From Mucilaginibacter sp. SJ (GTDB lineage Bacteria; Bacteroidota; Bacteroidia; Sphingobacteriales; Sphingobacteriaceae), in contig NZ_CP118631.1 in the NCBI RefSeq assembly GCF_028993635.1, positions 2,728,001 through 2,792,000 of the forward strand: 64,000 bases of DNA. The letters run 5' to 3'. Positions 1 through 64,000 of this stretch are shown piece by piece. Under the pieces are notes generated by a model. The model was not told the DNA's origin and did no database searches. It worked only from the letters and a program-made list of their open reading frames with translations. The position numbers were made by a program, and so were the translations under genes. How positions within the stretch are numbered: position 1 is the first letter of the stretch; every line of letters starts with the position of its first letter.

Positions 1-693
1 AAACTCAAGTTCTTTTTGCTTATCGGTAACATTAAAAATTACTACCTCATGCTTATTAAACTTTAAATGCTGAATTGCCGCAAATAAAGCTTGCTGCTTT
101 TCCATATCCAGGTTATTCTCCAGCATATCGCTAAAAATGATCACCAACGAGCGCTGGTGAATTTCCTGGGCTATATGATGCAGTACATTGGTGATATTGG
201 TTTGGGTATTTGCTTTAGGGCTGGCATACATTTTTTCCAGTTCGGCATATAAATAAAACAGGTGCGTAGTTGTTGATTTTGCCGCGCTGATCCAGTCTAT
301 TTTATCCGAAAAAAGGCAAAGTCCAAAAGCGTCACGTTGTTTTTTAAACAGGTACATGAGCGATGCTATGGCATAAACAGAAAACTGAAGTTTATTAGTA
401 CCCGTTTCAGGAAAGTTCATGGATGATGAAGTATCCAGCAGCAAAAAACAGCGAAGATTAGTTTCCTCTTCAAACTGCTTTACAAACAATTTATCGGTAC
501 GGGCCAGCAGCTTCCAGTCGATATTTTTTACCGATTCGCCATTATTGTACAAACGGTGCTCGGCAAACTCCACAGAAAAGCCGTGAAAAGGACTTTGGTG
601 CAGGCCGGTGATAAAGCCTTCAACCACCTGTCGGGCCAGCAACTCGAGATTGGCCAGTTGCCTTATTTGCTGATCATCGTTTAATTTGGGCAT
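1..693 (-). CDS. DUF58 domain protein, 3' part cut by window edge
   Basis: The first 231 codons are visible, starting at an ATG at 693 and running off the left edge. The visible part holds the DUF58 signature: a conserved N-terminal stretch (HRLYNNGESVKNIDWKLLAR, residues about 47-66) followed by a vWA-like fold with a MIDAS-type LDTSSSM motif and a hydrophobic strand LVIIFSD. DUF58 proteins are usually encoded beside MoxR AAA ATPases and vWA/BatA-type membrane proteins in Bacteroidota stress or assembly operons; those partners would lie left of the window, so this is inference. A terminator at 710-741 separates the gene from trxA, so it is probably transcribed independently. Confidence 0.85.
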   Translation of the reverse strand, partial: MPKLNDDQQIRQLANLELLARQVVEGFITGLHQSPFHGFSVEFAEHRLYNNGESVKNIDWKLLARTDKLFVKQFEEETNLRCFLLLDTSSSMNFPETGTNKLQFSVYAIASLMYLFKKQRDAFGLCLFSDKIDWISAAKSTTTHLFYLYAELEKMYASPKANTQTNITNVLHHIAQEIHQRSLVIIFSDMLENNLDMEKQQALFAAIQHLKFNKHEVVIFNVTDKQKELEF

Positions 694-709
694 AGGCTAA
701 TATAGGCAT

Positions 710-741
710 AAAAAAAGCGCTGCAAAATTGCAACGCCTTTT
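710..741 (-). terminator. Rho-independent terminator after trxA
   Basis: Read on the minus strand, GGCGTTGCA pairs with TGCAGCGC (one wobble) and is followed by seven T. It lies about 55 nt past the trxA stop and just upstream of the DUF58 start. Confidence 0.7.
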
Positions 742-795
742 CAAAAAATATGTTGTGTTAATGCTACAATGTGTAGCATTAAATAAGCTTAAGGG

Positions 796-1116
796 TTATG
801 CTAACTGTTTTACCAGTTTATCAGTTAATACTGATTTTGGCACAGCACCGATTTGTTTATCCACAATTTCGCCATTTTTGAAGAACAATAAGGCAGGGAT
901 GTTACGGATACCGTATTTTACAGATATGCCTGGGTTGTTGTCAACGTCTACTTTACCAACAACAGCTTTGCCTTCATATTCTTTTGCAATATCTTCAACT
1001 ACCGGACCTACCATCCTACACGGACCACACCATTCTGCCCAAAAGTCAATTAATACCGGTTTGTCTGATTTCAGGACAAGCTCGTCAAAGTTTGCATCAG
1101 TTATTTCTAAAGCCAT
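796..1116 (-). CDS. trxA: Thioredoxin
   Basis: A 106-residue cytoplasmic thioredoxin, the standard family length. The active site WCGPC has Cys30 and Cys33; the cis-proline segment (NIPALLFF) and the terminal KQLA helix are intact. Its family role is to reduce protein disulfides and recycle ribonucleotide reductase and peroxiredoxins at the expense of NADPH through thioredoxin reductase. There is no signal peptide, so it is cytoplasmic. It is probably monocistronic: a Bacteroidota promoter lies 30 nt upstream and a terminator follows. Confidence 0.97.
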   Translation of the reverse strand: MALEITDANFDELVLKSDKPVLIDFWAEWCGPCRMVGPVVEDIAKEYEGKAVVGKVDVDNNPGISVKYGIRNIPALLFFKNGEIVDKQIGAVPKSVLTDKLVKQLA

Positions 1117-1145
1117 GATTTCTATTTTTTTAAATTTTGTACTTA

Positions 1146-1177
1146 CAAATATATGCTATTCAAATTGCTTGCCACAA
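1146..1177 (-). promoter_or_regulatory. Bacteroidota-type promoter of trxA
   Basis: On the minus strand a -33 TTG (1175-1177) is followed after 21 nt by a -7 box TATATTTG (1146-1153). This matches the Bacteroidota consensus TTTG-N19-21-TAnnTTTG, 30 nt before the trxA ATG. Confidence 0.65.
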
Positions 1178-1371
1178 GTGTACTACTGACAATGTGACAA
1201 TTATATTATTATAATCCATGCACTTAACTCGGGTATGACCATTTGTCGCATTTACACCCTCAAATACAGTTTTGCGACATGACGTATTAACACAAATTAC
1301 CTGTTTCCGAACGATATTTACAACTACACCGGCGGGTTACTTTTTAACATTGGCGGTATTAATTAACATTA

Positions 1372-1507
1372 ATTGTCTGAATCAGAATTTACAAAATTAA
1401 AAAATTAACAGAATGAACTGTTTAGTAAGGAAGCGACTTGTATAATTTGCTGAATCTGCTAAGTATTCTGAAAATTCACTAATTCTGTAAATTCTGATTC
1501 AGACAAT
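1372..1507. repeat. Long inverted repeat with TGTCTGAATCAGAATT ends
   Basis: The outer 22 bases at 1372-1393 are an exact reverse complement of 1486-1507, and similarity continues inward for about 45 bases per arm with an 8-9 nt internal rhythm (AGAATT-type units). A related copy lies at 27287-27378. No ORF is present. It occupies much of the 634-bp gap between trxA and the SDR gene. Confidence 0.8.
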
Positions 1508-1540
1508 CACGGCAATCATTAAATCAACAGATAATGACAT

Positions 1541-1623
1541 GGGCGTTGCCTGCGGCCAGGCTATCCGCTCATACGCCTGCAGGCATTGCGCTCGTGGCCG
1601 GTATCCGCTACTATCCTTAACGC
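1541..1623 (+). repeat. GGGCGTTGCC element, copy 1 of 3
   Basis: An 83-bp element that starts GGGCGTTGCC and ends CTATCCTTAACGC, with a central palindrome CGCCTGCAGGC. Near-identical copies lie at 27197-27281 and 56413-56497, all on the plus strand and all intergenic. It is non-coding; function unknown. Confidence 0.85.
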
Positions 1624-1750
1624 AAAAAAGCGATAAATGTAAATTCATCGCTCTTCTATTTTATATTTTATAAAGTCTCCCCTTCAGGGAGAGATTATTC
1701 GCAATTAATTTGTTTTGGTGCCCATGAGGGCTACGCCGTTTAGAGGGGGC

Positions 1751-2515
1751 TTATGCACCTTTCAAAGTGGCCATACCGCCATCTGCAATCAATTCAGCAC
1801 CGGTTATAAATGTTGAATCATCAGAAGCGAAGAAAGTAACTGTTTTGGCAATTTCTTCGGCCAAACCAAAACGGCCCATCGGGATCTGTTTTATCAGTTC
1901 GGAACCCATGCCTTCTAATTGTTCCTGGGTTAAACCTAATTTATCGGCAGTATGTAAAGGTGTTACAACAGGGCCAGGGCTTACAGAGTTAACCCTGATG
2001 CGACGAGGCAACAATTCGGCCGAAATGTTTTTAGCTAATGAAAGCAATGCTGCTTTACTTGCTGCATAAACAGTTGCCCCGGCCATACCAATATGTGCGT
2101 TTATAGAAGTATTAAGGATGATAGAACCACCACCATTAATTAAAGGTAACAATTGCTGAATGCTGAAATAAGCACCTTTAAAGTTGATGTTCATGATATC
2201 ATCAAACATCTGCTCGCTCATTTGCTCTGTTGAATTAAACTGACCGATACCTGCGTTAACAAATACGATGTCAATTTTTTCGGCAATGGCTTTTACTTTT
2301 TCGCCAAGTTGTTTTACCTGGTTCATGTCGCCGCTGTCGGCAATTACGCCTTTTGCATCGGCACCAAGTGTTTCAAGTGCTTCGTTGATTGATTTTTGAT
2401 TCCTGCCGGTGATGATCACTTTTGCACCTTGTGCGATGAATTCCTGTGCTGTGGCCAGGCCTATACCACTGTTGCCGCCTGTTATTACTGCTGTTTTTCC
2501 TTGTAACTTTTTCAT
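1751..2515 (-). CDS. SDR-family NAD(P)-dependent oxidoreductase
   Basis: A 254-residue classical short-chain dehydrogenase. The Rossmann motif TGGNSGIG is at residues about 11-18, NAG at about 87-89, the catalytic Ser follows in ILNTSIN, and YAASK supplies Tyr and Lys; the C-terminal GGM ending is typical. The substrate cannot be predicted. The ORF is open for 53 more codons upstream, but a promoter (TACATTTG at 2536-2543) sits inside that extension, so the ATG at 2515 is chosen. It is divergent from the HxlR regulator at 2648, the usual arrangement for a quinone- or aldehyde-responsive oxidoreductase controlled by its neighbour (inference). Confidence 0.92.
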   Translation of the reverse strand: MKKLQGKTAVITGGNSGIGLATAQEFIAQGAKVIITGRNQKSINEALETLGADAKGVIADSGDMNQVKQLGEKVKAIAEKIDIVFVNAGIGQFNSTEQMSEQMFDDIMNINFKGAYFSIQQLLPLINGGGSIILNTSINAHIGMAGATVYAASKAALLSLAKNISAELLPRRIRVNSVSPGPVVTPLHTADKLGLTQEQLEGMGSELIKQIPMGRFGLAEEIAKTVTFFASDDSTFITGAELIADGGMATLKGA

Positions 2516-2535
2516 TATCTTTGTTATTGATACAT

Positions 2536-2566
2536 CAAATGTACAGTGAGTTACAGCTCCCCACAA
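2536..2566 (-). promoter_or_regulatory. Promoter of the SDR gene
   Basis: The minus strand carries TTG (2564-2566), a 20-nt spacer and TACATTTG (2536-2543), 20 nt before the ATG at 2515. This fits the Bacteroidota consensus and decides the SDR start. Confidence 0.7.
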
Positions 2567-2569
2567 GAA

Positions 2570-2587
2570 TGCACCATTTTGTGTGCA
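2570..2587. promoter_or_regulatory. Candidate operator for the HxlR regulator
   Basis: TGCAC (2570-2574) and GTGCA (2583-2587) form an inverted repeat with centres 13 bp apart, directly upstream of the SDR -33 element and inside the divergent SDR/HxlR gap. Its position suits a dimeric winged-helix regulator; binding is inferred only. Confidence 0.4.
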
Positions 2588-2647
2588 ACATACTTTTTGG
2601 TAGGTTATGAGCCGGTTTGATGCAATCGACATATCGCTTTTTTCATT

Positions 2648-3058
2648 ATGACAAAAAACAGACATTCCGATCACTCCTGCACTATGGCAGCAGCTCTAAG
2701 TGTGATTAGTGGTAAGTGGAAACTGAGTATAATAAACCAATTATTAACCGGCCAGAAGCGTTACAGTGAGATAAACCGGGCAATCCCCGGCATGACCGAA
2801 AAGATGCTTTCACAACAAATTCGCGAACTGGAAGAAGACGGCATAGTATCCCGCCATATTTTTCCCGAAGTACCGCCAAGGGTTGAATATTCCCTCACTC
2901 CCATCGGCCAGGAGTTATCATCTATATTTTACACCCTCGAAAGATGGGGCAGCCATTACATGACCGTTACTAACGCCAACGGTGAAGTGGTTCAGCCAGA
3001 TTATACTTGTTATACTTTGGTTAAACAGGATGATGAGGTGGTGAGAGTGGAAGTGTAA
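2648..3058 (+). CDS. HxlR-family winged-helix transcriptional regulator
   Basis: 136 residues matching the HxlR family: the SGKWKLSI motif at about 21-28, a winged helix (YSEINRAIPGMTEKMLSQQI recognition region) and a wing with PRVEYSLTPIG. A single Cys11 precedes the GKWK motif; in HxlR relatives such as YodB and QorR a cysteine at this position senses oxidants or quinones, so a redox switch is plausible. It is transcribed away from the SDR gene across a 132-bp gap with an inverted repeat, which suggests control of that oxidoreductase and of itself. Confidence 0.9.
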   Translation: MTKNRHSDHSCTMAAALSVISGKWKLSIINQLLTGQKRYSEINRAIPGMTEKMLSQQIRELEEDGIVSRHIFPEVPPRVEYSLTPIGQELSSIFYTLERWGSHYMTVTNANGEVVQPDYTCYTLVKQDDEVVRVEV

Positions 3059-3076
3059 CACAGCTTTAAGATCCTT

Positions 3077-3097
3077 GCGCTCGTTTATAACGAGCGC
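3077..3097. repeat. GCGCTCGTT palindrome, copy 1
   Basis: A perfect 9-bp stem (GCGCTCGTT and AACGAGCGC) around TAT, followed by GAGTTAAAGATCGCTTC. The same palindrome with loop ACA and a related tail is at 25980-26000, and half copies are near 25933 and 50565. There is no T-run, so it is treated as an interspersed palindrome rather than a terminator. Confidence 0.7.
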
Positions 3098-3139
3098 GAG
3101 TTAAAGATCGCTTCTTTTCTTGAAATGACGACAATATTT

Positions 3140-3313
3140 TTAATTATCTTGAGATTGATCATCAGAACGGCATCTCATTTTGACTTTTACTTCTTCCCAA
3201 GGAATACCTTTCTCCTTCCCGCTTTCATAATCATCAACGCGCCATTGCATTTCATTTACAAAATCTTCATCATCCCAATGATCTTGTGGTTCGTTTTGAT
3301 TCTTTTCTTCCAT
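3140..3313 (-). CDS. Small acidic protein resembling addiction-module antitoxin C-terminus
   Basis: A 57-codon ORF that starts at ATG 3313 and ends at TAA 3140, 13 bp downstream of dnaE on the same strand. The segment RVDDYESGKEKGIPWEEVK (residues about 25-43) is the hallmark of small 'addiction module component' antitoxins (TIGR02574-like), whose C-terminus reads E-G-x-S/P-WEEVK; the usual N-terminal dimerisation part is shortened here. No ParE/RelE-type toxin is encoded beside it. It may be an orphan antitoxin, a decayed module or an unrelated DnaE-linked protein. The plus-strand ORF over the same bases is very Phe/Ile-rich and looks like its antisense shadow. Confidence 0.6.
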   Translation of the reverse strand: MEEKNQNEPQDHWDDEDFVNEMQWRVDDYESGKEKGIPWEEVKVKMRCRSDDQSQDN

Positions 3314-3326
3314 GGTAGAAAACTTT

Positions 3327-6300
3327 TTAACTCAGCACCGGTTCTTCATTAGTTAAACTATGTATCCCTGCCATAAAATCATCGCTTGGGTTTACCTTGA
3401 ATGATTTGGATGACAGTTCAACCAGCATTACCTCTTCCCTATCCCTGATCTGGAAACGAAGCTTACAGTTTTTTACCGGGTACTTTTGGTTATTATCATC
3501 AATCATGTGTTGAATATCATCAAGCAGTTTGCTGTTAAGCATGTTCATATCAATGCAAACCGTTAATGATTTGGTGAGCTTATCACGCATTTCTGATAGC
3601 AGGTCCATCACCGCTATGCGCAGGTCCCAGTTATCTTTCTGGCGGAATTTTTCTTCGATAGTTCCTTTAATATGCAGGAAGTATCCCTCCATCATCATAT
3701 TACGGAACTTCACATAGTCATCGCCAAACAGCGCAAACTCGTACGATTCATTGTAATCTTCAAACACAAAGGTACCGAATGGCTTACCCGTTTTGGTCAT
3801 TTTATGCTGAACGCTTGATACAAGGCCGCCTATCCTTAACTCGCCGCGACGGCGTAGTTCATTGAACGCGGCCGTTACATCTTCGCCACCTTCCCCCGAG
3901 CGGGCTTTTTGCATCAGTTTCAGGTCGCTGATGGTGGCATTACAGAAGCGTTTAAGCTCAACTTTATAATTATCCAACGGGTGACCGGTTAAATAGATCC
4001 CGATTACCATTTTCTCGTACTTCAGCTTTTCTATCAGCGGCCATTCTTCAACATCGGGCATAGCCGGCTCAGGTACATATGACGCTACCGAACCGCCAAA
4101 TAACGACGATTGCGAGCTGCTTTGCACGTTTTGATAATCATTGGCGTACTTAATGAGCCGTTCAACACCGGTTAAGGTGCCCAGCTCAGTTTTGGCAAAA
4201 AATTGTGAGCGGGCTATCCCAAAACCATCGAACGCACCACCATAAACCAGATTTTCGTACGATTTACGGTTAACGCTACGCGTATTTGAGCGCCGTGCAA
4301 AATCATACACCGTTTCAAACGGACCGTTGGCATTACGTTCTTCAATGATACTTTCTACCGCTTTATCACCCACACCTTTTACACCGGTTAAACCAAAGCG
4401 CACCTGCCCACGTTTATTCACCGCAAAGGCCATGTCCGACTCGTTAATATCCGGCCCCAAAACCTCGACGCCCATACGGCGACATTCCTCCATAAAGAAG
4501 GTAATTTTTTCAATGTTATTCTGGTTATTTAAAACCGCCGCCATATACTCTGACGGGTAATGCGCTTTTAAATAAGCTGTTTGGTATGCCACGAAAGCGT
4601 AGCATGTTGAGTGCGATTTATTGAACGCGTACTGGGCAAATGCCTTCCAGTCGGTCCAGATTTTGGTAAGCTTATCTTTTGGATGGCCTTTAGCTACCGC
4701 CCCATCCATAAACTGGGCTTCCATCTTGTTCAATACCTCAATCTGCTTTTTACCCATCGCCTTACGCAAAACGTCGGCATCACCTTTACTAAATCCGGCT
4801 AACTTTTGCGACAGAAGCATCACCTGTTCCTGGTATACGGTAATACCATAGGTTTCGCCAAGGTATTCCTCCATGTCGGGCAAGTCGAACACTATCGGCT
4901 CGCGGCCATGCTTACGGGATATAAAGTTTGGAATGTACTCTATCGGCCCCGGACGGTAAAGGGCATTCATGGCTATCAAGTCTTCAAACTTATCGGGCTT
5001 AAGCTCGCGCAGGTACATTTGCATACCGTCACTTTCAAACTGGAAAGTACCATTGGTATCGCCACGCTGATAAAGCTCGTAAGTTTTAAGGTCATCAAGC
5101 GGAATGTAATCGATATCTATCACCACACCGTGATTTTGCTTGATCATGCGCAGGGCATCCTTAATAATGGTAAGGGTCTTCAAACCCAAAAAGTCCATCT
5201 TAATAACACCTGCGTCTTCGATTACACGTCCGTCATATTGGGTAACCAGCAGGTCCGAATCTTTGGCAGTAGCTACCGGTACAATATCGGTCAAATCGTA
5301 CGGGGCAATAATGATCCCCGCGGCGTGTACACCGGTATTACGTACCGAACCCTCCAGCTTTTCGGCTTCGCGAAGTACCTGGGCTTTAAGATCGTTGCCG
5401 TTTAGGATCTCTTTTAGTTCGGGTACTTGCTCAATAGCATCCTTCAGGGTGATACCCAGCGTTTCGGGTACCAGCTTCTTCATAGCACTTACATCGGCCA
5501 GTGGCATATCAAGCACACGGCCTACGTCCTGGATACTGGTACGGGCAGCCATGGAACCATAGGTGATGATCTGCGCCACCTGGTTTTTACCATATTTATC
5601 AACCACGTAGTCAATAACCCGTTGGCGACCGGCATCGTCAAAGTCCGTATCAATATCGGGCATCGATTTACGGTCGGGGTTCAGGAACCTCTCAAACAGG
5701 AGATTGTACTTCATCGGGTCGATATTGGTGATCCCGGTACAGTAAGCCACCACCGATCCCGCCGCCGAACCACGGCCCGGGCCAATGAACACGCCCATAT
5801 CACGACCAGCCCTGATAAAGTCGGCCACGATAAGGAAGTACCCTGCAAAACCCATAGTACGAATGGTGAACAACTCAAAGTTGATCCGCTCTTCGGTCTC
5901 CGGGCTAATATCTCTGTAACGTTCCTTAGCACCCATAAAAGTTAGATGCTTTAGGTATTCCCATTGGTTTAGGGTATCGGCATCGTGTGTTTTATGGATC
6001 TTAAATTCGTCGGGGATAACGTAATTGGGCAGCAGGATATCGCGTTTCAGTTTTAGCGTCTCTACCTTATCAACAATTTCGTTGGTATTATCCAATGATT
6101 CGGGCAGGTCATGGAACAATTGTCCCATTTCTTCCTGGGTTTTAAAATAAAACTGATCATTGGGAAAACCGAAACGATAACCTTTACCACCCTCTTCGTC
6201 GGTAGCAATTGGGGTGCTTTGCATATCACCTGTATTTACGCAAAGCAAAATATCATGCGCGTTCGAGTCCTGCTGATCCACATAATGCGAATCGTTTGAG

Positions 6301-6911
6301 CAGATCACTTTTACGTTATACTTTTTAGCATACGTAAGCAACACATTATTAATAGTTTGCTGTTCGGGGATCTCGTGGCGTTGCAGCTCGATATAAAAAT
6401 CCTCGCCGAACAGATCAAGCCACCATCTGAATTCTTTCTCAGCGTTCTCAGGTGTATCCCTTAAAATTGCCTGCGGAACCGATGCACCTATGCAGCAGGT
6501 AGTAGCAATAATGCCCTCATGATATTTTAAGATCAGTTCCTTATCAATACGGGGCCATTTACTATACAGCCCTTCCATATACCCCAACGAGCATAGCTTT
6601 ACCAGGTTTTTATAACCTGTAGGGTTTTTAGCCAACATGAGCTGGTGGCGCCGAACATCCTTATTTTCTTTGGTGAACTGCTTTTTATGCCTGTCTTCAA
6701 CCACGTAAAATTCGCAGCCTACAATGGGTTTTACATTGTGCTTGCCGGCTTCGGCCACAAACTTAAATACGCCGAACATATTACCATGATCAGTAATAGC
6801 AAGGGCCTTCATTCCGTCCTTAGCGGCTTTTTTATACAGCTTGGATATATCGGCTGCCCCATCAAGCAATGAGAACTGGGTATGTACGTGGAGGTGAGAA
6901 AAATCAGGCAT
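3327..6911 (-). CDS. dnaE: DNA polymerase III alpha subunit
   Basis: 1194 residues, normal length for DnaE1. An N-terminal PHP domain begins HLHVHTQFSLLDGA and contains AITDHGNMFG; the palm carries PDIDTDFDD near residue 415-425 with the catalytic aspartates, preceded by GPGRGSAAGS; finger, helix-hairpin-helix and OB-fold regions follow (IGGLVSSVQHKMTKTGKPFG). It is the replicative chain-elongating subunit working with the beta clamp and loader. A -7 box TAACTTTG lies 35 nt upstream of the ATG. The only same-strand companion is the 57-residue ORF 13 bp downstream. Confidence 0.98.
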   Translation of the reverse strand: MPDFSHLHVHTQFSLLDGAADISKLYKKAAKDGMKALAITDHGNMFGVFKFVAEAGKHNVKPIVGCEFYVVEDRHKKQFTKENKDVRRHQLMLAKNPTGYKNLVKLCSLGYMEGLYSKWPRIDKELILKYHEGIIATTCCIGASVPQAILRDTPENAEKEFRWWLDLFGEDFYIELQRHEIPEQQTINNVLLTYAKKYNVKVICSNDSHYVDQQDSNAHDILLCVNTGDMQSTPIATDEEGGKGYRFGFPNDQFYFKTQEEMGQLFHDLPESLDNTNEIVDKVETLKLKRDILLPNYVIPDEFKIHKTHDADTLNQWEYLKHLTFMGAKERYRDISPETEERINFELFTIRTMGFAGYFLIVADFIRAGRDMGVFIGPGRGSAAGSVVAYCTGITNIDPMKYNLLFERFLNPDRKSMPDIDTDFDDAGRQRVIDYVVDKYGKNQVAQIITYGSMAARTSIQDVGRVLDMPLADVSAMKKLVPETLGITLKDAIEQVPELKEILNGNDLKAQVLREAEKLEGSVRNTGVHAAGIIIAPYDLTDIVPVATAKDSDLLVTQYDGRVIEDAGVIKMDFLGLKTLTIIKDALRMIKQNHGVVIDIDYIPLDDLKTYELYQRGDTNGTFQFESDGMQMYLRELKPDKFEDLIAMNALYRPGPIEYIPNFISRKHGREPIVFDLPDMEEYLGETYGITVYQEQVMLLSQKLAGFSKGDADVLRKAMGKKQIEVLNKMEAQFMDGAVAKGHPKDKLTKIWTDWKAFAQYAFNKSHSTCYAFVAYQTAYLKAHYPSEYMAAVLNNQNNIEKITFFMEECRRMGVEVLGPDINESDMAFAVNKRGQVRFGLTGVKGVGDKAVESIIEERNANGPFETVYDFARRSNTRSVNRKSYENLVYGGAFDGFGIARSQFFAKTELGTLTGVERLIKYANDYQNVQSSSQSSLFGGSVASYVPEPAMPDVEEWPLIEKLKYEKMVIGIYLTGHPLDNYKVELKRFCNATISDLKLMQKARSGEGGEDVTAAFNELRRRGELRIGGLVSSVQHKMTKTGKPFGTFVFEDYNESYEFALFGDDYVKFRNMMMEGYFLHIKGTIEEKFRQKDNWDLRIAVMDLLSEMRDKLTKSLTVCIDMNMLNSKLLDDIQHMIDDNNQKYPVKNCKLRFQIRDREEVMLVELSSKSFKVNPSDDFMAGIHSLTNEEPVLS

Positions 6912-6945
6912 AGTTAATCCGTTTCGACAAAATCTTTATGAAGTA

Positions 6946-6953
6946 CAAAGTTA
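6946..6953 (-). promoter_or_regulatory. -7 box of dnaE
   Basis: TAACTTTG on the minus strand is an exact TAnnTTTG match 35 nt before the dnaE ATG. No good -33 TTTG was found at standard spacing. Confidence 0.5.
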
Positions 6954-7118
6954 AAACAAGTTAGGGATGTAGACTGTTAAAAAGTAGCGCTGTGGAAATT
7001 TAATTAAAGCCGGCCCCATTTTGTAAATTATACAACAACATGCAGCGAACTGCTATACTTAGCATGTTATTTGTTTATATTGATCAACAGCATCTTCACC
7101 TTTGAAATACAAATACAA

Positions 7119-10100
7119 TTGAAAAAAATACTACGAATAACCCTTAAAACGATACTTTGGATACTGGTGAGTGTAGTTCTGCTGGTTATCCTTGTAGTAA
7201 TTTTGATACAGGTTCCCGCTGTACAAAACTTCGCGAAAGATAAAGCCGTAACTTTTTTACAAAATAAAATCCACACCAAAGTTAAGATTGGCCATATCAG
7301 CCTCGGCCTGCCCAAACTGCTGGTGCTGGAAGATGTGTATTTTGAAGATCAGAAAAAAGATACCCTCATAGCCGGCGAAAAACTAAAAGTTGATATCAGC
7401 ATGCTCAAACTGCTGCACAGCGAGGTTGAGGTGAACGAGGTAAACCTGCAGGGCATCACCGCCAACGTAAACCGGAGCGCCGACAGCGTATTCAACTTCG
7501 GATATATCATCAAAGCTTTTGTTGGCGAACAAAAGAAAGAAGTTAAACCTACCGATACTACGTCAACCATGAAATTTTCTGTTGATAAGATCATCCTCGA
7601 TAAAATCAACGTAAAATATAAAGATGTCATTACCGGCAACGATGTAAAATTTTTGCTTGGCCATTTTGATACCCGCGTTAAGGATTTTGATATGGATAAA
7701 ATGAAGTTTACCATACCAAAAATTACCCTGAGCGATGTAAATGCTAAGATCATCCAAACACCAACCGGCCCGCCCCCTCCTGATACGGCCACAGCCCCAC
7801 TTAATATGGATTTGAATTTAGGGGTGATCGATATCTCCAAAATCAAAGTCGATTATCAAAGTTCCGAAATGGGCGCCAAGGTAGACCTAAGTAAGTTTTT
7901 GGTAGAGATGGATAAGATCGACCTGAAAAACCAAAAGGTTGGCATCAAAAACATTGAATTGAGCAATACCACCGCCGGATTGACCCTTGCCAAGCCCAAA
8001 ACAGTGGTTAAAGAAGTTGTTAAAACAATTAAAAAACTGGATACACTGGTATCATCACCAACCAAATCGGCATGGCGGGCTACCATTAGCAAAGTTACCT
8101 TCACAAACGATCATATTAAGTTTGATAACGAAGCGCAGAAGGCTATCCCCAAAGGCCTTGATTTTGGCCACATGGACATCCGCGGCCTTAATGCCGAAGC
8201 CGAAAATATCTCCTATAGCCCCGATACCATTTCGGGCAAAATTAACTCCTTTACCTTTACCGAAAAAAGCGGTTTAAAGATCAATAAGTTTCATACTGCC
8301 TTCCTGTACGGGCCAACTAACGCGTACATGAATGATTTGTTACTGGAAACGCCGAATACCACATTGCAAAAGTCGGTACAGGTACGTTACCCTTCTATTG
8401 ATGCCATCACCAAAAACATTGGCGTGCTGGGTATCAATGCCAATTTGGATGGCAGCCGTCTGGGCCTAAAGGATGTTTTACTGCTGATGCCAACCATGGC
8501 AACTATGGAACCTTTCAAATCTTCGCCGGGTACGGTGCTTAAGATCAATGGCCGGGTGAGCGGTCAGGTGAACAACCTCGAGATCCCCAACCTGGAAGTT
8601 ACAGGTTTAGGCAGTACCCATATTAAGGCATCGGCCAAAATGAAAGGCCTGCCCGATGTAAACAAAGCCAATTTTGATATTAACATTGCTGATTTCAGCA
8701 CCAGCCGCCATGATATTGCTAAACTGGCCCCGGCAGGCAGCATCCCGCCCAATGTGAGCATTCCTGAAAAAATGAACCTTAAAGGTAATTTTAAAGGCAG
8801 CATGTATAGCTTTAATACCAAAATGATACTCCGTTCAAGCTATGGCGCGGTTGACCTGGTTGCTGCCTTAAAGAACGGACAGAATAAAAACGCGGCAATC
8901 TATACTGCCAACATCAAGGTAAATGAACTTAATGTAGGTGCTTTAACCAAACAACCACAAATGGTTGGCCGTATAACCATGAATGCCAATTTAAAAGGTA
9001 AAAATCTCGACCCTAAAAAGGCAAGTATAGCTTTTAATAGCAATGTTGCAAAGGCTTATGTTAAAGGTTATACTTACCAAAACCTGGTAATGAAAGGCAC
9101 TTCAAGTAACGGCGCTTATACCGCCATAGCGACAATGAAGGATCCTAACATTAATTTCAGTCTGGATGCCAAAGCCAATCTCAACAAAAAATACCCGGCA
9201 GCTAAAGCCACCTTAAATGTGGATAGCATCAACCTCAAAAACCTCAATTTTGTTAAGGACGATATGCGTTTTCATGGCAAGATCGTAGCCGATGTACCAA
9301 CTGCCGATCCCGATTACCTGAATGCCGATATTAAAGCAACTGACCTGTTGGTAGTAAATAAAGGTCAGCGCATCCGGATGGACACTATCAGCCTCATCTC
9401 TACAGCCAGTACCGACAGCAGTACGCTTCGTTTAAAAACTGCTGTTATGAGTGCTCACATGGCTGGTAAATACAAGCTTACACAGATAGCTCCCGCCGTG
9501 CAGGATGTGATCAACAAATATTTTAATACTGCAATCGCCGGTGGGCAGCAGGTAGTTGTAAAAACTAAAGGCGGCAAAACGATAAAAGCCAAACCTGCGC
9601 CTGCGGTTAAATATTCTCCGCAACAGTTTACTTTTGAAGCCAAACTGGTTAAAACGCCATTGCTTACCCAGTTTGCTCCCGACCTGAAACAACTCGACCC
9701 TGTTTTACTGAACGGCAGCTTCAACAGCCAAACCGGCGAACTTATTGTTAAAGGCTCCATACCAAAAGTGGTTTACGGCACCAACACCATCAACAAAGCA
9801 TTACTCAATATCAATACCAGCGATAACGCCCTTAACTATAATTTTTCAGTTGATGAAGTTAAAGTAGGTTCGTCCGTCGATCTGTTATATACCAGCATTT
9901 CCGGCGCTGCACAGGATAATAAAGCAGGCCTAAGTTTACAGATCCGCGACGCGACTAAAAAGGAACGTTTCCGTATAGCGGGCACCTTCAGCATATTGCC
10001 TGATGAATACCAGTTCAGCTTTAATAAAGACGGCCTCCTGCTGGATTACCTCTCATGGGCAGTTAGCGACGATAACTTTTTGCAATACGGATCAAAGGGT

Positions 10101-12287
10101 ATATTGGCCCATAACTTTACCATTACCAATAACAACCAGGTACTGAGCGTTAACAGCAGCACACAAGAGTTTAACAGTCCGCTGAATATCAAGTTCAACA
10201 ATTTCCATATTGAAGCGCTTACCAAAATGGCCAAACAGGACTCGTTACAGGTAGGCGGGACCATTAATGGTGATGCTATCGTAAGCAACTTCCAAACCAG
10301 TCCTGTATTTACCGCCGCCATCAACGTTAATGATTTTAATTTTAAAGGCGATACGGTGGGCAATATTGCCCTCAAGGTAAACAACCAAACTGAAAACGCC
10401 TACGCCGCCCAAATGAGCATTACCGGCAAAGGCAACCAGGTTGATTTGAATGGAACGTACTATGCCTCGCCCGAAAGCCGCTTTGATCTCGACCTGAATA
10501 TTGTGAACCTGAGCATGAAGAGCATCGAAGGATTTAGCTTTGGCAACCTGCGTAATGCTACGGGTAATATTACCGGGGCGCTCAAAATATCAGGCACTAC
10601 AGATGCACCTTCGGTACGGGGAGATATCAACTTTAATAAGGTTGGCTTTAATGTAGCTATGCTAAACTCCTACTTCCGCATGCCGCAGGAAAGCATCACT
10701 TTCAACAACGAAGGGATCCGCTTTAATGACTTTACTTTGGTTGATTCGACCGGCAACAAGGCTGTGGTAAGCGGCAGTATCTACACTAAAACTTACACCG
10801 ATTTTGCCTTTGGTATGGATATTAACGCCAATAATTTTAGGGTCACCAACTCAACCCAGGCTGATAACAAACTTTACTACGGTAAACTGTATGTGGATAC
10901 CCGCATCAAGATCCGCGGCAATATGACTAAGCCGGTGGTTGATGCCAACCTTACCGTTAATGACAAAACCGACATGACCTTTGTGCTGCCCACCAATGAC
11001 CCGGCGCTGGAAGACCGGAAGGGTGTGGTTGACTTTATTGATAAGGATGCCCCTAAAATGGACTCCATTCTGCTGGCCAGGCAACTGGATTCGCTCAAAA
11101 AATCGGATGTTACAGGGTTGGATGTTTCTGCGACTATCAATGTAAATAAAAATGCCGCGTTTACTATTGTAGTTGATGAGCGAAACGGCGATATCGTACA
11201 CCTCAAAGGCGAGGCCAGCCTGAATGGCGGCATTGACCCAAGCGGTAAAATAAACCTTACTGGTACTTATGTGGTTAACTCAGGCTCGTACAACCTGGCT
11301 TATGCAACTGTTAAGCGCACTTTTAACTTTAAAAAAGGTAGTACCATTGTCTGGACCGGTGACCCAACCAGTGCCAATATTGATCTTACCGCTATTTACA
11401 TAGCCAATGTACCGCCAATTGACCTGGTTTCAAACCAGCTTTCGGATGCGCAAAATAGTACAATGTACAAGCAAAAACTACCTTTCAACGTTAACCTTAA
11501 CCTGAAAGATCAGCTGCTCACGCCAACCATCAGCTTTGACATCGTACTGCCAGACAGCTCTTATTCTGTATCATCCGATGTGGTAAGTACGGTTAATACC
11601 CGCCTAACTCAGATACGACAGGACCCCAACGAGCTTAATAAGCAGGTATTAGGTGTACTGGTATTGGGGCACTTTATTGGCGACAACCCGCTGCAAAGCC
11701 AGGGCGCAAGCACCACTGTTGAGGGCACTATCCGCAACAGCGTAAGCAGCCTGTTATCCGATCAGTTGAACAGGCTGGCAGGAAGTTTAATATCAGGAGT
11801 TGATCTGAATTTTGGTTTAACCTCAGGCGAGGATTACTCATCGGGCACGGCCACCAATCGCACCGACCTCAACGTTGGCCTGTCCAAGCGCTTCCTGAAT
11901 GACAGGCTTACCGTAAGCGTTGGCAATAACTTTAACCTGGAAGGCAATCAACCAGGTCAAAAAGCATCGAACATCGCGGGTGACGTATCCATAGCCTATA
12001 AACTTAGCAAGGACGGCCGCTACACCCTGCGTGCTTATCGTCGCGACGAATTTATTGTGATCCAGGGCCAAATCATTGAAACCGGCGTAGGCTTTACCTT
12101 AACGGTTGATTATAACCGCTTCCGCGAGATCTTCCGCAAACGTACCCCTGAAGAACGCAGGTTGCGCCGCCAGTATCAGCAGGAACAAAAGGAGAAAAAA
12201 GAAAAACAGGACGAGGCAGATAAAGCATTGGAGCAAAAGAACATGCAGCAGCAACAGGAAAACAAACCGCAAACTACTTCAAACTAA
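7119..12287 (+). CDS. tamB: TamB-like translocation and assembly module protein (DUF490)
   Basis: About 1722 residues. A short basic N-terminus and one signal-anchor helix (ILWILVSVVLLVILVVILI) are followed by a very long beta-rich periplasmic region of AsmA/TamB type, with the DUF490 C-terminal domain (from roughly residue 1300) ending in a Gln/Lys/Glu-rich tail. TamB-like proteins bridge the periplasm and help lipid transport or insertion of outer-membrane proteins. The start is uncertain: there is no in-frame ATG, the reading frame opens at a TTG at 7071, and TTG 7119 gives a better N-terminus (MKKILRITLK...). The stop is 4 bp before the tamL ATG, so the two form an operon. Confidence 0.93.
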   Translation: MKKILRITLKTILWILVSVVLLVILVVILIQVPAVQNFAKDKAVTFLQNKIHTKVKIGHISLGLPKLLVLEDVYFEDQKKDTLIAGEKLKVDISMLKLLHSEVEVNEVNLQGITANVNRSADSVFNFGYIIKAFVGEQKKEVKPTDTTSTMKFSVDKIILDKINVKYKDVITGNDVKFLLGHFDTRVKDFDMDKMKFTIPKITLSDVNAKIIQTPTGPPPPDTATAPLNMDLNLGVIDISKIKVDYQSSEMGAKVDLSKFLVEMDKIDLKNQKVGIKNIELSNTTAGLTLAKPKTVVKEVVKTIKKLDTLVSSPTKSAWRATISKVTFTNDHIKFDNEAQKAIPKGLDFGHMDIRGLNAEAENISYSPDTISGKINSFTFTEKSGLKINKFHTAFLYGPTNAYMNDLLLETPNTTLQKSVQVRYPSIDAITKNIGVLGINANLDGSRLGLKDVLLLMPTMATMEPFKSSPGTVLKINGRVSGQVNNLEIPNLEVTGLGSTHIKASAKMKGLPDVNKANFDINIADFSTSRHDIAKLAPAGSIPPNVSIPEKMNLKGNFKGSMYSFNTKMILRSSYGAVDLVAALKNGQNKNAAIYTANIKVNELNVGALTKQPQMVGRITMNANLKGKNLDPKKASIAFNSNVAKAYVKGYTYQNLVMKGTSSNGAYTAIATMKDPNINFSLDAKANLNKKYPAAKATLNVDSINLKNLNFVKDDMRFHGKIVADVPTADPDYLNADIKATDLLVVNKGQRIRMDTISLISTASTDSSTLRLKTAVMSAHMAGKYKLTQIAPAVQDVINKYFNTAIAGGQQVVVKTKGGKTIKAKPAPAVKYSPQQFTFEAKLVKTPLLTQFAPDLKQLDPVLLNGSFNSQTGELIVKGSIPKVVYGTNTINKALLNINTSDNALNYNFSVDEVKVGSSVDLLYTSISGAAQDNKAGLSLQIRDATKKERFRIAGTFSILPDEYQFSFNKDGLLLDYLSWAVSDDNFLQYGSKGILAHNFTITNNNQVLSVNSSTQEFNSPLNIKFNNFHIEALTKMAKQDSLQVGGTINGDAIVSNFQTSPVFTAAINVNDFNFKGDTVGNIALKVNNQTENAYAAQMSITGKGNQVDLNGTYYASPESRFDLDLNIVNLSMKSIEGFSFGNLRNATGNITGALKISGTTDAPSVRGDINFNKVGFNVAMLNSYFRMPQESITFNNEGIRFNDFTLVDSTGNKAVVSGSIYTKTYTDFAFGMDINANNFRVTNSTQADNKLYYGKLYVDTRIKIRGNMTKPVVDANLTVNDKTDMTFVLPTNDPALEDRKGVVDFIDKDAPKMDSILLARQLDSLKKSDVTGLDVSATINVNKNAAFTIVVDERNGDIVHLKGEASLNGGIDPSGKINLTGTYVVNSGSYNLAYATVKRTFNFKKGSTIVWTGDPTSANIDLTAIYIANVPPIDLVSNQLSDAQNSTMYKQKLPFNVNLNLKDQLLTPTISFDIVLPDSSYSVSSDVVSTVNTRLTQIRQDPNELNKQVLGVLVLGHFIGDNPLQSQGASTTVEGTIRNSVSSLLSDQLNRLAGSLISGVDLNFGLTSGEDYSSGTATNRTDLNVGLSKRFLNDRLTVSVGNNFNLEGNQPGQKASNIAGDVSIAYKLSKDGRYTLRAYRRDEFIVIQGQIIETGVGFTLTVDYNRFREIFRKRTPEERRLRRQYQQEQKEKKEKQDEADKALEQKNMQQQQENKPQTTSN

Positions 12288-12291
12288 GCCC

Positions 12292-14574
12292 ATGACCAAA
12301 CATTTAAAATATATATTGCTTTCATCATGTGTTTTACTGAGTGCCTGCAGTACGACTAAATTTCTGGCTCCGGGCCAAAAGCTATATACAGGCGGTGAAG
12401 TAGTGATACAGGATTCGGTTTTAAAAAAGAGCGAGAAAAAAGCTTTAAGTGAAGAACTTGAGGCTTTACTAAGGCCCGTGCCTAATAGTACTATATTAGG
12501 CATGCGTTTTAAACTTTGGCTGTACTTTAAAACCAAAACCAATAAAACCAAGGGGCTGGCCCACTGGCTTAATAAAAAGGGTGAGCCTCCTGTACTTGTA
12601 AGTTCAGTAAACCTTGAGCAAAACAGCAATATCCTTCAAAACAGGCTGCAAAACGAAAGCTACTTTCAGGCGCAGGTAAGCGGCGATACGATAAGTAAAA
12701 AACCAACCTCAAAAGTTGCCAAAGCGGTTTATACAGCAGTAACCGGGCCGGGCTATAAAATCAGGAAGGTAGTATTTCCGCAGGGTAACCGCACTATCGA
12801 TACCGCCGTAGCCGGAACATCGGCAAAAACGCTGCTAAAAGTTGGCGATAAATACAACCTTGATGTTATTAAAACCGAACGGCTGCGCATTGACGCTAAA
12901 CTTAAAGAAGAAGGTTTTTACTATTTCTCACCCGAAAACCTCATCATGCATGTGGATAGCACTATAGCCGGGCACCAGGTTGATATTTTTGTGGCTGTTA
13001 AAAATGAAACACCTGGTCGCGCCCAAAACATTTATACCATCAATAATATTTATGTGTATCCGAGTTACTCGTTAAGAGATACTTCGCTGATGAAGGATAA
13101 AGCTGTTTTTTATAAATGGTATAATATTGTTGAGCGTCGTAACACAGTACATACTTACACTTTTGCCAATACCGTGCTGATGCGCCCCGGCCAGGTTTAT
13201 AACCGTACCGCCCATAACAATTCGCTTAACCGCTTCATTAACCTGGGCCCTTACAAGTTTGTAAAAAACAGGTTTGAGGATGTATCAGCCGATTCATCGA
13301 AGCTGGATGTTTATTACTTCCTGACCCAGTACAAAAAGAAATCACTATCGCTTGATATTTTAGGGCGCACCACATCAGCCAATTACACCGGTACACAGGT
13401 AAATTTAAACTGGCTCAACCGTAATGCCTTTAAAGGAGCCGAGGCCCTAAAAATAACTCTGTTTGGTAGCACCGATGTTCAGGTGGGCGGCCAAAATGCA
13501 GGCTATAATGTATATCAGGCCGGTATCCAGACAACGCTTTCATGGCCGCGCTTTATCGGGCCTATCTATCCAAAAGCAGCTGATGCCTATATCCCGCATA
13601 CTAATCTGAGTTTAGGATATTCGATAGTAAACCGCCAAAAACTATATAACTTAAATTCATATAACCTATCTTTCGGCTACCAGTGGCGCGAAACAGAACA
13701 CCGTTCGCATGAGCTTAACCTCATCAATTTTCAGTTTGTAAATCCGCTGAGTGTCTCGCAGAAATATAAAGACAGTATCGACAGAAAAGACGTTCCGGTT
13801 AATCCTGCCCTAAAGCATGTTATCGATAAACAGTTCATCCTGGGCCCAAGCTATAGCTTCACTTATACCAATACCAACGAGGATTATCGTACCAATACGC
13901 TTTATTATAATGGAAAAATTAGCCTTTCAAATAATATATACGGATTGGTTACCGGTGCAGATAGCGCAGGCGGAAAACCTAAAAAGCTATTCGGAGCTAT
14001 ATTTAACCAGTTTGTAAAACTGGAAAATGAGATCAGGTATTTTCATAAAACCGGGCCGAACAGCACAATAGCCAGCAGGCTTATTGTGGGCGTAGGTTTA
14101 CCCTATGGCAACTCAACACAGTTACCTTATAGCCAGCAATTCTTTATTGGTGGCCCTAACAGCTTACGGGGTTTCAGGGCAAGGGCCATCGGGCCAGGTT
14201 CATTTGACCCGAGCAGCGGCGTAGGCACAGGCGGCTTCCTTGCCGATGAATCGGGCGATATCAAGATAGAAGCTAACATTGAGTACAGACCAAAACTATT
14301 CAGCATAGTACGCGGAGCTTTATTTGTCGATGCGGGTAACATCTGGCTACTGCACTCCAACGGATCACAGCCAGGCGCCGTGTTTACCAAAAGCTTTTTA
14401 AATGATTTTGCTGTTGATGCCGGCTTCGGTTTAAGGTTTGATTTAACGGTACTCGTGCTTCGCACGGATTTGGGCATCCCCATTCGTACACCGTATGTTC
14501 GTGCTAATGAGCCGCGCTGGGATTTCAACTTTAACCGTAGCGTATTTAACTTAGCTATAGGATATCCATTTTAA
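12292..14574 (+). CDS. tamL: TamL: lipoprotein Omp85/BamA-family outer-membrane protein
   Basis: 760 residues. The N-terminus is a lipoprotein signal with lipobox LLSAC (Cys19), then POTRA-like segments, then an Omp85 C-terminal barrel with an FIGGPNSLRGFR motif (the family's (V/I)RG(F/Y) lid-lock element), ending in FNLAIGYPF with a terminal Phe. The longer ORF reading back to 12106 lies inside tamB and is rejected. In Bacteroidota this lipid-anchored TamA variant (TamL) partners TamB, matching the 4-bp gap here. Its expected role is insertion of outer-membrane proteins or lipid homeostasis. Confidence 0.93.
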   Translation: MTKHLKYILLSSCVLLSACSTTKFLAPGQKLYTGGEVVIQDSVLKKSEKKALSEELEALLRPVPNSTILGMRFKLWLYFKTKTNKTKGLAHWLNKKGEPPVLVSSVNLEQNSNILQNRLQNESYFQAQVSGDTISKKPTSKVAKAVYTAVTGPGYKIRKVVFPQGNRTIDTAVAGTSAKTLLKVGDKYNLDVIKTERLRIDAKLKEEGFYYFSPENLIMHVDSTIAGHQVDIFVAVKNETPGRAQNIYTINNIYVYPSYSLRDTSLMKDKAVFYKWYNIVERRNTVHTYTFANTVLMRPGQVYNRTAHNNSLNRFINLGPYKFVKNRFEDVSADSSKLDVYYFLTQYKKKSLSLDILGRTTSANYTGTQVNLNWLNRNAFKGAEALKITLFGSTDVQVGGQNAGYNVYQAGIQTTLSWPRFIGPIYPKAADAYIPHTNLSLGYSIVNRQKLYNLNSYNLSFGYQWRETEHRSHELNLINFQFVNPLSVSQKYKDSIDRKDVPVNPALKHVIDKQFILGPSYSFTYTNTNEDYRTNTLYYNGKISLSNNIYGLVTGADSAGGKPKKLFGAIFNQFVKLENEIRYFHKTGPNSTIASRLIVGVGLPYGNSTQLPYSQQFFIGGPNSLRGFRARAIGPGSFDPSSGVGTGGFLADESGDIKIEANIEYRPKLFSIVRGALFVDAGNIWLLHSNGSQPGAVFTKSFLNDFAVDAGFGLRFDLTVLVLRTDLGIPIRTPYVRANEPRWDFNFNRSVFNLAIGYPF

Positions 14575-14853
14575 TTTTACTGCCCAACATAACTAAAGTT
14601 AAGGCTTAGCATATAGCATAGGCGTCAAAACAGCACAATTAACCAAAAGCGATTGTACTGTTGCTTTATATGCAATCATTCACATGCGTCGTCTATTTTA
14701 CACTGGATCGGCTCCTTCGCCGTTTTCAAACTGTGTTTCAATACATATCATTTCTTTTTAAATTTATTACATATATAGCAACACAAAAGCCGTATACGCC
14801 GTATCATTGCGTATTGATAAAAGTAGCGATGTTAAATTGATACAAATTATAGA

Positions 14854-17712
14854 ATGCCGCTAAAAAACCCTTTTTTTAAACTTTTAATATTAACACTGTT
14901 TTTATTCCCGGGCCGGGTATATGCCGACACTCCCTACCAGGTAGTTTACCTTAAAAATTATAGCGCGCCTGATGGCCTGCCCAGTTCAAGGGTCAACTAT
15001 TTAATGCAGGACAGCAGGGGCTTTATCTGGCTGGCCACGGATAAAGGCGTGAGCAGGTTTGATGGCCAGCATTTTAAAAACTTCACATCGGCCGACGGGC
15101 TGGAAAACAATGAGTGTTTCCGGATTGCCGAGGATAATTACCACCGGATCTTTTTTTACTGTAATAACTACCGGGTTTGTTATTATGAAAACGGACTTAT
15201 ACATAAGATTAATTCATCTCAAAAAATAATCGTTTCGCCCTTTGCCAATTTCTTTTTTAACCGTTATAATGAGCTCTGTGTAAATTACAGGCTTAGTACC
15301 AAAGTATACCATTTTGACGAGCTGAAATCGGAAAGACATGCTATCCGGTATTTGAACGGGTATATTTATGGCACCGGCGGAGAAGAGATCGCCTTGTCTG
15401 AAAACGATCTTGACATCCTCGAAGAAGAGCTTAAGGCCGGGAAGTTAAACTTTCAAACCGCCAATAACAATACCAAACCTTACCGGTTGGCTTTACAGCA
15501 AAATTATTTGTTATTGATTACTAAAGATTGGGTGCATGTTTATCAGTATCAAAAAAGCGGGATCATCCCGCTCCATAAAATCTATTTTACCGGCAATGTG
15601 ACTTCGGTGTACCTTACCGGCAAAAATACGTTTGCCGTTACAACGGTAAAACAGGGAACGTACATTATCAACTATCTTACCGGCGAACGGAAAAATTACC
15701 TTAATAATAACATCACTACCGCTACGGTTATTGACCAGGAAAATAACATATGGTTTGGCAGTTATGATAAAGGCTTTTTTCTATGTACCAATCCCGAAGT
15801 AAAAATCATTAACAAAGAAAGCGGGCTGGCCAATGAAGATGTTTTAAAACTGGGCATTGCAGGAGGCTATCTTTTTACCGGGCATGTTTTAAGCACTCTC
15901 AGCTATATGAAGCTTGGGACAAATCAATCGTCATCAATAGGCACTATATCCATCAATCAAAACCGGTCGGACTTTAACCGGATAACCAGCCTGGTTACAA
16001 TTCCGGGCAACAGGCTCATGATTGGTACCGACTATGGTATGTTTGGGTTAGATGTTTCCAATGGCAACCCGGCGTTATGGCACCCTGTAAAATACGCCAA
16101 TGGTCCTATAAAAGCAATCACTACACGACATGATACAGTGTGTTTTGTTTCACAAAACAATGTTGTTGTATTATCAAATGAGCTCAAACATGAGCAAGGT
16201 TATAGATTCAAGCCTATACGCACGACATCTATTACCAGGTATAAAAATAGCTTGCTCATAGGTTCACTTTATGGGCTATATCAGTTTGCACCCGCCCCTA
16301 ACAATCTGATCTATTTCCGGATCCTGGCCGGGAACGGAATAAATGTTATTAAGAGCCTGGCATCAAATAATGAAGTATGCGCCATAGGTACTGAAGCCCA
16401 GGGGGTGTTTTTGTGGGCCGGTAAAAAAATTATTCAATTTAAATCTCCTGCTATTTTTTCAGGCGATATCCGTAAACTGGTATGGACAGATGCCCATACT
16501 TTATGGGCCTGTACCGCAAACGGTGTAAGCATTATCCGCTTCAATAATCATCAAAACTACCGCATAAGTTTACTCAATACCAGCAACGGGCTCCCCTCTG
16601 ATAACGTTGCCGATGTAGTGCAGAACGGCCCTGATTACTATATAGCCACCGATCAGGGCATAGCCGTCACTCAAAATTTAGGAAATACCACCCTGCCTAA
16701 ACCGATATTGATTAACGACGGAATACCCGGTACTCAAAGCAGCTTTACTTACGGCCGGCCGGTTGTATTTAACTGCGTTGCCTTATCCTACAAAAGCATG
16801 GGTAAAATACAATACCGCTTCAGGCTTAAGGGGGTTGATAAAAATTGGAGCGTCGCGCCTTCCGGCGAAAAACGGTTCGACCTGCTCCCCCCCGGAAACT
16901 ATGAGTTAGAAGCCCTGGCTGCCGACCGGTTTAACCAGTTAAGCCGGCCCCTCATTTTTAAATTTACCGTTATGCCTTTATGGTACCAGCAGTTATGGCT
17001 GCAGGTGGCGGCTGTATTAAGTGCTATAATTATCGTTTTCCTGCTGGTACGCAAATATTATCAGTCTATCATCGGCTTACAAAAAAAGGACTATGAAAAT
17101 GCACTTGCCCTGCAGCGCGAACGACAGCGGATCAGCAGTGAGGTGCATGATGATTTAGGGGCAAGCATCTCCGGCATTAAGCTCAGGACCGAATTGCTCA
17201 GCCGCAAAACCGCCGATCAGCCTGCCTTTAAGGAGATAGATGCTATTCATGAAGCCATTACCGATATATCTACCCAGGTAAGGTTAATTATCTGGAGCCT
17301 TGATGCCGAAAACGACGAGGTAAGCAACCTGGCCGGTTTTATTCATAAACAAGCCATTAAAATATTTGAATACAGCAATATTGACCTTCATGTAAACGCC
17401 TCCGTTAGCGAAACCCAGGCTATCATCAGCGGCGAAAAAAGACGACAGGTATACCTCCTTGTTAAGGAAGTATTAAACAATATTGTTAAACATTCGGAAG
17501 CGAAAAACGCGTTTCTGGAAATCAGCCTTTACAAAAACCGCCTGCAGATCAGTATCCGTGATGACGGGCGCGGCTTTGACCCAGACATTCGCAAACACGA
17601 AACCATGGGCATCCGGAATATTTACGCCCGCGCAAAAAGAATGAACGCCGAACTCAAAATTGATACCGCCCACGGTAAAGGCACAGCCATCGGCCTTAAA
17701 CTATTCCTTTAG
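14854..17712 (+). CDS. Two-component sensor histidine kinase, Reg_prop/Y_Y_Y type
   Basis: 952 residues. Signal peptide at residues 1-24, then a periplasmic beta-propeller built of Reg_prop repeats (first one near GLPSSRVNYLMQDSRGFIWLA, read in segments), a Y_Y_Y Ig-like domain (about 640-705), one TM helix (about 714-735) and a cytoplasmic HisKA_3 domain with phospho-acceptor His765 in EVHDDLGAS. A HATPase_c domain follows with an N-box LLVKEVLNNIVKHS and DDGRGF. Unlike one-protein hybrids of Bacteroidota polysaccharide loci it has no receiver or AraC domain; the NarL-type regulator at 17786 is its evident partner. The ligand is unknown; no SusCD pair is nearby. Confidence 0.95.
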   Translation: MPLKNPFFKLLILTLFLFPGRVYADTPYQVVYLKNYSAPDGLPSSRVNYLMQDSRGFIWLATDKGVSRFDGQHFKNFTSADGLENNECFRIAEDNYHRIFFYCNNYRVCYYENGLIHKINSSQKIIVSPFANFFFNRYNELCVNYRLSTKVYHFDELKSERHAIRYLNGYIYGTGGEEIALSENDLDILEEELKAGKLNFQTANNNTKPYRLALQQNYLLLITKDWVHVYQYQKSGIIPLHKIYFTGNVTSVYLTGKNTFAVTTVKQGTYIINYLTGERKNYLNNNITTATVIDQENNIWFGSYDKGFFLCTNPEVKIINKESGLANEDVLKLGIAGGYLFTGHVLSTLSYMKLGTNQSSSIGTISINQNRSDFNRITSLVTIPGNRLMIGTDYGMFGLDVSNGNPALWHPVKYANGPIKAITTRHDTVCFVSQNNVVVLSNELKHEQGYRFKPIRTTSITRYKNSLLIGSLYGLYQFAPAPNNLIYFRILAGNGINVIKSLASNNEVCAIGTEAQGVFLWAGKKIIQFKSPAIFSGDIRKLVWTDAHTLWACTANGVSIIRFNNHQNYRISLLNTSNGLPSDNVADVVQNGPDYYIATDQGIAVTQNLGNTTLPKPILINDGIPGTQSSFTYGRPVVFNCVALSYKSMGKIQYRFRLKGVDKNWSVAPSGEKRFDLLPPGNYELEALAADRFNQLSRPLIFKFTVMPLWYQQLWLQVAAVLSAIIIVFLLVRKYYQSIIGLQKKDYENALALQRERQRISSEVHDDLGASISGIKLRTELLSRKTADQPAFKEIDAIHEAITDISTQVRLIIWSLDAENDEVSNLAGFIHKQAIKIFEYSNIDLHVNASVSETQAIISGEKRRQVYLLVKEVLNNIVKHSEAKNAFLEISLYKNRLQISIRDDGRGFDPDIRKHETMGIRNIYARAKRMNAELKIDTAHGKGTAIGLKLFL

Positions 17713-17785
17713 CGTATACCCCATAATAGGTATAAAGAAAGCCGGGATAATTTAGGAAATTAGCATTTTATATTTACCGCAAAGC

Positions 17786-18415
17786 ATGCTCCAGATAGTT
17801 TTATTAGAGGATAATTTACATTACCGGCGCGGGCTGGAACAGATTATTCATGATATGAGCGGCGTAACTTTAATTGGTTCTTATACCAATGCCGAAGCCG
17901 TATTAAAAAAAATTGACCAGCTTAATCCGGATATCTTTATCGTTGATATAAACCTTGAGGGCATGTCGGGCATTGAGTTTATACGGCGGGCCAAGCCTTT
18001 TGTCCCCGATGCCGAATTTTTGATGTGCACCATCAACGACGACAATACCAATATTTTTGAATCCTTAAAGAGCGGCGCTACCGGCTATATGCTCAAAGAA
18101 TCTTCGGCCGATGAGATCAGAAATGCCATCACCGAAATCGCGGCCGGCGGTTCGCCCATGAGTGCCTATATCTCGCGAAGGGTCATTGCTTCATTCAATA
18201 CCGACGCTGATAAACCGCCCGCCCCTGCCACCGAAAACCTCACCGAACGCGAGGTTGAAGTACTTAACCTCCTGGCGCGCGGACTCCAGTACAAAGAAAT
18301 CGCCGATCGCCTTGATATCTCCACCGGAACCGTTAAAAAACACATCCGCAATACCTACATCAAACTGCAGGTTCAAAACAAAGTAGAGGCTATTAATAAA
18401 TTCCGCGCAATCTGA
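17786..18415 (+). CDS. NarL/LuxR-family response regulator
   Basis: 209 residues. The receiver domain has acidic pocket E8-D9, phospho-acceptor Asp54 in VDINLEG and conserved Lys in YMLKES; the C-terminal GerE helix-turn-helix (LTEREVEVLNLLARG, then TVKKHIRN) binds DNA. It starts 73 bp after the HisKA_3 kinase, making a standard cognate pair. A weak -7-like TATATTTA lies just upstream, so it may also have its own promoter. Targets cannot be read; the protease genes downstream are candidates by proximity only. Confidence 0.95.
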   Translation: MLQIVLLEDNLHYRRGLEQIIHDMSGVTLIGSYTNAEAVLKKIDQLNPDIFIVDINLEGMSGIEFIRRAKPFVPDAEFLMCTINDDNTNIFESLKSGATGYMLKESSADEIRNAITEIAAGGSPMSAYISRRVIASFNTDADKPPAPATENLTEREVEVLNLLARGLQYKEIADRLDISTGTVKKHIRNTYIKLQVQNKVEAINKFRAI

Positions 18416-18672
18416 TATACCACTTTTTCAGTATTGCAGGCCTTAATGGTTAATGATAATTTAGCCTCATAAAGAAACTAAAAGGCCTTGTTAATATTAA
18501 CTTCCCTGTTAGTGCCTTTTAAAGCCTAAACCTTATCACAATTGAAAGACCGGGCCGTGAAAGATGGCCTTTAATAAATCTTAAAATTACCGCTGGATTT
18601 TTTTCTAACAGTACCAATAATAATCACTGCTTTAATCTGCACATTTGCACATCTGTAATTGGCATATCTGCA

Positions 18673-19137
18673 ATGATTATATCTGTCCCGCTTCGTATTA
18701 TCGACCTGCATGACGATGGCTTTCACCCGCTGGTTGAAGTTTTGTTGTTTGGAAAAACTTTTATTATGGTGCTGGATACCGGTGCGTCAAAAACCGCCTT
18801 CGATCAAACGATGCTTTCCGAAGCCAATGAAACCATGAACATCCTAGCCAGCGATAAACTCTCCACGGGCCTCGGCACCAATACCATGGAATCTTTTACA
18901 GCAACAGTAAGTGACCTGCACATCGGCAACTTACCTATCGCCGAATTTGAAGTAGCCGTGCTTGATCTTTCCACCATTAATACGGCCTACGGCCAAATGG
19001 GGTACCCGCAGGTATTAGGTGTTTTGGGCGGAGATATTTTAATGAAATATAAAGCCGTTATTGATTATGGGAAACGGGTGCTGAAACTAAAAAAGCCTAT
19101 GCCAAGCATGAGCAGGGCCTTGTATATCCAAAGGTAA
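18673..19137 (+). CDS. Retropepsin-like aspartic protease domain protein
   Basis: 154 residues with one aspartic-protease motif, VLDTGASKTAFD (Asp near residue 36), followed by a flap-like region and the second hydrophobic motif VLGVLGGDILMKY. Single-domain clan AA proteins of this type act as dimers. No signal peptide or TM is evident, so it is probably cytoplasmic. Substrate unknown. It stands alone between the response regulator and the M57 peptidase, separated from each by about 260 bp. Confidence 0.85.
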   Translation: MIISVPLRIIDLHDDGFHPLVEVLLFGKTFIMVLDTGASKTAFDQTMLSEANETMNILASDKLSTGLGTNTMESFTATVSDLHIGNLPIAEFEVAVLDLSTINTAYGQMGYPQVLGVLGGDILMKYKAVIDYGKRVLKLKKPMPSMSRALYIQR

Positions 19138-19397
19138 TTTTAAAAATCACCAGGGCTGTGCTCCCAAAAACACTCCCCCAGTTAAAACAAAGCTATAATT
19201 GGCATAATAGTCAAAATGACAATTATAATTTCGATATCAATCGAATAAAAAGATAATAATTCCTAAAAAGAATATTTTTTTGTTATTTTATATTAATAAA
19301 TTCATAACATTTTATTTATACATTGCGTATAAGTTAATAGCGCTGGCCGGCTGCTGAAATTAATTCTTCTTTTACATCTAAAAACGTAACGAAAACA

Positions 19398-20228
19398 ATG
19401 AAAAGAAAACTATTATTAGGGATCGGACTAAGTGTGCTTGTCGGAATCTCTGTATTATTCTCCTGTTCAAAAGACAAGGCTGCAAAAACTACGACCACCA
19501 GCCCAACCGCTATCCCAGACGATGTACTGAAAAGCATTACAAACTTAGGCTTCAGCACCGATGAAGTGCGCAGGCAAGGCGATGGCTATCTTGTTGAGGG
19601 CGATATCCTGCTCACCAAAGCCAATTTAGCCGAAGCAAGCACCAGCCCTACTTTAAGAATTGCTGATGTTGAGCAGTACCGTACCACAAACCTGGTTAAA
19701 AACCTGCCCCGAACAGTAACCGTATCAGTTACAAACTTGCCTACTGTTTACCTTAACGCGGCTACCGCCGCAGTCGCACGTTACAATGCTTTAAATCTTA
19801 CGCTTAAATTTCAAATGGTTAGCAGCGGCGGCACAATCGACATCATAGGCTTTAACGAAGGGCCAAGCGGTGGTTATATCACTTTAGGCTCATCAGGCTT
19901 CCCTACTTCATCGGGCGACCCGTATAGCCAGATCCAGATGAACACCAACGAACAAGCTTATGGCACAAACCCTGATCTGGGTTATGTAACATCAGTTATT
20001 CAACACGAGTTGGGCCATTGTATCGGTTTCCGTCATACCGATTATATGAACCGCGCGTTCAGCTGCGGCGGCCGACATGTAAACGAAGGTTCGGCAGGTA
20101 TTGGTGCTATCAACATTCCGGGCACACCAACCAAAGCCGATGCCGGCTCATGGATGTTAGCCTGCTCAAGCGGTACCGACCGTACGTTTAATGCCAACGA
20201 TCAGATAGCGTTGAATTATTTATACTAA
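19398..20228 (+). CDS. M57-like zinc metallopeptidase lipoprotein
   Basis: 276 residues. A lipoprotein signal peptide ends at Cys23 (LFSCS). A Thr-rich linker follows, then a catalytic domain with HELGHCIGFRH: zinc ligands His203, His207 and His213, catalytic Glu204. The metzincin-like HExxHxxGxxH pattern, plus a Met turn region around SWMLACS, matches the 'dual-action HEIGH metallopeptidase' (MEROPS M57) group common in Bacteroidota. It is predicted to be anchored in the outer or inner membrane facing the periplasm or exterior. A hairpin at 20274-20304 ends the transcript. Confidence 0.9.
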   Translation: MKRKLLLGIGLSVLVGISVLFSCSKDKAAKTTTTSPTAIPDDVLKSITNLGFSTDEVRRQGDGYLVEGDILLTKANLAEASTSPTLRIADVEQYRTTNLVKNLPRTVTVSVTNLPTVYLNAATAAVARYNALNLTLKFQMVSSGGTIDIIGFNEGPSGGYITLGSSGFPTSSGDPYSQIQMNTNEQAYGTNPDLGYVTSVIQHELGHCIGFRHTDYMNRAFSCGGRHVNEGSAGIGAINIPGTPTKADAGSWMLACSSGTDRTFNANDQIALNYLY

Positions 20229-20273
20229 TAACGCCTATAGTTGTTTTTTACATTTCAACTAAATAGCTTTATC

Positions 20274-20304
20274 AATAAAGGGGATGCTGCAGCTCCCCTT
20301 TATT
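20274..20304 (+). terminator. Hairpin terminator between M57 and S8 peptidase genes
   Basis: AATAAAGGGG (20274-20283) pairs with CCCCTTTATT (20295-20304) around an 11-nt loop. It lies before the chosen start of the subtilase, which argues against the upstream in-frame ATG at 20284 inside this hairpin. Confidence 0.65.
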
Positions 20305-20325
20305 GGTTTGATCACATTACCGCCT

Positions 20326-23124
20326 ATGACAAAAAGAATACCTGTTACCGTATTACTCCTTTTTTTATGCCTTAAAGTGTCATGGTCGCAAAAACACATG
20401 AGCGACGAGGCAGTTGTTTCACTTTATAAGGCAACATCTTTATCTCCGCAAAAAAATCCCAACCAGTATTACCTTGTAAAATTTAAAGATCCGGCGCATA
20501 TCGATAACCGGAAATACAATATCATCAAACGGGTTTCCTATAACTATTACGTAGTATCATCAGCCCTGGCTCTCAAAAGCGATCCTAATATTATAAATAA
20601 CAGCGCCGCTTCCCCCATCTGGAAAGCTTCGGATAATCTTGCGAAAAACTGGAAGCAGCATCCCGCACGCACACAAGCCATTGAGATTGCGGTTACCGCT
20701 GTTAATGACACCGTTATTAAGCACTTCCAACAATCCGGAGCCATTATCGGCCAAACCGGCAACTTAATACGTCTTAACATCAAATTAGAAAGCCTACCTG
20801 CCTTACTTCAGCAGGACTATATATTATTTGCCAATGAGGTGCGCCTGCCCCATGAAGAACTTGCCATTAGCGATATTGACCTCGGTTTAAATACCATGTC
20901 GGCCATAGGGGCTAATTTTCCGGGCGTAACCGGATCCGGCGTTAATGTTTCTGTAAAAGAAGACCGCTACGACGATGATCTCGACCTTTTAGGCCGCAGC
21001 TTCACATCCTTTAAAACCTCCGATATCACATCGGGCCATGCTACCACCATGGCAACACTCATAGGCGGCAACGGCAACTCATACATTAAAGGTTTGGGAG
21101 TTGCTCCCAAAGTAAATTTCACCTCATCATCTTTTGCACAATTAATGCCGGATAGCGCCGCCATTTTTAAATCATTCAGGATTTCGGTGCAAAACCACTC
21201 ATATGGTACCGGCATCGAAAATTATTACGGAGCTGAAAGCGCCGCTTATGATCAGCAGATTTTTGAAAATGATTCGCTGGTGCATGTATTTTCATCGGGC
21301 AATATCGGCACATCTGCACCCGAAACCGGCGTTTACAGCGGCATAAGCGGGGTAGCCAATCTCTCGGGCGACTTTAAGCAGGCTAAAAATGTATTGGTGG
21401 TTGGCGGCACAGGCAGGACGGGTGCCCCCGAATCCTTAAGCTCGGCCGGACCAGCATATGATGGCCGCATCAAACCCGAATTGATCGCGGATGGAGAAGA
21501 TGGTACGTCTGGCGCGGCAGCCCTGGTATCAGGCACAGTAGCTTTGCTGCAGCAAGCTTATAAAACACAATATAAACAGATGCCATCTGCCGGGCTTATA
21601 AAAAGTGTACTCATTAACTCGGCCGATGAAACAGGCTCATCAGGTCCCAGCCATAAAACAGGTTATGGTTCGTTGAATGCATTGGAAGCATTACGCACCA
21701 TCAATGAAAAACGCATTTTTACCGGCTCCGTTAGCAATGCTACACAAACAGACTATTCCATAACGGTCCCCGCGAATTGCAGGGAGCTTAAAGTTTCGTT
21801 GGCCTGGAATGACCCCGCGGCGGCCGTTAACGCACCATGGGCATTGGTAAATGATCTCGATCTTACTGTTACCACACCATCCGGGCAGCAAATTTTACCA
21901 TGGGTGCTCAGCAGCTTCCCCTCTGCCGATTCGTTATCCGCCCCGGCAGAAAGACGAGTGGATACATTAAACAACACAGAACAGGTAAGCTTACAAAACC
22001 CGGCAGCAGGCATCTACATGGTGCATGTTAAGGGCAGAAAGGTTACTGCCGGTACACAAAAATTTCATGTTGCCCACCAGGAGACCATATCAAACCGATT
22101 TGAATGGATCTACCCATCGGCCGGCGACCAGCTTTTTGCCGGCGAGGATAATTACCTGCGATGGCAAAGCTCATTCAATACCGCATCAAGTACAATAAGC
22201 GTTAGCTATGATCATGGCCAAACCTGGCAGGTTATTAATAATGCCACTCTTAAAAACCACTATTATACCTGGACAGCGCCCGATGTTTTTAATAAAACCA
22301 TGCTTAAAATGGATATCGGCGGTCAAACTTTTACCAGTGCGGAATTCAGCATTTCAAAACCTCTAACACTTGATATAGGATATAATTGCGCCGCCGGTAC
22401 GCTTCTGCAATGGAAACCTCAGCCGGGCAGCACAGGCTATAGCGTTTATACTATTAAAGATAACCTGCTTCAAAAATTTGCATCAACCGCCGATACCAGC
22501 ATCATTATACCGGCGCAGCAGCAAACTTCAACTTATTTTGCGGTGAGCGCCACAGGTAATGGCTTTGAAGGCATAAAAAGTTATACCATTAATGCTACAA
22601 CACAGGGGGTTGGCTGCTATGTAAAAACATTATTGGCAAATGTAGTTAACAACACCGTTGTGCTCAACCTGCAGTTGGGCAGCGTTTATAATCTTAAATC
22701 CATCACCTGGGAAAAAACAACCGCCGCGGGCCGATACGTTACTTTAAATGTCATACCGGTTAGTACATCGGTAGCTTACCTGTACACCGATAATAATCCC
22801 CGGCAGGGCAAACAATATTACCGGGCAAAACTCACCACAATCAACGGCGATATCATTTATTCCAACGTAGCCGATGCCGTTTATTTACAGCCCAGTCAAT
22901 TTGTTATATACCCCAACCCTGTTGCCGGCCAAATCAATATCATCAGCGGCGATATTAACAACTACGAATTTAAATTGTACAGTACCGATGGCAAGCTAAA
23001 TATGGTTAAAAGCATTAACGAGTTACAAAACACTATCCCGGTAAAGCTTATAGCAGGAGTGTATGTTTACACCATCGAGCTAAATGGTAAAGTAATTTAT
23101 AATGGCAAACTGATAAAGATTTAA
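20326..23124 (+). CDS. Subtilisin-like (S8) serine peptidase with T9SS sorting domain
   Basis: 932 residues. Signal peptide MTKRIPVTVLLLFLCLKVSW; propeptide-like N-terminal region; S8 catalytic domain with Asp in VSVKEDRYDDD, His in SGHATTMATLIG, oxyanion Asn in QNHSYG and Ser in DGTSGAA; then beta-sandwich domains and a C-terminal type A T9SS sorting domain (FVIYPNPVAGQINI ... GVYVYTIELNGK). It should be exported through the Sec and type IX systems and be secreted or surface-anchored. The upstream ATG at 20284 is rejected because it lies within a terminator and spoils the signal peptide. Confidence 0.94.
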   Translation: MTKRIPVTVLLLFLCLKVSWSQKHMSDEAVVSLYKATSLSPQKNPNQYYLVKFKDPAHIDNRKYNIIKRVSYNYYVVSSALALKSDPNIINNSAASPIWKASDNLAKNWKQHPARTQAIEIAVTAVNDTVIKHFQQSGAIIGQTGNLIRLNIKLESLPALLQQDYILFANEVRLPHEELAISDIDLGLNTMSAIGANFPGVTGSGVNVSVKEDRYDDDLDLLGRSFTSFKTSDITSGHATTMATLIGGNGNSYIKGLGVAPKVNFTSSSFAQLMPDSAAIFKSFRISVQNHSYGTGIENYYGAESAAYDQQIFENDSLVHVFSSGNIGTSAPETGVYSGISGVANLSGDFKQAKNVLVVGGTGRTGAPESLSSAGPAYDGRIKPELIADGEDGTSGAAALVSGTVALLQQAYKTQYKQMPSAGLIKSVLINSADETGSSGPSHKTGYGSLNALEALRTINEKRIFTGSVSNATQTDYSITVPANCRELKVSLAWNDPAAAVNAPWALVNDLDLTVTTPSGQQILPWVLSSFPSADSLSAPAERRVDTLNNTEQVSLQNPAAGIYMVHVKGRKVTAGTQKFHVAHQETISNRFEWIYPSAGDQLFAGEDNYLRWQSSFNTASSTISVSYDHGQTWQVINNATLKNHYYTWTAPDVFNKTMLKMDIGGQTFTSAEFSISKPLTLDIGYNCAAGTLLQWKPQPGSTGYSVYTIKDNLLQKFASTADTSIIIPAQQQTSTYFAVSATGNGFEGIKSYTINATTQGVGCYVKTLLANVVNNTVVLNLQLGSVYNLKSITWEKTTAAGRYVTLNVIPVSTSVAYLYTDNNPRQGKQYYRAKLTTINGDIIYSNVADAVYLQPSQFVIYPNPVAGQINIISGDINNYEFKLYSTDGKLNMVKSINELQNTIPVKLIAGVYVYTIELNGKVIYNGKLIKI

Positions 23125-23173
23125 ATAATGCGATTGTCGGCCAGCTCAAACCTGCGGCAGCGCTGCTAAGCAT

Positions 23174-23201
23174 AAAAAAAGCCGATTATTCGGCTTTTTT
23201 T
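23174..23201. terminator. Bidirectional terminator overlapping the DUF5606 stop codon
   Basis: AAAAAAAGCCGA pairs with TCGGCTTTTTTT around TTAT. The A-run and T-run serve both strands: the S8 gene from the left and the DUF5606 gene from the right. The TAA of the latter (complement of 23186-23188) sits in the loop. Confidence 0.85.
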
Positions 23202-23692
23202 ATGGCTTTTTTTGCTTTTGCTTTTGGAGCTGCTGATTCGGCTTCCGGTTCAGCTGTTACAGCTTCGGCAACGGGCTCTTCAGCAACCGGAGCCGGGCCC
23301 TGGGTTGGATCGGCCTCTTCAAAAATTGGAAGCGGCTTTAATATCTGGAACCAGGCTATTACCTTTTTAATATCAGATGAGTAAACTTTCTCCTCATCAT
23401 GATCTGGCGCTACTTCATAAAAGAAGGTACGCAATGCTTTACCGTCGGCTTTAACATCCGGTATGTTTGATGCCGATTTCATGCGCTCAAGTACATCAGT
23501 TAGCCTGATATCATCCTCAACACCAAAAATGGTGATCTCGCTCAAAGCAGCTAATTTAGCTGTAGAAAGGTTAGCTATCAGTTTTGTTTTCTGTGCATCT
23601 AAACTTTCCAGCACATAGCCGGTTTTATTTTGTGCCAAAGCTTTCCATAAACCTGGTTTTCCTGATACCGATACAATTCCCTGTAAATTCAT
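23186..23692 (-). CDS. DUF5606 domain protein
   Basis: 168 residues. The N-terminal ~115 residues (MNLQGIVSVSGKPGLWKALA..., with GVEDDIRLTDVLERM) match DUF5606, a family I know only from Bacteroidota and without an established function. The rest is an Ala/Glu/Pro-rich linker and a Lys/Ala-rich tail (KAKAKKAIKKAE), suggestive of nucleic-acid contact but not proof. It lies 77 bp downstream of the cyclophilin gene on the same strand and is probably co-transcribed. Confidence 0.88.
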   Translation of the reverse strand: MNLQGIVSVSGKPGLWKALAQNKTGYVLESLDAQKTKLIANLSTAKLAALSEITIFGVEDDIRLTDVLERMKSASNIPDVKADGKALRTFFYEVAPDHDEEKVYSSDIKKVIAWFQILKPLPIFEEADPTQGPAPVAEEPVAEAVTAEPEAESAAPKAKAKKAIKKAE

Positions 23693-23769
23693 ATATTTTT
23701 TGTTGGGTTGATTGGCTGAGTAGTTTATGATGTTTAAACAATAAACTACTCACCTCATCAACTATTCAC

Positions 23770-24207
23770 TTAATCCTCAATAACTTCGATACCTAAAATT
23801 TTATCTCCCTGGCGAATAGCGTCAACAACGTCAACATTTTCAATCACTTTACCAAAAACGGTGTGGTTACGGTCAAGATGGGCAGTGTTTGTGCGATTGT
23901 GGCAGATGAAAAACTGTGAGCCACCAGTGTTGCGGCCTGCATGGGCCATTGAAAGCACACCACGGTCATGGTATTGGTTGTTGCCGGTAAGCTCGCAATC
24001 AATTTTGTAGCCTGGGCCACCAGCACCGGTACCGGTTGGGTCGCCGCCCTGAATCATAAAATTAGGGATAACACGGTGAAATATCACGTTATCATAAAAG
24101 TTTGATTTTGCTAATTTTTTAAAGTTAGCAACGGTATTAGGGGCATCCTGATCGTAAAACTCTACGGTCATGTCGCCTTTTTCGGTTTTGATTATTGCTT
24201 TGCTCAT
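23770..24207 (-). CDS. Cyclophilin-type peptidyl-prolyl cis-trans isomerase
   Basis: 145 residues with no signal peptide, so a cytoplasmic PpiB-type single-domain cyclophilin. The motifs FHRVIPNFMIQGGDPTGTG, FFICHN and HTVFGKVIENVDVVD give the active-site Arg, Phe, Met and Gln. It speeds proline isomerisation during folding. The -7 box TACCTTTG is 27 nt upstream of the ATG. The DUF5606 gene follows. Confidence 0.95.
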   Translation of the reverse strand: MSKAIIKTEKGDMTVEFYDQDAPNTVANFKKLAKSNFYDNVIFHRVIPNFMIQGGDPTGTGAGGPGYKIDCELTGNNQYHDRGVLSMAHAGRNTGGSQFFICHNRTNTAHLDRNHTVFGKVIENVDVVDAIRQGDKILGIEVIED

Positions 24208-24233
24208 GTTTTTGTTTTTTAGAAAACAGTTGG

Positions 24234-24241
24234 CAAAGGTA
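24234..24241 (-). promoter_or_regulatory. -7 box of the cyclophilin gene
   Basis: TACCTTTG on the minus strand is an exact TAnnTTTG match 27 nt before the ATG at 24207. No clear -33 element was found. Confidence 0.5.
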
Positions 24242-24267
24242 ATAAAATTGAGGATTAAAGAAAAAGG

Positions 24268-24297
24268 TTAAAGATGAAAGGTAAAAGGCGAAAGGTT
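24268..24297. repeat. AAAGGTAA-type degenerate repeat, left arm
   Basis: About four 7-8-nt units (GGTTAAAG, ATGAAAGG, TAAAAGGC, GAAAGG). The reverse complement occurs at 24621-24660 inside the next gene, with 20 identical bases (24277-24296 against 24628-24647); a third copy is at 55967-55992. The rest of the 346-bp gap 24208-24553 holds nothing else I recognise. Confidence 0.7.
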
Positions 24298-24553
24298 TGT
24301 GATATTTATTAATTACCAGAGTGTAAAAATCTCCTTGTTAGGTGAGTAATTGGTTCTCACCTTTTCTTTTTCAATCGGGAAAAACACCTTTGATGATAAC
24401 GGATAAACTCATGTAAGCCGAGGATTTAACAGCACCATAAAACTAAAAAATGTACCTGCGCCAGAAGCCCACAGGTGTTAAAATTGAATAAAATACATTA
24501 GCCGTTTATTCGTTACATTTGATAACCCGGCAGTAAACAAATCAACAAGGATC

Positions 24554-25867
24554 GTGAATAATTCATCAGGCAATAACTTTTCACCTCTTACATTTCGTCT
24601 TTTACTTATAAAGCTAAAGTTCCTTTTACCTTTCGCCTTTTACCTTTTACCTTTAACATCAAGGGCCGCATCCATCTTAATCCCTATGGATGATGAGCAA
24701 AAGGACCATCTCAAATCATACGGGATAGCTTTCTGGGTACTCAAAAACGGCGAGGAGGTTGACTGGCTGCTCAACTATCGTGGCGGCAGTTTCATGATGA
24801 AGTACGGGCAAAAAGTTGAGGAAGAATGCAAGATCCGCGGGGTAAGCTACGAAGTTATTGCCGACGCCAAAGCCACCGAAATTATTACCGAAGTAAGCGA
24901 TCCATCAGTAAATATGGACCTTGTTAAACTGGAAAAAGCGCCCCGTATGGCAGTCTATTCGCCAAAAAACAAGCTACCCTGGGATGATGCTGTTACGCTC
25001 GTACTGAAATATGCCGAAATTCCGTACGACGTAGTTTACGACGAAGAGGTGATCCACGGCGAATTGCCCAAGTATGATTGGCTGCACCTGCACCATGAGG
25101 ATTTTACAGGGCAGTACAGCAAGTTTTACGGTGCTTTCCGTTATGCGCAATGGTATACCGATGATATCAAGATCCAGGAGGCTATGGCCCATAAACTTGG
25201 CTTCAGCAAAGTATCAAAAATGAAACTGGCCGTAGCCCAAAACATCCGCGATTTTTGTGCAGGCGGCGGCTTCCTGTTTGCCATGTGCTCAGGTACCGAT
25301 ACTTTTGACATCGCACTATCGGCCGCAAATACCGACATCTGCGAACGCATGTTTGATGGTGATGCTGCCGACCAGGACGCACAATCCAAGCTCGACTTTA
25401 GTCAGACTTTCGCCTTTCAGAATTTTACACTGGATATGAACCCCATTTCGCATTCCTTTAGCAATATCGATGTTACTACTACCCGCCAGGTAGACCGTAC
25501 ACGTGATTTCTTTACGCTGTTTGATTTTTCGGCTAAATGGGATGTGGTGCCAAGTATGCTTACGCAGGATCATGACAAAGTAATTAAAGGTTTTATGGGT
25601 TTAACTACGGCTTACAACAAAAGCATGCTCAAACCCGGCGTTACCATCATGGGCGAAATGAAAACCGCCAATGAGGCCCGCTACATTCACGGCGAATACG
25701 GCAAAGGTCAATGGACATTTTACGGCGGCCACGACCCTGAAGATTACCAGCATGCCGTAAATGATCCGCCGACAGATCTTAAGCTTCACCCTAACTCACC
25801 GGGTTATAGGCTGATATTGAATAATGTGCTGTTTCCGGCGGCTAAGAAGAAAAAACAGAAAACGTAA
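24554..25867 (+). CDS. Exported Bacteroidota protein of 'asparagine synthetase B' label
   Basis: 437 residues from a GTG start; no in-frame ATG precedes the mature region. An N-terminal signal (hydrophobic core LLPFAFYLLPLTS) is followed by ASILIPMDDEQKDHLKSYGIAF, which I recognise from Bacteroidota proteins often annotated asparagine synthetase B. It has neither the Cys2 glutaminase nor the ATP-PPi synthetase domain of true AsnB. The middle part (APRMAVYSPKNKLPWDDAVTLVL, then AGGGFLFAMCSGTDTFD) resembles a glutamine-amidotransferase-like fold with a CSG nucleophile elbow, so a periplasmic class I GATase-like protein is a possible alternative; function unknown. The signal-peptide core is encoded by an intergenic-type repeat. 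Confidence 0.8.
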   Translation: MNNSSGNNFSPLTFRLLLIKLKFLLPFAFYLLPLTSRAASILIPMDDEQKDHLKSYGIAFWVLKNGEEVDWLLNYRGGSFMMKYGQKVEEECKIRGVSYEVIADAKATEIITEVSDPSVNMDLVKLEKAPRMAVYSPKNKLPWDDAVTLVLKYAEIPYDVVYDEEVIHGELPKYDWLHLHHEDFTGQYSKFYGAFRYAQWYTDDIKIQEAMAHKLGFSKVSKMKLAVAQNIRDFCAGGGFLFAMCSGTDTFDIALSAANTDICERMFDGDAADQDAQSKLDFSQTFAFQNFTLDMNPISHSFSNIDVTTTRQVDRTRDFFTLFDFSAKWDVVPSMLTQDHDKVIKGFMGLTTAYNKSMLKPGVTIMGEMKTANEARYIHGEYGKGQWTFYGGHDPEDYQHAVNDPPTDLKLHPNSPGYRLILNNVLFPAAKKKKQKT

Positions 25868-25979
25868 TTTTTTTAGCCTAAAGCCAAATGCGGAAAGCTT
25901 AAAGCTGTAATAGCCACTCGCGCTTGATACCCGCGCTCGTTTGTAAAGCAAGGGCGATACAATCGCCAAACCATATTAA

Positions 25980-26000
25980 GCGCTCGTTACAAACGAGCGC
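25980..26000. repeat. GCGCTCGTT palindrome, copy 2
   Basis: GCGCTCGTT and AACGAGCGC around ACA, followed by AAGGTTAAAAGGTAATAATCGCTTC, matching the tail of the copy at 3077-3097. A degraded copy (GCGCTCGTTTGTAA) begins at 25933. This fills most of the gap 25868-26030. Confidence 0.7.
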
Positions 26001-26030
26001 AAGGTTAAAAGGTAATAATCGCTTCTAAAT

Positions 26031-26062
26031 AAAAAATCCCGGCCAAACATGACCGGGATTTT
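26031..26062. terminator. Terminator of sucD
   Basis: AAAATCCCGG (26033-26042) pairs with CCGGGATTTT (26053-26062); an A-run on the plus strand gives the U-tract for minus-strand sucD. Confidence 0.8.
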
Positions 26063-26108
26063 CAAATATTATAAAGCCTTTCGCTTTCGGCTTTCCGCCT
26101 TAAGCTCC

Positions 26109-26987
26109 TTAAGCTAACTTAGCCAATTCTTCTGCCATGGCAGCGCCAATTTCGGCTGGTGATTCAACCACGCGGATCCCGCACTCGGCCATGATTTTCA
26201 TTTTAGCAGCAGCTGTATCATCGGCACCACCTACGATAGCACCTGCGTGACCCATACGGCGGCCCGGAGGCGCAGTTTGGCCAGCAATGAAACCAACAAC
26301 CGGTTTAGTACCATTTGCTTTGATCCAGCGGGCAGCATCAGCTTCCATGTTACCACCAATTTCGCCAATCATGATGATACCATGAGTTTCCGGATCGTTC
26401 ATTAATAATTCAACAGCTTCTTTGGTTGGTGTACCAATGATCGGGTCACCACCGATACCGATAGCTGTAGTGATACCCAAACCGGCTTTAACCACCTGGT
26501 CAACCGCTTCGTAAGTTAAAGTACCTGATTTTGAAACCACACCAACGTTACCTTTTTTGAAGATAAAGCCTGGCATGATACCAATTTTACTTTCATCAGC
26601 AGTGATGATGCCAGGGCAGTTAGGACCAATCAGGCGTGCGTCCTTATCTGTAAGATATTCTTTAACCGCAATCATATCCTTTGTTGGGATACCTTCGGTA
26701 ATACAAACAATAACCTTAATGCCGGCTTCGGCAGCTTCCATAATAGCATCTGCACCAAAAGCAGGAGGTACAAAAATGATGGACACATCGGCACCGGTTG
26801 CAACAACGGCGTCTTTAACCGTGTTAAAAACCGGCCTGTCTAAATGGGTTTGACCACCCTTACCTGGTGTAACACCACCAACTAACTGAGTGCCATAAGC
26901 AATCATTTGCTCAGCGTGGTATGAACCCTCTTTACCGGTGAAACCTTGTACAATAACTTTTGAATCTTTATTTACGAGTACACTCAT
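26109..26987 (-). CDS. sucD: Succinyl-CoA ligase (ADP/GDP-forming) alpha subunit
   Basis: 292 residues, standard for SucD. It has an N-terminal CoA-binding Rossmann domain ([24 protein letters not shown]) and a ligase domain with phospho-histidine in [13 protein letters not shown]. It makes succinate, CoA and NTP from succinyl-CoA in the TCA cycle with SucC, which is not in this window, so the subunits are encoded apart here. A -7 box TAGCTTTG lies 23 nt before the ATG. Confidence 0.97.
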
Positions 26988-27009
26988 TGGTTTTTTCGTT
27001 TTAGTACGG

Positions 27010-27039
27010 CAAAGCTAAAGTTTTTGCCCGAATGTCAAA
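27010..27039 (-). promoter_or_regulatory. Promoter of sucD
   Basis: The minus strand reads TTTG (27036-27039), an 18-nt spacer and TAGCTTTG (27010-27017). The -7 box is exact; spacing is one short of the usual 19-21. Confidence 0.55.
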
Positions 27040-27157
27040 CCCTATTGTAATCTAAATTTATATGTTAACATAAAAGTGACTTTTAATGGGATTGGATGTG
27101 GTTATAGGGTGTTTATGTGTTTTAAATTTTTTATGATTATAAAGTTCCCGTTGAATA

Positions 27158-27195
27158 AAACTGCCAACTGAAAACTATCTACTGCCAACTAAATT
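27158..27195 (+). repeat. CTGCCAACT-type degenerate repeat
   Basis: Repeated AACTGCCAACT units directly before GGGCGTTGCC copy 2. The same pairing recurs at 56376-56411 before copy 3. Confidence 0.6.
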
Positions 27196-27196
27196 A

Positions 27197-27281
27197 GGGC
27201 GTTGCCTGTGGCCCAGGCTATTCGCTCATACGCCTGCAGGCATTACGCTCATTGGCCGGTATCCGCTACTATCCTTAACGC
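27197..27281 (+). repeat. GGGCGTTGCC element, copy 2 of 3
   Basis: An 85-bp copy of the element at 1541-1623 with the same start, CGCCTGCAGGC core and CTATCCTTAACGC end. It lies in the 464-bp gap between the symporter gene and sucD. Confidence 0.85.
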
Positions 27282-27286
27282 TGCCT

Positions 27287-27378
27287 GTCTGAATCAGAAT
27301 TTTCAGGATTTAAGAATCTACAGAATGAAAAGCCAATTCAATAAATTCTAACAATTCGTTTAATTCGGGTTCAGACAA
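27287..27378. repeat. TGTCTGAATCAGAATT inverted repeat, second copy
   Basis: Left arm from 27287 (TGTCTGAATCAGAATTTTC) and right arm ending GGGTTCAGACA near 27378 are imperfect reverse complements with the same 8-9 nt internal periodicity as the element at 1372-1507. Confidence 0.7.
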
Positions 27379-27420
27379 AATCGGCGTAATCAAAAATCAA
27401 TCGGTGTAATCCCAATAAAA

Positions 27421-27454
27421 AAATCCGAAATCGAACATCCGAAATCCGAAATCA
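27421..27454. repeat. TCCGAAAT-type degenerate repeat abutting a stop codon
   Basis: Units ATCCGAAA, TCGAACAT, CCGAAATC, CGAAATC run up to and include the TGA of the symporter gene (complement of 27452-27454). About 28 of 30 bases match the copy at 45731-45759. Confidence 0.7.
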
Positions 27455-28678
27455 TTCCTGTTCAACAAACTCCCCCTCACTCTTCGCAATCACAATTGTA
27501 GCAACCCCATTACCTATCACATTGGTTATAGCCCGTGCTTCCGACATAAACCTGTCAACCCCTATCAATATCGCCAAACCTTCAACCGGGATTATTTTAA
27601 TGGCCGTGAGCGTGCTGGTGAGCACTATAAAACCACTGCCGGTTACACCTGCGGCGCCTTTGGAGGTGATCATCAGTATGCCGATAATAGTTAACTCCTG
27701 CCCCAGCGAAAGCGGGATATTGAACACCTGCGCCAAAAATATCACGCACATGGAAAGGTAAATGGTAGTGCCATCCAAATTAAAAGAATACCCCGTGGGG
27801 ATCACCAAACCAACCACCGATTTGGAACAGCCAAACTTTTCCATTTTCTCCATCATGGCAGGCAAAGCCGATTCGGACGAGGAGGTGCCCAGCACGATCA
27901 GGATCTCCTGCCTGATGTATTTCAGGTACTCCCAAAGACTGAATTTAAACAACCTGCAGATAATATTCAATATCACAAATATGAACAGGAACATAGTCAG
28001 GTAAACAGAGCCCATCAACAGGGCCAGCGGTTTCAATGTTTGGATACCATATTTGCTCACCGTAAAAGCCATCCCTGCAAAGGCCCCTATCGGCGCCACC
28101 TTCATCACTATTTTCATGATATTAAAAAACACTTTCGAAAGCTTATCAAATAGCTGAATAACCGCTTCGCCACTTTTACCCATCCTGCTTAACCCAAAAC
28201 CAAACAGTATCGCAAAAAACAGGATCTGCAAAATATCGCCTTCAGCAAAAGCTTTAAACATATTTGAGGGGACTATATGGGCAATAAAATCGCCCCAGTG
28301 CATTTCGGCGGCGGCTTTTTCGTAAACGGCTAATTTGCCGGTATCCATTTTTGCAGCATGGTTTTCAAAACCTGCACCAGGCTTAATAATATTGGCTACG
28401 GTAACGCCGATGACAAGTGCGAACGTGGTTACGATCTCGAAATACAACAAAGCTTTACCGCCTACCCGGCCCACTTTTTTCATATCGCTCATGCCGGCTA
28501 TGCCCAGCACAATGGTTAAAAATATGATAGGCGCGATCAGCATAGTGATGAGGCTGATAAACGTTTTGCTGATCAGTTCGGCAGTCGGGGCAAAGCCTTT
28601 AAGGTATAAGCCGGCCACTACCCCAAGGGCAATGGCAATAAGTACCTGGAAAGTAAGGTTTGATAAGAGGCGTTTCAT
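27452..28678 (-). CDS. Dicarboxylate/amino acid:cation symporter (DAACS family)
   Basis: 408 residues of a DctA/GltP-type secondary transporter. Family signatures are visible: the Ser-rich hairpin GTSSSESALPAM, PTGYSFNLDGTTIY (TM7 NMDGT equivalent) and GAAGVTGSGFIVL (re-entrant loop 2), plus eight or more hydrophobic segments. It imports C4-dicarboxylates or glutamate/aspartate with Na+ or H+; which substrate cannot be told. The ORF extends 24 codons upstream, but that part is encoded by a CCCCCGGCCCCC repeat, so the ATG at 28678 is used. Confidence 0.92.
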   Translation of the reverse strand: MKRLLSNLTFQVLIAIALGVVAGLYLKGFAPTAELISKTFISLITMLIAPIIFLTIVLGIAGMSDMKKVGRVGGKALLYFEIVTTFALVIGVTVANIIKPGAGFENHAAKMDTGKLAVYEKAAAEMHWGDFIAHIVPSNMFKAFAEGDILQILFFAILFGFGLSRMGKSGEAVIQLFDKLSKVFFNIMKIVMKVAPIGAFAGMAFTVSKYGIQTLKPLALLMGSVYLTMFLFIFVILNIICRLFKFSLWEYLKYIRQEILIVLGTSSSESALPAMMEKMEKFGCSKSVVGLVIPTGYSFNLDGTTIYLSMCVIFLAQVFNIPLSLGQELTIIGILMITSKGAAGVTGSGFIVLTSTLTAIKIIPVEGLAILIGVDRFMSEARAITNVIGNGVATIVIAKSEGEFVEQE

Positions 28679-28682
28679 AATT

Positions 28683-28709
28683 CCCCCCGGCCCCCTAAAG
28701 GGGGAGCAA
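28683..28709. repeat. CCCCCGGCCCCCTAAAGGGGGAG repeat, in pieces
   Basis: A GC-rich palindromic repeat: CCCCCTAAAGGGGG preceded by CCCCCCGG. Related copies lie at 34151-34172, 37711-37737 and 37804-37830. Here it creates a false N-terminal extension of the symporter ORF. Confidence 0.65.
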
Positions 28710-28750
28710 CAGGTTGGGGCGGCAATATAATAAGTTATTGTTTCAGGCAC

Positions 28751-28783
28751 AAAAAAGCCCCGTACCGGAAACCGGCACAGGGC
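28751..28783 (-). terminator. Terminator of lipoprotein gene 28810
   Basis: On the minus strand GCCCTGTGCCGG pairs with CCGGTACGGGGC around TTT, followed by six T. Confidence 0.75.
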
Positions 28784-28809
28784 ATAATTGATTGATTGAA
28801 AGATCGTGA

Positions 28810-29586
28810 TTATGCAGGCGTTGATTTACCGGTTAGTAAATCAATTAAGAAAATTTTATTAAGGAAAGTCAGCTTTGCCTTGTGGTTGCCCAGGAAAACA
28901 ATGGTACCGCTGTAGTCCCAGCCGCCGCCGTTTGTTTTTCCTTCCGAACGGAAAGTAGCTGTACCGCTGGTGATGTCAAAGTTATCGGCGCCATGTACAT
29001 ACAGGTTAGTGAATACGTAGGTATTATGCACCCTGCTAAACGTTTTGTATTTAGTGTATTCGTTATCGACATAGGCTTTCATCGGGCCATCAAGCGAGAA
29101 GTTTGAGTTATTGGTGTTAAGGCCTCTAACTTTATATTTCTGCACAATATTGTAAACGAATGAATAGCCGGGACCGCTTCCTACCGTGTTTAATGAATCA
29201 ACCGAATCGTAACCAACAGTTTTGTTGCCGTCACAAATAAAATAATATTTGGTACCGCCTGTTTTGGTTGCTTTTAAAGTATCACCTTGATTAAATACTC
29301 GGTTCAGGCTGGTATCAATATAAAAACCGCAACTATATGTACTCTGTACTTTAAGCTTTGATGAGGCATTGGTTGAGGGGGTAACACCGTCGTTAAGGCT
29401 GGCCCCTCCAAATGAACCGGCCAACGATTTTGCCAGGTTATCTGCAATTGCCGAACTGGCTACATTATCGCTTGCTTTTACAGTTGATGGATCGGATTTT
29501 ACATTAATTCCTGTTTTTGTACAGGCCGAATAAAGAACAGCTACACCTGCTAATAAAGGCAATATACTGCGTAGATTTAGTTTCAT
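28810..29586 (-). CDS. Lipoprotein, paralogue of the gene at 29922
   Basis: 258 residues. Signal peptide with lipobox near LYSAC (Cys22). The mature protein is Ser/Thr/Asn-rich and beta-rich; its C-terminus (DYSGTIVFLGNHKAKLTF ... DLLTGK) aligns with the next lipoprotein (NYKGTITFLGGHKAKITI ... DLMTGE). No family or function is recognised. It has its own terminator, and a 335-bp gap with a terminator separates it from its paralogue, so the pair looks like two independent units from a gene duplication. Confidence 0.85.
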   Translation of the reverse strand: MKLNLRSILPLLAGVAVLYSACTKTGINVKSDPSTVKASDNVASSAIADNLAKSLAGSFGGASLNDGVTPSTNASSKLKVQSTYSCGFYIDTSLNRVFNQGDTLKATKTGGTKYYFICDGNKTVGYDSVDSLNTVGSGPGYSFVYNIVQKYKVRGLNTNNSNFSLDGPMKAYVDNEYTKYKTFSRVHNTYVFTNLYVHGADNFDITSGTATFRSEGKTNGGGWDYSGTIVFLGNHKAKLTFLNKIFLIDLLTGKSTPA

Positions 29587-29865
29587 AAACGTATCAGATA
29601 AAGTTTAGATCTCTTTGCCTCATTCGGCAATAAGCATACCACAGATGAAACACTTCGCCAAAAAACGCACTGGTATATGTTTTTAGGCTCATTTTCCTTT
29701 TTAATAAAGCGGCTATAGATTTACGCTGCTGATAGCAATGAAACACAAACCACACCCATCACCTGCTTTCCCCATTTCGAGGAAAAACATGTAGAAAATA
29801 TTCCCCGTTTTTTTATCAATTACACAGGCAATAAAAAGTATGCCGTATCAAAAACGGCAACATAT
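29587..29865. other. Gap between paralogous lipoprotein genes
   Basis: AT-rich sequence that must hold the promoter of the 28810 gene. No exact TAnnTTTG box, ORF or strong repeat was seen; a short hairpin (TGCCGT and ACGGCA) lies at 29841-29859 before the next terminator. Confidence 0.5.
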
Positions 29866-29902
29866 AAAAAGCCCTGCATCCGGTTTAGGGAGCAGGGCTT
29901 TT
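29866..29902 (-). terminator. Terminator of lipoprotein gene 29922
   Basis: AAAAAGCCCTGC (29866-29877) pairs with GCAGGGCTTTT (29892-29902); the plus-strand A-run is the U-tract of the minus-strand gene. Confidence 0.8.
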
Positions 29903-29921
29903 CATATATTTTAAAACCGGG

Positions 29922-30722
29922 TTAGTTAACTTCACCGGTCATCAGATCGGCAGTGTAAACCGTACCGTCGATAGTGATCTTAGCTTTGTGACCACCCAAA
30001 AACGTTATCGTCCCTTTATAGTTCCATGTGTTTTTTCCAATACTTCCTTTACTCGAAAAGGCAGCACTTCCGCTTAAAATAAAATCGGGGTCTTTTGTAG
30101 GATCAACAACAATTGATTTAAAATTGTAGCTAAACGTGCCTTCAACATTTGGCTGATCTGTTGTTGGCTTGGTATAGTTAACCCTGGCATAATAATTCAC
30201 AGGGCCATCAAAAGAATATTGCGCGTGTTCAACACCCGGATTAAGGCTTCTGAGTATCAGGTTTTCGCCCATTCTTAAAACCATTGTAAAACCGCTGCCT
30301 GCCATGGTCATATTTAAACTATCATTAGCGGTAACACCTGAAGGTACTCCATTGGTACAGGTAAGCTCATATTTAACCTTAGCCCAGATATCGATTTTAG
30401 AGGTATCGCTTTGATCTAAATTAAATGCTATCGTGGTATCCATTTTAGCGCCACACTGTGGCTGAGGGTCAACAGATTGTACTTTGATCTTACCTTTTTT
30501 GTTCAGGGAAAGATCGGTTGGCATACTTAAACCGCTCTTAAAATCAAACCCGCCGTTTTCGGGGTTAAAAATACCAACAAGGCTTTGCGCAATTTGCACA
30601 CTCGCTTCTTTTTTACTTACTGTACTTTGATTGTTAGGCGCCATGTTAAGTTTATGGCACGAGGTGTAAATGGCAGTAATACCGGCAAGCAGCAATACTA
30701 TAATTTTGTACTTGTGTTTCAT
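29922..30722 (-). CDS. Lipoprotein, paralogue of the gene at 28810
   Basis: 266 residues. Signal peptide MKHKYKIIVLLLAGITAIY with lipobox Cys just after TS (SCHKL). The mature part begins with an S/Q-rich segment resembling its paralogue (VSKKEASVQIAQSLVG against ASDNVASSAIADNLAKSL) and ends with the shared module around FLGGHKAKITIDGT. An upstream in-frame start at 30746 would add eight residues before the signal peptide and is not favoured. Function unknown; probably a periplasm- or surface-exposed outer-membrane lipoprotein. Confidence 0.85.
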   Translation of the reverse strand: MKHKYKIIVLLLAGITAIYTSCHKLNMAPNNQSTVSKKEASVQIAQSLVGIFNPENGGFDFKSGLSMPTDLSLNKKGKIKVQSVDPQPQCGAKMDTTIAFNLDQSDTSKIDIWAKVKYELTCTNGVPSGVTANDSLNMTMAGSGFTMVLRMGENLILRSLNPGVEHAQYSFDGPVNYYARVNYTKPTTDQPNVEGTFSYNFKSIVVDPTKDPDFILSGSAAFSSKGSIGKNTWNYKGTITFLGGHKAKITIDGTVYTADLMTGEVN

Positions 30723-30974
30723 GTTTAGGATTTTAGTTCCGCGCAAATTTAACTTATTATCAATTAATTAAAGAAATTTTAAAAACATTTAGGAGCAGGG
30801 GCTTATAATGTTATTTACCCTCATTTTGAACAATGAGTACCGGCAAAAGGTTAGCCAATGTTGAAACCTACCTTTGTAATGACAGATATTTGGAAGAAAA
30901 AGCATGAAATTGTGCAATGCCCCCCTCACCAGGAGTATATAACGCAAGCATCATTAAGCTAAGGAATTTACAGG

Positions 30975-31118
30975 TTGCACCAGAGGTGCAAAAGGTTTGT
31001 AGAAATAAAAAGAATGAAATCTTAGTGTGCCAGAGGTACACAACTCCGGTGTTCCGTACCTCTGGCACGGCTATTTTGGGTATATATATTGCTACAAACC
31101 TGTTCCCCCTCTGGGGGA
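30975..31118. repeat. REP-like palindrome array with GGTTTGTAGAAATA tags
   Basis: Four hairpins share a CC-AGA-GG or CC-TCT-GG core: 30975-30991, 31025-31041, 31054-31070 and 31104-31118. The outer two carry inward-facing tags: GGTTTGTAGAAATA at 30994-31007 and its near reverse complement TATTGCTACAAACC at 31087-31100. The whole is a nested palindrome, like a bacterial interspersed mosaic element. No transposase gene is adjacent. The rest of the 600-bp gap 30723-31322 shows no gene. Confidence 0.8.
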
Positions 31119-31322
31119 TTTTTTCACCCCAATGAAATTAGGGTTTGTGAAGCGCTCATCAATAAACCCATTCTTCTGAAATGATGCATAAACCCCTCCC
31201 TGCCACTATACAGCCCACCAACCCGGGCCAAAAAACATCGCTACCCTCAACTAATCCATTAATAACTACTAAACTAATAGGGAAATGCTTAATTTCGCAA
31301 CCTCATACGCGTAAAACATCAA

Positions 31323-34148
31323 ATGGACTACCAATTTAAAGAGATAGAGCAAAAATGGCAGCAGTTTTGGGCACAAAACCAAACTTTCAAAGCCGAAGAC
31401 AAAAGCAGTAAACCCAAGTATTATGTGCTGGATATGTTCCCTTATCCATCAGGGGCCGGCCTGCACGTTGGGCACCCGCTGGGCTATATCGCTTCTGATA
31501 TTTTTGCACGCTACAAACGTTTAAAAGGTTTTAACGTGCTGCATCCCATGGGTTACGACAGCTTTGGCTTACCGGCCGAGCAATACGCCATACAAACCGG
31601 TCAGCACCCCGCTATAACTACCGAAGATAATATTGCTACATACCGCCGCCAGTTAGATCAGATCGGTTTTTCGTTCGACTGGAGCCGCGAGGTACGTACC
31701 AGTTCGCCCGATTATTATAAATGGACGCAATGGATTTTCATGCAGCTTTTCAACAGCTGGTATAATAAAGATGCCGGCAAAGCCCAGTCAATTGATCAAC
31801 TGGTTGCGCATTTTGAAACTAAAGGTTCTGCCGGTATTAATGCTGTTTGCGATGATGAAATTTTAAGTTTTACCGCCGATGAGTGGAAAGCGTTCAGCAA
31901 TGAGGAACAACAGTCCGAATTGTTAAAATACCGCCTTACTTACCTGCGCGAAAGCACCGTAAACTGGTGCCCCGCCCTTGGTACCGTATTGGCCAATGAT
32001 GAGGTAAAAGACGGCTTTAGCGAGCGCGGCGGTTACCCTGTTGAACAAAAGAAAATGACCCAATGGAGCATGCGCATCACCGCATATGCCGAAAGGTTGT
32101 TACAAGGCCTTGATACAATTGACTGGCCGGAGCCTTTGAAGGAAATGCAAAGGAACTGGATTGGTAAAAGTACCGGTGCTTCAGTAAAATTTCGAATTTC
32201 GGATTTGGGAATTCGGAATTCAGATAAATCCGAAATCGAAAATCCGACATCCGAATTCATCGAAGTATTCACCACTCGTGTTGATACTATTTTCGGTGTT
32301 ACATTCTTAGTAATTGCACCAGAGCATGAATTGGTAGCTTCATTAACTACAGCCGAGCAAAAGGCAGATATCGAAGCATACATCGCCCAAACCAAAAAGA
32401 AATCTGAACTGGACAGGATGGCTGATGCCAAAACTGTATCGGGCGCATTTACCGGCAGCTACGTGCTTAACCCATTAAACGGCCAGCCAATCCCAATCTG
32501 GATTGCTGATTATGTTTTGGCAGGTTACGGAACAGGGGCGGTTATGGCTGTACCATCGGGCGATCAGCGTGATTACCTGTTTGCAAAGCATTTTAACTTG
32601 CCGATAGTACCGATCCTCGATATTCAAAACATTGAAACCGAAGCTGATCCAACCAAAGAAGGCACCTACGTCAATTCCGACTTTATTAATGGCTTAGCTT
32701 ACAAAGAAGCAACTGCCGCCGTGGTTGCTAAACTGGAAGAAATTAACGCCGGTAAAGCTAAAGTTAACTTCAGGATGCGCGATGCCATTTTTGGTCGTCA
32801 GCGTTACTGGGGTGAGCCGGTGCCGGTTTATTTTAAAGATGGCTTGCCATATTTAATTGACGAAAGCCACCTGCCATTGTTATTGCCCGAAATTGATAAA
32901 TACCTCCCAACCGAAACCGGCGAACCACCACTGGGCCGTGCTGAGGATTGGAAATATGAAGGCGGCTTAGCTTATGAGCTAAGCACCATGCCGGGCTGGG
33001 CCGGTTCAAGCTGGTACTGGTACCGCTATATGGATGCCCAAAACGATAAAGAATTTGCATCGCGCGAGGCTATTGAATACTGGAAAGATGTTGACCTGTA
33101 CATCGGCGGCAGCGAACATGCTACCGGTCACTTGCTGTACAGTCGTTTCTGGAACAAGTTTTTGAAAGATCTTAACCTTGTTGTTGAGGAAGAACCTTTC
33201 AAAAAGCTGATTAACCAGGGCATGATCCAGGGTCGTAGTAATTTTGTTTACAGGCTGATTGACGATGAAGGCAAAGGTACCAACACCTATGTATCGCATG
33301 GATTGATCAAAGAACATAAAACTACGCCAATACACGTTGATGTTAACATTGTTGAAAACGAGGTATTAAACATTGCTAAGTTTAAACAATGGCGACCTGA
33401 ATTTGCAGATGCTGAATTTATCCTGGAAAACGGCAAATATATCTGCGGCGTTGAAGTAGAAAAAATGTCAAAACGGTATTACAACGTTGTAAATCCGGAT
33501 GATATAGCAACCCGTTTCGGCGCTGATACTTTGCGCATGTATGAAATGTTCTTAGGCCCGCTGGAACAGAGCAAACCATGGAATACCAATGGGATCGAAG
33601 GGGTGTTTAAATTCCTGCGTAAGTTCTGGAGGTTATTCCATAATGATGCCTGGGAATTTGGCGTAAGCGATGCTGTTCCGTCAAAAGCTGAGTTGAAATC
33701 ATTACATAAGATCATCAAAAAGGTTGAGGAAGATATCGAGCGCTTCTCGTTCAATACTTCAGTTTCAAGCTTTATGATCGCTGTTAATGAATTAACCGAT
33801 TTGAAATGCAACAACCGTGCGATATTGCAGGATATGGTGATCATCCTTTCACCTTATGCACCGCACATTTGCGAAGAGCTTTGGTCGCTATTAGGTAATG
33901 CCGATGGTACTTTATCATACGCGCCATTCCCTAAATTTAACGCCGGGTATTTGGTTGAGGATGAGTTTGCTTACCCGATCTCTATCAATGGCAAAATGAA
34001 AATGAACCTGAGCATCTCGCTAAGCCTTGATGTAAAAGAGATAGAAGCAGCCGTTTTAGCCAGCGCCGATGTACAAAAATACCTGGATGGCAAAACACCT
34101 AAAAAGGTGATTGTGGTAAAAGGCAGGATTGTAAATATGGTGGTTTAG
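31323..34148 (+). CDS. leuS: Leucyl-tRNA synthetase
   Basis: 941 residues, class Ia. The HIGH-like motif HVGH lies in [16 protein letters not shown] and KMSKR at residues 714-718. The CP1 editing domain is present ([27 protein letters not shown] with the conserved Asp), as is the Bacteroidota insertion near 130-190 and the anticodon-binding and C-terminal domains. It charges tRNA-Leu and edits mis-acylated norvaline or isoleucine. Odd feature: residues 291-312 ([11 protein letters not shown] ... SEF), at the entrance to CP1, are encoded by an intergenic-type repeat. A -7-like TAATTTCG is upstream. Confidence 0.98.
32193..32258. repeat. TCCGAAAT-type inverted repeat inside leuS
   Basis: A 66-bp segment, exactly 22 codons, made of units such as GAATTTCGGATTT and AAATCCGAAATCGAA that are mutually inverted. 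It closely resembles the intergenic copies at 27421-27454, 45570-45596 and 45731-45759, and it is in frame. Confidence 0.75.
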
Positions 34149-34150
34149 TC

Positions 34151-34172
34151 GCCCTCCGCCCCCTGAAGGGGA
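34151..34172. repeat. GC-rich CCCCCTGAAGGGG repeat
   Basis: A shortened copy of the CCGGCCCCCTAAAGGGGG family directly after the leuS stop codon. Confidence 0.5.
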
Positions 34173-34185
34173 AACTTTAAAATCT

Positions 34186-34223
34186 AAGCCCCGGTATCGC
34201 TTCGCGATACCGGGGCTTTTTTT
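34186..34223 (+). terminator. Terminator of leuS
   Basis: A 15-bp perfect stem (AAGCCCCGGTATCGC with its complement) around TTC, then a T-run. Strong rho-independent terminator. Confidence 0.9.
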
Positions 34224-34254
34224 ATTATGCTTCTAACAAAAGTAAGGGGGCGAT

Positions 34255-34325
34255 CACCCTGAGCTTGTCGAAGGGTCGTGCGCAGAGGCCCCACCCACCA
34301 TGCTTCGACGAGCTCAGCATGACAG
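34255..34325 (-). repeat. CATGCTGAGC/GTCGAAGCATGG repeat, inverted copy
   Basis: The reverse complement of this stretch matches 50388-50461: TGTCATGCTGAGC, GTCGAAGCATGGTGGGT, GCCTCTGCGC and TTCG..GGCTCAG blocks in the same order. It has self-complementary ends. It belongs to a repeat type widely scattered in Bacteroidota. Confidence 0.65.
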
Positions 34326-34339
34326 CCGTTTTTCATTTA

Positions 34340-34693
34340 TCATTTCTTATACAGTTCCACCTTTCTGCCATCCGGATCAACAACTACTACTGCCATAAAA
34401 CCAAAATCCGTTTGCGCCGATTCAGATGCAAACGAGACGTTGGCTTCTTTTAATAAATGAATCTTCCTATCAAAATCATCTAACTCAAAACCTAAGCGTA
34501 AGTTTTTATCCGCCTCCGTTTGAGTTTTTGTAAGCGGATATATCTCAATCACCGTCCCATCAATAATAGCTGAATAATGATAAGGAGAGTTGCCATGTTT
34601 ATGATAATCAAAACCAAAGCCCAATAACGCATAAAAATCAACCAGCTTCTGCATATCGGCAGTTCTTATAACTAATAATTTAAGTTTGATCAT
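34340..34693 (-). CDS. VOC/glyoxalase-fold protein
   Basis: 117 residues, a single vicinal-oxygen-chelate unit: KLLVIRTADMQKLVDFYALLG at the start, a central Tyr-rich strand and the ending VVVVDPDGRKVELYKK, with the metal-site Glu in VELY and IEIY. Members include glyoxalases, dioxygenases and antibiotic-binding proteins; the reaction cannot be assigned. It is last in a minus-strand run, 17 bp after the MmcQ/YjbR gene. Confidence 0.85.
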   Translation of the reverse strand: MIKLKLLVIRTADMQKLVDFYALLGFGFDYHKHGNSPYHYSAIIDGTVIEIYPLTKTQTEADKNLRLGFELDDFDRKIHLLKEANVSFASESAQTDFGFMAVVVVDPDGRKVELYKK

Positions 34694-34710
34694 GACTTTC
34701 TTTATCGCTA

Positions 34711-35058
34711 TTACAAACCCAACTCCTTTTTAACCTTGCCCGGCAGCTTATCAGCGATAAGCCTGTACGATTGCCTGATATAGTGCTCCCATTCCTTTTC
34801 ACCCAAACTACTGATATCACGTGCCAGCACCCATTTATAGCGGGCAATGTAAGGCTGCGGTTCAAGCCCTTCTTTGGAGATGATCTCCTCAAAATCTTCG
34901 GCGGGCACTTTGAATGATGCCGATGGCGGTACGCCGTCGGGATGGGTAAACAGAAAAGACTTTCCGCCAACATTAAAACACAGGTGTTCGCCCAGTTTAA
35001 TATCTTCGGTTACACCGGGCAACGTGTGGCAAATGGCTTGAAGGGTTTCGATGGTCAT
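34711..35058 (-). CDS. MmcQ/YjbR family protein
   Basis: 115 residues with the compact MmcQ/YjbR (CyaY-like fold) pattern: LPGVTEDIKLGEHLCFNVGGKSFLF read in parts, then SFKVPAEDFEEI and RYKWVLARDISSLGEKEW. The family is described as DNA-binding-like but without a firmly known role. It is cytoplasmic, and co-directional with the VOC gene downstream and the DUF1801-type gene upstream. Confidence 0.85.
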   Translation of the reverse strand: MTIETLQAICHTLPGVTEDIKLGEHLCFNVGGKSFLFTHPDGVPPSASFKVPAEDFEEIISKEGLEPQPYIARYKWVLARDISSLGEKEWEHYIRQSYRLIADKLPGKVKKELGL

Positions 35059-35074
35059 GATCTATGAAAATACC

Positions 35075-35164
35075 GTAGAGACGCATAATTGCGTCTCCCG
35101 CTTTGCAAAGTAATGAACAGTTTGCACACCTGCATATTTCAGAGACGTAATTATGCGCCTCTAC
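35075..35164. repeat. GTAGAGACGC inverted repeat
   Basis: GTAGAGACGCATAATTGCGT (from 35075) and its imperfect reverse complement (35142-35164) frame a 44-bp loop. It fills the gap between the MmcQ/YjbR and DUF1801 genes. Confidence 0.7.
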
Positions 35165-35171
35165 ACAAAAA

Positions 35172-35555
35172 CTATCGCTTCTGCTTCGGCAATTTAATCA
35201 ATCCTGTTCTATACAAATCAATAGCTTCATTTAAAATAAACCGGATAGTATCAACAGGTAAATCCTCTTCGGGATTTAAAATCATGATCTTGATCCGGGC
35301 ACGATCTTCAAACGTTAAATCGGGATGGTGCAGATGTTTTCCTTCAACCATACCTAAAAATGGCAGTTGCGTCTTTTTATGAATCCACAGGTAGCAACAC
35401 ATTTTACCTTTATAGTAAAAGAAAGGCATGCTGTATTTCCACTCTGCTGTGATGTCAGGATCTTGTGCAAGAATAATATCGCGCAGGGCTAACAAGCAGC
35501 TTCGGTTGGGTTCATCTTTGGTGAGGTAGAAGTGGTCGATGGGGATGAGCTGCAT
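35172..35555 (-). CDS. DUF1801-domain protein
   Basis: 127 residues resembling the YdhG/DUF1801 group: an N-terminal helix pair (EPNRSCLLALRDIILAQDP), then EWKYSMPFFYYKGKMCCYLWIHKK with the characteristic W-K-Y-x-MP-F and a C-terminal helical region. Probably cytoplasmic; function not established. It starts 6 bp after the end of the WapI-like pseudogene, indicating one transcription unit. Confidence 0.82.
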   Translation of the reverse strand: MQLIPIDHFYLTKDEPNRSCLLALRDIILAQDPDITAEWKYSMPFFYYKGKMCCYLWIHKKTQLPFLGMVEGKHLHHPDLTFEDRARIKIMILNPEEDLPVDTIRFILNEAIDLYRTGLIKLPKQKR

Positions 35556-35561
35556 AACTTT

Positions 35562-35961
35562 TTACGATAGATGTTCAATAATGTCATCGAGCTGGTTTAC
35601 AAGTGCTGGTATATATATTTGATCTAAATTTAGCTGAAATCTCAATTCATTTCCATATCCAACCTGCTCCATTGCTATGCCATCTGCAATTAAGAGCCCA
35701 AAGCCATCGCCCTTAATCTCTATTTCTAATTGTTTTTCCAAACTAACAAATTTGGCAACTCCGTTCAGGTCATTATAAATTAATTTTAGACCATCTCTAA
35801 AAACACTAAAATCATACAACATAAATGCAGCTTTATAGTTCACCTGCTTTGATCTCAACATAACTTTACAACCAATCATCACTTGTAATTGATTTTATTG
35901 TGATTGAAATCATATCGCCGTTGCTGGCTAACTTAAAAGATAACCCGTCAAGTTCGTTCAT
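35562..35961 (-). pseudogene. Frameshifted WapI-like immunity-family gene
   Basis: Two overlapping reading frames together give one complete-looking protein. The first runs from ATG 35961 (MNELDGLSFKLASNGDMISI) to a TAA at 35866-35868 directly after the motif SDDWL. The second continues in the next frame from about 35868 (KVMLRSKQVNYKAAFMLYDF) to 35562. In WapI-like immunity proteins DDWL is followed by V-x-V and then Y-K-A, so a 1-base gain or 2-base loss at 35866-35870 explains the break. Expected intact length is about 130 residues. Alternatively only the 106-residue frame (start 35882) is expressed. No polymorphic toxin gene is nearby. Confidence 0.7.
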
Positions 35962-36044
35962 ATTTATAAAAGTAATAATTTCGGTCTCCTTCTCCCCACC
36001 ATTATTTTGACATTCCCCTACCCAACCTTCCCCTGCAAAATCCC

Positions 36045-36052
36045 TATCTTTG
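36045..36052 (+). promoter_or_regulatory. -7 box of pruA
   Basis: TATCTTTG is an exact TAnnTTTG match 22 nt before the ATG at 36074. It lies next to the alternative start at 36050, which is therefore rejected. Confidence 0.55.
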
Positions 36053-36073
36053 CGGCAACATAAATTATCATCT

Positions 36074-37711
36074 ATGCTTAAAGGATTTTTTAATGTTCCG
36101 GCACCGGTAAATGAGCCCGTTTTAAATTACGGTCCGCGGAGTTTGGAGCGTGTGGCGCTTAAGGCAGCTTTAGAAGCCGGTCGTGCCCAACAATTAGATA
36201 TACCTATGTACATTGGCGGCAAGGAAGTACGTACCGGCACCAAGCTGGAAATTCGTCCGCCGCATGATCATAAACATTTACTGGCAACCTTCAGCGAGGG
36301 AGATGCAAGCCACGTTACCGCAGCGATTGATGCTGCCCTTGCAGCTAAAGCCGACTGGGAAAACCTGGCCTGGGAACAACGTGCCGCCATTTTCCTGAAA
36401 GCAGCCGAGCTGATAGCCGGCCCGTACCGTGCCGAAATTAACGCGGCTACCATGCTTGGCCAGTCAAAGAACGCTTACCAGGCCGAGATTGATTCGGCTT
36501 GCGAGCTGATCGACTTCCTGCGTTTTAACGTAGAGTACATGACCGAGATCTACAAACAACAGCCGCCGGTATCGGGCAAAGGTGTTTGGAACCGCGTAGA
36601 GCAACGCCCGCTGGAAGGATTTGTGTTCGCGCTTACGCCGTTCAACTTTACGGCTATTGCCGGGAACCTGCCTGCGTCTGCGGCCATGATGGGCAATGTT
36701 GTAGTTTGGAAACCTGCTTATCCGCAAATCTATGCTGCTAACGTGATCATGAAGATCTTTAAAGAAGCCGGTGTACCTGATGGCGTTATCAACCTTATTT
36801 ATGTTGATGGCCCTGTTGCAGGCGAGGTGATCTTTAACCACCCAGATTTTGCAGGAATCCACTTTACCGGTTCAACCAAAGTATTCCAGAATATCTGGCA
36901 AACTATCGGCACCAACATTCACAAATACAAAACCTACCCGCGCATTGTAGGCGAAACCGGCGGTAAAGACTTTGTACTTGCCCACCCGAGCGCCAACGCC
37001 GATGTGGTGAGCACCGCTCTTGTTCGCGGCGCTTTTGAATACCAGGGACAAAAATGTTCGGCTGCTTCAAGGGCTTATATCCCGGCTTCATTATGGCCGG
37101 CGGTAAAAGCAAATATGCAGCGCGATATTACCTCATTTAAAATAGGCCCGGTTGAAGATTTTGAAAACTTTATCAATGCCGTGATCACCGAAGTATCATT
37201 TGATAAACTGGCCAAATACATCGACGCTGCTAAAACCGACGAGGGCGTTGAAATTGTTGCCGGCGGTAACTATGACAAAAGCAAAGGCTGGTTCATTGAG
37301 CCAACTGTGCTAAAAGTTGAAGACCCATATTACGTAACCATGTGCGAGGAGCTTTTTGGCCCGGTATTAACTGTGTACGTTTACGAAGATGATCAGTTTG
37401 ATGAGATCCTAAATATTGTAGATAAAACATCTATCTACGCGCTTACAGGCTCAATTATCTCGCAGGACAGGTATGCTATTGAAAAAGCTACCACCCGTTT
37501 ACGCAACGCGGCAGGTAACTTCTATATTAACGACAAGCCAACAGGTGCGGTAGTAGGTCAGCAGCCATTTGGCGGCGCCAGGGGGTCGGGCACCAATGAT
37601 AAAGCCGGTTCAATGATTAATCTGCTTCGCTGGGTATCGCCACGCACCATCAAAGAAACCTTTGATCCGCCGAAGGATTACAGGTATCCTTTTTTGGCGA
37701 AGGAGGTTTAG
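36074..37711 (+). CDS. pruA: L-glutamate gamma-semialdehyde (1-pyrroline-5-carboxylate) dehydrogenase
   Basis: 545 residues, the long P5CDH form (ALDH4 type). NAD-binding ALDH fold with FTGSTKVF, catalytic Glu in VGETGGKDF, catalytic Cys in YQGQKCSAASR and the C-terminal PFGGARGSGTNDKAG block typical of P5CDH. It oxidises glutamate semialdehyde to glutamate, the second step of proline breakdown. No fused PutA proline dehydrogenase domain is present, and the separate enzyme is not in this window. Monocistronic, closed by the terminator at 37757. Confidence 0.95.
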   Translation: MLKGFFNVPAPVNEPVLNYGPRSLERVALKAALEAGRAQQLDIPMYIGGKEVRTGTKLEIRPPHDHKHLLATFSEGDASHVTAAIDAALAAKADWENLAWEQRAAIFLKAAELIAGPYRAEINAATMLGQSKNAYQAEIDSACELIDFLRFNVEYMTEIYKQQPPVSGKGVWNRVEQRPLEGFVFALTPFNFTAIAGNLPASAAMMGNVVVWKPAYPQIYAANVIMKIFKEAGVPDGVINLIYVDGPVAGEVIFNHPDFAGIHFTGSTKVFQNIWQTIGTNIHKYKTYPRIVGETGGKDFVLAHPSANADVVSTALVRGAFEYQGQKCSAASRAYIPASLWPAVKANMQRDITSFKIGPVEDFENFINAVITEVSFDKLAKYIDAAKTDEGVEIVAGGNYDKSKGWFIEPTVLKVEDPYYVTMCEELFGPVLTVYVYEDDQFDEILNIVDKTSIYALTGSIISQDRYAIEKATTRLRNAAGNFYINDKPTGAVVGQQPFGGARGSGTNDKAGSMINLLRWVSPRTIKETFDPPKDYRYPFLAKEV

Positions 37712-37830
37712 CCCCCCGGCCCCCTAAAGGGGGAGGTTAAAGAAAGACTTTATATTAAAAAGCCTGTTTCTCAATTGGAAACAGGCTTTTTCTTTTGCAC
37801 CATTCCTCCCCCTTCAGGGGGCCGGGGGGT
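37711..37830. repeat. GC-rich repeat pair flanking a shared terminator
   Basis: CCCCCCGGCCCCC with a following GGGGGAG (37711-37737) and its mirror CCTCCCCCTTCAGGGGGCC (37804-37830) face each other across the hairpin at 37757-37791, making a nested palindrome between two convergent genes. Confidence 0.7.
37757..37791. terminator. Bidirectional terminator, pruA and carbonic anhydrase 1
   Basis: AAAAAGCCTGTTTC (37757-37770) pairs with GAAACAGGCTTTTT (37778-37791). A- and T-runs serve both convergent genes. Confidence 0.88.
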
Positions 37831-38486
37831 TACTTAAATTTAAACACAGCATCCATGTTCTCATTGCTGGATGTGCTTACTTTCATATCATTAATAAGCC
37901 CTGTGCTGAGGCTGTAAACCCAGCCGTGTACCGCAAGTTCCTGCCCATTTTTCCAGGCATTTTGTACTATGGATGTTTTACAAAGGTTATTCACGTTTTC
38001 TATCACGTTCAATTCAACCAGGCGGTTACTGCGCTCAGTTTCATCGGCAATGGCGTCAAGCTCATCGGCATGTAAACGGTAAACGTCTTTGATGTGGCGC
38101 AGCCAGTTATCAATCAGGCCAAACTGGGTATTGCCCATGGCTGCATTAACACCACCGCAGCCGTAGTGGCCGGTTACAATTACATGCTTCACTTTCAATA
38201 CGTTCACGGCGTAATCGAGCACACTCAGCATGTTCATGTCCGAGTGGACAACCATGTTGGCAATGTTGCGGTGCACAAAGATCTCGCCCGGGGCGGTATT
38301 GGTGATCTGGTTGGCAGGTACGCGACTGTCGGCACAGCCTATCCAAAGTATAGGGGGCTTTTGCCCGTTAGCCAGTTTATCAAAATATTGAGGATCTTCG
38401 GCTAAAGCACCTTCAATAAATTTTTTGTTTCCTTCCAGTAAGCCTTCATAGGTAATATGGCTGGTATCATGAATTTGAGCACACAT
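37830..38486 (-). CDS. Beta-carbonic anhydrase 1
   Basis: 218 residues. Zinc-site motifs CADSRVP and HYGCGGV give the Cys-Asp/Arg dyad, His and second Cys. It interconverts CO2 and bicarbonate in the cytoplasm; no signal peptide. It is closely similar to carbonic anhydrase 2 at 41176 (shared blocks NMLSVLDYAVNVLKVKHVIV and QFGLIDNWLRHIKDVYRL), clearly a duplication. It lies 20 bp downstream of the YoaK-type membrane gene and is probably co-transcribed with it. Confidence 0.95.
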   Translation of the reverse strand: MCAQIHDTSHITYEGLLEGNKKFIEGALAEDPQYFDKLANGQKPPILWIGCADSRVPANQITNTAPGEIFVHRNIANMVVHSDMNMLSVLDYAVNVLKVKHVIVTGHYGCGGVNAAMGNTQFGLIDNWLRHIKDVYRLHADELDAIADETERSNRLVELNVIENVNNLCKTSIVQNAWKNGQELAVHGWVYSLSTGLINDMKVSTSSNENMDAVFKFK

Positions 38487-38506
38487 ATATTTTTAAGATT
38501 GATGTT

Positions 38507-39259
38507 TTAGGATGCGGTTTGACGTTTTCTGCCCGATGCAAACATACGGCTAAGTTTATGCAAAGCAAGCGGCGAAACATCATAATACATAATGGTGAGC
38601 AAAATAACCGGGATAAAATAAAAAATGGCAAACTCATACAGGTTAAAAAAGTATCCGCCTGCCAGTGCGCCGAACAGGTAAAAACCAAGCACCGTAAACC
38701 TGATCAGTATTTTATTACCGGCGGCTTCCGTATTTTTGGTACGCGGATGGAACCATTCGGCCACCTCACTGCCCAGGTCGGTAAATAAACCGGTTAAATG
38801 GCTCGATTTGATCAGTCCGCCTGAGATATTGGAAACCAGGCTGTTCTGCAATCCCATCGAAAACAAAATAGCACTGATCACTATTTCGCGTTCCAGTTGT
38901 GTTTCCTGGTAAAAATTATGCCCGTAAATGGCAACTCCCAGTAAAATAGCAGCTTCAATTATCATTGGGGTAGAGTTTGCCCGCCACCTGCTTTTATCAT
39001 CAAATGAACGTACAATGAAACTGGATACAAAAGCCCCGACAAAGAACATCAGCAGCCAAACTAAAAAGATGATCATCTGGTGGTAATTCTGCTGAACTAT
39101 ATGCTGAGCCAAATTAGCTACATGCCCGGTTATGTTAGATGTAAAAGCCAGGAAAGCAAGCATACCCGCCACATTGGTAACCCCGGCCACAAATGCCGTC
39201 GACGAGGCCAGCATAAGATTTTCTTTAAGGGTACGTTGTTCTTTTATTGCTTTAAGCAT
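38507..39259 (-). CDS. YoaK/DUF1275 family membrane protein
   Basis: 250 residues with about six hydrophobic helices. The pattern ASSTAFVAGVTNVAGMLAF, then FTSNITGHVANLA, and later GLQNSLVSNISG with SSHLTGLFTDLG is the DUF1275 signature (small-residue plus Asn/Gly and T-G motifs). Inner-membrane protein of unknown transport function. Its stop is 20 bp before carbonic anhydrase 1, which hints at a role linked to bicarbonate or pH, but this is inference. Confidence 0.88.
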   Translation of the reverse strand: MLKAIKEQRTLKENLMLASSTAFVAGVTNVAGMLAFLAFTSNITGHVANLAQHIVQQNYHQMIIFLVWLLMFFVGAFVSSFIVRSFDDKSRWRANSTPMIIEAAILLGVAIYGHNFYQETQLEREIVISAILFSMGLQNSLVSNISGGLIKSSHLTGLFTDLGSEVAEWFHPRTKNTEAAGNKILIRFTVLGFYLFGALAGGYFFNLYEFAIFYFIPVILLTIMYYDVSPLALHKLSRMFASGRKRQTAS

Positions 39260-39379
39260 AGATATTTCACGGCAGAAATTTTATTTAAATTACAAAAAGA
39301 CTTAACCGAATTTATGCCTGCTTGTTTGATGCGGCGGATAAATATTTTAAACAGATAGGGAATACATTTTTCAATTCCC

Positions 39380-39389
39380 CTCTCAAGAG
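39380..39389. repeat. Target-site duplication, left, of the IS4-family element
   Basis: CTCTCAAGAG here is repeated exactly at 40911-40920 on the other side of the element. A 10-bp duplication fits the IS4 family. Confidence 0.85.
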
Positions 39390-40910
39390 CATAGCCGTCA
39401 ATTTAAGCGAAAGCAATAAAAAAGAGTTTGTTTTTTTGAGATTGAGGGCAGAACGTAGTTTGCCCGTAAAGGCAAACTTTATGTATTTTTGCTCTCATAG
39501 TTTTATTTCTATTTTTTTGAAAGGCAGATCGGTAAAGGGTTCTGCCTTTCTCTTTGTTTACACCTAAAGATAGCATTTAATATATTGATTATCAAATAAT
39601 TATTACAATTTCCTCTGTTTTGAGCCGTCCTTTTTTCTGCTCTTTAAGCAGTTTGTAAAACGGAAGCTGTTCGAGCATATCCAGCCACTTACTGCTTAAT
39701 CCCCACAATTGCAGCCTTAGCTCCTGCATACCTGATGCTATAAAACTGTGTACCTTGAGGATACTTACCTCGCCGATCTTACCGATTGACATTGTTATCT
39801 TCCAGCTTAACATAGCCCATAATAGTTTGCTGTAAAGTGCACAGGTGATACGGTGGGTATTTCCTTTAGGCATCTGATGGATCTTCAACGATGATTTCCA
39901 GCCTTTGAACACCAACTCGATCTGCCAGCGGAGATGATAGAGTTTCCGGATCAGTTCGGCACTGTAAGTGCTATCCAGGTTGGTTACAATGAAATTAAAG
40001 CCTGCTCTGAGCTTGAAAAGCGCTGTTGTCTGATGGCCTTTCTTTTTGTTGTATTTATCGGTATGGCTTATCCGGTTATTTTTTATTTCATCACTTACCG
40101 GTTCAATAATCATCCGGACAGGTAGCTCGTCTTTTCCAATATAAACTAAACCGTCAAATGCTTTTCCTGATTTTTGTAAAGCGGTCAGGTCCAGCTCCTG
40201 GTATACTTCATTACGCAGAATGTGTATCGATGTTTTGGGGCTTAACTTATTGACAAAGAATGCCTTCTTTTCGATAATGTTGCTCATATAAGCAATATGG
40301 CTATAACCCAGGTCTCTCATGTATAATACACCCGGTCGAATCATCTGCTGATCGAGGTGGCTTTCTTTCTGGTCATTGCAATTGCCCGGTGTTAGCCTGA
40401 TATCACAACTTCCACTTTTGATCCCAAACTCAAACTGCAGGGCCGCGCCAGCTTTTATCCCGCAGCCTTTTGTCCCCGGATAAACATCCGCCATTGCCTC
40501 CGGTAAGGCAAAACGTGTGGAATCTTTGATGTTGATCTCAAGCCCTTGTATCTCTCTACAAGGCAATTCTATCGCTAAAAGTCGCTCCAGAGCCCCTTTG
40601 ATAAACTCCGTCAGCCCTTCATTATACTTTTGATGCAGAGCCTGTTTTGATATATTAAGTGAATGCCTTAACATCAGCTGCATACTCATGCCATTAAATG
40701 ATTGATTGCTGTCAAATAGCAGCGTATCCAGAAGATCTGATCCGCTTATCTTCCTTAAACGTTTGATCACTCCCGTGTTTTTAGCAAGGGTATCAAGAAA
40801 TCCATGGTCAAATAATTCCGCTTTTAAGCGTTTAAATAACCCTGTCAGGTTTGGTTGGCCGATTCTTGCTCTTAAAAATTTTTATACTACTCCTTAAATT
40901 GACGGCTATG
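39390..40910 (-). mobile_element. IS4-family insertion sequence, 1521 bp
   Basis: Perfect 18-bp terminal inverted repeats: CATAGCCGTCAATTTAAG at 39390-39407 and its complement at 40893-40910. Flanked by a 10-bp direct repeat CTCTCAAGAG and carrying one transposase gene. About 180 bp after the gene holds two hairpins (AGTTTGCC/GGCAAACT at 39457-39478 and GAAAGGCAGA/TCTGCCTTTC at 39520-39551) that may end or block transcription. The exact ends and duplication suggest a recent insertion. Confidence 0.92.
39592..40770 (-). CDS. IS4-family DDE transposase
   Basis: 392 residues counted from a GTG at 40770. Catalytic triad D83 (NIKDSTRF), D153 (YMRDLGY) and E285; the IS4 signature Y-x2-R-x3-E-x6-K is exact at Y278, R281, E285, K292 (YHLRWQIELVFKGWK). 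The reading frame stays open for 37 codons above the GTG and encodes a family-like N-terminus (ARIGQPNLTGLFKRL, then HGFLDTLAKNTG), yet contains no ATG, GTG or TTG before the upstream stop at 40882. So either translation starts at the GTG or the natural start was lost or is non-canonical. Confidence 0.9.
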   Translation of the reverse strand: MIKRLRKISGSDLLDTLLFDSNQSFNGMSMQLMLRHSLNISKQALHQKYNEGLTEFIKGALERLLAIELPCREIQGLEINIKDSTRFALPEAMADVYPGTKGCGIKAGAALQFEFGIKSGSCDIRLTPGNCNDQKESHLDQQMIRPGVLYMRDLGYSHIAYMSNIIEKKAFFVNKLSPKTSIHILRNEVYQELDLTALQKSGKAFDGLVYIGKDELPVRMIIEPVSDEIKNNRISHTDKYNKKKGHQTTALFKLRAGFNFIVTNLDSTYSAELIRKLYHLRWQIELVFKGWKSSLKIHQMPKGNTHRITCALYSKLLWAMLSWKITMSIGKIGEVSILKVHSFIASGMQELRLQLWGLSSKWLDMLEQLPFYKLLKEQKKGRLKTEEIVIII

Positions 40911-41030
40911 CTCTCAAGAGGGGGTGCGGAAGGCGAGAGCGGGAGCAGGGGTGTGTTTCAGCGCTCTTTGTTGACATGAGGCAGAAAACACACCCCCTCC
41001 ACCCCTCTCGAGAGGGGAATCGCACAATCC
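40911..41030. repeat. GC-rich inverted element hosting the IS insertion
   Basis: With the left flank at 39374-39389 rejoined, the site reads ATTCCCCTCTC..GAGGGGG, then GGGGTGTGTTT (40948-40958), a loop, AAACACACCCC (40986-40996) and finally CCCCTCTCGAGAGGGGAAT (41002-41020). Both ends pair, forming a ~140-bp long palindromic intergenic element that the IS split in its left arm. Confidence 0.7.
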
Positions 41031-41077
41031 CGTCCTTTTTTAACGCCGCCACCGTTTAATTGCGGCTTAAGTCGTAC

Positions 41078-41112
41078 AAAAAAAATCCCGGCCACTTCCT
41101 AAGAGCCGGGAT
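41078..41112 (-). terminator. Terminator of carbonic anhydrase 2 operon
   Basis: ATCCCGGC (41085-41092) pairs with GCCGGGAT (41105-41112), with an eight-base A-run on the plus strand serving minus-strand transcription. Confidence 0.8.
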
Positions 41113-41175
41113 CAACTTAACAATCAAACCTCCCTCCGCCCCTTACAGCGTCGGAAGCTCCAATCAAATTATATT

Positions 41176-41892
41176 TTAGTGTGCAGCTACAGCTTCAACA
41201 TCAAGCTCATACACATAGCCTAAATTGTGCGGGCTGCTGCTGGTCACTTTCAGATCTTTAACCAGGCCGCTGCCCAAATCAATTACCCAACCGTGCACTT
41301 CAAGGTCATGACGTTCTTTCCAGGCATTTTGAATGATGGTGGTTTTGCACAGGTTATATACCTGCTCGGTAACGTTAAGCTCAACCAGGCGGTTAACTTT
41401 GGTTGTTTCGTCGGTAATGCGGTCAAGCTCATGGCTGTGTAAGCGGTAAACATCTTTAATATGGCGCAGCCAGTTATCAATTAAGCCAAATTGTTTGTTG
41501 CTCATAGCGGCAGCGACACCGCCGCAACCATAATGACCGGCAACAATAACGTGTTTTACTTTAAGCACGTTCACTGCATAATCAAGCACGCTCAGCATGT
41601 TCATATCCGAGTGTGCGCATACGTTGGCAATGTTACGGTGTACAAACACTTCGCCGGGCTTGGTACCGGTTACTTCGTTAGCCGGAACACGACTGTCTGA
41701 GCAGCCTATCCACAGTACTTCAGGGCTTTGACCTTTGGCCAGGTTCTTAAAATACTCGCTATCCTCGGCAAGTTTACGCTCAACCCAGGCGGCGTTGTTT
41801 TTAATTAGAGCGCTGTAACTGCTTGACTGGACCAGTTTAATATTGTTTGTATCTATTACGGCTTTGCCGTTTGTTTTTTCTTGTGTTGACAT
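41176..41892 (-). CDS. Beta-carbonic anhydrase 2
   Basis: 238 residues with CSDSRVP and HYGCGGV zinc motifs. It has an ~20-residue longer N-terminus than carbonic anhydrase 1 (polar, no signal peptide). It lies 14 bp downstream of a SulP transporter, a frequent operon in which the carbonic anhydrase supplies or consumes the bicarbonate moved by the transporter. Conversion of CO2 to bicarbonate could feed biotin-dependent carboxylases such as the acyl-CoA carboxylase at 44031 (inference). Confidence 0.95.
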   Translation of the reverse strand: MSTQEKTNGKAVIDTNNIKLVQSSSYSALIKNNAAWVERKLAEDSEYFKNLAKGQSPEVLWIGCSDSRVPANEVTGTKPGEVFVHRNIANVCAHSDMNMLSVLDYAVNVLKVKHVIVAGHYGCGGVAAAMSNKQFGLIDNWLRHIKDVYRLHSHELDRITDETTKVNRLVELNVTEQVYNLCKTTIIQNAWKERHDLEVHGWVIDLGSGLVKDLKVTSSSPHNLGYVYELDVEAVAAH

Positions 41893-41906
41893 TGTTTTTC
41901 GATTTT

Positions 41907-43511
41907 TTAGTTAGGGTTATAAACCAGTTCTTTTAAAGGAGGTACGTCATACTTGTCCTTTACATCGTGCAGTTGCACAATAATGCCCTTGGTATAGGCA
42001 TTGTGCTTGTAATTGTGGATGATCTCCAGCACATCCGGATCGATGTACCTTGAGTTCGATCCGTCGATCACCACTTCGGCGCCTTGCGGTAAGCTGGTAA
42101 GCGTTACCTGTATGGCAGCCTTGTTCAGGAAGGATACTTCCTCGGCCAGCTTAATCTTAATAACTTTTTTGCTGCCATTTTTTTCAATGTGATAGAAGTA
42201 GGGATTACGCAGGTTGGTACGCAGAATATAAAAGATCCCCACCAGCATACCTATACCCACACCTATAAGCAGGTCGGTCATAACAACGGCCACAATGGTA
42301 ACTACGAAAGGGATAAACTGGCTCAAGCCCTGATGCCACATGTGCTTGAAAAGGCTTATCCGGGCCAGTTTATACCCTGTCATAAGCAGGATCGCTGCCA
42401 AACACGACAGCGGGATATGGTTAATTAAAGACGGTATCGCCAGTAAAGCAACCAATAACAATATACCATGCAGTATGGCACTCACTTTAGTGCGGGCACC
42501 GGCATTTACGTTTGCCGATGAACGAACAATTACCGCGGTCATGGGTAAGCCGCCAAGCATACCGCTAACAATATTGGCCGTTCCCTGCGCAAGCAGTTCG
42601 CGGTTGGTGGGCGAGATGCGTTTGATAGGATCTATTTTATCTACTGCCTCCAGGCTCAGCAGTGTTTCTAAACTGGCAACCACCGCAATGGTGAAGGCCG
42701 TTATCCAAACCTGCTTGTTGCCTATCTGGCTAAAATCAGCCGATTTAAACAGCGCAAAAAATTCGGCGCTGCTGTTTACCAGCGGTATGCGTACAAACTG
42801 CTTATCAAGCAAGGCGAAGCTTGTGCCGGTAAAGGCAAGGCTTAAACCTATCCCGGCCAGCACCACCAGCAAGGGTGCCGGAACAATAGCCAGCTTTTTA
42901 AACTTAGGCCAGTAAATCATGAATGCCAGGGATACCACGCTAATGATCACCGCGCCGTAGTTGATCCGGGCGAACGCACGGGTTATACCCGAAAAAGTAT
43001 TATGATCATCAATTTGTCTGAAGCCCTCATCACCCTCAAAATCGGCATCATAGCCAACCGCGTGCGGAAACTGCTTCATGATCAAAATAATACCTATCGC
43101 TGCCAGCATTCCCTCAATAACCGATGACGGGAAGTAATTGGCAATGGTGCCGGCTTTAACAATTCCAAGTATGATCTGGAAAACACCCGCCAGCACCAGG
43201 GCCATTAAAAAGGTTTCATAAGCACCAAGTGTAGTAATGGCATTAAGTACAATTACCGTTAAACCGGCTGCAGGACCAGCCACACTTAATTGCGAGCCGC
43301 TAAGTGTACCTACTACTATACCGCCAATAATGCCTGTTAATACGCCCGCGAAGAGCGGCGCGCCCGATGCCAGCGCTATACCTAAACACAGCGGCAAAGC
43401 CACCAGGAATACAACGACACTTGAAGGAATATCCCTTTTTAAATTTTTTGGCAGAAAATATTTTTTTAGGTTGAGATTGCCCATAGCAGCCTCACCTTGC
43501 TTGATTTGCAT
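41907..43511 (-). CDS. SulP-family inorganic anion (probably bicarbonate) transporter
   Basis: 534 residues: a SulP core of 12-14 hydrophobic segments with the family motif GAPLFAGVLTGIIGG and SQLSVAGPAAGLTVIV, NIVSGMLGGLPMTAVIVRSSANVNAG, and a C-terminal STAS-like region (VTLTSLPQGAEVVIDGSNSRYIDPDVLEIIHNY, read in segments). SulP members exchange or symport sulfate, bicarbonate or dicarboxylates. Pairing with a carbonic anhydrase 14 bp downstream favours bicarbonate. An alternative start is the Met at residue 10. Confidence 0.93.
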   Translation of the reverse strand: MQIKQGEAAMGNLNLKKYFLPKNLKRDIPSSVVVFLVALPLCLGIALASGAPLFAGVLTGIIGGIVVGTLSGSQLSVAGPAAGLTVIVLNAITTLGAYETFLMALVLAGVFQIILGIVKAGTIANYFPSSVIEGMLAAIGIILIMKQFPHAVGYDADFEGDEGFRQIDDHNTFSGITRAFARINYGAVIISVVSLAFMIYWPKFKKLAIVPAPLLVVLAGIGLSLAFTGTSFALLDKQFVRIPLVNSSAEFFALFKSADFSQIGNKQVWITAFTIAVVASLETLLSLEAVDKIDPIKRISPTNRELLAQGTANIVSGMLGGLPMTAVIVRSSANVNAGARTKVSAILHGILLLVALLAIPSLINHIPLSCLAAILLMTGYKLARISLFKHMWHQGLSQFIPFVVTIVAVVMTDLLIGVGIGMLVGIFYILRTNLRNPYFYHIEKNGSKKVIKIKLAEEVSFLNKAAIQVTLTSLPQGAEVVIDGSNSRYIDPDVLEIIHNYKHNAYTKGIIVQLHDVKDKYDVPPLKELVYNPN

Positions 43512-43591
43512 AAGAATGAAAGATTGAGTAAAACTTTAAAATGAATTAAATAGCATTGCTATCCGGATAGGGAAGTATCCGGTTAATCATT

Positions 43592-43924
43592 TTAAACGTT
43601 GGGCGGCGGCGTGGGGACCACAGGGTGATATACCTGCTTGTATAAGGCGTTTTCCTGGTTATGGAGAACCTTGGTTTCGGTAATAAATGTGATGAAGTTT
43701 ATGGTATGAAGGTCATACTCATCGAAGATTTTTTTCTCCTTCACAAGGTCTTTTTCGGGGCTGTCTTTTTCAGTTTTGCTTTCCTGCTCCAGCTGAAGGA
43801 TCACAGCACTTACCGTTTTATTATCAAGATATAAAAAAACAGGTGCAAGCGAAATGCCCATCTTTACTACAAAGACGGTCATGAACAGCGCCACTACCCA
43901 TATTTTATTATTCCTGATCTTCAT
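43592..43924 (-). CDS. Small membrane-anchored hypothetical protein
   Basis: 110 residues from ATG 43924. The N-terminus MKIRNNKIWVVALFMTVFVVKMG is an uncleaved-type anchor or signal peptide; the rest is charged and ends in a proline-rich HPVVPTPPPNV. The 17 codons upstream of this ATG are in frame but give no better signal. No family recognised. It is 80 bp upstream of SulP on the same strand and could be the first gene of that operon. Confidence 0.65.
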   Translation of the reverse strand: MKIRNNKIWVVALFMTVFVVKMGISLAPVFLYLDNKTVSAVILQLEQESKTEKDSPEKDLVKEKKIFDEYDLHTINFITFITETKVLHNQENALYKQVYHPVVPTPPPNV

Positions 43925-44030
43925 CAACACAAATATATAAAAATCCGTTATTAAACCACCAGAATAAGTAAGCAAAAGCTATTCTTACAATATAATTACT
44001 ATTTTTAGACAATTACTAACAACCTGAATT

Positions 44031-45572
44031 GTGGATAAAAAGCTTGATCTGTTAAGGCTAAAACGTCATGAAGCCATGCAGGGCGGAGGCCCGGTACGTA
44101 TTGAAAGTCAGCATAAAAAAGGAAAATTAACGGCACGTGAACGTCTGCATTTTTTATTGGATGAAGGTTCGTTCCAGGAGATAGGGATGCTGGTTACCCA
44201 CCGCTCCATTGATTTTGGCATGGAGAAAGAAAAATATCCCGGCGATGGCGTTGTTACAGGTTATGGCACCATAAACGGGCGGCTCACTTATGTATTTTCC
44301 CAGGATTTTACAGTGTTCGGCGGCTCGCTTTCCGAAACCCATGCCGAAAAGATCTGCAAGATCATGGATCTCGCCCTTAAGAACGGCGCTCCCCTTATCG
44401 GCCTCAATGATTCGGGCGGAGCACGCATCCAGGAGGGTGTGGTATCCCTTGGCGGTTATGCCGATATCTTTTATCGCAATACCATGGCATCCGGCGTTAT
44501 CCCGCAAATCTCGGCCATTATGGGCCCATGTGCAGGCGGCGCTGTTTACTCGCCCGCCATTACCGATTTTATTTTAATGGTTGAGCATACCTCATATATG
44601 TTTGTTACCGGGCCTAACGTAGTAAAAACAGTTACCCATGAAGTGGTAACTTCCGAAGAGCTGGGCGGCGCCAACACCCACGCCAGCAAATCAGGCGTTA
44701 CGCATTTTGCCTGTGCCAATGAAATAGCCGCCATTCAGCATATCAAAAGCCTGCTGAGCTATATGCCTCAAAATTGTGAGGATAAAGCTCCTGCCGCTCC
44801 CTACGAAAACGGCGACGAGCTTAGGCCCGAGTTAAACACCATCCTGCCATCAATAGCCTCACAACCCTATGATATCCGCGAGGTTATTGACCATATCATC
44901 GATAAAGCTTCGTTTTTGGAAGTGCATAAAGATTTTGCCGAAAACATTGTGGTAGGCTTCGCGCGCCTGGCAGGCCGCAGCATTGGCATTGTGGCCAATC
45001 AGCCCGCTTTTTTGGCCGGGGTACTGGATATTCACTCATCAACCAAGGCTGCCCGTTTTGTGCGCTTTTGCGATTCCTTCAACATTCCGCTGCTGGTGTT
45101 TGAAGATGTTCCCGGCTTTTTGCCGGGTACCGACCAGGAATGGAATGCCATTATCACCAATGGCGCTAAACTATTATATGCTTTTTGTGAGGCCACCGTT
45201 CCCCGCGTTACGGTGATCACCCGCAAAGCCTATGGTGGTGCTTATGATGTAATGAACTCCAAACACATCGGTGCCGATATGAATTTTGCATGGCCGTCGG
45301 CCGAAATTGCTGTGATGGGCGCCAAAGGTGCCGCCGAAATCATTTTTAAACGGGAGATCACGAAGGCCGAAGATCATGAAGCCAAGTGGCTGGAGATGGA
45401 ACAACTATATTCGGATACTTTTGCCAACCCTTACCGCGCTGCCGAACGCGGATTTATCGACGAAGTAATTGAACCCGCCGAAACGCGCATTAAACTGATT
45501 GCGGCATTTAAAATGCTGGAAAATAAAGTAGTTAACAACCCGAGGAAAAAGCACGGGAATATTCCGCTTTGA
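44031..45572 (+). CDS. Acyl-CoA carboxylase beta (carboxyltransferase) subunit
   Basis: 513 residues from a GTG start, standard length for propionyl-CoA or methylmalonyl-CoA carboxyltransferase. Crotonase-type halves carry the acyl-CoA oxyanion motif GGARIQEGV and the carboxybiotin-side [12 protein letters not shown]; the terminal block [10 protein letters not shown] is characteristic. It transfers CO2 from carboxybiotin to propionyl-CoA (or runs as a methylmalonyl-CoA decarboxylase). Biotin carboxylase and BCCP partners are not in the window. Its TGA stop is the first codon of a degenerate repeat. Confidence 0.93.
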
Positions 45573-45759
45573 TTTGGGATTTTCGATTTCGGATTTATTT
45601 TCTTTTTTATTGTAGATGCCGTAATTGCCTTTCTGGCTGTTTATGGCGTAAGTATTGTGCGGCCGCCGGTGCTGTGATTACTTGTGCCTTCGGCTATAGA
45701 AAATCAGATTTGTTTACCTTTGCGTTTCTAATTCCGAAATCGAACATCCGAAATCCGCA
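45570..45759. repeat. TCCGAAAT-type inverted arms filling the gap between two genes
   Basis: The left arm (45570-45596: TGATTTGGGATTTTCGATTT...) begins with the stop codon of the carboxylase gene; the right arm (45731-45759: TTCCGAAATCGAACATCC...) ends on the base before the ATG of the GNAT gene. The arms are reverse complements in kind. Between them is the GNAT promoter. Confidence 0.75.
45715..45722 (+). promoter_or_regulatory. -7 box of GNAT gene 45760
   Basis: TACCTTTG is an exact TAnnTTTG match 37 nt before the ATG. The repeat arm then forms the 5' untranslated region. Confidence 0.55.
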
Positions 45760-46194
45760 ATGAAAAACATCTCTATCGAACAAATCCGTCCGGAGCTTAC
45801 CTGGCGGTTAAGGCAACGTATCTTATATCCCGAAAGCAAGCTTTATGAAATGGAGATGGAGGAGGATAACCAAGGCTATCACTTTGCTGCTTTTAAAGAT
45901 AATCATATCATAGCGGTAGTATCCCTTTTTAATAAAGGAAACGACTGGCAGTTTCGCAAATTTGCTGTTGATCAATCAGTTCAAAAAATGGGCCTCGGTA
46001 AAGCGATGCTGGAGCATATAACCGATTTTGCCCTTACCAATGGAGGTGTGTTGTTATGGTGTAATGCCCGGGTATCGGCCATTGGTTTCTATTTAAAACA
46101 TGGCTTCACACATACCGGCAAGCTTTTTTCAAAAAACGGCTTCGACTATGAGATCCTCGAAAAACAACTTATTCCTTCTCCGGGTCAGCAATAA
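45760..46194 (+). CDS. GNAT-family N-acetyltransferase
   Basis: 144 residues with the GNAT acetyl-CoA motif: RKFAVDQSVQKMGLGKAMLEHI (Q-x-x-G-x-G/A loop as QKMGLGKA), then LLWCNARVSAIGFYLKHGF. Single-domain cytoplasmic acyltransferase; substrate unknown. Its ATG directly follows a repeat arm. Confidence 0.9.
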   Translation: MKNISIEQIRPELTWRLRQRILYPESKLYEMEMEEDNQGYHFAAFKDNHIIAVVSLFNKGNDWQFRKFAVDQSVQKMGLGKAMLEHITDFALTNGGVLLWCNARVSAIGFYLKHGFTHTGKLFSKNGFDYEILEKQLIPSPGQQ

Positions 46195-46263
46195 CAAGAG
46201 TGGTAAGCTGCCGAGCCCACAACAACTGCTTTAGGCCCTGTGCATTTTGCTTTCCGCTTTTAA

Positions 46264-47160
46264 TTACTCTTTCATCAAATCAACAATAATAGCTTTGGCA
46301 AAATCATTGGGCTGTTTCTGGTTGGAGATCTTGGCCACATCAAGCGCGGCGTCAATATCACCCTGCGCTTCATAAACCACCGCAAGGTTGTAAGCAGCTC
46401 TGCTGGCCAGTTTTGAGTCCGACCCGTCAATAAGTGGGTTTAGTATCTTGAAAGCCTGATCAAATTTTCCGGCTTTGATCAGTTCTACCGAGCTGCTCAA
46501 CTGATCGCCATTGGTATACAGGGGCCTGTCGTGGTAATCGGTATATGGCAGGTAATCCTTAAGCGCATCCAATGCCGAATTACGGATAGCATCAAATAAA
46601 GGCCCGCCGTGGGCAAGTAAGCTGGATGCATTACCATAAGGATTATTATCATTTATTTCGGCCTCGCCGTTTAGCTTTTTAAAGTAGATGCCATTGGCTT
46701 CATAAAGGGTGAAACTGGTTTTAACCACCGATACCCGGTAAACCGATGGCACGCCGTTGTAATAATCCTGCTGCAATTTAGTTTCGCCTTTAAAATCCTC
46801 AAACGCGAGCACATAAGAAGCGTTGTATTTTTTTGCCAGAAATTTCACCGAATCGGTATTGGCGGTAAAGTTAACCGAATCAACCAGTTGTACAACTTTT
46901 ACACCGGGCAGCGCATGCAACTGTACAGCGGCATTGTTTATGGCGGTATAAGCGGCGGCTTTAAATGTAGTCAACACGCGTTTATTACGATTACGGGCCG
47001 AATCGGGCAGGTAGTGGTTAATGACTACGATGGTTGTTTTTGCCCTGTTAAAATTCAGCTTCGGCGCGTAATCAACCGGAACATTTACATATTGAGGTAC
47101 GCTGCATGCCGCTAAAAAACATGCAGCAAATAAGATACAAATTAGCCTGAATAGTTTCAC
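46264..47160 (-). CDS. DUF6340-type lipoprotein with C-terminal TPR-like region
   Basis: 298 residues from GTG 47160, giving the signal MKLFRLICILFAACFLAACS with lipobox LAAC. A -7-like box TACCTTTC at 47184-47191 lies inside the longer ORF (to 47259), which is therefore rejected. The mature part has a Rossmann-like or FlgT-like segment (AKTTIVVINHYLPDSARNRN, VLAFEDFKGET) and ends in a TPR-like helix pair (AAYNLAVVYEAQGDIDAALDVA). I believe it matches the Bacteroidota family DUF6340; function unknown. Probably an outer-membrane lipoprotein. Confidence 0.8.
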   Translation of the reverse strand: MKLFRLICILFAACFLAACSVPQYVNVPVDYAPKLNFNRAKTTIVVINHYLPDSARNRNKRVLTTFKAAAYTAINNAAVQLHALPGVKVVQLVDSVNFTANTDSVKFLAKKYNASYVLAFEDFKGETKLQQDYYNGVPSVYRVSVVKTSFTLYEANGIYFKKLNGEAEINDNNPYGNASSLLAHGGPLFDAIRNSALDALKDYLPYTDYHDRPLYTNGDQLSSSVELIKAGKFDQAFKILNPLIDGSDSKLASRAAYNLAVVYEAQGDIDAALDVAKISNQKQPNDFAKAIIVDLMKE

Positions 47161-47183
47161 CTTATTAAAAATTAAATATCGCG

Positions 47184-47191
47184 GAAAGGTA
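47184..47191 (-). promoter_or_regulatory. -7 box of lipoprotein gene 46264
   Basis: TACCTTTC on the minus strand is one mismatch from TAnnTTTG and 23 nt before the chosen GTG. It supports the shorter CDS. Confidence 0.45.
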
Positions 47192-47357
47192 TAACATAAG
47201 CATGAAAGCTTTATGAAATAACCGGTCATTTTTGTATCAAAACAAACCAGCGCCTTCATTGTGACTAAATATTTTCAAAAACGTTTAATATTGATTTTAT
47301 ATAATTGATATACTGCTTATATCCGGCTTAATTTTAGTGCAATGTCATGAGCTTTGT

Positions 47358-47365
47358 TATATTTG
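47358..47365 (+). promoter_or_regulatory. -7 box of M42 peptidase gene
   Basis: TATATTTG is an exact TAnnTTTG match 38 nt before the ATG at 47404. Confidence 0.5.
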
Positions 47366-47403
47366 CTGTATTACTACATTTAGATTGAAAACATTAATTC
47401 AAT

Positions 47404-48519
47404 ATGGCTAAAAAGAAATCTGACGCCCCACAGCATACTTCCGTTGTAAACGAAACTTCACTCGCGTTCTTTGAAAAATATATCAACAACCCCTCACCTA
47501 CAGGTTTTGAATGGAAAGGCCAGGAGCTTTGGCTCGAATATCTGAAACCTTACATTGATACCCATTATGTTGATAATTACGGCACCGCGGTTGGCATCAT
47601 CAATCCAAAAGCCGATTACAAAGTGGTTATTGAAGCTCATGCCGATGAAATTTCATGGTTTGTGAATTACATCACTAACGATGGCTTAATATATGTTATC
47701 CGCAATGGCGGCTCCGATCATCAGATAGCGCCTTCAAAACGTGTAAATATCCATACCGATAATGGCGTAGTTAAAGCTGTTTTCGGCTGGCCCGCTATCC
47801 ACACCCGCCTGGGCGGTGACAAGGAAGAAGCGCCTACCCTTAAAAATATCTTTTTAGATTGCGGCTGCACCTCAAAAGAAGAAGTTGAAAAACTGGGCAT
47901 TCATGTAGGTTGTGTTATCACTTACGAGGATGAATTTATGGTGCTTAACGATCGCTATTATGTTGGCCGCGCGCTTGATAACCGTGCAGGCGGGTTCATG
48001 ATTGCCGAGGTAGCCCGTTTACTTAAAGAAAACAATGTAAAACTTCCTTTCGGTTTATATATAGTTAACGCTGTGCAGGAGGAGATAGGTTTACGCGGCG
48101 CCGAAATGATAGCGCATAAAATTAAACCTAATGTGGCTATTGTTACTGATGTTACGCATGATACCCAAACGCCAATGATCAACAAAATTACCCAGGGCGA
48201 CTTAGCCTGCGGTAAAGGCCCAGTTATATCATATGCCCCGGCAGTACAAAACAACCTGAACAAGCTGCTTATTGAAAGTGCCCAAAAAGCAGGCATACCG
48301 TTCCAGCGTCAGGCGTCATCACGGTCAACAGGTACCGATACCGACGCCTTTGCTTACTCAAACGACGGTGTACCATCGGCATTAATCTCATTACCTTTAC
48401 GTTATATGCATACCACCGTCGAGATGATCCACAAAGAGGATGTTGATAACGTGATCCGTTTGATATATGAGTCTCTGCTAAACATCCAGGCCGGTCAGGA
48501 TTTCAGGTACATCAAATAA
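47404..48519 (+). CDS. M42-family metallopeptidase (aminopeptidase-like)
   Basis: 371 residues. Co-catalytic zinc ligands are in IEAHADEISW (His and Asp), GRALDNRAGG (bridging Asp), VQEEIGLRGA (catalytic Glu and ligand Glu), VTDVTHDTQ (Asp) and MHTTVEM (His), the usual M42 order with an inserted dodecamer-forming domain between. M42 enzymes form tetrahedral dodecamers that trim peptides in the cytoplasm; no signal peptide here. Sequence specificity (glutamyl or broader) cannot be read. Confidence 0.94.
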   Translation: MAKKKSDAPQHTSVVNETSLAFFEKYINNPSPTGFEWKGQELWLEYLKPYIDTHYVDNYGTAVGIINPKADYKVVIEAHADEISWFVNYITNDGLIYVIRNGGSDHQIAPSKRVNIHTDNGVVKAVFGWPAIHTRLGGDKEEAPTLKNIFLDCGCTSKEEVEKLGIHVGCVITYEDEFMVLNDRYYVGRALDNRAGGFMIAEVARLLKENNVKLPFGLYIVNAVQEEIGLRGAEMIAHKIKPNVAIVTDVTHDTQTPMINKITQGDLACGKGPVISYAPAVQNNLNKLLIESAQKAGIPFQRQASSRSTGTDTDAFAYSNDGVPSALISLPLRYMHTTVEMIHKEDVDNVIRLIYESLLNIQAGQDFRYIK

Positions 48520-48616
48520 CAAAAAGTACAATTTGTGAAACAATAAGGACAAAAATCCATTCCCTATTAACATAATTATAAAATAGCTTTTAAATAAAAT
48601 ACCCCAAATACTATCT

Positions 48617-49519
48617 ATGAAACCCACGTTATTAATATTGGCCGCCGGGATGGCCAGCCGTTATGGCAGTATGAAACAAGTTGACGGCTTTGGCCCCAAC
48701 GGCGAAACAATTATTGACTATTCAATATATGATGCCATAAAAGCAGGCTTTGGCAAGGTAAGTTTTATTATCCGCGAAGAGTTTGCCGAAAACTTTAAGG
48801 CAATCTTTGAGCCCAAACTCGCCGGCCGCATTGAAACAGACTATGTATATCAAAGCTTTGATCTTAAACCATTTGGGATTGATAAAGAGATTGAACGTGC
48901 CAAACCATGGGGAACAGCCCATGCTGTGTTAGCTGCCCGCAACCAGATCAACGAGCCTTTTTGTGTGATCAATGCTGATGACTTTTACGGTTATGATTCA
49001 TTTGAAAAAATGGCTAAATTTTTAACCACCGACGTTAAAGACGATCAGTATTCAATAATCGGATACCAGATTGACCGTACATTATCTGACTATGGCTCGG
49101 TATCACGTGGTGTTTGCAGCGTTGATGATAATGGTAACATGGTTGAAATTAACGAACGTACTGAAGTTTATTTTAAAGAGGACGGCAGCGTAGCTTATAA
49201 AGACGCAACCGGCGAACATCCGCTTGATAATGAAACACGTGTATCGATGAATTTCTGGGGATTTACACCCGCTATTTTTAAGCAAAGTGAGGATATGTTC
49301 AGGGAATTTGTTGCAGCTAACGAAAACAACCCGAAATCGGAGTTCTTTATTCCCCTGGTTGCCGATAAGCTGATCAAAAATGGAACAGCCTCCTTTAAGG
49401 TGATCCCAACCGGTGCAAAATGGTTTGGAGTTACTTACAAGGAAGATAAACCAATAGTGCAAAAATGTATCTCCGACCTGGTAACAGGCGGCGTTTACCC
49501 CGAAAAACTTTGGGACTAA
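48617..49519 (+). CDS. NTP-transferase family nucleotidyltransferase
   Basis: 300 residues. N-terminal nucleotide-binding loop LAAGMASRYGSMKQVDGFGPNGE, sugar-nucleotide-type PWGTAHAVLAAR and metal-binding INADDFYG place it in the GT-A nucleotidyltransferase superfamily, akin to hexose-1-phosphate uridylyl- or mannose-1-phosphate transferases. A C-terminal region (FKVIPTGAKWFGVTYKEDKP) differs from GalU/RfbA. Substrate unknown. Monocistronic, ended by a strong terminator. Confidence 0.85.
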   Translation: MKPTLLILAAGMASRYGSMKQVDGFGPNGETIIDYSIYDAIKAGFGKVSFIIREEFAENFKAIFEPKLAGRIETDYVYQSFDLKPFGIDKEIERAKPWGTAHAVLAARNQINEPFCVINADDFYGYDSFEKMAKFLTTDVKDDQYSIIGYQIDRTLSDYGSVSRGVCSVDDNGNMVEINERTEVYFKEDGSVAYKDATGEHPLDNETRVSMNFWGFTPAIFKQSEDMFREFVAANENNPKSEFFIPLVADKLIKNGTASFKVIPTGAKWFGVTYKEDKPIVQKCISDLVTGGVYPEKLWD

Positions 49520-49535
49520 TTAATAGTTGCTCCTT

Positions 49536-49580
49536 CAAACAAAAAGCTCCCGTTCCAACCGAACGGAAGCTTTTTGTTTG
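49536..49580. terminator. Bidirectional terminator between 48617 and 49596 genes
   Basis: CAAACAAAAAGCTCCCGTTC pairs with GAACGGAAGCTTTTTGTTTG around CAACC, with one internal mismatch. It serves both convergent genes. Confidence 0.85.
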
Positions 49581-49595
49581 ATATGGCTTCCTAAA

Positions 49596-49982
49596 TTAGT
49601 CCTGGTAAATAAAGAATGTTTTTTGATCACCGTCTTCATAAACGTGCAGGGTTTTCTTAACCACCTGATTATTGGTTTTAACTTCCATAATGTAATCGCC
49701 ATCTTCAAGATTGGTTAAAACATAGCCCCTTTCAACATCGGTTTTGGTTGATACAACGTCTTTTAGCAAAAGTTCATTTTGTTTGCTGTAAACGCGTACA
49801 AATGAACGGCCGTTTTCTGATTTTGCAAGCGTTAATTTAACACCGCGGTCGTGGTCAAGCGCTTTAAAGGTAACAACCTCTTTTGCTTTTGGGGTTACAT
49901 CGGCGGCTTTAGCTGCTGTAGTAGCAAATACACCTGCGCTTAATAAGAAGAATAATGCTGATAATTTTATTGAAGTTTTCAT
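49596..49982 (-). CDS. Small secreted beta-sandwich-like protein
   Basis: 128 residues. Cleavable signal peptide MKTSIKLSALFFLLSAGVF..AKA, then about 100 residues of alternating strands (VVTFKALDHDRGVKLTL, SFVRVYSKQNELLL, GYVLTNLEDGDYIMEV) that resemble the Ig-like C-terminal modules of T9SS cargo or DUF3244 proteins, but standing alone. No lipobox. Probably periplasmic or secreted. Function unknown. Confidence 0.78.
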   Translation of the reverse strand: MKTSIKLSALFFLLSAGVFATTAAKAADVTPKAKEVVTFKALDHDRGVKLTLAKSENGRSFVRVYSKQNELLLKDVVSTKTDVERGYVLTNLEDGDYIMEVKTNNQVVKKTLHVYEDGDQKTFFIYQD

Positions 49983-50260
49983 GATTTTGAGCTTTTAAGT
50001 ATGTTAAATATTTTTTGTTTGTTATTTTCAATGATCAAATGAACAACATTAATTTTAACTGCTAAAAAGTGTTATACCAGCACCGAAAAGATATAGACCA
50101 ATACCCGAAAACGTTCGGCAAACACCAAAAACACACTAATTATCAGCATTTTACATTTGGTCGAAAATTAAAGGGCGTTGATCGGGCAGGAAAGCGGGTT
50201 GGTCGTTTTTGGGGATGAAATAGAAAAATCCATGCGTTTTTGAAGCTCAATTAACAACCA

Positions 50261-50376
50261 TGTCGTTGCGAGGAGCCGCAGGGGAAGAAGCCCCTGGAGC
50301 GACGTGGCAATCTCGTAGCTATACAGATCGGACTTGCATTGGCTACGAGATTGCCGCGCTGCGCTCGCAATGACAA
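50261..50376. repeat. GTCGTTGCGAGG / CTCGCAATGAC inverted repeat
   Basis: Left arm TGTCGTTGCGAGGAGC, internal CAATCTCGTAGC and its mirror GCTACGAGATTG, right arm GCGCTCGCAATGACA. It is a long imperfect palindrome of a type common in intergenic DNA of many bacteria. It lies in the 715-bp gap 49983-50697. Confidence 0.7.
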
Positions 50377-50387
50377 CTTAAAACGGG

Positions 50388-50461
50388 TGTCATGCTGAGC
50401 CTGTCGAAGCATGGTGGGTAAGCCTCTGCGCGCGAGTCTTCGGCAGGCTCAGACTGACAGG
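50388..50461 (+). repeat. CATGCTGAGC/GTCGAAGCATGG repeat
   Basis: GTGTCATGCTGAGCCTGTCGAAGC... CTCAGACTGACAGG; the same element in reverse orientation is at 34255-34325. It directly follows the previous repeat. A half copy of the GCGCTCGTT palindrome (ACAAACGAGCG) follows near 50565. Confidence 0.65.
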
Positions 50462-50666
50462 CCCTCTTTTGTCATTTCACCTTCAGAGGCCTCCGGATTT
50501 AAACGTAATGACATGGTTTCTATTTGTTTTCCAAAGCAACTTTCCCCTTCCCAATACCTATGGTTACAAACGAGCGAGAGTTAAATGAAAAGAGGAAAAT
50601 CCGTTGACGTTTATCTCAAACTCACATTTAACAAAACCAACCTAACCAAACAACGTTGCCTTTAAG

Positions 50667-50674
50667 TACCTTTA
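50667..50674 (+). promoter_or_regulatory. -7-like box of the GH31 gene
   Basis: TACCTTTA is one mismatch from TAnnTTTG, 23 nt before ATG 50698. It supports rejecting the TTG start at 50656. Confidence 0.4.
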
Positions 50675-50697
50675 TCTATTCCGGGTACCCCACAGGC

Positions 50698-52962
50698 ATG
50701 AATTTAGAAATTGCAGGCAACGTACAGGGCTTTAAACAGCAGGATGGTATTTTAACAATTAAAACCGCCGAAGCTGAAGCAAGGGTTTACATATACAGCC
50801 CTACAATTATCAGGGTAAGCATCAGCAAAAATTTCAACCCGGGTGAGACTTCTTTCGCGGTAATCAGACAGCCACTGGCCGATTTCGATTTTGACGAATC
50901 ATCAGCCAATATTGATATTACTACACCAGCCTTAAAGCTCAGCATTCAAAAATCGCCATTACGATTCAACTTTTTCACATCTGCAGGTATCTCGCTGAGT
51001 GAAGATCACGCCCGCTTTGGTACAAACTGGCAGGGCGAACGGGTGACCTGCTATCGCCGGTTGTTTGAGGGTGAACGGTTTATTGGCCTGGGCGAAAAAA
51101 CCGGTAACCTCGACAGGCGTAGCGCGGCCTATGTAAACTGGAATACCGATGCGCCAAACCACACGCCCGAATCCGATCCGCTGTATAAAACCTTTCCGTT
51201 TTTTATAGGATTACACAGCGGGTTAACTTACGGTTTGTTTCTTGACAATACCCATAAAAGCTACTTCGACTTTGGTGCATCCACAGATGAGGAAACAAGC
51301 TGGTTCGGGGCAGATGGCGGCGATTTGAATTACTACTTTTTCGGGGCACAAGGTGTTGCGAAAATAATTGAAGATTATACCTGGCTTACCGGCAGGATGG
51401 AAATGCCGCCGCTCTGGAGCCTGGGCTATCAGCAATGCCGATGGAGTTATATGAGCGCCGATGAAGTATTGAACATCGCCCAAACCTTCCGCAAAAAACA
51501 GATCCCTGCCGATGTAATGTACTGCGATATCGATTATATGGACGATTTCAAGATCTTCACCTGGAACAAAAAAACTTTCCCTAAACCCAAGCAAATGCTC
51601 GATAAACTAAAGGCGATGGACTTTAGGCTGGTTACCATTGTTGATCCGGGAATTAAGGTAGAAGAAGGTTATAAGGAATACGATGAGGGTATTGAGCAGG
51701 ATTATTTTGCCAAATATCCCGACGGCGAAAATTATACCGGCTATGTGTGGCCGGGCCGCTGTCACTTTCCGGATTTTTTCAGGGGAGAGGTACGCGAATG
51801 GTGGGGAGCAGCCTTCACCGCTCTTACTCAACCCGGCGTTGAAGGTTTCTGGAATGATATGAACGAGCCTGCCGCCTGGGGGCAAAATATCCCCTGGATA
51901 GTAAAATTTGGAGATAAGTTTATGCCGGAAGTGCGTAATGCCTATGGCATGCAAATGGCCCGCGCCACTTATGATGGCACAAGAAAGATCATGGGAAACA
52001 AACGGCCGTTTGTACTTACCCGGGCCGCCTATTCGGGCACGCAGCGCTATTCGGCCGTGTGGACGGGCGACAACACCGGCACCGATGCCCATATGCTTTT
52101 AGGACAACGACTGGTAAATAGTTTGGGTATTACAGGTGTGAGTTTTATCGGGGTGGATATAGGTGGCTTCAGCGGCAATCCTACGCCTGAGCTCATGGTA
52201 CGCTGGAACTCGTTGGGTACTTATACGCCCATGTTCCGCAATCATGCCATACAAGGCAGTAAAATGCGCGAGCCCTGGGAATGGGGCAAGGATAATGAAC
52301 AGATCATCAAAAAAGATATCGAACAACGGTATAAACTCCTTCCCTACCTGTACAGCAGCTTCTATCAGTCAACGCAAACAGGTTTGCCGGTAAGCCGCAC
52401 ATTAGCCATTGAGCACAGTTTTGACGGGAATGTTTTTGATGAGCGTTTTCAAAATGAATTTATGTTTGGCGACGCGATGTTGGTTGCTCCTGTTGAAAGC
52501 ACTAAACTAACCGAAGATGTTTACCTGCCCCGAGGCTCGTGGTATAGGTTAAGCAGCGATAAGTTTTATGAGGGAGAACAGATTGTTAATATTCAGGCGC
52601 CGCTAACAGATTTGCCGGTATTTGTTAAGGCCGGCGGTATTATCCCCATGCAAAGTGTTGTACAAAGCACCAATGAAAAAGGCGACGGGATATTGCAGGT
52701 ACACGTATGGAACGGCAGGGAAGCAAATAGTTTTATTTATTACGAAGACGATGGCGTATCATATGATTATGAGCAGGGTGTTTATTATAAACGTACTATC
52801 AGTTTCAATCCCATAGAAAAGAGCCTCAGTCTATCATCAGTTGAAGGCTCATCTAAATCGAGGTTTACACATCTGAAATTTGTTTTGCATGGGTTTGAAG
52901 ATGTAAAGCTGAAAGATGAGATGGTTGTGAATGAAAATGGAGCGGCTGAAGTAAGGTTATAA
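50698..52962 (+). CDS. Glycoside hydrolase family 31 (alpha-glucosidase type)
   Basis: 754 residues. N-terminal galactose-mutarotase-like domain, (beta/alpha)8 barrel with nucleophile Asp387 in FWNDMNEP and acid/base Asp458 in WTGDNTG, then C-terminal beta domains. No signal peptide, so a cytoplasmic enzyme that releases glucose (or another alpha-linked hexose or xylose) from oligosaccharides. It stands outside any polysaccharide utilisation locus: no SusCD or sugar regulator is near. Confidence 0.95.
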   Translation: MNLEIAGNVQGFKQQDGILTIKTAEAEARVYIYSPTIIRVSISKNFNPGETSFAVIRQPLADFDFDESSANIDITTPALKLSIQKSPLRFNFFTSAGISLSEDHARFGTNWQGERVTCYRRLFEGERFIGLGEKTGNLDRRSAAYVNWNTDAPNHTPESDPLYKTFPFFIGLHSGLTYGLFLDNTHKSYFDFGASTDEETSWFGADGGDLNYYFFGAQGVAKIIEDYTWLTGRMEMPPLWSLGYQQCRWSYMSADEVLNIAQTFRKKQIPADVMYCDIDYMDDFKIFTWNKKTFPKPKQMLDKLKAMDFRLVTIVDPGIKVEEGYKEYDEGIEQDYFAKYPDGENYTGYVWPGRCHFPDFFRGEVREWWGAAFTALTQPGVEGFWNDMNEPAAWGQNIPWIVKFGDKFMPEVRNAYGMQMARATYDGTRKIMGNKRPFVLTRAAYSGTQRYSAVWTGDNTGTDAHMLLGQRLVNSLGITGVSFIGVDIGGFSGNPTPELMVRWNSLGTYTPMFRNHAIQGSKMREPWEWGKDNEQIIKKDIEQRYKLLPYLYSSFYQSTQTGLPVSRTLAIEHSFDGNVFDERFQNEFMFGDAMLVAPVESTKLTEDVYLPRGSWYRLSSDKFYEGEQIVNIQAPLTDLPVFVKAGGIIPMQSVVQSTNEKGDGILQVHVWNGREANSFIYYEDDGVSYDYEQGVYYKRTISFNPIEKSLSLSSVEGSSKSRFTHLKFVLHGFEDVKLKDEMVVNENGAAEVRL

Positions 52963-53023
52963 TTGCTATCGGTGGTTTTGAAATTCTGGTGATAGTATTT
53001 ACATTCGGTTAAGTATCTCAATA

Positions 53024-53488
53024 ATGGCCAATACCTTTTCACAAATCTATCTTCAATTTGTTTTCGCGGTTAAAGACAGGTATTGTCTTATATCAAAAAA
53101 TAACAAAGAAGAATTGCATAAGTACATTACCTCATTGGTTCAGGCCCGGGGTGCAAAATTGCTTGCAATAAATTGTATGCCCGATCATATACATATTTTT
53201 ATAGGTTTTAAACCAACGATATTAATCTCCGATTTCGCTAAGGAAATTAAGGTGCAAAGCAATGAATTTATTAATAGCAAAGATTGGATAAGAGGCAGAT
53301 TTCAATGGCAGGAAGGATATGGAGTGTTTTCCTATTCGCAGTCACATATCGATTCAGTAATTAATTACATCCAAAACCAGGAAATTCATCATCACAAAAA
53401 AACATTCAAACAGGAATATATAGCGTTATTGGAAAAATTTGAAATCCCGTTTGAAGAAAGATATTTATTTGATTTTTTTGAACAATAG
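53024..53488 (+). CDS. Y1 (IS200/REP-associated type) tyrosine transposase
   Basis: 154 residues. HUH motif H55-I-H57 in CMPDHIHIFIG and catalytic Tyr115 in VINYIQNQEIHHHKK, with the typical QWQEGYGVFSYS segment and C-terminal YLFDFF. This is the fold of IS200 TnpA and of REP-associated tyrosine transposases (RAYTs), single-strand nucleases acting on hairpins. No TnpB and no simple IS ends are present; instead an array of alternating tagged palindromes starts 26 bp after the stop codon, which favours the RAYT interpretation. Confidence 0.9.
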   Translation: MANTFSQIYLQFVFAVKDRYCLISKNNKEELHKYITSLVQARGAKLLAINCMPDHIHIFIGFKPTILISDFAKEIKVQSNEFINSKDWIRGRFQWQEGYGVFSYSQSHIDSVINYIQNQEIHHHKKTFKQEYIALLEKFEIPFEERYLFDFFEQ

Positions 53489-53513
53489 CACATTTGCAAA
53501 GCGAAGATTACGA

Positions 53514-53798
53514 GGCACCTACGGAGCCGAAAACGCTTACCAGATTCCATGCTATAAACACGTGACTCCTACCGGAGTCCTTAGCAGATTGGTTAGAAAT
53601 AAAAAATGGCCTATATATTAATCCTGTAGGAGTATCGTGTTTATAGTGTAGAACACGAGGTGGAGCTGGGAACGTCTTTTTAAATTGCTATAAACACGGT
53701 ACCCCTACGGGGTCGATCTATAAAGACCATTCTGCTTCACTTGGCGACTCCGTTAGGAGTCACGTGTTTATACGAGTTTTCCCGGCTCCGTAGGTGCC
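53514..53798. repeat. REP-like palindrome array next to the Y1 transposase
   Basis: Four tagged hairpins alternate in orientation. Tag CTATAAACACG at 53552-53562 with hairpin GACTCC/GGAGTC 53564-53579 (+); hairpin TCCT/AGGA about 53622-53631 with reverse tag 53636-53646 (-); tag 53688-53698 with ACCCC/GGGGT 53701-53713 (+); GACTCC/GGAGTC 53746-53761 with reverse tag 53763-53772 (-). An outer 16-bp inverted repeat GGCACCTACGGAGCCG (53514-53529 and 53783-53798) encloses all. A stretch GGTTAGAAATAAAAAATGG at 53591-53609 resembles the tag of the array at 30975. Confidence 0.88.
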
Positions 53799-53845
53799 CC
53801 GTTCTCCTCTATGCTTCTACAACAAAACAACCTACGGCAACAAAA

Positions 53846-53878
53846 AAGCCCGGTCTGGAATTAACCAAACCGGGCTTA
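53846..53878 (-). terminator. Terminator of dnaK
   Basis: AAGCCCGGT and ACCGGGCTT form a stem, with a plus-strand A-run (minus-strand U-tract), 23 nt past the dnaK stop. Confidence 0.8.
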
Positions 53879-53900
53879 AATATTATCGAAACAAAATTAA

Positions 53901-55802
53901 TTATTTCACTTCTTCAAAATCAACATCTGTTACGGTGTCAGAGTTATCTTGCGCGCCTGCACCATTATCACCGGCACCTGGTGCGCCTTGAGCACCTTCG
54001 GCAGAAGCTTTGTACATATCTTCAGATGCAGCAGTCCAAGCTGTGTTAAGCTCGGTTTGTGCAGCTTCGATAGCGTCAAAGTTTTTAGCCGAATAAGCTT
54101 CTTTCAATTTAGCTAAACCGGCTTCGATAGGAGCTTTTTTATCAGCAGGGATCTTGTCGCCGTATTCTTTCAATTGTTTTTCAGTCGAGAAGATCAGGGC
54201 ATCGGCAGCGTTCAGTTTTTCAACTTCTTCTTTTGCCTTTTTGTCAGCATCAGCATTAGCTTCAGCTTCGTCCTTCATCTTTTTGATCTCGGCATCTGTT
54301 AAACCTGAAGAAGCTTCGATACGGATCTTTTGCTCTTTACCTGTAGCTTTATCTTTGGCAGATACGTGCAGGATACCGTTAGCATCAATATCGAAAGTAA
54401 CTTCGATTTGTGGAACACCGCGAGGTGCTGGTGGGATGCCATCCAGGTGGAAGCGGCCTATAGTACGGTTACCCGCAGCCATTGGGCGCTCACCCTGTAA
54501 TATGTGAATCTCAACTGAGGGCTGGCTGTCGCTGGCTGTCGAGAAAGTTTCAGATTTTTTGGTAGGGATGGTAGTGTTTGACTCGATCAATTTGGTCATT
54601 ACACCACCCATAGTTTCAATACCTAATGAAAGCGGGGTAACGTCAAGCAATAATACGTCTTTAACCTCACCGGTTAATACACCACCCTGAATAGCAGCAC
54701 CAATAGCCACAACTTCATCAGGATTAACACCTTTTGAAGGAGCTTTACCAAAGAATTTTTGTACAGCTTCCTGGATAGCAGGGATACGGGTTGAACCACC
54801 TACCAGGATCACTTCGTCGATATCAGAAGTGCTTAAACCGGCATTTTTCAAAGCCGATTTACAAGGCTCGATAGTACGTTTGATCAGGTTATCAGCCAGT
54901 TGCTCAAATTTAGCACGGGTTAAAGTTTTAACTAAGTGCTTAGGCATGCCGTCGGCCGCAGTGATGTATGGCAGATTAATTTCAGTTTGAGCTGAACTTG
55001 ATAATTCAATTTTAGCTTTCTCGGCCGATTCTTTTAAACGCTGTAAAGCCATTGGGTCCTTACGCAGGTCAATGCCTTCGTCGCTTTTAAATTCTTCTGC
55101 CAGCCAGTCAATAATTACCTGGTCAAAGTCATCACCACCTAAGTGCGTATCACCATCGGTTGATTTTACTTCAAAAACGCCATCACCCAACTCCAGGATA
55201 GATACGTCATGCGTACCACCACCACAGTCAAACACAGCAATTTTCATATCCTTGTGCGCTTTATCAAAGCCATAAGCTAAGGCAGCAGCAGTAGGTTCGT
55301 TAATGATACGGCGTACTTTTAAACCCGCAATTTCACCGGCTTCTTTGGTAGCCTGGCGCTGAGCATCGTTAAAGTAAGCAGGAACGGTAATAACTGCTTC
55401 AGTTACTTCGGTACCTAAGAAATCTTCAGCAGTTTTCTTCATTTTCTGAAGGATCATTGCAGAAATTTCTTGCGGGGTATACTTACGGTCGCCAATTTCA
55501 ACACGAGGGGTGTTGTTGTCGCCTTTAACTACTTTATAAGGTACACGTGCCGCTTCACTTGTAACTTCGCTAAACTGGTTACCCATAAAGCGTTTAATTG
55601 ACGAAATGGTTTTTGTAGGGTTTGTGATAGCCTGACGTTTTGCAGGATCACCAACTTTACGTTCGCCATTATCAATAAAAGCTACTACAGACGGCGTAGT
55701 ACGTTTACCCTCGCTATTGGCTATAACTACAGGCTCGTTACCTTCCATTACAGCAACGCAGGAGTTTGTTGTTCCTAAGTCGATTCCAATTATTTTAGAC
55801 AT
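53901..55802 (-). CDS. dnaK: Molecular chaperone DnaK (Hsp70)
   Basis: 633 residues. ATPase domain with [26 protein letters not shown] and VGGSTRIPA; linker [12 protein letters not shown]; substrate-binding domain; C-terminal lid ending in an acidic tail [10 protein letters not shown] after a Gly/Ala-rich stretch. It is the cytoplasmic Hsp70 working with DnaJ and GrpE, neither of which is adjacent. No CIRCE element was found in the 250-bp upstream region, so control is not by HrcA of the standard type. Confidence 0.98.
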
Positions 55803-55966
55803 ATATGACTGTTTTTTCTTTTTGATTTATTGTTTACTTACCATTGCTGTTTATCAATGCCTGTGCCAATATGCCAATGGCAGTAAAAATTGCCTGTAAT
55901 TGTCAGTTCATGAACAAGGCGACAGGATAGCTTACTTTGTGATGACAGGTTGGCAGGGATTGTGGA

Positions 55967-55992
55967 GGCGAAAGGTAAAAGGCAAAAGGTTG
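55967..55992. repeat. AAAGGTAA-type degenerate repeat
   Basis: GGCGAAAGGTAAAAGGC followed by AAAAGGTTG; third copy of the family at 24268 and 24621. Confidence 0.55.
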
Positions 55993-56053
55993 TTCTGCAT
56001 TTGCTAATTGGCAGTATATCGCTTAACTTAAAACACGTAATTATAACACCGTT

Positions 56054-56344
56054 ATGAAATATATCAGGGAGGGCAACAATAAGTTTGGAACCGTACTATA
56101 CACCATCGATGGCAGCTATGTGCGCAAAGGCCAGGGGCGGTTCGGTGATATATTATATACTATAGATGGCAAGGTAGTTAAAAAAGGCCAGGGGATGTTT
56201 GGCGACGTAGTTTGTAACCTTGACAACAACCTGATTAGAAAAGGCCGCAGCCTCTTTGGCGACGTGCTGTATAATATTGATGGAAATTTTGTGCGGGAAG
56301 GCCGCAGCCGGTTTGGGGATATCAAGTTTTATATTGATGAGTGA
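56054..56344 (+). CDS. Five-fold 19-residue repeat protein (FGD...YxIDG)
   Basis: 96 residues made almost entirely of five repeats with an exact period of 19: Phe at 11, 30, 49, 68 and 87, each in a unit [VI]-R/K-K/E-G-x3-F-G-D-[VI]-x-Y-x-I-D-G. Each unit could form a beta hairpin, so the whole may be a small beta-solenoid or flower. The DNA repeats (57 bp) remain similar, indicating recent expansion. No signal peptide, so cytoplasmic. I do not recognise a named family with certainty. It stands alone between dnaK and a GNAT gene. Confidence 0.8.
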   Translation: MKYIREGNNKFGTVLYTIDGSYVRKGQGRFGDILYTIDGKVVKKGQGMFGDVVCNLDNNLIRKGRSLFGDVLYNIDGNFVREGRSRFGDIKFYIDE

Positions 56345-56375
56345 TGGTAAACCGATTGTCTGTCAGATAAAAATC

Positions 56376-56411
56376 ATCTGCCAACTGCCTACTCAAAACT
56401 GCCAACTGATA
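56376..56411 (+). repeat. CTGCCAACT-type degenerate repeat
   Basis: CTGCCAACTGCCTACTC, then AAACTGCCAACTG; it immediately precedes GGGCGTTGCC copy 3, as at 27158. Confidence 0.6.
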
Positions 56412-56412
56412 C

Positions 56413-56497
56413 GGGCGTTGCCTTCGGCCCGGGCTATACGCTCATACGCCTGCAGGCATTACGCTCATTGGCCGGTATCCGCTCCTATCCCTAACGC
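56413..56497 (+). repeat. GGGCGTTGCC element, copy 3 of 3
   Basis: An 85-bp copy with the same ends and CGCCTGCAGGC core as at 1541 and 27197. The remainder of the 359-bp gap 56345-56703 shows no gene. Confidence 0.85.
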
Positions 56498-56703
56498 ACT
56501 TTTCGGTTTTATAAAATGTCGTGGATTTCCAACTAAAATCCCTTATATTTATCCTAATCAAACAATCGCCTCTGTTACTTAACAAACCAAACAGGCTTAT
56601 TCTATTGCCTGGAATTGCATAACAAACAGCCTTATTTACGGCTGTGCCTTCACTTTAAAAAAAGCGAACTGGTTTCTTATTGTTATTTAATTCCAAACAC
56701 CAA

Positions 56704-57228
56704 ATGTTTTCTATACAATCACAATGGTTGCAAATGATACCGTTAACACGCGAACAACTATTACTGCTTAAACAGGATCGTAAGCTTATGGAGCTTTCAT
56801 TAGGCCTCAATCCGTCTGCTATGCTGATCGATCCGTTATATGTTAGGGAAATTGACGATGCCTTTGATAATTTCTGGCTACCCAACACACTTGCTTTTCC
56901 GGATAAACACCTTTGGTATACAGCCTGGGAGATAGTTCTTAAAAGTACCAATACCATTATCGGAGGAATGGGATTCGCCGGATATCCAAATGAAGCCGGA
57001 GAAGTTGAGATTGGTTATATGATCGACGCTAACCAGCATAACAAAGGCTACGCTACAGAAGCATTACAGCTGCTTTCGCAATGGGCATTTACACATGAAT
57101 TTGTGAAAGCTATCATAGTGCACACTTATGCAGATAACCTGCCATCGCGAAGGATATTGGAAAAGTGCGGTTTCACGTTGATGAATGATGTTGAATGCTT
57201 ATTGACTTATAGCCTGACCCTCGAGTAA
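56704..57228 (+). CDS. GNAT-family N-acetyltransferase (RimJ/RimL-like)
   Basis: 174 residues from ATG 56704; the longer ORF needs a TTG start at 56680 and is not favoured. The region VEIGYMIDANQHNKGYATEALQLL carries the acetyl-CoA loop (Q-x-N-K-G-Y-A), followed by VHTYADNLPSRRILEKCGF, the RimL-like pattern for N-terminal or antibiotic-type acetylation. Substrate unknown. It converges on rplQ across a strong terminator. Confidence 0.9.
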   Translation: MFSIQSQWLQMIPLTREQLLLLKQDRKLMELSLGLNPSAMLIDPLYVREIDDAFDNFWLPNTLAFPDKHLWYTAWEIVLKSTNTIIGGMGFAGYPNEAGEVEIGYMIDANQHNKGYATEALQLLSQWAFTHEFVKAIIVHTYADNLPSRRILEKCGFTLMNDVECLLTYSLTLE

Positions 57229-57280
57229 ACAGATCAGGGAATCACCACGATTTTTACCTAAAACGGCGGTCAATTACATA

Positions 57281-57314
57281 AAAAACGGCCCACTCAAATG
57301 AGTGGGCCGTTTTT
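57281..57314. terminator. Terminator of the ribosomal operon and of GNAT gene
   Basis: AAAAACGGCCCACTC pairs with GAGTGGGCCGTTTTT around AAAT: a 15-bp perfect stem with runs on both sides. Confidence 0.92.
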
Positions 57315-57339
57315 AGTATCTGTTAAACCGAATAATTAA

Positions 57340-57891
57340 CTATTCGCCTTTTTCAGCGTTTTCTTCGTTTTCAGAAGGTGCCGGTGCTTCAGCAGCCGGT
57401 TCTTCTTTAACGTCTTCAACTACTACAGCTTCTTCTGCAGCTACCGGGGCAGCAGCTTTAGCTTTTGCACCAGAACCACCACGACGACGGGTTGATTTCT
57501 TAGCAGGAGCAGCAGCGTCAGCACCGTAAACAGTGTTGTAATCAACAAGCTCGATGATTGCCATTTCAGCGTTATCGCCTAAACGGTTTTCTAACTTGAT
57601 GATACGGGTGTAACCACCTGGGCGGTTAGCAATTTTCTCAGCAACCTCACGGAACAAGATCGAAGTTGCATCTTTATCCTGCAGGTAGCTGAATACTGTA
57701 CGACGTGAGTGCGTAGTATCGTTTTTTGATTTTGTTAAAAGTGGCTCAACATAACCGCGTAAAACTTTTGCTTTTGCTAATGTTGTAGTGATACGCTTGT
57801 GTAAAATAAGCGAAGATGCCATGTTAGCCAACATCGCTTTACGATGGGCTGTAGTACGGCCTAAGTGATTGTTTTTGTTTCCGTGTCTCAT
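57340..57891 (-). CDS. rplQ: Ribosomal protein bL17
   Basis: 183 residues. The first ~120 ([24 protein letters not shown]...) are canonical L17; beyond that a ~60-residue low-complexity tail, first basic ([16 protein letters not shown]) then acidic (Glu/Ala/Pro), extends it. Such tails occur on L17 of Bacteroidota but the role is unclear. Last gene of the spc/alpha operon, 210 bp after rpoA. Confidence 0.97.
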
Positions 57892-57963
57892 TGTTTTATA
57901 TATTTCACGTGCATACCGTTGGGCGATAGGCTCAAGCCCTCGGAATTATGCTTTCGCTTAATT

Positions 57964-58104
57964 ATTAGATTTGAGATGTGAGATATCAGATGTGAGAATT
58001 TAGCTTCCTGATCCATTATCCTGATCTCGTTTGTTACAAAATAAAAAATGTTAGATTCTGAGGCGAGAAAATCTCATGTCTCAAATCTAACATCTCATAT
58101 CTTA
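57964..58104. repeat. GAGATGTGAGAT-type inverted arms between rpoA and rplQ
   Basis: Left arm 57964-57998 (AGATTTGAGATGTGAGATAT...) and right arm about 58069-58104 (ATCTCATGTCTCAAATC..., CATCTCATATCTTA) are imperfect reverse complements of ~8-nt units. On the coding strand the right arm starts exactly with the rpoA stop (TAAGATATGAGATG). Confidence 0.72.
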
Positions 58105-59094
58105 TTCTTCGTCTAACTTAAATTTAGACAGGTTCATACCAAAAGATAAGCCTTTTGATTTAACCAGGTCCTGGATTTCAGTTAACGATTTTTTACCAAA
58201 GTTCCTGAATTTTAACATGTCAGCAACATCGTACGATACCAGATCAGCAAGGCTGCGGATATCAGCAGCTTTAAGGCAGTTAAGGGCACGTACAGAAAGG
58301 TCAAGATCAACCAGTTCGGTTTTAAGGATCTTGCGCATGTGCAGGATCTCTTCATCCACTTCTTTGGTTTCTTCTTTAGCCTGTGCTTCAAGCATCATGT
58401 TTTCATCGCTGAACAGCATGAAGTGCTGGATCAGGATTTTAGCTGCTTCTTTCAAAGCATCTTCAGGGTGGATCGAACCATCGGTAGCAATATCCAATAC
58501 TAATTTCTCATAGTCGGTTTTTTGCTCAACACGATAGTTCTCGATGGTATATTTTACGTTTTTGATCGGCGTATAGATCGAGTCGATAGCGATCACACCT
58601 ACGTTAGCGTCAGGATTTTTATTCTCCTCGCTTGGTACGTAACCACGGCCTTTGCCAACAGTAAGCTCAACTTCAAGCGTTACAGCCGGGTCCATATTGC
58701 AAAGTACCAAATCAGGATTTAATACAGTAAAGTTGTTAGAGAATTTGGTGATATCTCCTGCTTTAAATGCATCCTGGCCATTTACAATAACAAATATTTT
58801 CTCGCTGTCGCCAGATTCACCTGTTTTCTTAAAACGAACTTGTTTAAGGTTCAGGATGATCTCGGTTACGTCTTCAACAACACCTTTGATGGTTGAAAAT
58901 TCATGAGTTACTCCCGAAAAACGAACAGAAGTAATTGCATAACCTTCAAGTGATGAAAGTAAGATACGACGCAGAGCATTACCAATGGTTACACCAAAAC
59001 CTGGTTCTAACGGACGAAATTCAAACGTACCATCAAAATCATTTGCTTTTTGCATGATAACCTTGTCTGGTTTTTGAAATGCTAAAATTGCCAT
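58102..59094 (-). CDS. rpoA: RNA polymerase alpha subunit
   Basis: 330 residues. N-terminal dimerisation domain ([25 protein letters not shown]) and C-terminal domain with the helix-hairpin-helix region ([38 protein letters not shown]). Core RNAP assembly subunit and upstream-element or activator contact. In the classical order between rpsD and rplQ. Confidence 0.98.
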
Positions 59095-59126
59095 TTATAT
59101 CCTTTATTTATTGTTTACTTGATAAT

Positions 59127-59275
59127 TGATTTGAGATATGGGATTTGAGATGTGAGATTTCCTCTGTTGTTCAAACGCTTATTCAAATCTTTTGTTTGTG
59201 ATTTGCATATATACGAAAACCAGAAATGAGATTTGAAAAAACTCTCAAATCTCACATCTGATATCTCATATCTTA
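59127..59275. repeat. GAGATTTGAGAT-type inverted arms between rpsD and rpoA
   Basis: Left arm 59127-59160 and right arm about 59227-59275 are imperfect reverse complements of ~8-nt GAGATTT/GAGATAT units. The coding-strand right arm begins with the rpsD stop: TAAGATATGAGATATCAG, nearly the same start as after rpoA. Confidence 0.72.
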
Positions 59276-59881
59276 TTTAGAGTACAACTCGACGATCAGG
59301 TTTTCCTTGATGTTTTCAGGGATCTCATCGCGGTTAGGATAGTTAAGGAATTTACCTGTAAGGTTGTTCGCATCCCACTCTAACCAGCTGTATTTGTTGA
59401 TTCTTCTTCCGGCTACTGAAGTAGTGATAGCCTCTAATGATTTAGATTTTTCACGTACCGCAACCACGTCACCAGCTTTCAATGCATATGAAGCGATGTT
59501 TACAACAGCACCGTTAACAGTGATGTGTTTGTGGTTAACCAATTGACGTGCTGCCGAACGCGTAGGAGCAATACCTAAACGGAAAACAGCGTTATCTAAA
59601 CGTGCTTCCAGGAATTTCAACAGGTTTTCGCCTGTGATACCCTCTTTAGCAGAAGCGCGGTGAAATAAGTTTTCGAACTGACGCTCTAATACACCATAAG
59701 TGTATTTAACTTTTTGTTTCTCTTGCAACTGAGTTGAATACTCTGATTGCTTTCCACGGCGTTTTGAAGCACCATGCATTCCCGGCGGGTAGTTTTTACG
59801 TTCTAACGCTTTGTCCGGACCGAAGATCGGCTCACGGAAACGACGGGCAATTTTGGATTTTGGTCCTGTATATCTGGCCAT
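59273..59881 (-). CDS. rpsD: Ribosomal protein uS4
   Basis: 202 residues: N-terminal S4 domain ([21 protein letters not shown], zinc-free version as in Bacteroidota) and S4 RNA-binding module ([27 protein letters not shown]). Primary 16S rRNA binder; in many bacteria S4 represses the alpha operon translationally. Confidence 0.98.
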
Positions 59882-59948
59882 TTTTGTGTGTTCTTAAAGT
59901 ATCATGCAGCCTGCAGCTGCCGAATCTTAGCTTTAAAAAATATGTTAA

Positions 59949-60338
59949 TTAAACTCTTCTTCTTTTTGAAGGACGGCAACCGTTGTGTGGAAGCGGTGTA
60001 ATATCTTTAATCGTAGTTACTTCGATACCTGCAGTTTGCAAAGTACGGATAGCTGACTCACGACCGGCACCTGGGCCTTTTACAAATACTTCAACTTTAC
60101 GTAAGCCTAAGTCATAAGCAACTTTACCGCAATCGGCAGCAGCTTGTGAGGCAGCGTAAGGAGTATTCTTTTTTGAACCTTTAAAACCCATTTTACCAGC
60201 TGATGACCATGAAACTGCCTGGCCGGTTTTGTTGGTAAGGGTGATGATGATGTTGTTGAAAGTAGCATTGATGTGTGCTTCGCCAACCGGCTCAACAATC
60301 ACAATGCGTTTCTTGGTTACTTTTTTAGCTTTAGCCAT
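59949..60338 (-). CDS. rpsK: Ribosomal protein uS11
   Basis: 129 residues with a Lys-rich N-terminus and canonical core ([42 protein letters not shown], in parts) and C-terminal [11 protein letters not shown]. Platform protein of the 30S subunit; 67 bp upstream of rpsD. Confidence 0.98.
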
Positions 60339-60349
60339 TTCTTTAATTT

Positions 60350-60475
60350 TTGAATTAATGAATTACTGAATTAGCGAATAATCCGGACCCATTAATTATA
60401 CTGTCAAAATGAGGTATTCCTGATGATCTTAAAGCGACAACTACTCACCGCTCTCTGCTCACCAATCACTTACTA
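60350..60475. repeat. AATTCATT/GTGAGTAG-type repeats between rpsM and rpsK
   Basis: Before the rpsK start, units AATTAATG, AATTACTG, AATTAGCG (60350-60377); after the rpsM stop, coding strand TAAGTGATTGGTGAGC and AGCGGTGAGTAG (60440-60475). The two arms are of different sequence here, so pairing is weaker than in the neighbouring gaps. Confidence 0.5.
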
Positions 60476-60850
60476 CTTAGTAGCTTTTTTCTTGTTAGCA
60501 ACTGTTTTACGTTTACCTTTACGGGTACGTGAGTTGTTTTTAGTACGCTGACCACGTAATGGTAAACCTTTACGGTGACGTGTACCACGGTAACAACCAA
60601 TATCCATCAAACGCTTAATGTTAAGCTGCACTTCTGAACGTAATGCACCTTCAACCTTAATTTGGTCGTTAATAATTCCGCGTATAGAAGATAATTGCTC
60701 ATCGGTCCAGTCTTGTACTTTGATATTAAAATCAATACCAGCCTCAGTCAAAATTCTTTGAGCTGTTGAGCGGCCAATACCGAAAATGTAAGTAAGTCCG
60801 ATTTCTCCTCTTTTATTCTTTGGTAAATCAATACCTGATATCCTTGCCAT
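60473..60850 (-). CDS. rpsM: Ribosomal protein uS13
   Basis: 125 residues: [26 protein letters not shown], helix-two-turn-helix, and the C-terminal [21 protein letters not shown] followed by a Lys-rich end. 30S head protein contacting tRNA and bridge B1. Confidence 0.98.
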
Positions 60851-60857
60851 ATTGTTT

Positions 60858-60937
60858 ATTTAGTGATTTAGTGACTTAGTGATTGGGTGAGTTTTTGCTT
60901 TTAATAAATTCAGCAACTCACTAATTCACTAATTCAA
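60858..60937. repeat. TTAGTGAT-type inverted arms between rpmJ and rpsM
   Basis: TTTAGTGATTTAGTGACTTAG... (60858-60891) and ACTCACTAATTCACTAATTC (60918-60937) are opposing ~8-9-nt repeat arms in the 99-bp gap. Confidence 0.65.
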
Positions 60938-60949
60938 AATTAATTTTTC

Positions 60950-61066
60950 TTAGCCCTGGCGTTGTTTAAACTTCGGGTTCTTTTTGTTAATAACGTAAAG
61001 TTTCCCGTTACGGCGGATGATCTTGCAATCAGCGCTGCGCTTTTTGATGGATGCTCTAACTTTCAT
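60950..61066 (-). CDS. rpmJ: Ribosomal protein bL36
   Basis: A 38-residue protein, [20 protein letters not shown] then [18 protein letters not shown], the standard L36 length and sequence, with Cys and basic residues that contact 23S rRNA (zinc ligands partly replaced, as usual in C-minus forms). It lies 4 bp after infA, in its normal operon place. Confidence 0.96.
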
Positions 61067-61070
61067 CTTT

Positions 61071-61289
61071 TTATTTATATCTATAGGTTATTCTACCCTT
61101 TGTTAAATCATATGGACTCATTTCCAGTTTCACCCTGTCGCCAGGAAGAATTTTAATGTAGTGCATACGCATTTTGCCCGATATGTGCGCTATAATCTCA
61201 TGACCATTTTCAAGTTCAACTCTGAACATTGCATTTGACAATGCCTCTCTAATTGTACCGTCTTGCTCAATCGAAGATTGTTTAGCCAT
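61071..61289 (-). CDS. infA: Translation initiation factor IF-1
   Basis: 72 residues, OB fold: [61 protein letters not shown] (read in parts). It binds the 30S A-site during initiation. Between map and rpmJ, as in many spc operons. Confidence 0.98.
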
Positions 61290-61353
61290 ATTTTGTTGAT
61301 TATTACTTAATTATCCGCCCTAAAACCGGGATGCAAAATTAATAAAAAATTAT

Positions 61354-62145
61354 TTAATTATTATTTTTTTCTTTTAAAACATTTTCTACGTAATCAAACG
61401 TCGATAAAATGTCTGGAGTACCTTTGCGTACCGCTACAGTATGCTCATAATGTGCCGAAGGTTTCTTGTCAGATGTTGAAACTGTCCAGCCATCATCCCA
61501 AAACTTAACACCGGCACGGCCGGCATTGATCATGGGCTCAATAGCTATCACCATGCCTTCTTCCAGTTTGATACCGGCACCGCGTTTACCATAGTTAGGT
61601 ACTTCGGGTTTTTCGTGCAGTTTTAATCCTACACCATGGCCAACCAGTTCCTTTACTACACCAAAGCCGTTCTTTTCGGCATGCTCCTGTACCGCGTATC
61701 CAATATCACCTATCCGCATCCCTACAACCGCTTTCTCAACACCCAACTTTAAGCATTCCTGCGTTACCCGCATCAGCTTTTTAACCTGGTCGTTAACCTC
61801 ACCAATGGCAAAGGTATAAGCCGAGTCGCCGTAGTATTTATTTAAAACAACACCGCAATCAACTGATACCAGGTCGCCTTCAGTTAAAACATGCGATCCG
61901 GGGAAGCCGTGTACAACCTGGTCATTCAGGGAAATACACAGTGAATAAGGAAATCCGTGATAGTTTAAAAAGGCAGGCACGCCGCCGTTGTCCCGTATAA
62001 AGGTTTCGGCAAGCTTATCCAGTTCAATTGTTTTAACACCCGGAGCAATAACCTTAGCTATTTCTCCGAGTGTTTTTGAAACAAGTAAAGAACTTTCTCT
62101 TATGAGTTCTATCTCTTCGACAGACTTATAATTGATTTTTGACAT
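61354..62145 (-). CDS. map: Methionine aminopeptidase, type I
   Basis: 263 residues of the pita-bread fold: metal ligands in VSVDCGVVLNKYYGDSAYTF (two Asp), GHGVGLKLHEKP (His), AIEPMIN (Glu) and the C-terminal HTVAV region with the last Glu-type ligand. Removes initiator Met. Located 6 bp after secY. Confidence 0.97.
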   Translation of the reverse strand: MSKINYKSVEEIELIRESSLLVSKTLGEIAKVIAPGVKTIELDKLAETFIRDNGGVPAFLNYHGFPYSLCISLNDQVVHGFPGSHVLTEGDLVSVDCGVVLNKYYGDSAYTFAIGEVNDQVKKLMRVTQECLKLGVEKAVVGMRIGDIGYAVQEHAEKNGFGVVKELVGHGVGLKLHEKPEVPNYGKRGAGIKLEEGMVIAIEPMINAGRAGVKFWDDGWTVSTSDKKPSAHYEHTVAVRKGTPDILSTFDYVENVLKEKNNN

Positions 62146-62151
62146 TGCTAA

Positions 62152-63495
62152 TTAAATCGCTGTCGGACTGGTACCGGCAGCGGCAGGCATAGCTGTACGT
62201 CCCTTAATCCGTCCGGTTTTCATTAAACCATCATAATGGCGCATCAACAGGTGACTTTCTATTTGCTGTAATGTATCCAGCACAACACCCACCAGGATGA
62301 TCAGCGATGTACCGCCGAAGAACCTTGCGAATATTGGAGATACACCAACCAAACTGGCCAATGCCGGGATGATTGCTATAATAGCCAGGAATACTGATCC
62401 TGGTAAAGTGATCTTTGAAATTACGCCATCAATAAACTCAGCAGTAGTACGGCCTGGTTTGATACCCGGAATAAAGCCACCGTTCTTCTTCATATCATCG
62501 GCCATTTGGTTAGGGTTAACCGTAATAGCAGTATAGAAGTAAGTGAACAGGATGATCAGGATCCCAAACAACAGGTTATGCTCCCATGAGTTATAGTTAG
62601 CTAAAGCTATCAATATACCGCTTGATGATACATTAGGGAAAAATTGCGATACGGTTTGCGGGATGAACATTAACGCCTGAGCAAATATGATTGGCATTAC
62701 ACCGGCAGCATTTACCTTTAAAGGTATGTACTGGCGTACACCGCCATATTGTTTGTTACCCACTATACGTTTAGCGTACTGTACCGAAATTTTACGTGTT
62801 CCCTGTACTATCAGTATAGTAAACATTACCACACCAATCAAACCTACGATCTCCACAATGAAAGCGATCAAACCACCGGCACCGCCATTACGCGAAATGA
62901 ACTCGGTTGTAAAAGCGCCAGGTAACTGAGCAATGATACCCACCATGATAATAAGTGAGATACCGTTACCGATACCTTTATCGGTGATTTTTTCGCCTAA
63001 CCACATTACAAATAATGTACCTGCCGTTAATACAAAAGTATTAAGGAAGATGAAGGTGAAAGGATCGGCAATAGTTCTTGCATCAGCAGCAACCTGCGAT
63101 TTAAGGTAACCTATAGCCTGTAAAAAGGTAATACCTATTGTTAGGTAGCGGGTCCATTGGTTAAGCTTGTTGCGACCGCTTTCACCTTCTTTTTGCAATT
63201 TGGTAAAATACGGAACGGCAATACCCAGCAGTTGCACCACAATTGAAGCCGAAATGTAAGGCATAACACCTAACGCGAAAATAGAGGAACGTGAAAACGA
63301 TCCTCCTGCAAACATATTCAGCAATCCTACTAATCCTTCTGCTTTTTGGGTTGATGCTACCGCGGCGTTAACGCCCGGTAAAACCACGAATGAGCCTACA
63401 CGATATATTAAAAGAAATAAGAGTGTGTTAATAATACGCACTCTCAGATCTTCGATTTTCCAGATATTGGATAATGTGGTGAAAAATTTCTTCAT
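62152..63495 (-). CDS. secY: Preprotein translocase subunit SecY
   Basis: 447 residues with ten TM helices; plug and lateral-gate regions intact; cytoplasmic loop motif GVRQYIPLKVNAAGVMPIIFA. Core channel of the Sec system that exports the many signal-peptide proteins in this window. 5 bp after rplO. Confidence 0.98.
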   Translation of the reverse strand: MKKFFTTLSNIWKIEDLRVRIINTLLFLLIYRVGSFVVLPGVNAAVASTQKAEGLVGLLNMFAGGSFSRSSIFALGVMPYISASIVVQLLGIAVPYFTKLQKEGESGRNKLNQWTRYLTIGITFLQAIGYLKSQVAADARTIADPFTFIFLNTFVLTAGTLFVMWLGEKITDKGIGNGISLIIMVGIIAQLPGAFTTEFISRNGGAGGLIAFIVEIVGLIGVVMFTILIVQGTRKISVQYAKRIVGNKQYGGVRQYIPLKVNAAGVMPIIFAQALMFIPQTVSQFFPNVSSSGILIALANYNSWEHNLLFGILIILFTYFYTAITVNPNQMADDMKKNGGFIPGIKPGRTTAEFIDGVISKITLPGSVFLAIIAIIPALASLVGVSPIFARFFGGTSLIILVGVVLDTLQQIESHLLMRHYDGLMKTGRIKGRTAMPAAAGTSPTAI

Positions 63496-63500
63496 CGAAA

Positions 63501-63947
63501 TTATAACTTAACTATGGTACCACCTGCAGCTTCAATAGCTTTCTGAGCTGTAGCAGTAAATGCATGTGCTTTAACTTCTAATTTGGCAGTAAGCTCACCA
63601 CGGCCCAGGATCTTAACCAGGTCGTTACGTGATACCAAACCGTGCTCTTTCAAAGTATCAAAATCAACAGCAGTAAGCGAAAATTTTGTTACTAATTCCT
63701 GAAGTACGTCAAGGTTTACACCTGTGTACTCAACACGGTTAGGGTTTTTAAAGCCTACCTTAGGCACACGGCGCTGTAAAGGCATCTGACCGCCTTCAAA
63801 GCCTACCTTGGTGCTGGTACCTGAACGTGAACCGGCGCCTTTGTGGCCACGGGTTGACGTACCGCCACGGCCAGAACCTGTACCACGGCCAATTCTTTTT
63901 CTATTTTTGGTTGAACCTTCTGCAGGTTTTAAATTACTTAAATTCAT
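63501..63947 (-). CDS. rplO: Ribosomal protein uL15
   Basis: 148 residues from ATG 63947 (MNLSNLKPAEGSTKNRKRIG); the six-codon extension to 63965 overlaps the rpmD end and is not used. Gly/Arg-rich N-terminus (GRGTGSGRGGTSTRGHKGAG) and the C-terminal globular part are canonical. Confidence 0.97.
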   Translation of the reverse strand: MNLSNLKPAEGSTKNRKRIGRGTGSGRGGTSTRGHKGAGSRSGTSTKVGFEGGQMPLQRRVPKVGFKNPNRVEYTGVNLDVLQELVTKFSLTAVDFDTLKEHGLVSRNDLVKILGRGELTAKLEVKAHAFTATAQKAIEAAGGTIVKL

Positions 63948-63951
63948 GATA

Positions 63952-64000
63952 TTAAATATTTTCAACCGCTACCAGGTGGTTCACTTTCCTAACCATCCCA
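63952..64000 (-). CDS. rpmD: Ribosomal protein uL30, C-terminal end only
   Basis: The last 15 codons are visible: GMVRKVNHLVAVENI then TAA (complement of 63952-63954). GMVRKVNHLV is the conserved C-terminal motif of L30; the gene continues off the right edge, 4 bp upstream of rplO. Confidence 0.9.
   Translation of the reverse strand, partial: GMVRKVNHLVAVENI

Follow-up and report, generated by a model that had tools for sequence, protein, structure and literature searches.

The gene for leucyl-tRNA synthetase in the window, the 64,000-nucleotide stretch of Mucilaginibacter sp. SJ DNA analysed here, contains in its reading frame an inverted repeat that also lies between genes of the same stretch. 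The relevant features of the gene were as follows.

31323..34148, + strand, leucyl-tRNA synthetase (LeuRS, leuS), 941 aa, with Pfam PF13603, PF00133 and PF08264
32189..32257, + strand, in-frame inverted repeat of the TCCGAAAT family, with left arm 32189–32220, a 5-bp centre and right arm 32226–32257
32193..32258, + strand, LeuRS codons 291–312, the loop directly ahead of FTTR and site 1 of length variation
32937..32978, + strand, site 2, residues 539–552, free of any insert in the window; relatives have heptamers, palindromes or an entire DUF559 nuclease domain here

The editing domain PF13603 spanned residues 277–471 of the window LeuRS in Pfam, and the closest solved LeuRS was 7nua (E 8.6e-178). 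The arms of the repeat filled the space between the conserved stretches ASVKF and IEVFTTR. Two AlphaFold models of the protein were poor (mean pLDDT 49 and 41), and the strand–loop–strand order at residues 285–317 of the first, with strands at 285–292 and 312–317 and a low-confidence loop between them, was used as a hint only. The loop was in frame and stop-free, which argues for translation rather than removal from the RNA. A reading of this DNA from its sequence alone had described 32193–32258 as a copy of a dispersed inverted repeat captured in frame, and the genome matches and period control described below bear this out. Its view of this boundary as a surface linker was not confirmed by the models. 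The exact extent of 66 bp given there agreed with codons 291–312, but the repeat itself starts about 4 bp earlier, at 32189. The same reading had listed intergenic copies at 27421, 45570 and 45731. All three belonged to the same family; the first and the last, the latter beginning at 45730, were right arms, and the other was a left arm beginning at 45565.

27421..27452, + strand, right arm of the same family, 32/32 to the consensus, abutting the end of the minus-strand gene 27452–28750
45565..45596, + strand, left arm of the same family, 25/32 to the consensus, overlapping the end of the gene 44031–45572
45730..45761, + strand, another right arm of this family, directly against the start of the gene at 45760

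The consensus right arm of the family was AAATCCGAAATCGAACATCCGAAATCCGAAAT, composed of 7-bp units apart from an odd one, TCGAACA, whose position is constant, and several copies matched it at 32/32. The LeuRS right arm at 32226 was 91% identical to the copy at 27421 over 35 nt, and the copies at 45730 and 27421 shared 89%. When the window's own genome (6.82 Mb, one contig) was searched with 151 bp around the segment, at least 50 matches including the segment itself were found among the 40 of 82 candidates that were scored, the best other match having an E value of 1.8e-9. The 7-bp period was specific: at lag 7, 19 arrays reached 22/28, against 0 to 8 at every other lag from 4 to 23, in an 847-kb sample consisting of the window and 40 stretches, 35 of which had been chosen for holding a match. 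Coincidental likeness between the loop and the repeat was rejected on the genome matches and on the lag-7 control within the LeuRS genes given below.

The repeat lay mostly between genes. Only 6 of 65 arms scoring 26/32 or better were inside ORFs. For arms external to ORFs, the ORF on the left ended within 10 bp of the left arm in 16 of 26 cases, and the ORF on the right began within 10 bp of the right arm in 22 of 33; many intergenic gaps are thus framed by inverted heptamer arrays. The 847 kb contained 48 arm groups, five of them inside crude ORF calls. Those in LeuRS and in L143 (a VitK2_biosynth gene by Pfam) were clear, those of L139 and L144 were ambiguous, and that of L119 lay ahead of the point at which its over-long frame probably starts in reality. 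Capture outside LeuRS is rare, with only two clear and two ambiguous in-gene TCCGAAAT copies in the 847 kb, which weighs against the explanation proposed below. Among 18 full-length TCCGAAAT copies from other genomes, 13 were without an open frame of at least 100 aa and four lay in doubtful frames of 112–139 aa; the remaining one, L296 (328 aa), looked by eye like a gene of the L143 type known from the window genome. These 18 copies ruled out the idea that the short-centre form is confined to genes.

The LeuRS loop was compared across relatives, for which 80 loci came from a scan of named genomes and further loci from a genus search over 61 genomes. The 139 LeuRS loci (some genomes appearing twice) gave 115 distinct proteins, of which 109 were aligned after six that were short or lacked the start motif were dropped. 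The loop was read by motif, in stop-free stretches only, in 99 of 110 loci, and 11 gave no loop. Measured from NWIGKS to F/YTTR, it ranged from 18 to 66 residues, with 32 in the window. Its DNA consisted in different relatives of units such as (ATTTCGG), (AGAGTCA), (ACTCAAG), (ACTCACC), (GACTTCG) and (ACTCAAA), among others, or alternatively of a palindrome of the kind CTCACC...CTCTCCAAAGGAGAGG...GGTGAGG, so that about ten different repeat contents were distinguished by eye in the same place. Of the 109 loops, 23 had a lag-7 score of at least 16/21, built on more than one kind of unit, whereas none reached this score at lags 4, 5, 6, 8, 9, 10, 11 and 13. Elsewhere in the LeuRS genes, 4 of 3847 control windows of the same length reached it, and all four were at a second insertion site near residue 546. 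A further 18 loops held a palindrome by hand-made patterns. Ideal TCCGAAA arrays were stop-free on both strands, and AGAGTCA, ACTCAAG, ACTCACC and ACTCAAA arrays were stop-free only on the strand present in LeuRS, as expected from selection for an open frame.

The other loop repeats were likewise dispersed in their own genomes. With at most 40 candidates scored per genome, matches at E 0.01 or better numbered at least 13 for the AGAGTCA loop, at least 4 for the ACTCACC loop and at least 57 for the palindrome loop, each including the loop itself, and at least 62 for the TCCGAAAT loop, which was counted on both strands. Across the 12 genomes searched, these queries matched 11, 10, 11 and 12 genomes, respectively; some genomes matched solely through LeuRS codons flanking the loop in the query, as in the one ACTCACC match in G041.

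The window copy is young, because its six nearest relatives have another loop. The window LeuRS was sister to L041, L011, L012, L039 and L051 (SH-aLRT 95), with L067 outside this group (97), and all six carried the loop PIDKSGHNAAL, 7 residues shorter, in proteins 93–97% identical to that of the window and up to 98% identical outside the variable sites. An alignment of close relatives, which the sequence-only reading had proposed as its check, thus came out in its favour; a family-wide peptide with normal codon variation, which would have spoken against it, was looked for in the relatives' LeuRS and was not found. An old conserved loop peptide was thereby ruled out. By parsimony, at least 35 changes among four loop states were required on the 109-row tree, including at least 7 for TCCGAAAT and at least 15 for the palindrome. 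The tree was a quick one from 816 columns with the variable sites removed and had 31 open forks, and the loop classes were made by hand. Of the 109 rows, 44 received no class (OTH). Six of them, together with L091 from the class MIN, had a lag-7 score of at least 16 and entered the count as HEPother. L179, palindromic in look, and three ACTCACC rows at 15/21 were entered as none, and L182 was placed in the palindromic class on weak grounds. The LeuRS loop is a capture hot spot in which different repeats have settled again and again, and the direct evidence is that the window loop is a young copy of a dispersed repeat at a recurrent site.

Loops of the same kind were more alike between species than the genes that carry them. 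In comparisons of pairs with equal loop length, the DNA identity of the TCCGAAAT loops of the window, L040, L045, L050 and L079 was 0.86–0.91, and at third codon positions it was 0.78–0.91 in the loop against 0.52–0.60 in the rest of the gene. The close pair L050–L079 had a loop identity of 0.99 and a loop third-position identity of 1.00, against 0.75 elsewhere. Values were lower for L105 (loop 0.78–0.86 against 0.49–0.54) and barely raised for L172 (0.62–0.70 against 0.51–0.59), and the relation was reversed for L047–L080 (0.67 against 0.73). Since loop identity far exceeds third-position identity elsewhere, the loop itself has probably been transferred from species to species, through recombination in the conserved sequence on either side. 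The centre of the loop pointed the same way. In 2.1 Mb, GGAATTCAGATAAATCCGAAAT was found at 19/22 or better in the LeuRS loops of several species and, outside LeuRS, only at one element (19/22) that codes for the 23S rRNA intervening-sequence protein (IVP); it was not found in the other dispersed copies. The immediate source of the window loop may accordingly have been a different LeuRS and not an intergenic copy, the centre being common to LeuRS loops and not to dispersed copies, and direct insertion from an intergenic copy in the window lineage, which may still have occurred, is weakened by this shared centre.

Both observations would also be explained if LeuRS genes were the sole partners in the exchange of the loop, the window gene having obtained its copy from another Mucilaginibacter by homologous recombination, after one ancient capture and with no mobile element acting now. 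This alternative is the strongest competitor and retains some probability, but we consider it unlikely. A single capture would not account for about ten repeat contents and at least 35 changes, which call for many, and the second LeuRS site shows the same pattern.

A gene-bearing counterpart of the loop was present in the window genome. At about G000:C1:2259.9–2260.4 kb, two TCCGAAAT arms enclosed an ORF with a PF05635 match (E 1.2e-17). The arms of this IVP element (G000:C1:2259985, L197) formed an inverted repeat at 23/24, and the right arm matched the TCCGAAAT-family consensus at 32/32, so that the LeuRS copy shares its terminal inverted repeats with a gene-bearing element of the same genome. 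All six PF05635 genes of the window genome were flanked by inverted repeats of at least 21/24, each with its own unit, and one of the six had the TCCGAAAT arms.

The same arrangement was found beyond this genome. In the genus, 31 of 36 IVP loci had an inverted repeat of 19/24, compared with 6 of 311 control ORFs of the window genome; 21 of 185 swapped flanks also reached 19/24, because arm families are shared. In five further genomes an inverted repeat was present at 26 of 30 IVP loci (L223 belonged to both sets and failed in both), and across the phylum at 20 of 30, whereas only 4 of 129 swapped flanks had one. At lag 7, 20 of 36 IVP loci scored 20/28, compared with 37 of 311 control ORFs, whose stretches were repeat-enriched; some IVP arms had a period of 8. 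At E 0.001, 60 of the 61 genomes of the genus had a PF05635 match, as did 116 of 148 Bacteroidota genomes, 113 of them above the family cut-off. Protein and arm similarity were correlated over 49 loci (Spearman 0.417, not equalled in any of 1000 permutations). At 32 of the 49 loci, the closest relative by protein carried the same arm family, against 6.4% of all pairs. This comparison left out 16 of 65 IVP loci that were without an ORF by motif or without an inverted repeat of 19/24. Most of the IVP genes examined are bracketed in this way, and their proteins and arms covary. Such covariation would be expected of an enzyme and its ends, and shared descent of the whole unit would also give it.

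Mobility of the IVP elements is inferred. An IVP lineage with TCCGAAAT arms, 72% identical, lay in different gene gaps in two species, a pyrR/pyrB-like gap in G000 and a nuoC/nuoD-like gap in G019 (names assigned by eye). The link between loop and IVP arms within one genome was seen in the window genome only. In G041, G022, G004, G020 and G019, where the arm test covered 30 of 36 IVP matches, none of these 30 had arms resembling the LeuRS loop of its own genome, the best scores of 21 being 14, 16, 17, 16 and 15, respectively. Across genomes, a likeness of 18–20/21 was found between the AGAGTCA loop of G041 and IVPs of G022 and G004, and between TCCGAAAT and an IVP of G019.

We consider it probable that a tolerant loop of LeuRS captured, in frame, a non-autonomous copy of a small mobile IVP element, reduced to the arms. 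In the gene-bearing element, the gene for the four-helix-bundle IVP (PF05635) follows an array of 7-bp repeats on its left and is itself followed by this array in inverted orientation. IVP would act on its own arms, by which the element would move and arms-only copies would move in trans, and insertion into DNA by this route would have taken place in the past. Selection would have kept only in-frame, stop-free copies in an unconstrained loop where they were harmless to the fold, and finished loops would be handed from species to species through recombination in the conserved flanks. We know of no enzyme activity of IVP, which would gain a testable job, the recognition of its own heptamer arms. 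The first reading of the LeuRS repeat, that an intergenic repeat invaded an essential gene and was tolerated, was right but too small in scope and is partly supported. A dispersed, mostly intergenic repeat does lie in frame in an essential gene. However, a loop of variable length was replaced, with 18 residues in the shortest relatives and 32 here, rather than a clean 66-bp insertion being made; this was one of many events at the same LeuRS site and not a single event; another LeuRS, not an intergenic copy, may have been the immediate source; and the repeat apparently forms the terminus of an IVP-coding element.

Growth in place by slippage from a heptamer seed, with the intergenic likeness reflecting a common 7-bp slippage bias, is very improbable. 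In an earlier survey recounted in PMC4679880, units of 7 bp outnumbered every other class in most of its genomes, and L119 carried TTTCACC in about 24 tandem copies. Slippage would nevertheless not account for the fixed consensus with its odd unit at a fixed place, repeated at 32/32 in several copies, or for the presence of both arms in inverted order, and steps of 7 bp would break the frame.

We give equally little credence to a function of the repeat at the RNA level, in which it would be kept in LeuRS as a hairpin for mRNA stability or processing. Five of eight loops formed strong hairpins (L040, L045, L050, L105 and L065, z −3.7 to −5.3), and six stem pairs were changed on both sides among the eight loops, a number reached by 3 of 500 shuffles and falling to 0 to 3 when the alignment was slid. 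L047 was intermediate in value (z −2.6). Against this function, the window copy folded weakly (z −1.5) and is partly decayed, L172 did not fold (z 0.6), and the loop is also occupied by other repeat types. The covariation of the stem means either that the hairpin was kept or that one arm copies the other; arm-to-arm copying in DNA yields the same pattern, and related sequences alone can exceed such shuffles. No known RNA family was matched at the loop in a scan of 26000–47000 at E 0.1 or better, and the seven weak matches outside the loop were all below the gathering scores. Least probable of all is selection of the loop peptide as such, for editing or for tRNA or partner binding, with a coincidental likeness in the DNA: the open loop in 99 of 110 loci favours it weakly, since loops were read in stop-free stretches only, and lengths of 18–66 residues with unrelated sequences among close relatives stand against it, as do the genome matches and the lag-7 control against chance likeness.

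Parts of the proposed arms-only capture have precedents. In-frame palindromes are already known from Rickettsia (PMC10969869) and heptamers beside S23p from Coxiella (PMC4990558). The Rickettsia palindromic elements (RPE) are described in the former as short inverted repeats of about 150 bp in ten families, found between genes and in frame in unrelated protein genes. The TCCGAAAT repeat is like them in being both intergenic and in frame in a protein gene. It differs in its 69 bp with a 7-bp period and in its phylum, and unlike RPE one loop is reused by different repeats whose arms are linked to IVP or DUF559 genes. It may also be likened to a miniature inverted-repeat transposable element (MITE), a dispersed, non-autonomous inverted repeat with ends common to a longer gene-bearing element; its arms are tandem heptamers.

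The intervening sequence (IVS) of the Coxiella 23S rRNA has, according to PMC4990558, two to three heptameric repeats directly before the S23p gene, in a number that varies between strains, and an inverted-repeat stem; the same paper doubts that Coxiella S23p is made and calls the origin of 23S rRNA intervening sequences unclear. On that description, the two systems share a PF05635-type gene between inverted repeats, adjacent heptamers (in Coxiella) and an invaded essential product. An inverted-repeat stem also bounds the LeuRS insert, with a weak RNA fold in the window copy. In contrast to the IVS, the copy lies in leuS, outside the 23S rRNA gene, and is too small for an S23p/IVP gene, which the element at G000:C1:2259985 has. 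The elements here lie between protein genes, and their arms-only copies in a protein gene are presumably translated and not cut out. An element common between protein genes would make the origin of the 23S rRNA intervening sequences testable.

Heptanucleotide direct repeats such as TAACTGA of the Beggiatoaceae form intergenic 7-bp arrays and occur also in five Bacteroidetes, according to the available text of PMC4679880. Unlike the arms described here, those are direct arrays upstream of genes, and that text describes no link to IVP. A four helix bundle protein is listed in a table of PMC5524665. Among the open-licence papers searched, no report was found of repeats in the LeuRS loop or of a LeuRS hot spot, of Bacteroidota IVP genes flanked by heptamer arms, or of palindromes on both sides of DUF559. 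A soil genus here shows in-frame selfish repeats at one site of an essential enzyme, and with so many repeat types the rules of tolerance become readable.

At site 2, a second kind of insert was found. Five species (L172, L173, L174, L179 and L183) carried a complete DUF559 domain in frame, joined on both sides by linkers that palindromes encode; PF04480 matched at all five places, with an E value of 2.7e-32 for the LeuRS insert of L172. It was also matched in an Lhr helicase (9.2e-35), methylmalonyl-CoA mutase (4.5e-34) and TruB (9e-31), and further hosts checked in Pfam were a histidine-biosynthesis protein (HisF by eye) and a glutamine amidotransferase (HisH by eye). The window genome had five DUF559 domains, one in an Lhr-type helicase frame, one in an open frame with HisF and three alone. 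DUF559 was found in 54 of 61 genus genomes, and by manual count 47 of 146 genus matches lay in open frames of at least 330 aa, omitting four weak matches (E about 1e-4) in frames of 1499–1572 aa. Inverted repeats of at least 19/24 flanked 31 of 34 DUF559 loci, compared with 0 of 170 shuffled flanks. By eye the best inverted repeats of the 34 loci were palindromic and not heptameric, and DUF559 was rejected as the mover of the heptamer family.

The palindromes with DUF559 are a second, parallel class, which is not the class of the window loop. Like homing-endonuclease elements and inteins, they put a nuclease-like domain into the reading frame of conserved enzymes, at sites that are used repeatedly. 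Unlike these, they are flanked by palindromic repeats, and no protein-splicing family was matched by Pfam in the six DUF559-bearing proteins or inserts scanned; the host protein would keep the insert. A weaker match to REase_MTES_1575 in the nuclease-like domain was below the cut-off. A wider reading, whose chances we put a little short of even, would unite the Bacteroidota heptamer repeats and the 23S rRNA IVS in one mobile class with an IVP that recognises its own arms, beside the palindrome/DUF559 class; both would rewrite and spread loops of essential proteins, the LeuRS loop being mobile between species. A further region of length variation, LeuRS site 3 between residues 640 and 672, had 33 residues in the window and up to 97 in relatives; its inserts of at least 55 residues were by eye unlike the repeats, and it was set aside as a third capture site.

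Besides the loop at codons 291–312, the LeuRS differed in length at two further sites. At site 2 (residues 539–552), a whole in-frame DUF559 domain was present near residue 546 in five Mucilaginibacter species (LeuRS loci L172, L173, L174, L179, and L183). In another LeuRS, L181, the same site was occupied by a different insert, which exceeded the length of the window's site by ~130 aa and gave no significant match in a Pfam scan. The third length-variable site, residues 640–672 (window 33240–33338), comprised 33 residues in the window and up to 97 in relatives, where the sequence was often AT-rich and did not resemble the repeats; this site diverged rapidly. Furthermore, LeuRS of the window contained KMSKRYYN at 33462–33485, compared with KMSKSKFN in the consensus of 30 sequences.

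In the window's own genome, an Lhr-type helicase (locus L188) also contained a DUF559 domain inserted in frame (G000:C1:4237807–4238124), with palindromic repeats on its flanks. The insert was located between the DEWH and SAT stretches, which are helicase motifs.

Repeats were also found in frame in other genes. A class-III aminotransferase in locus L121 contained (TCTCAAA) heptamers at residue 180 (L121:2227–2265), and a menaquinone-biosynthesis gene in each of two species contained an in-frame TCCGAAAT element (L143:9807–9881 and L296); the gene was identified as VitK2_biosynth in L143 and assigned by eye in L296.

Between genes, an array of ~24 copies of TTTCACC was located on the genomic stretch L119 (1401–1572). 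A further dispersed repeat family of 38–85 bp, GGGCGTTGCC...CTGCAGGCATTACGCTCATTGGCCGGTATCC, occurred at three places in the window (1556, 27197, and 56413). The window also contained two similar genes, 37830–38486 and 41176–41892 (76% over 300 nt), with an ORF at 39592–40770, judged by eye to be transposase-like, between them.
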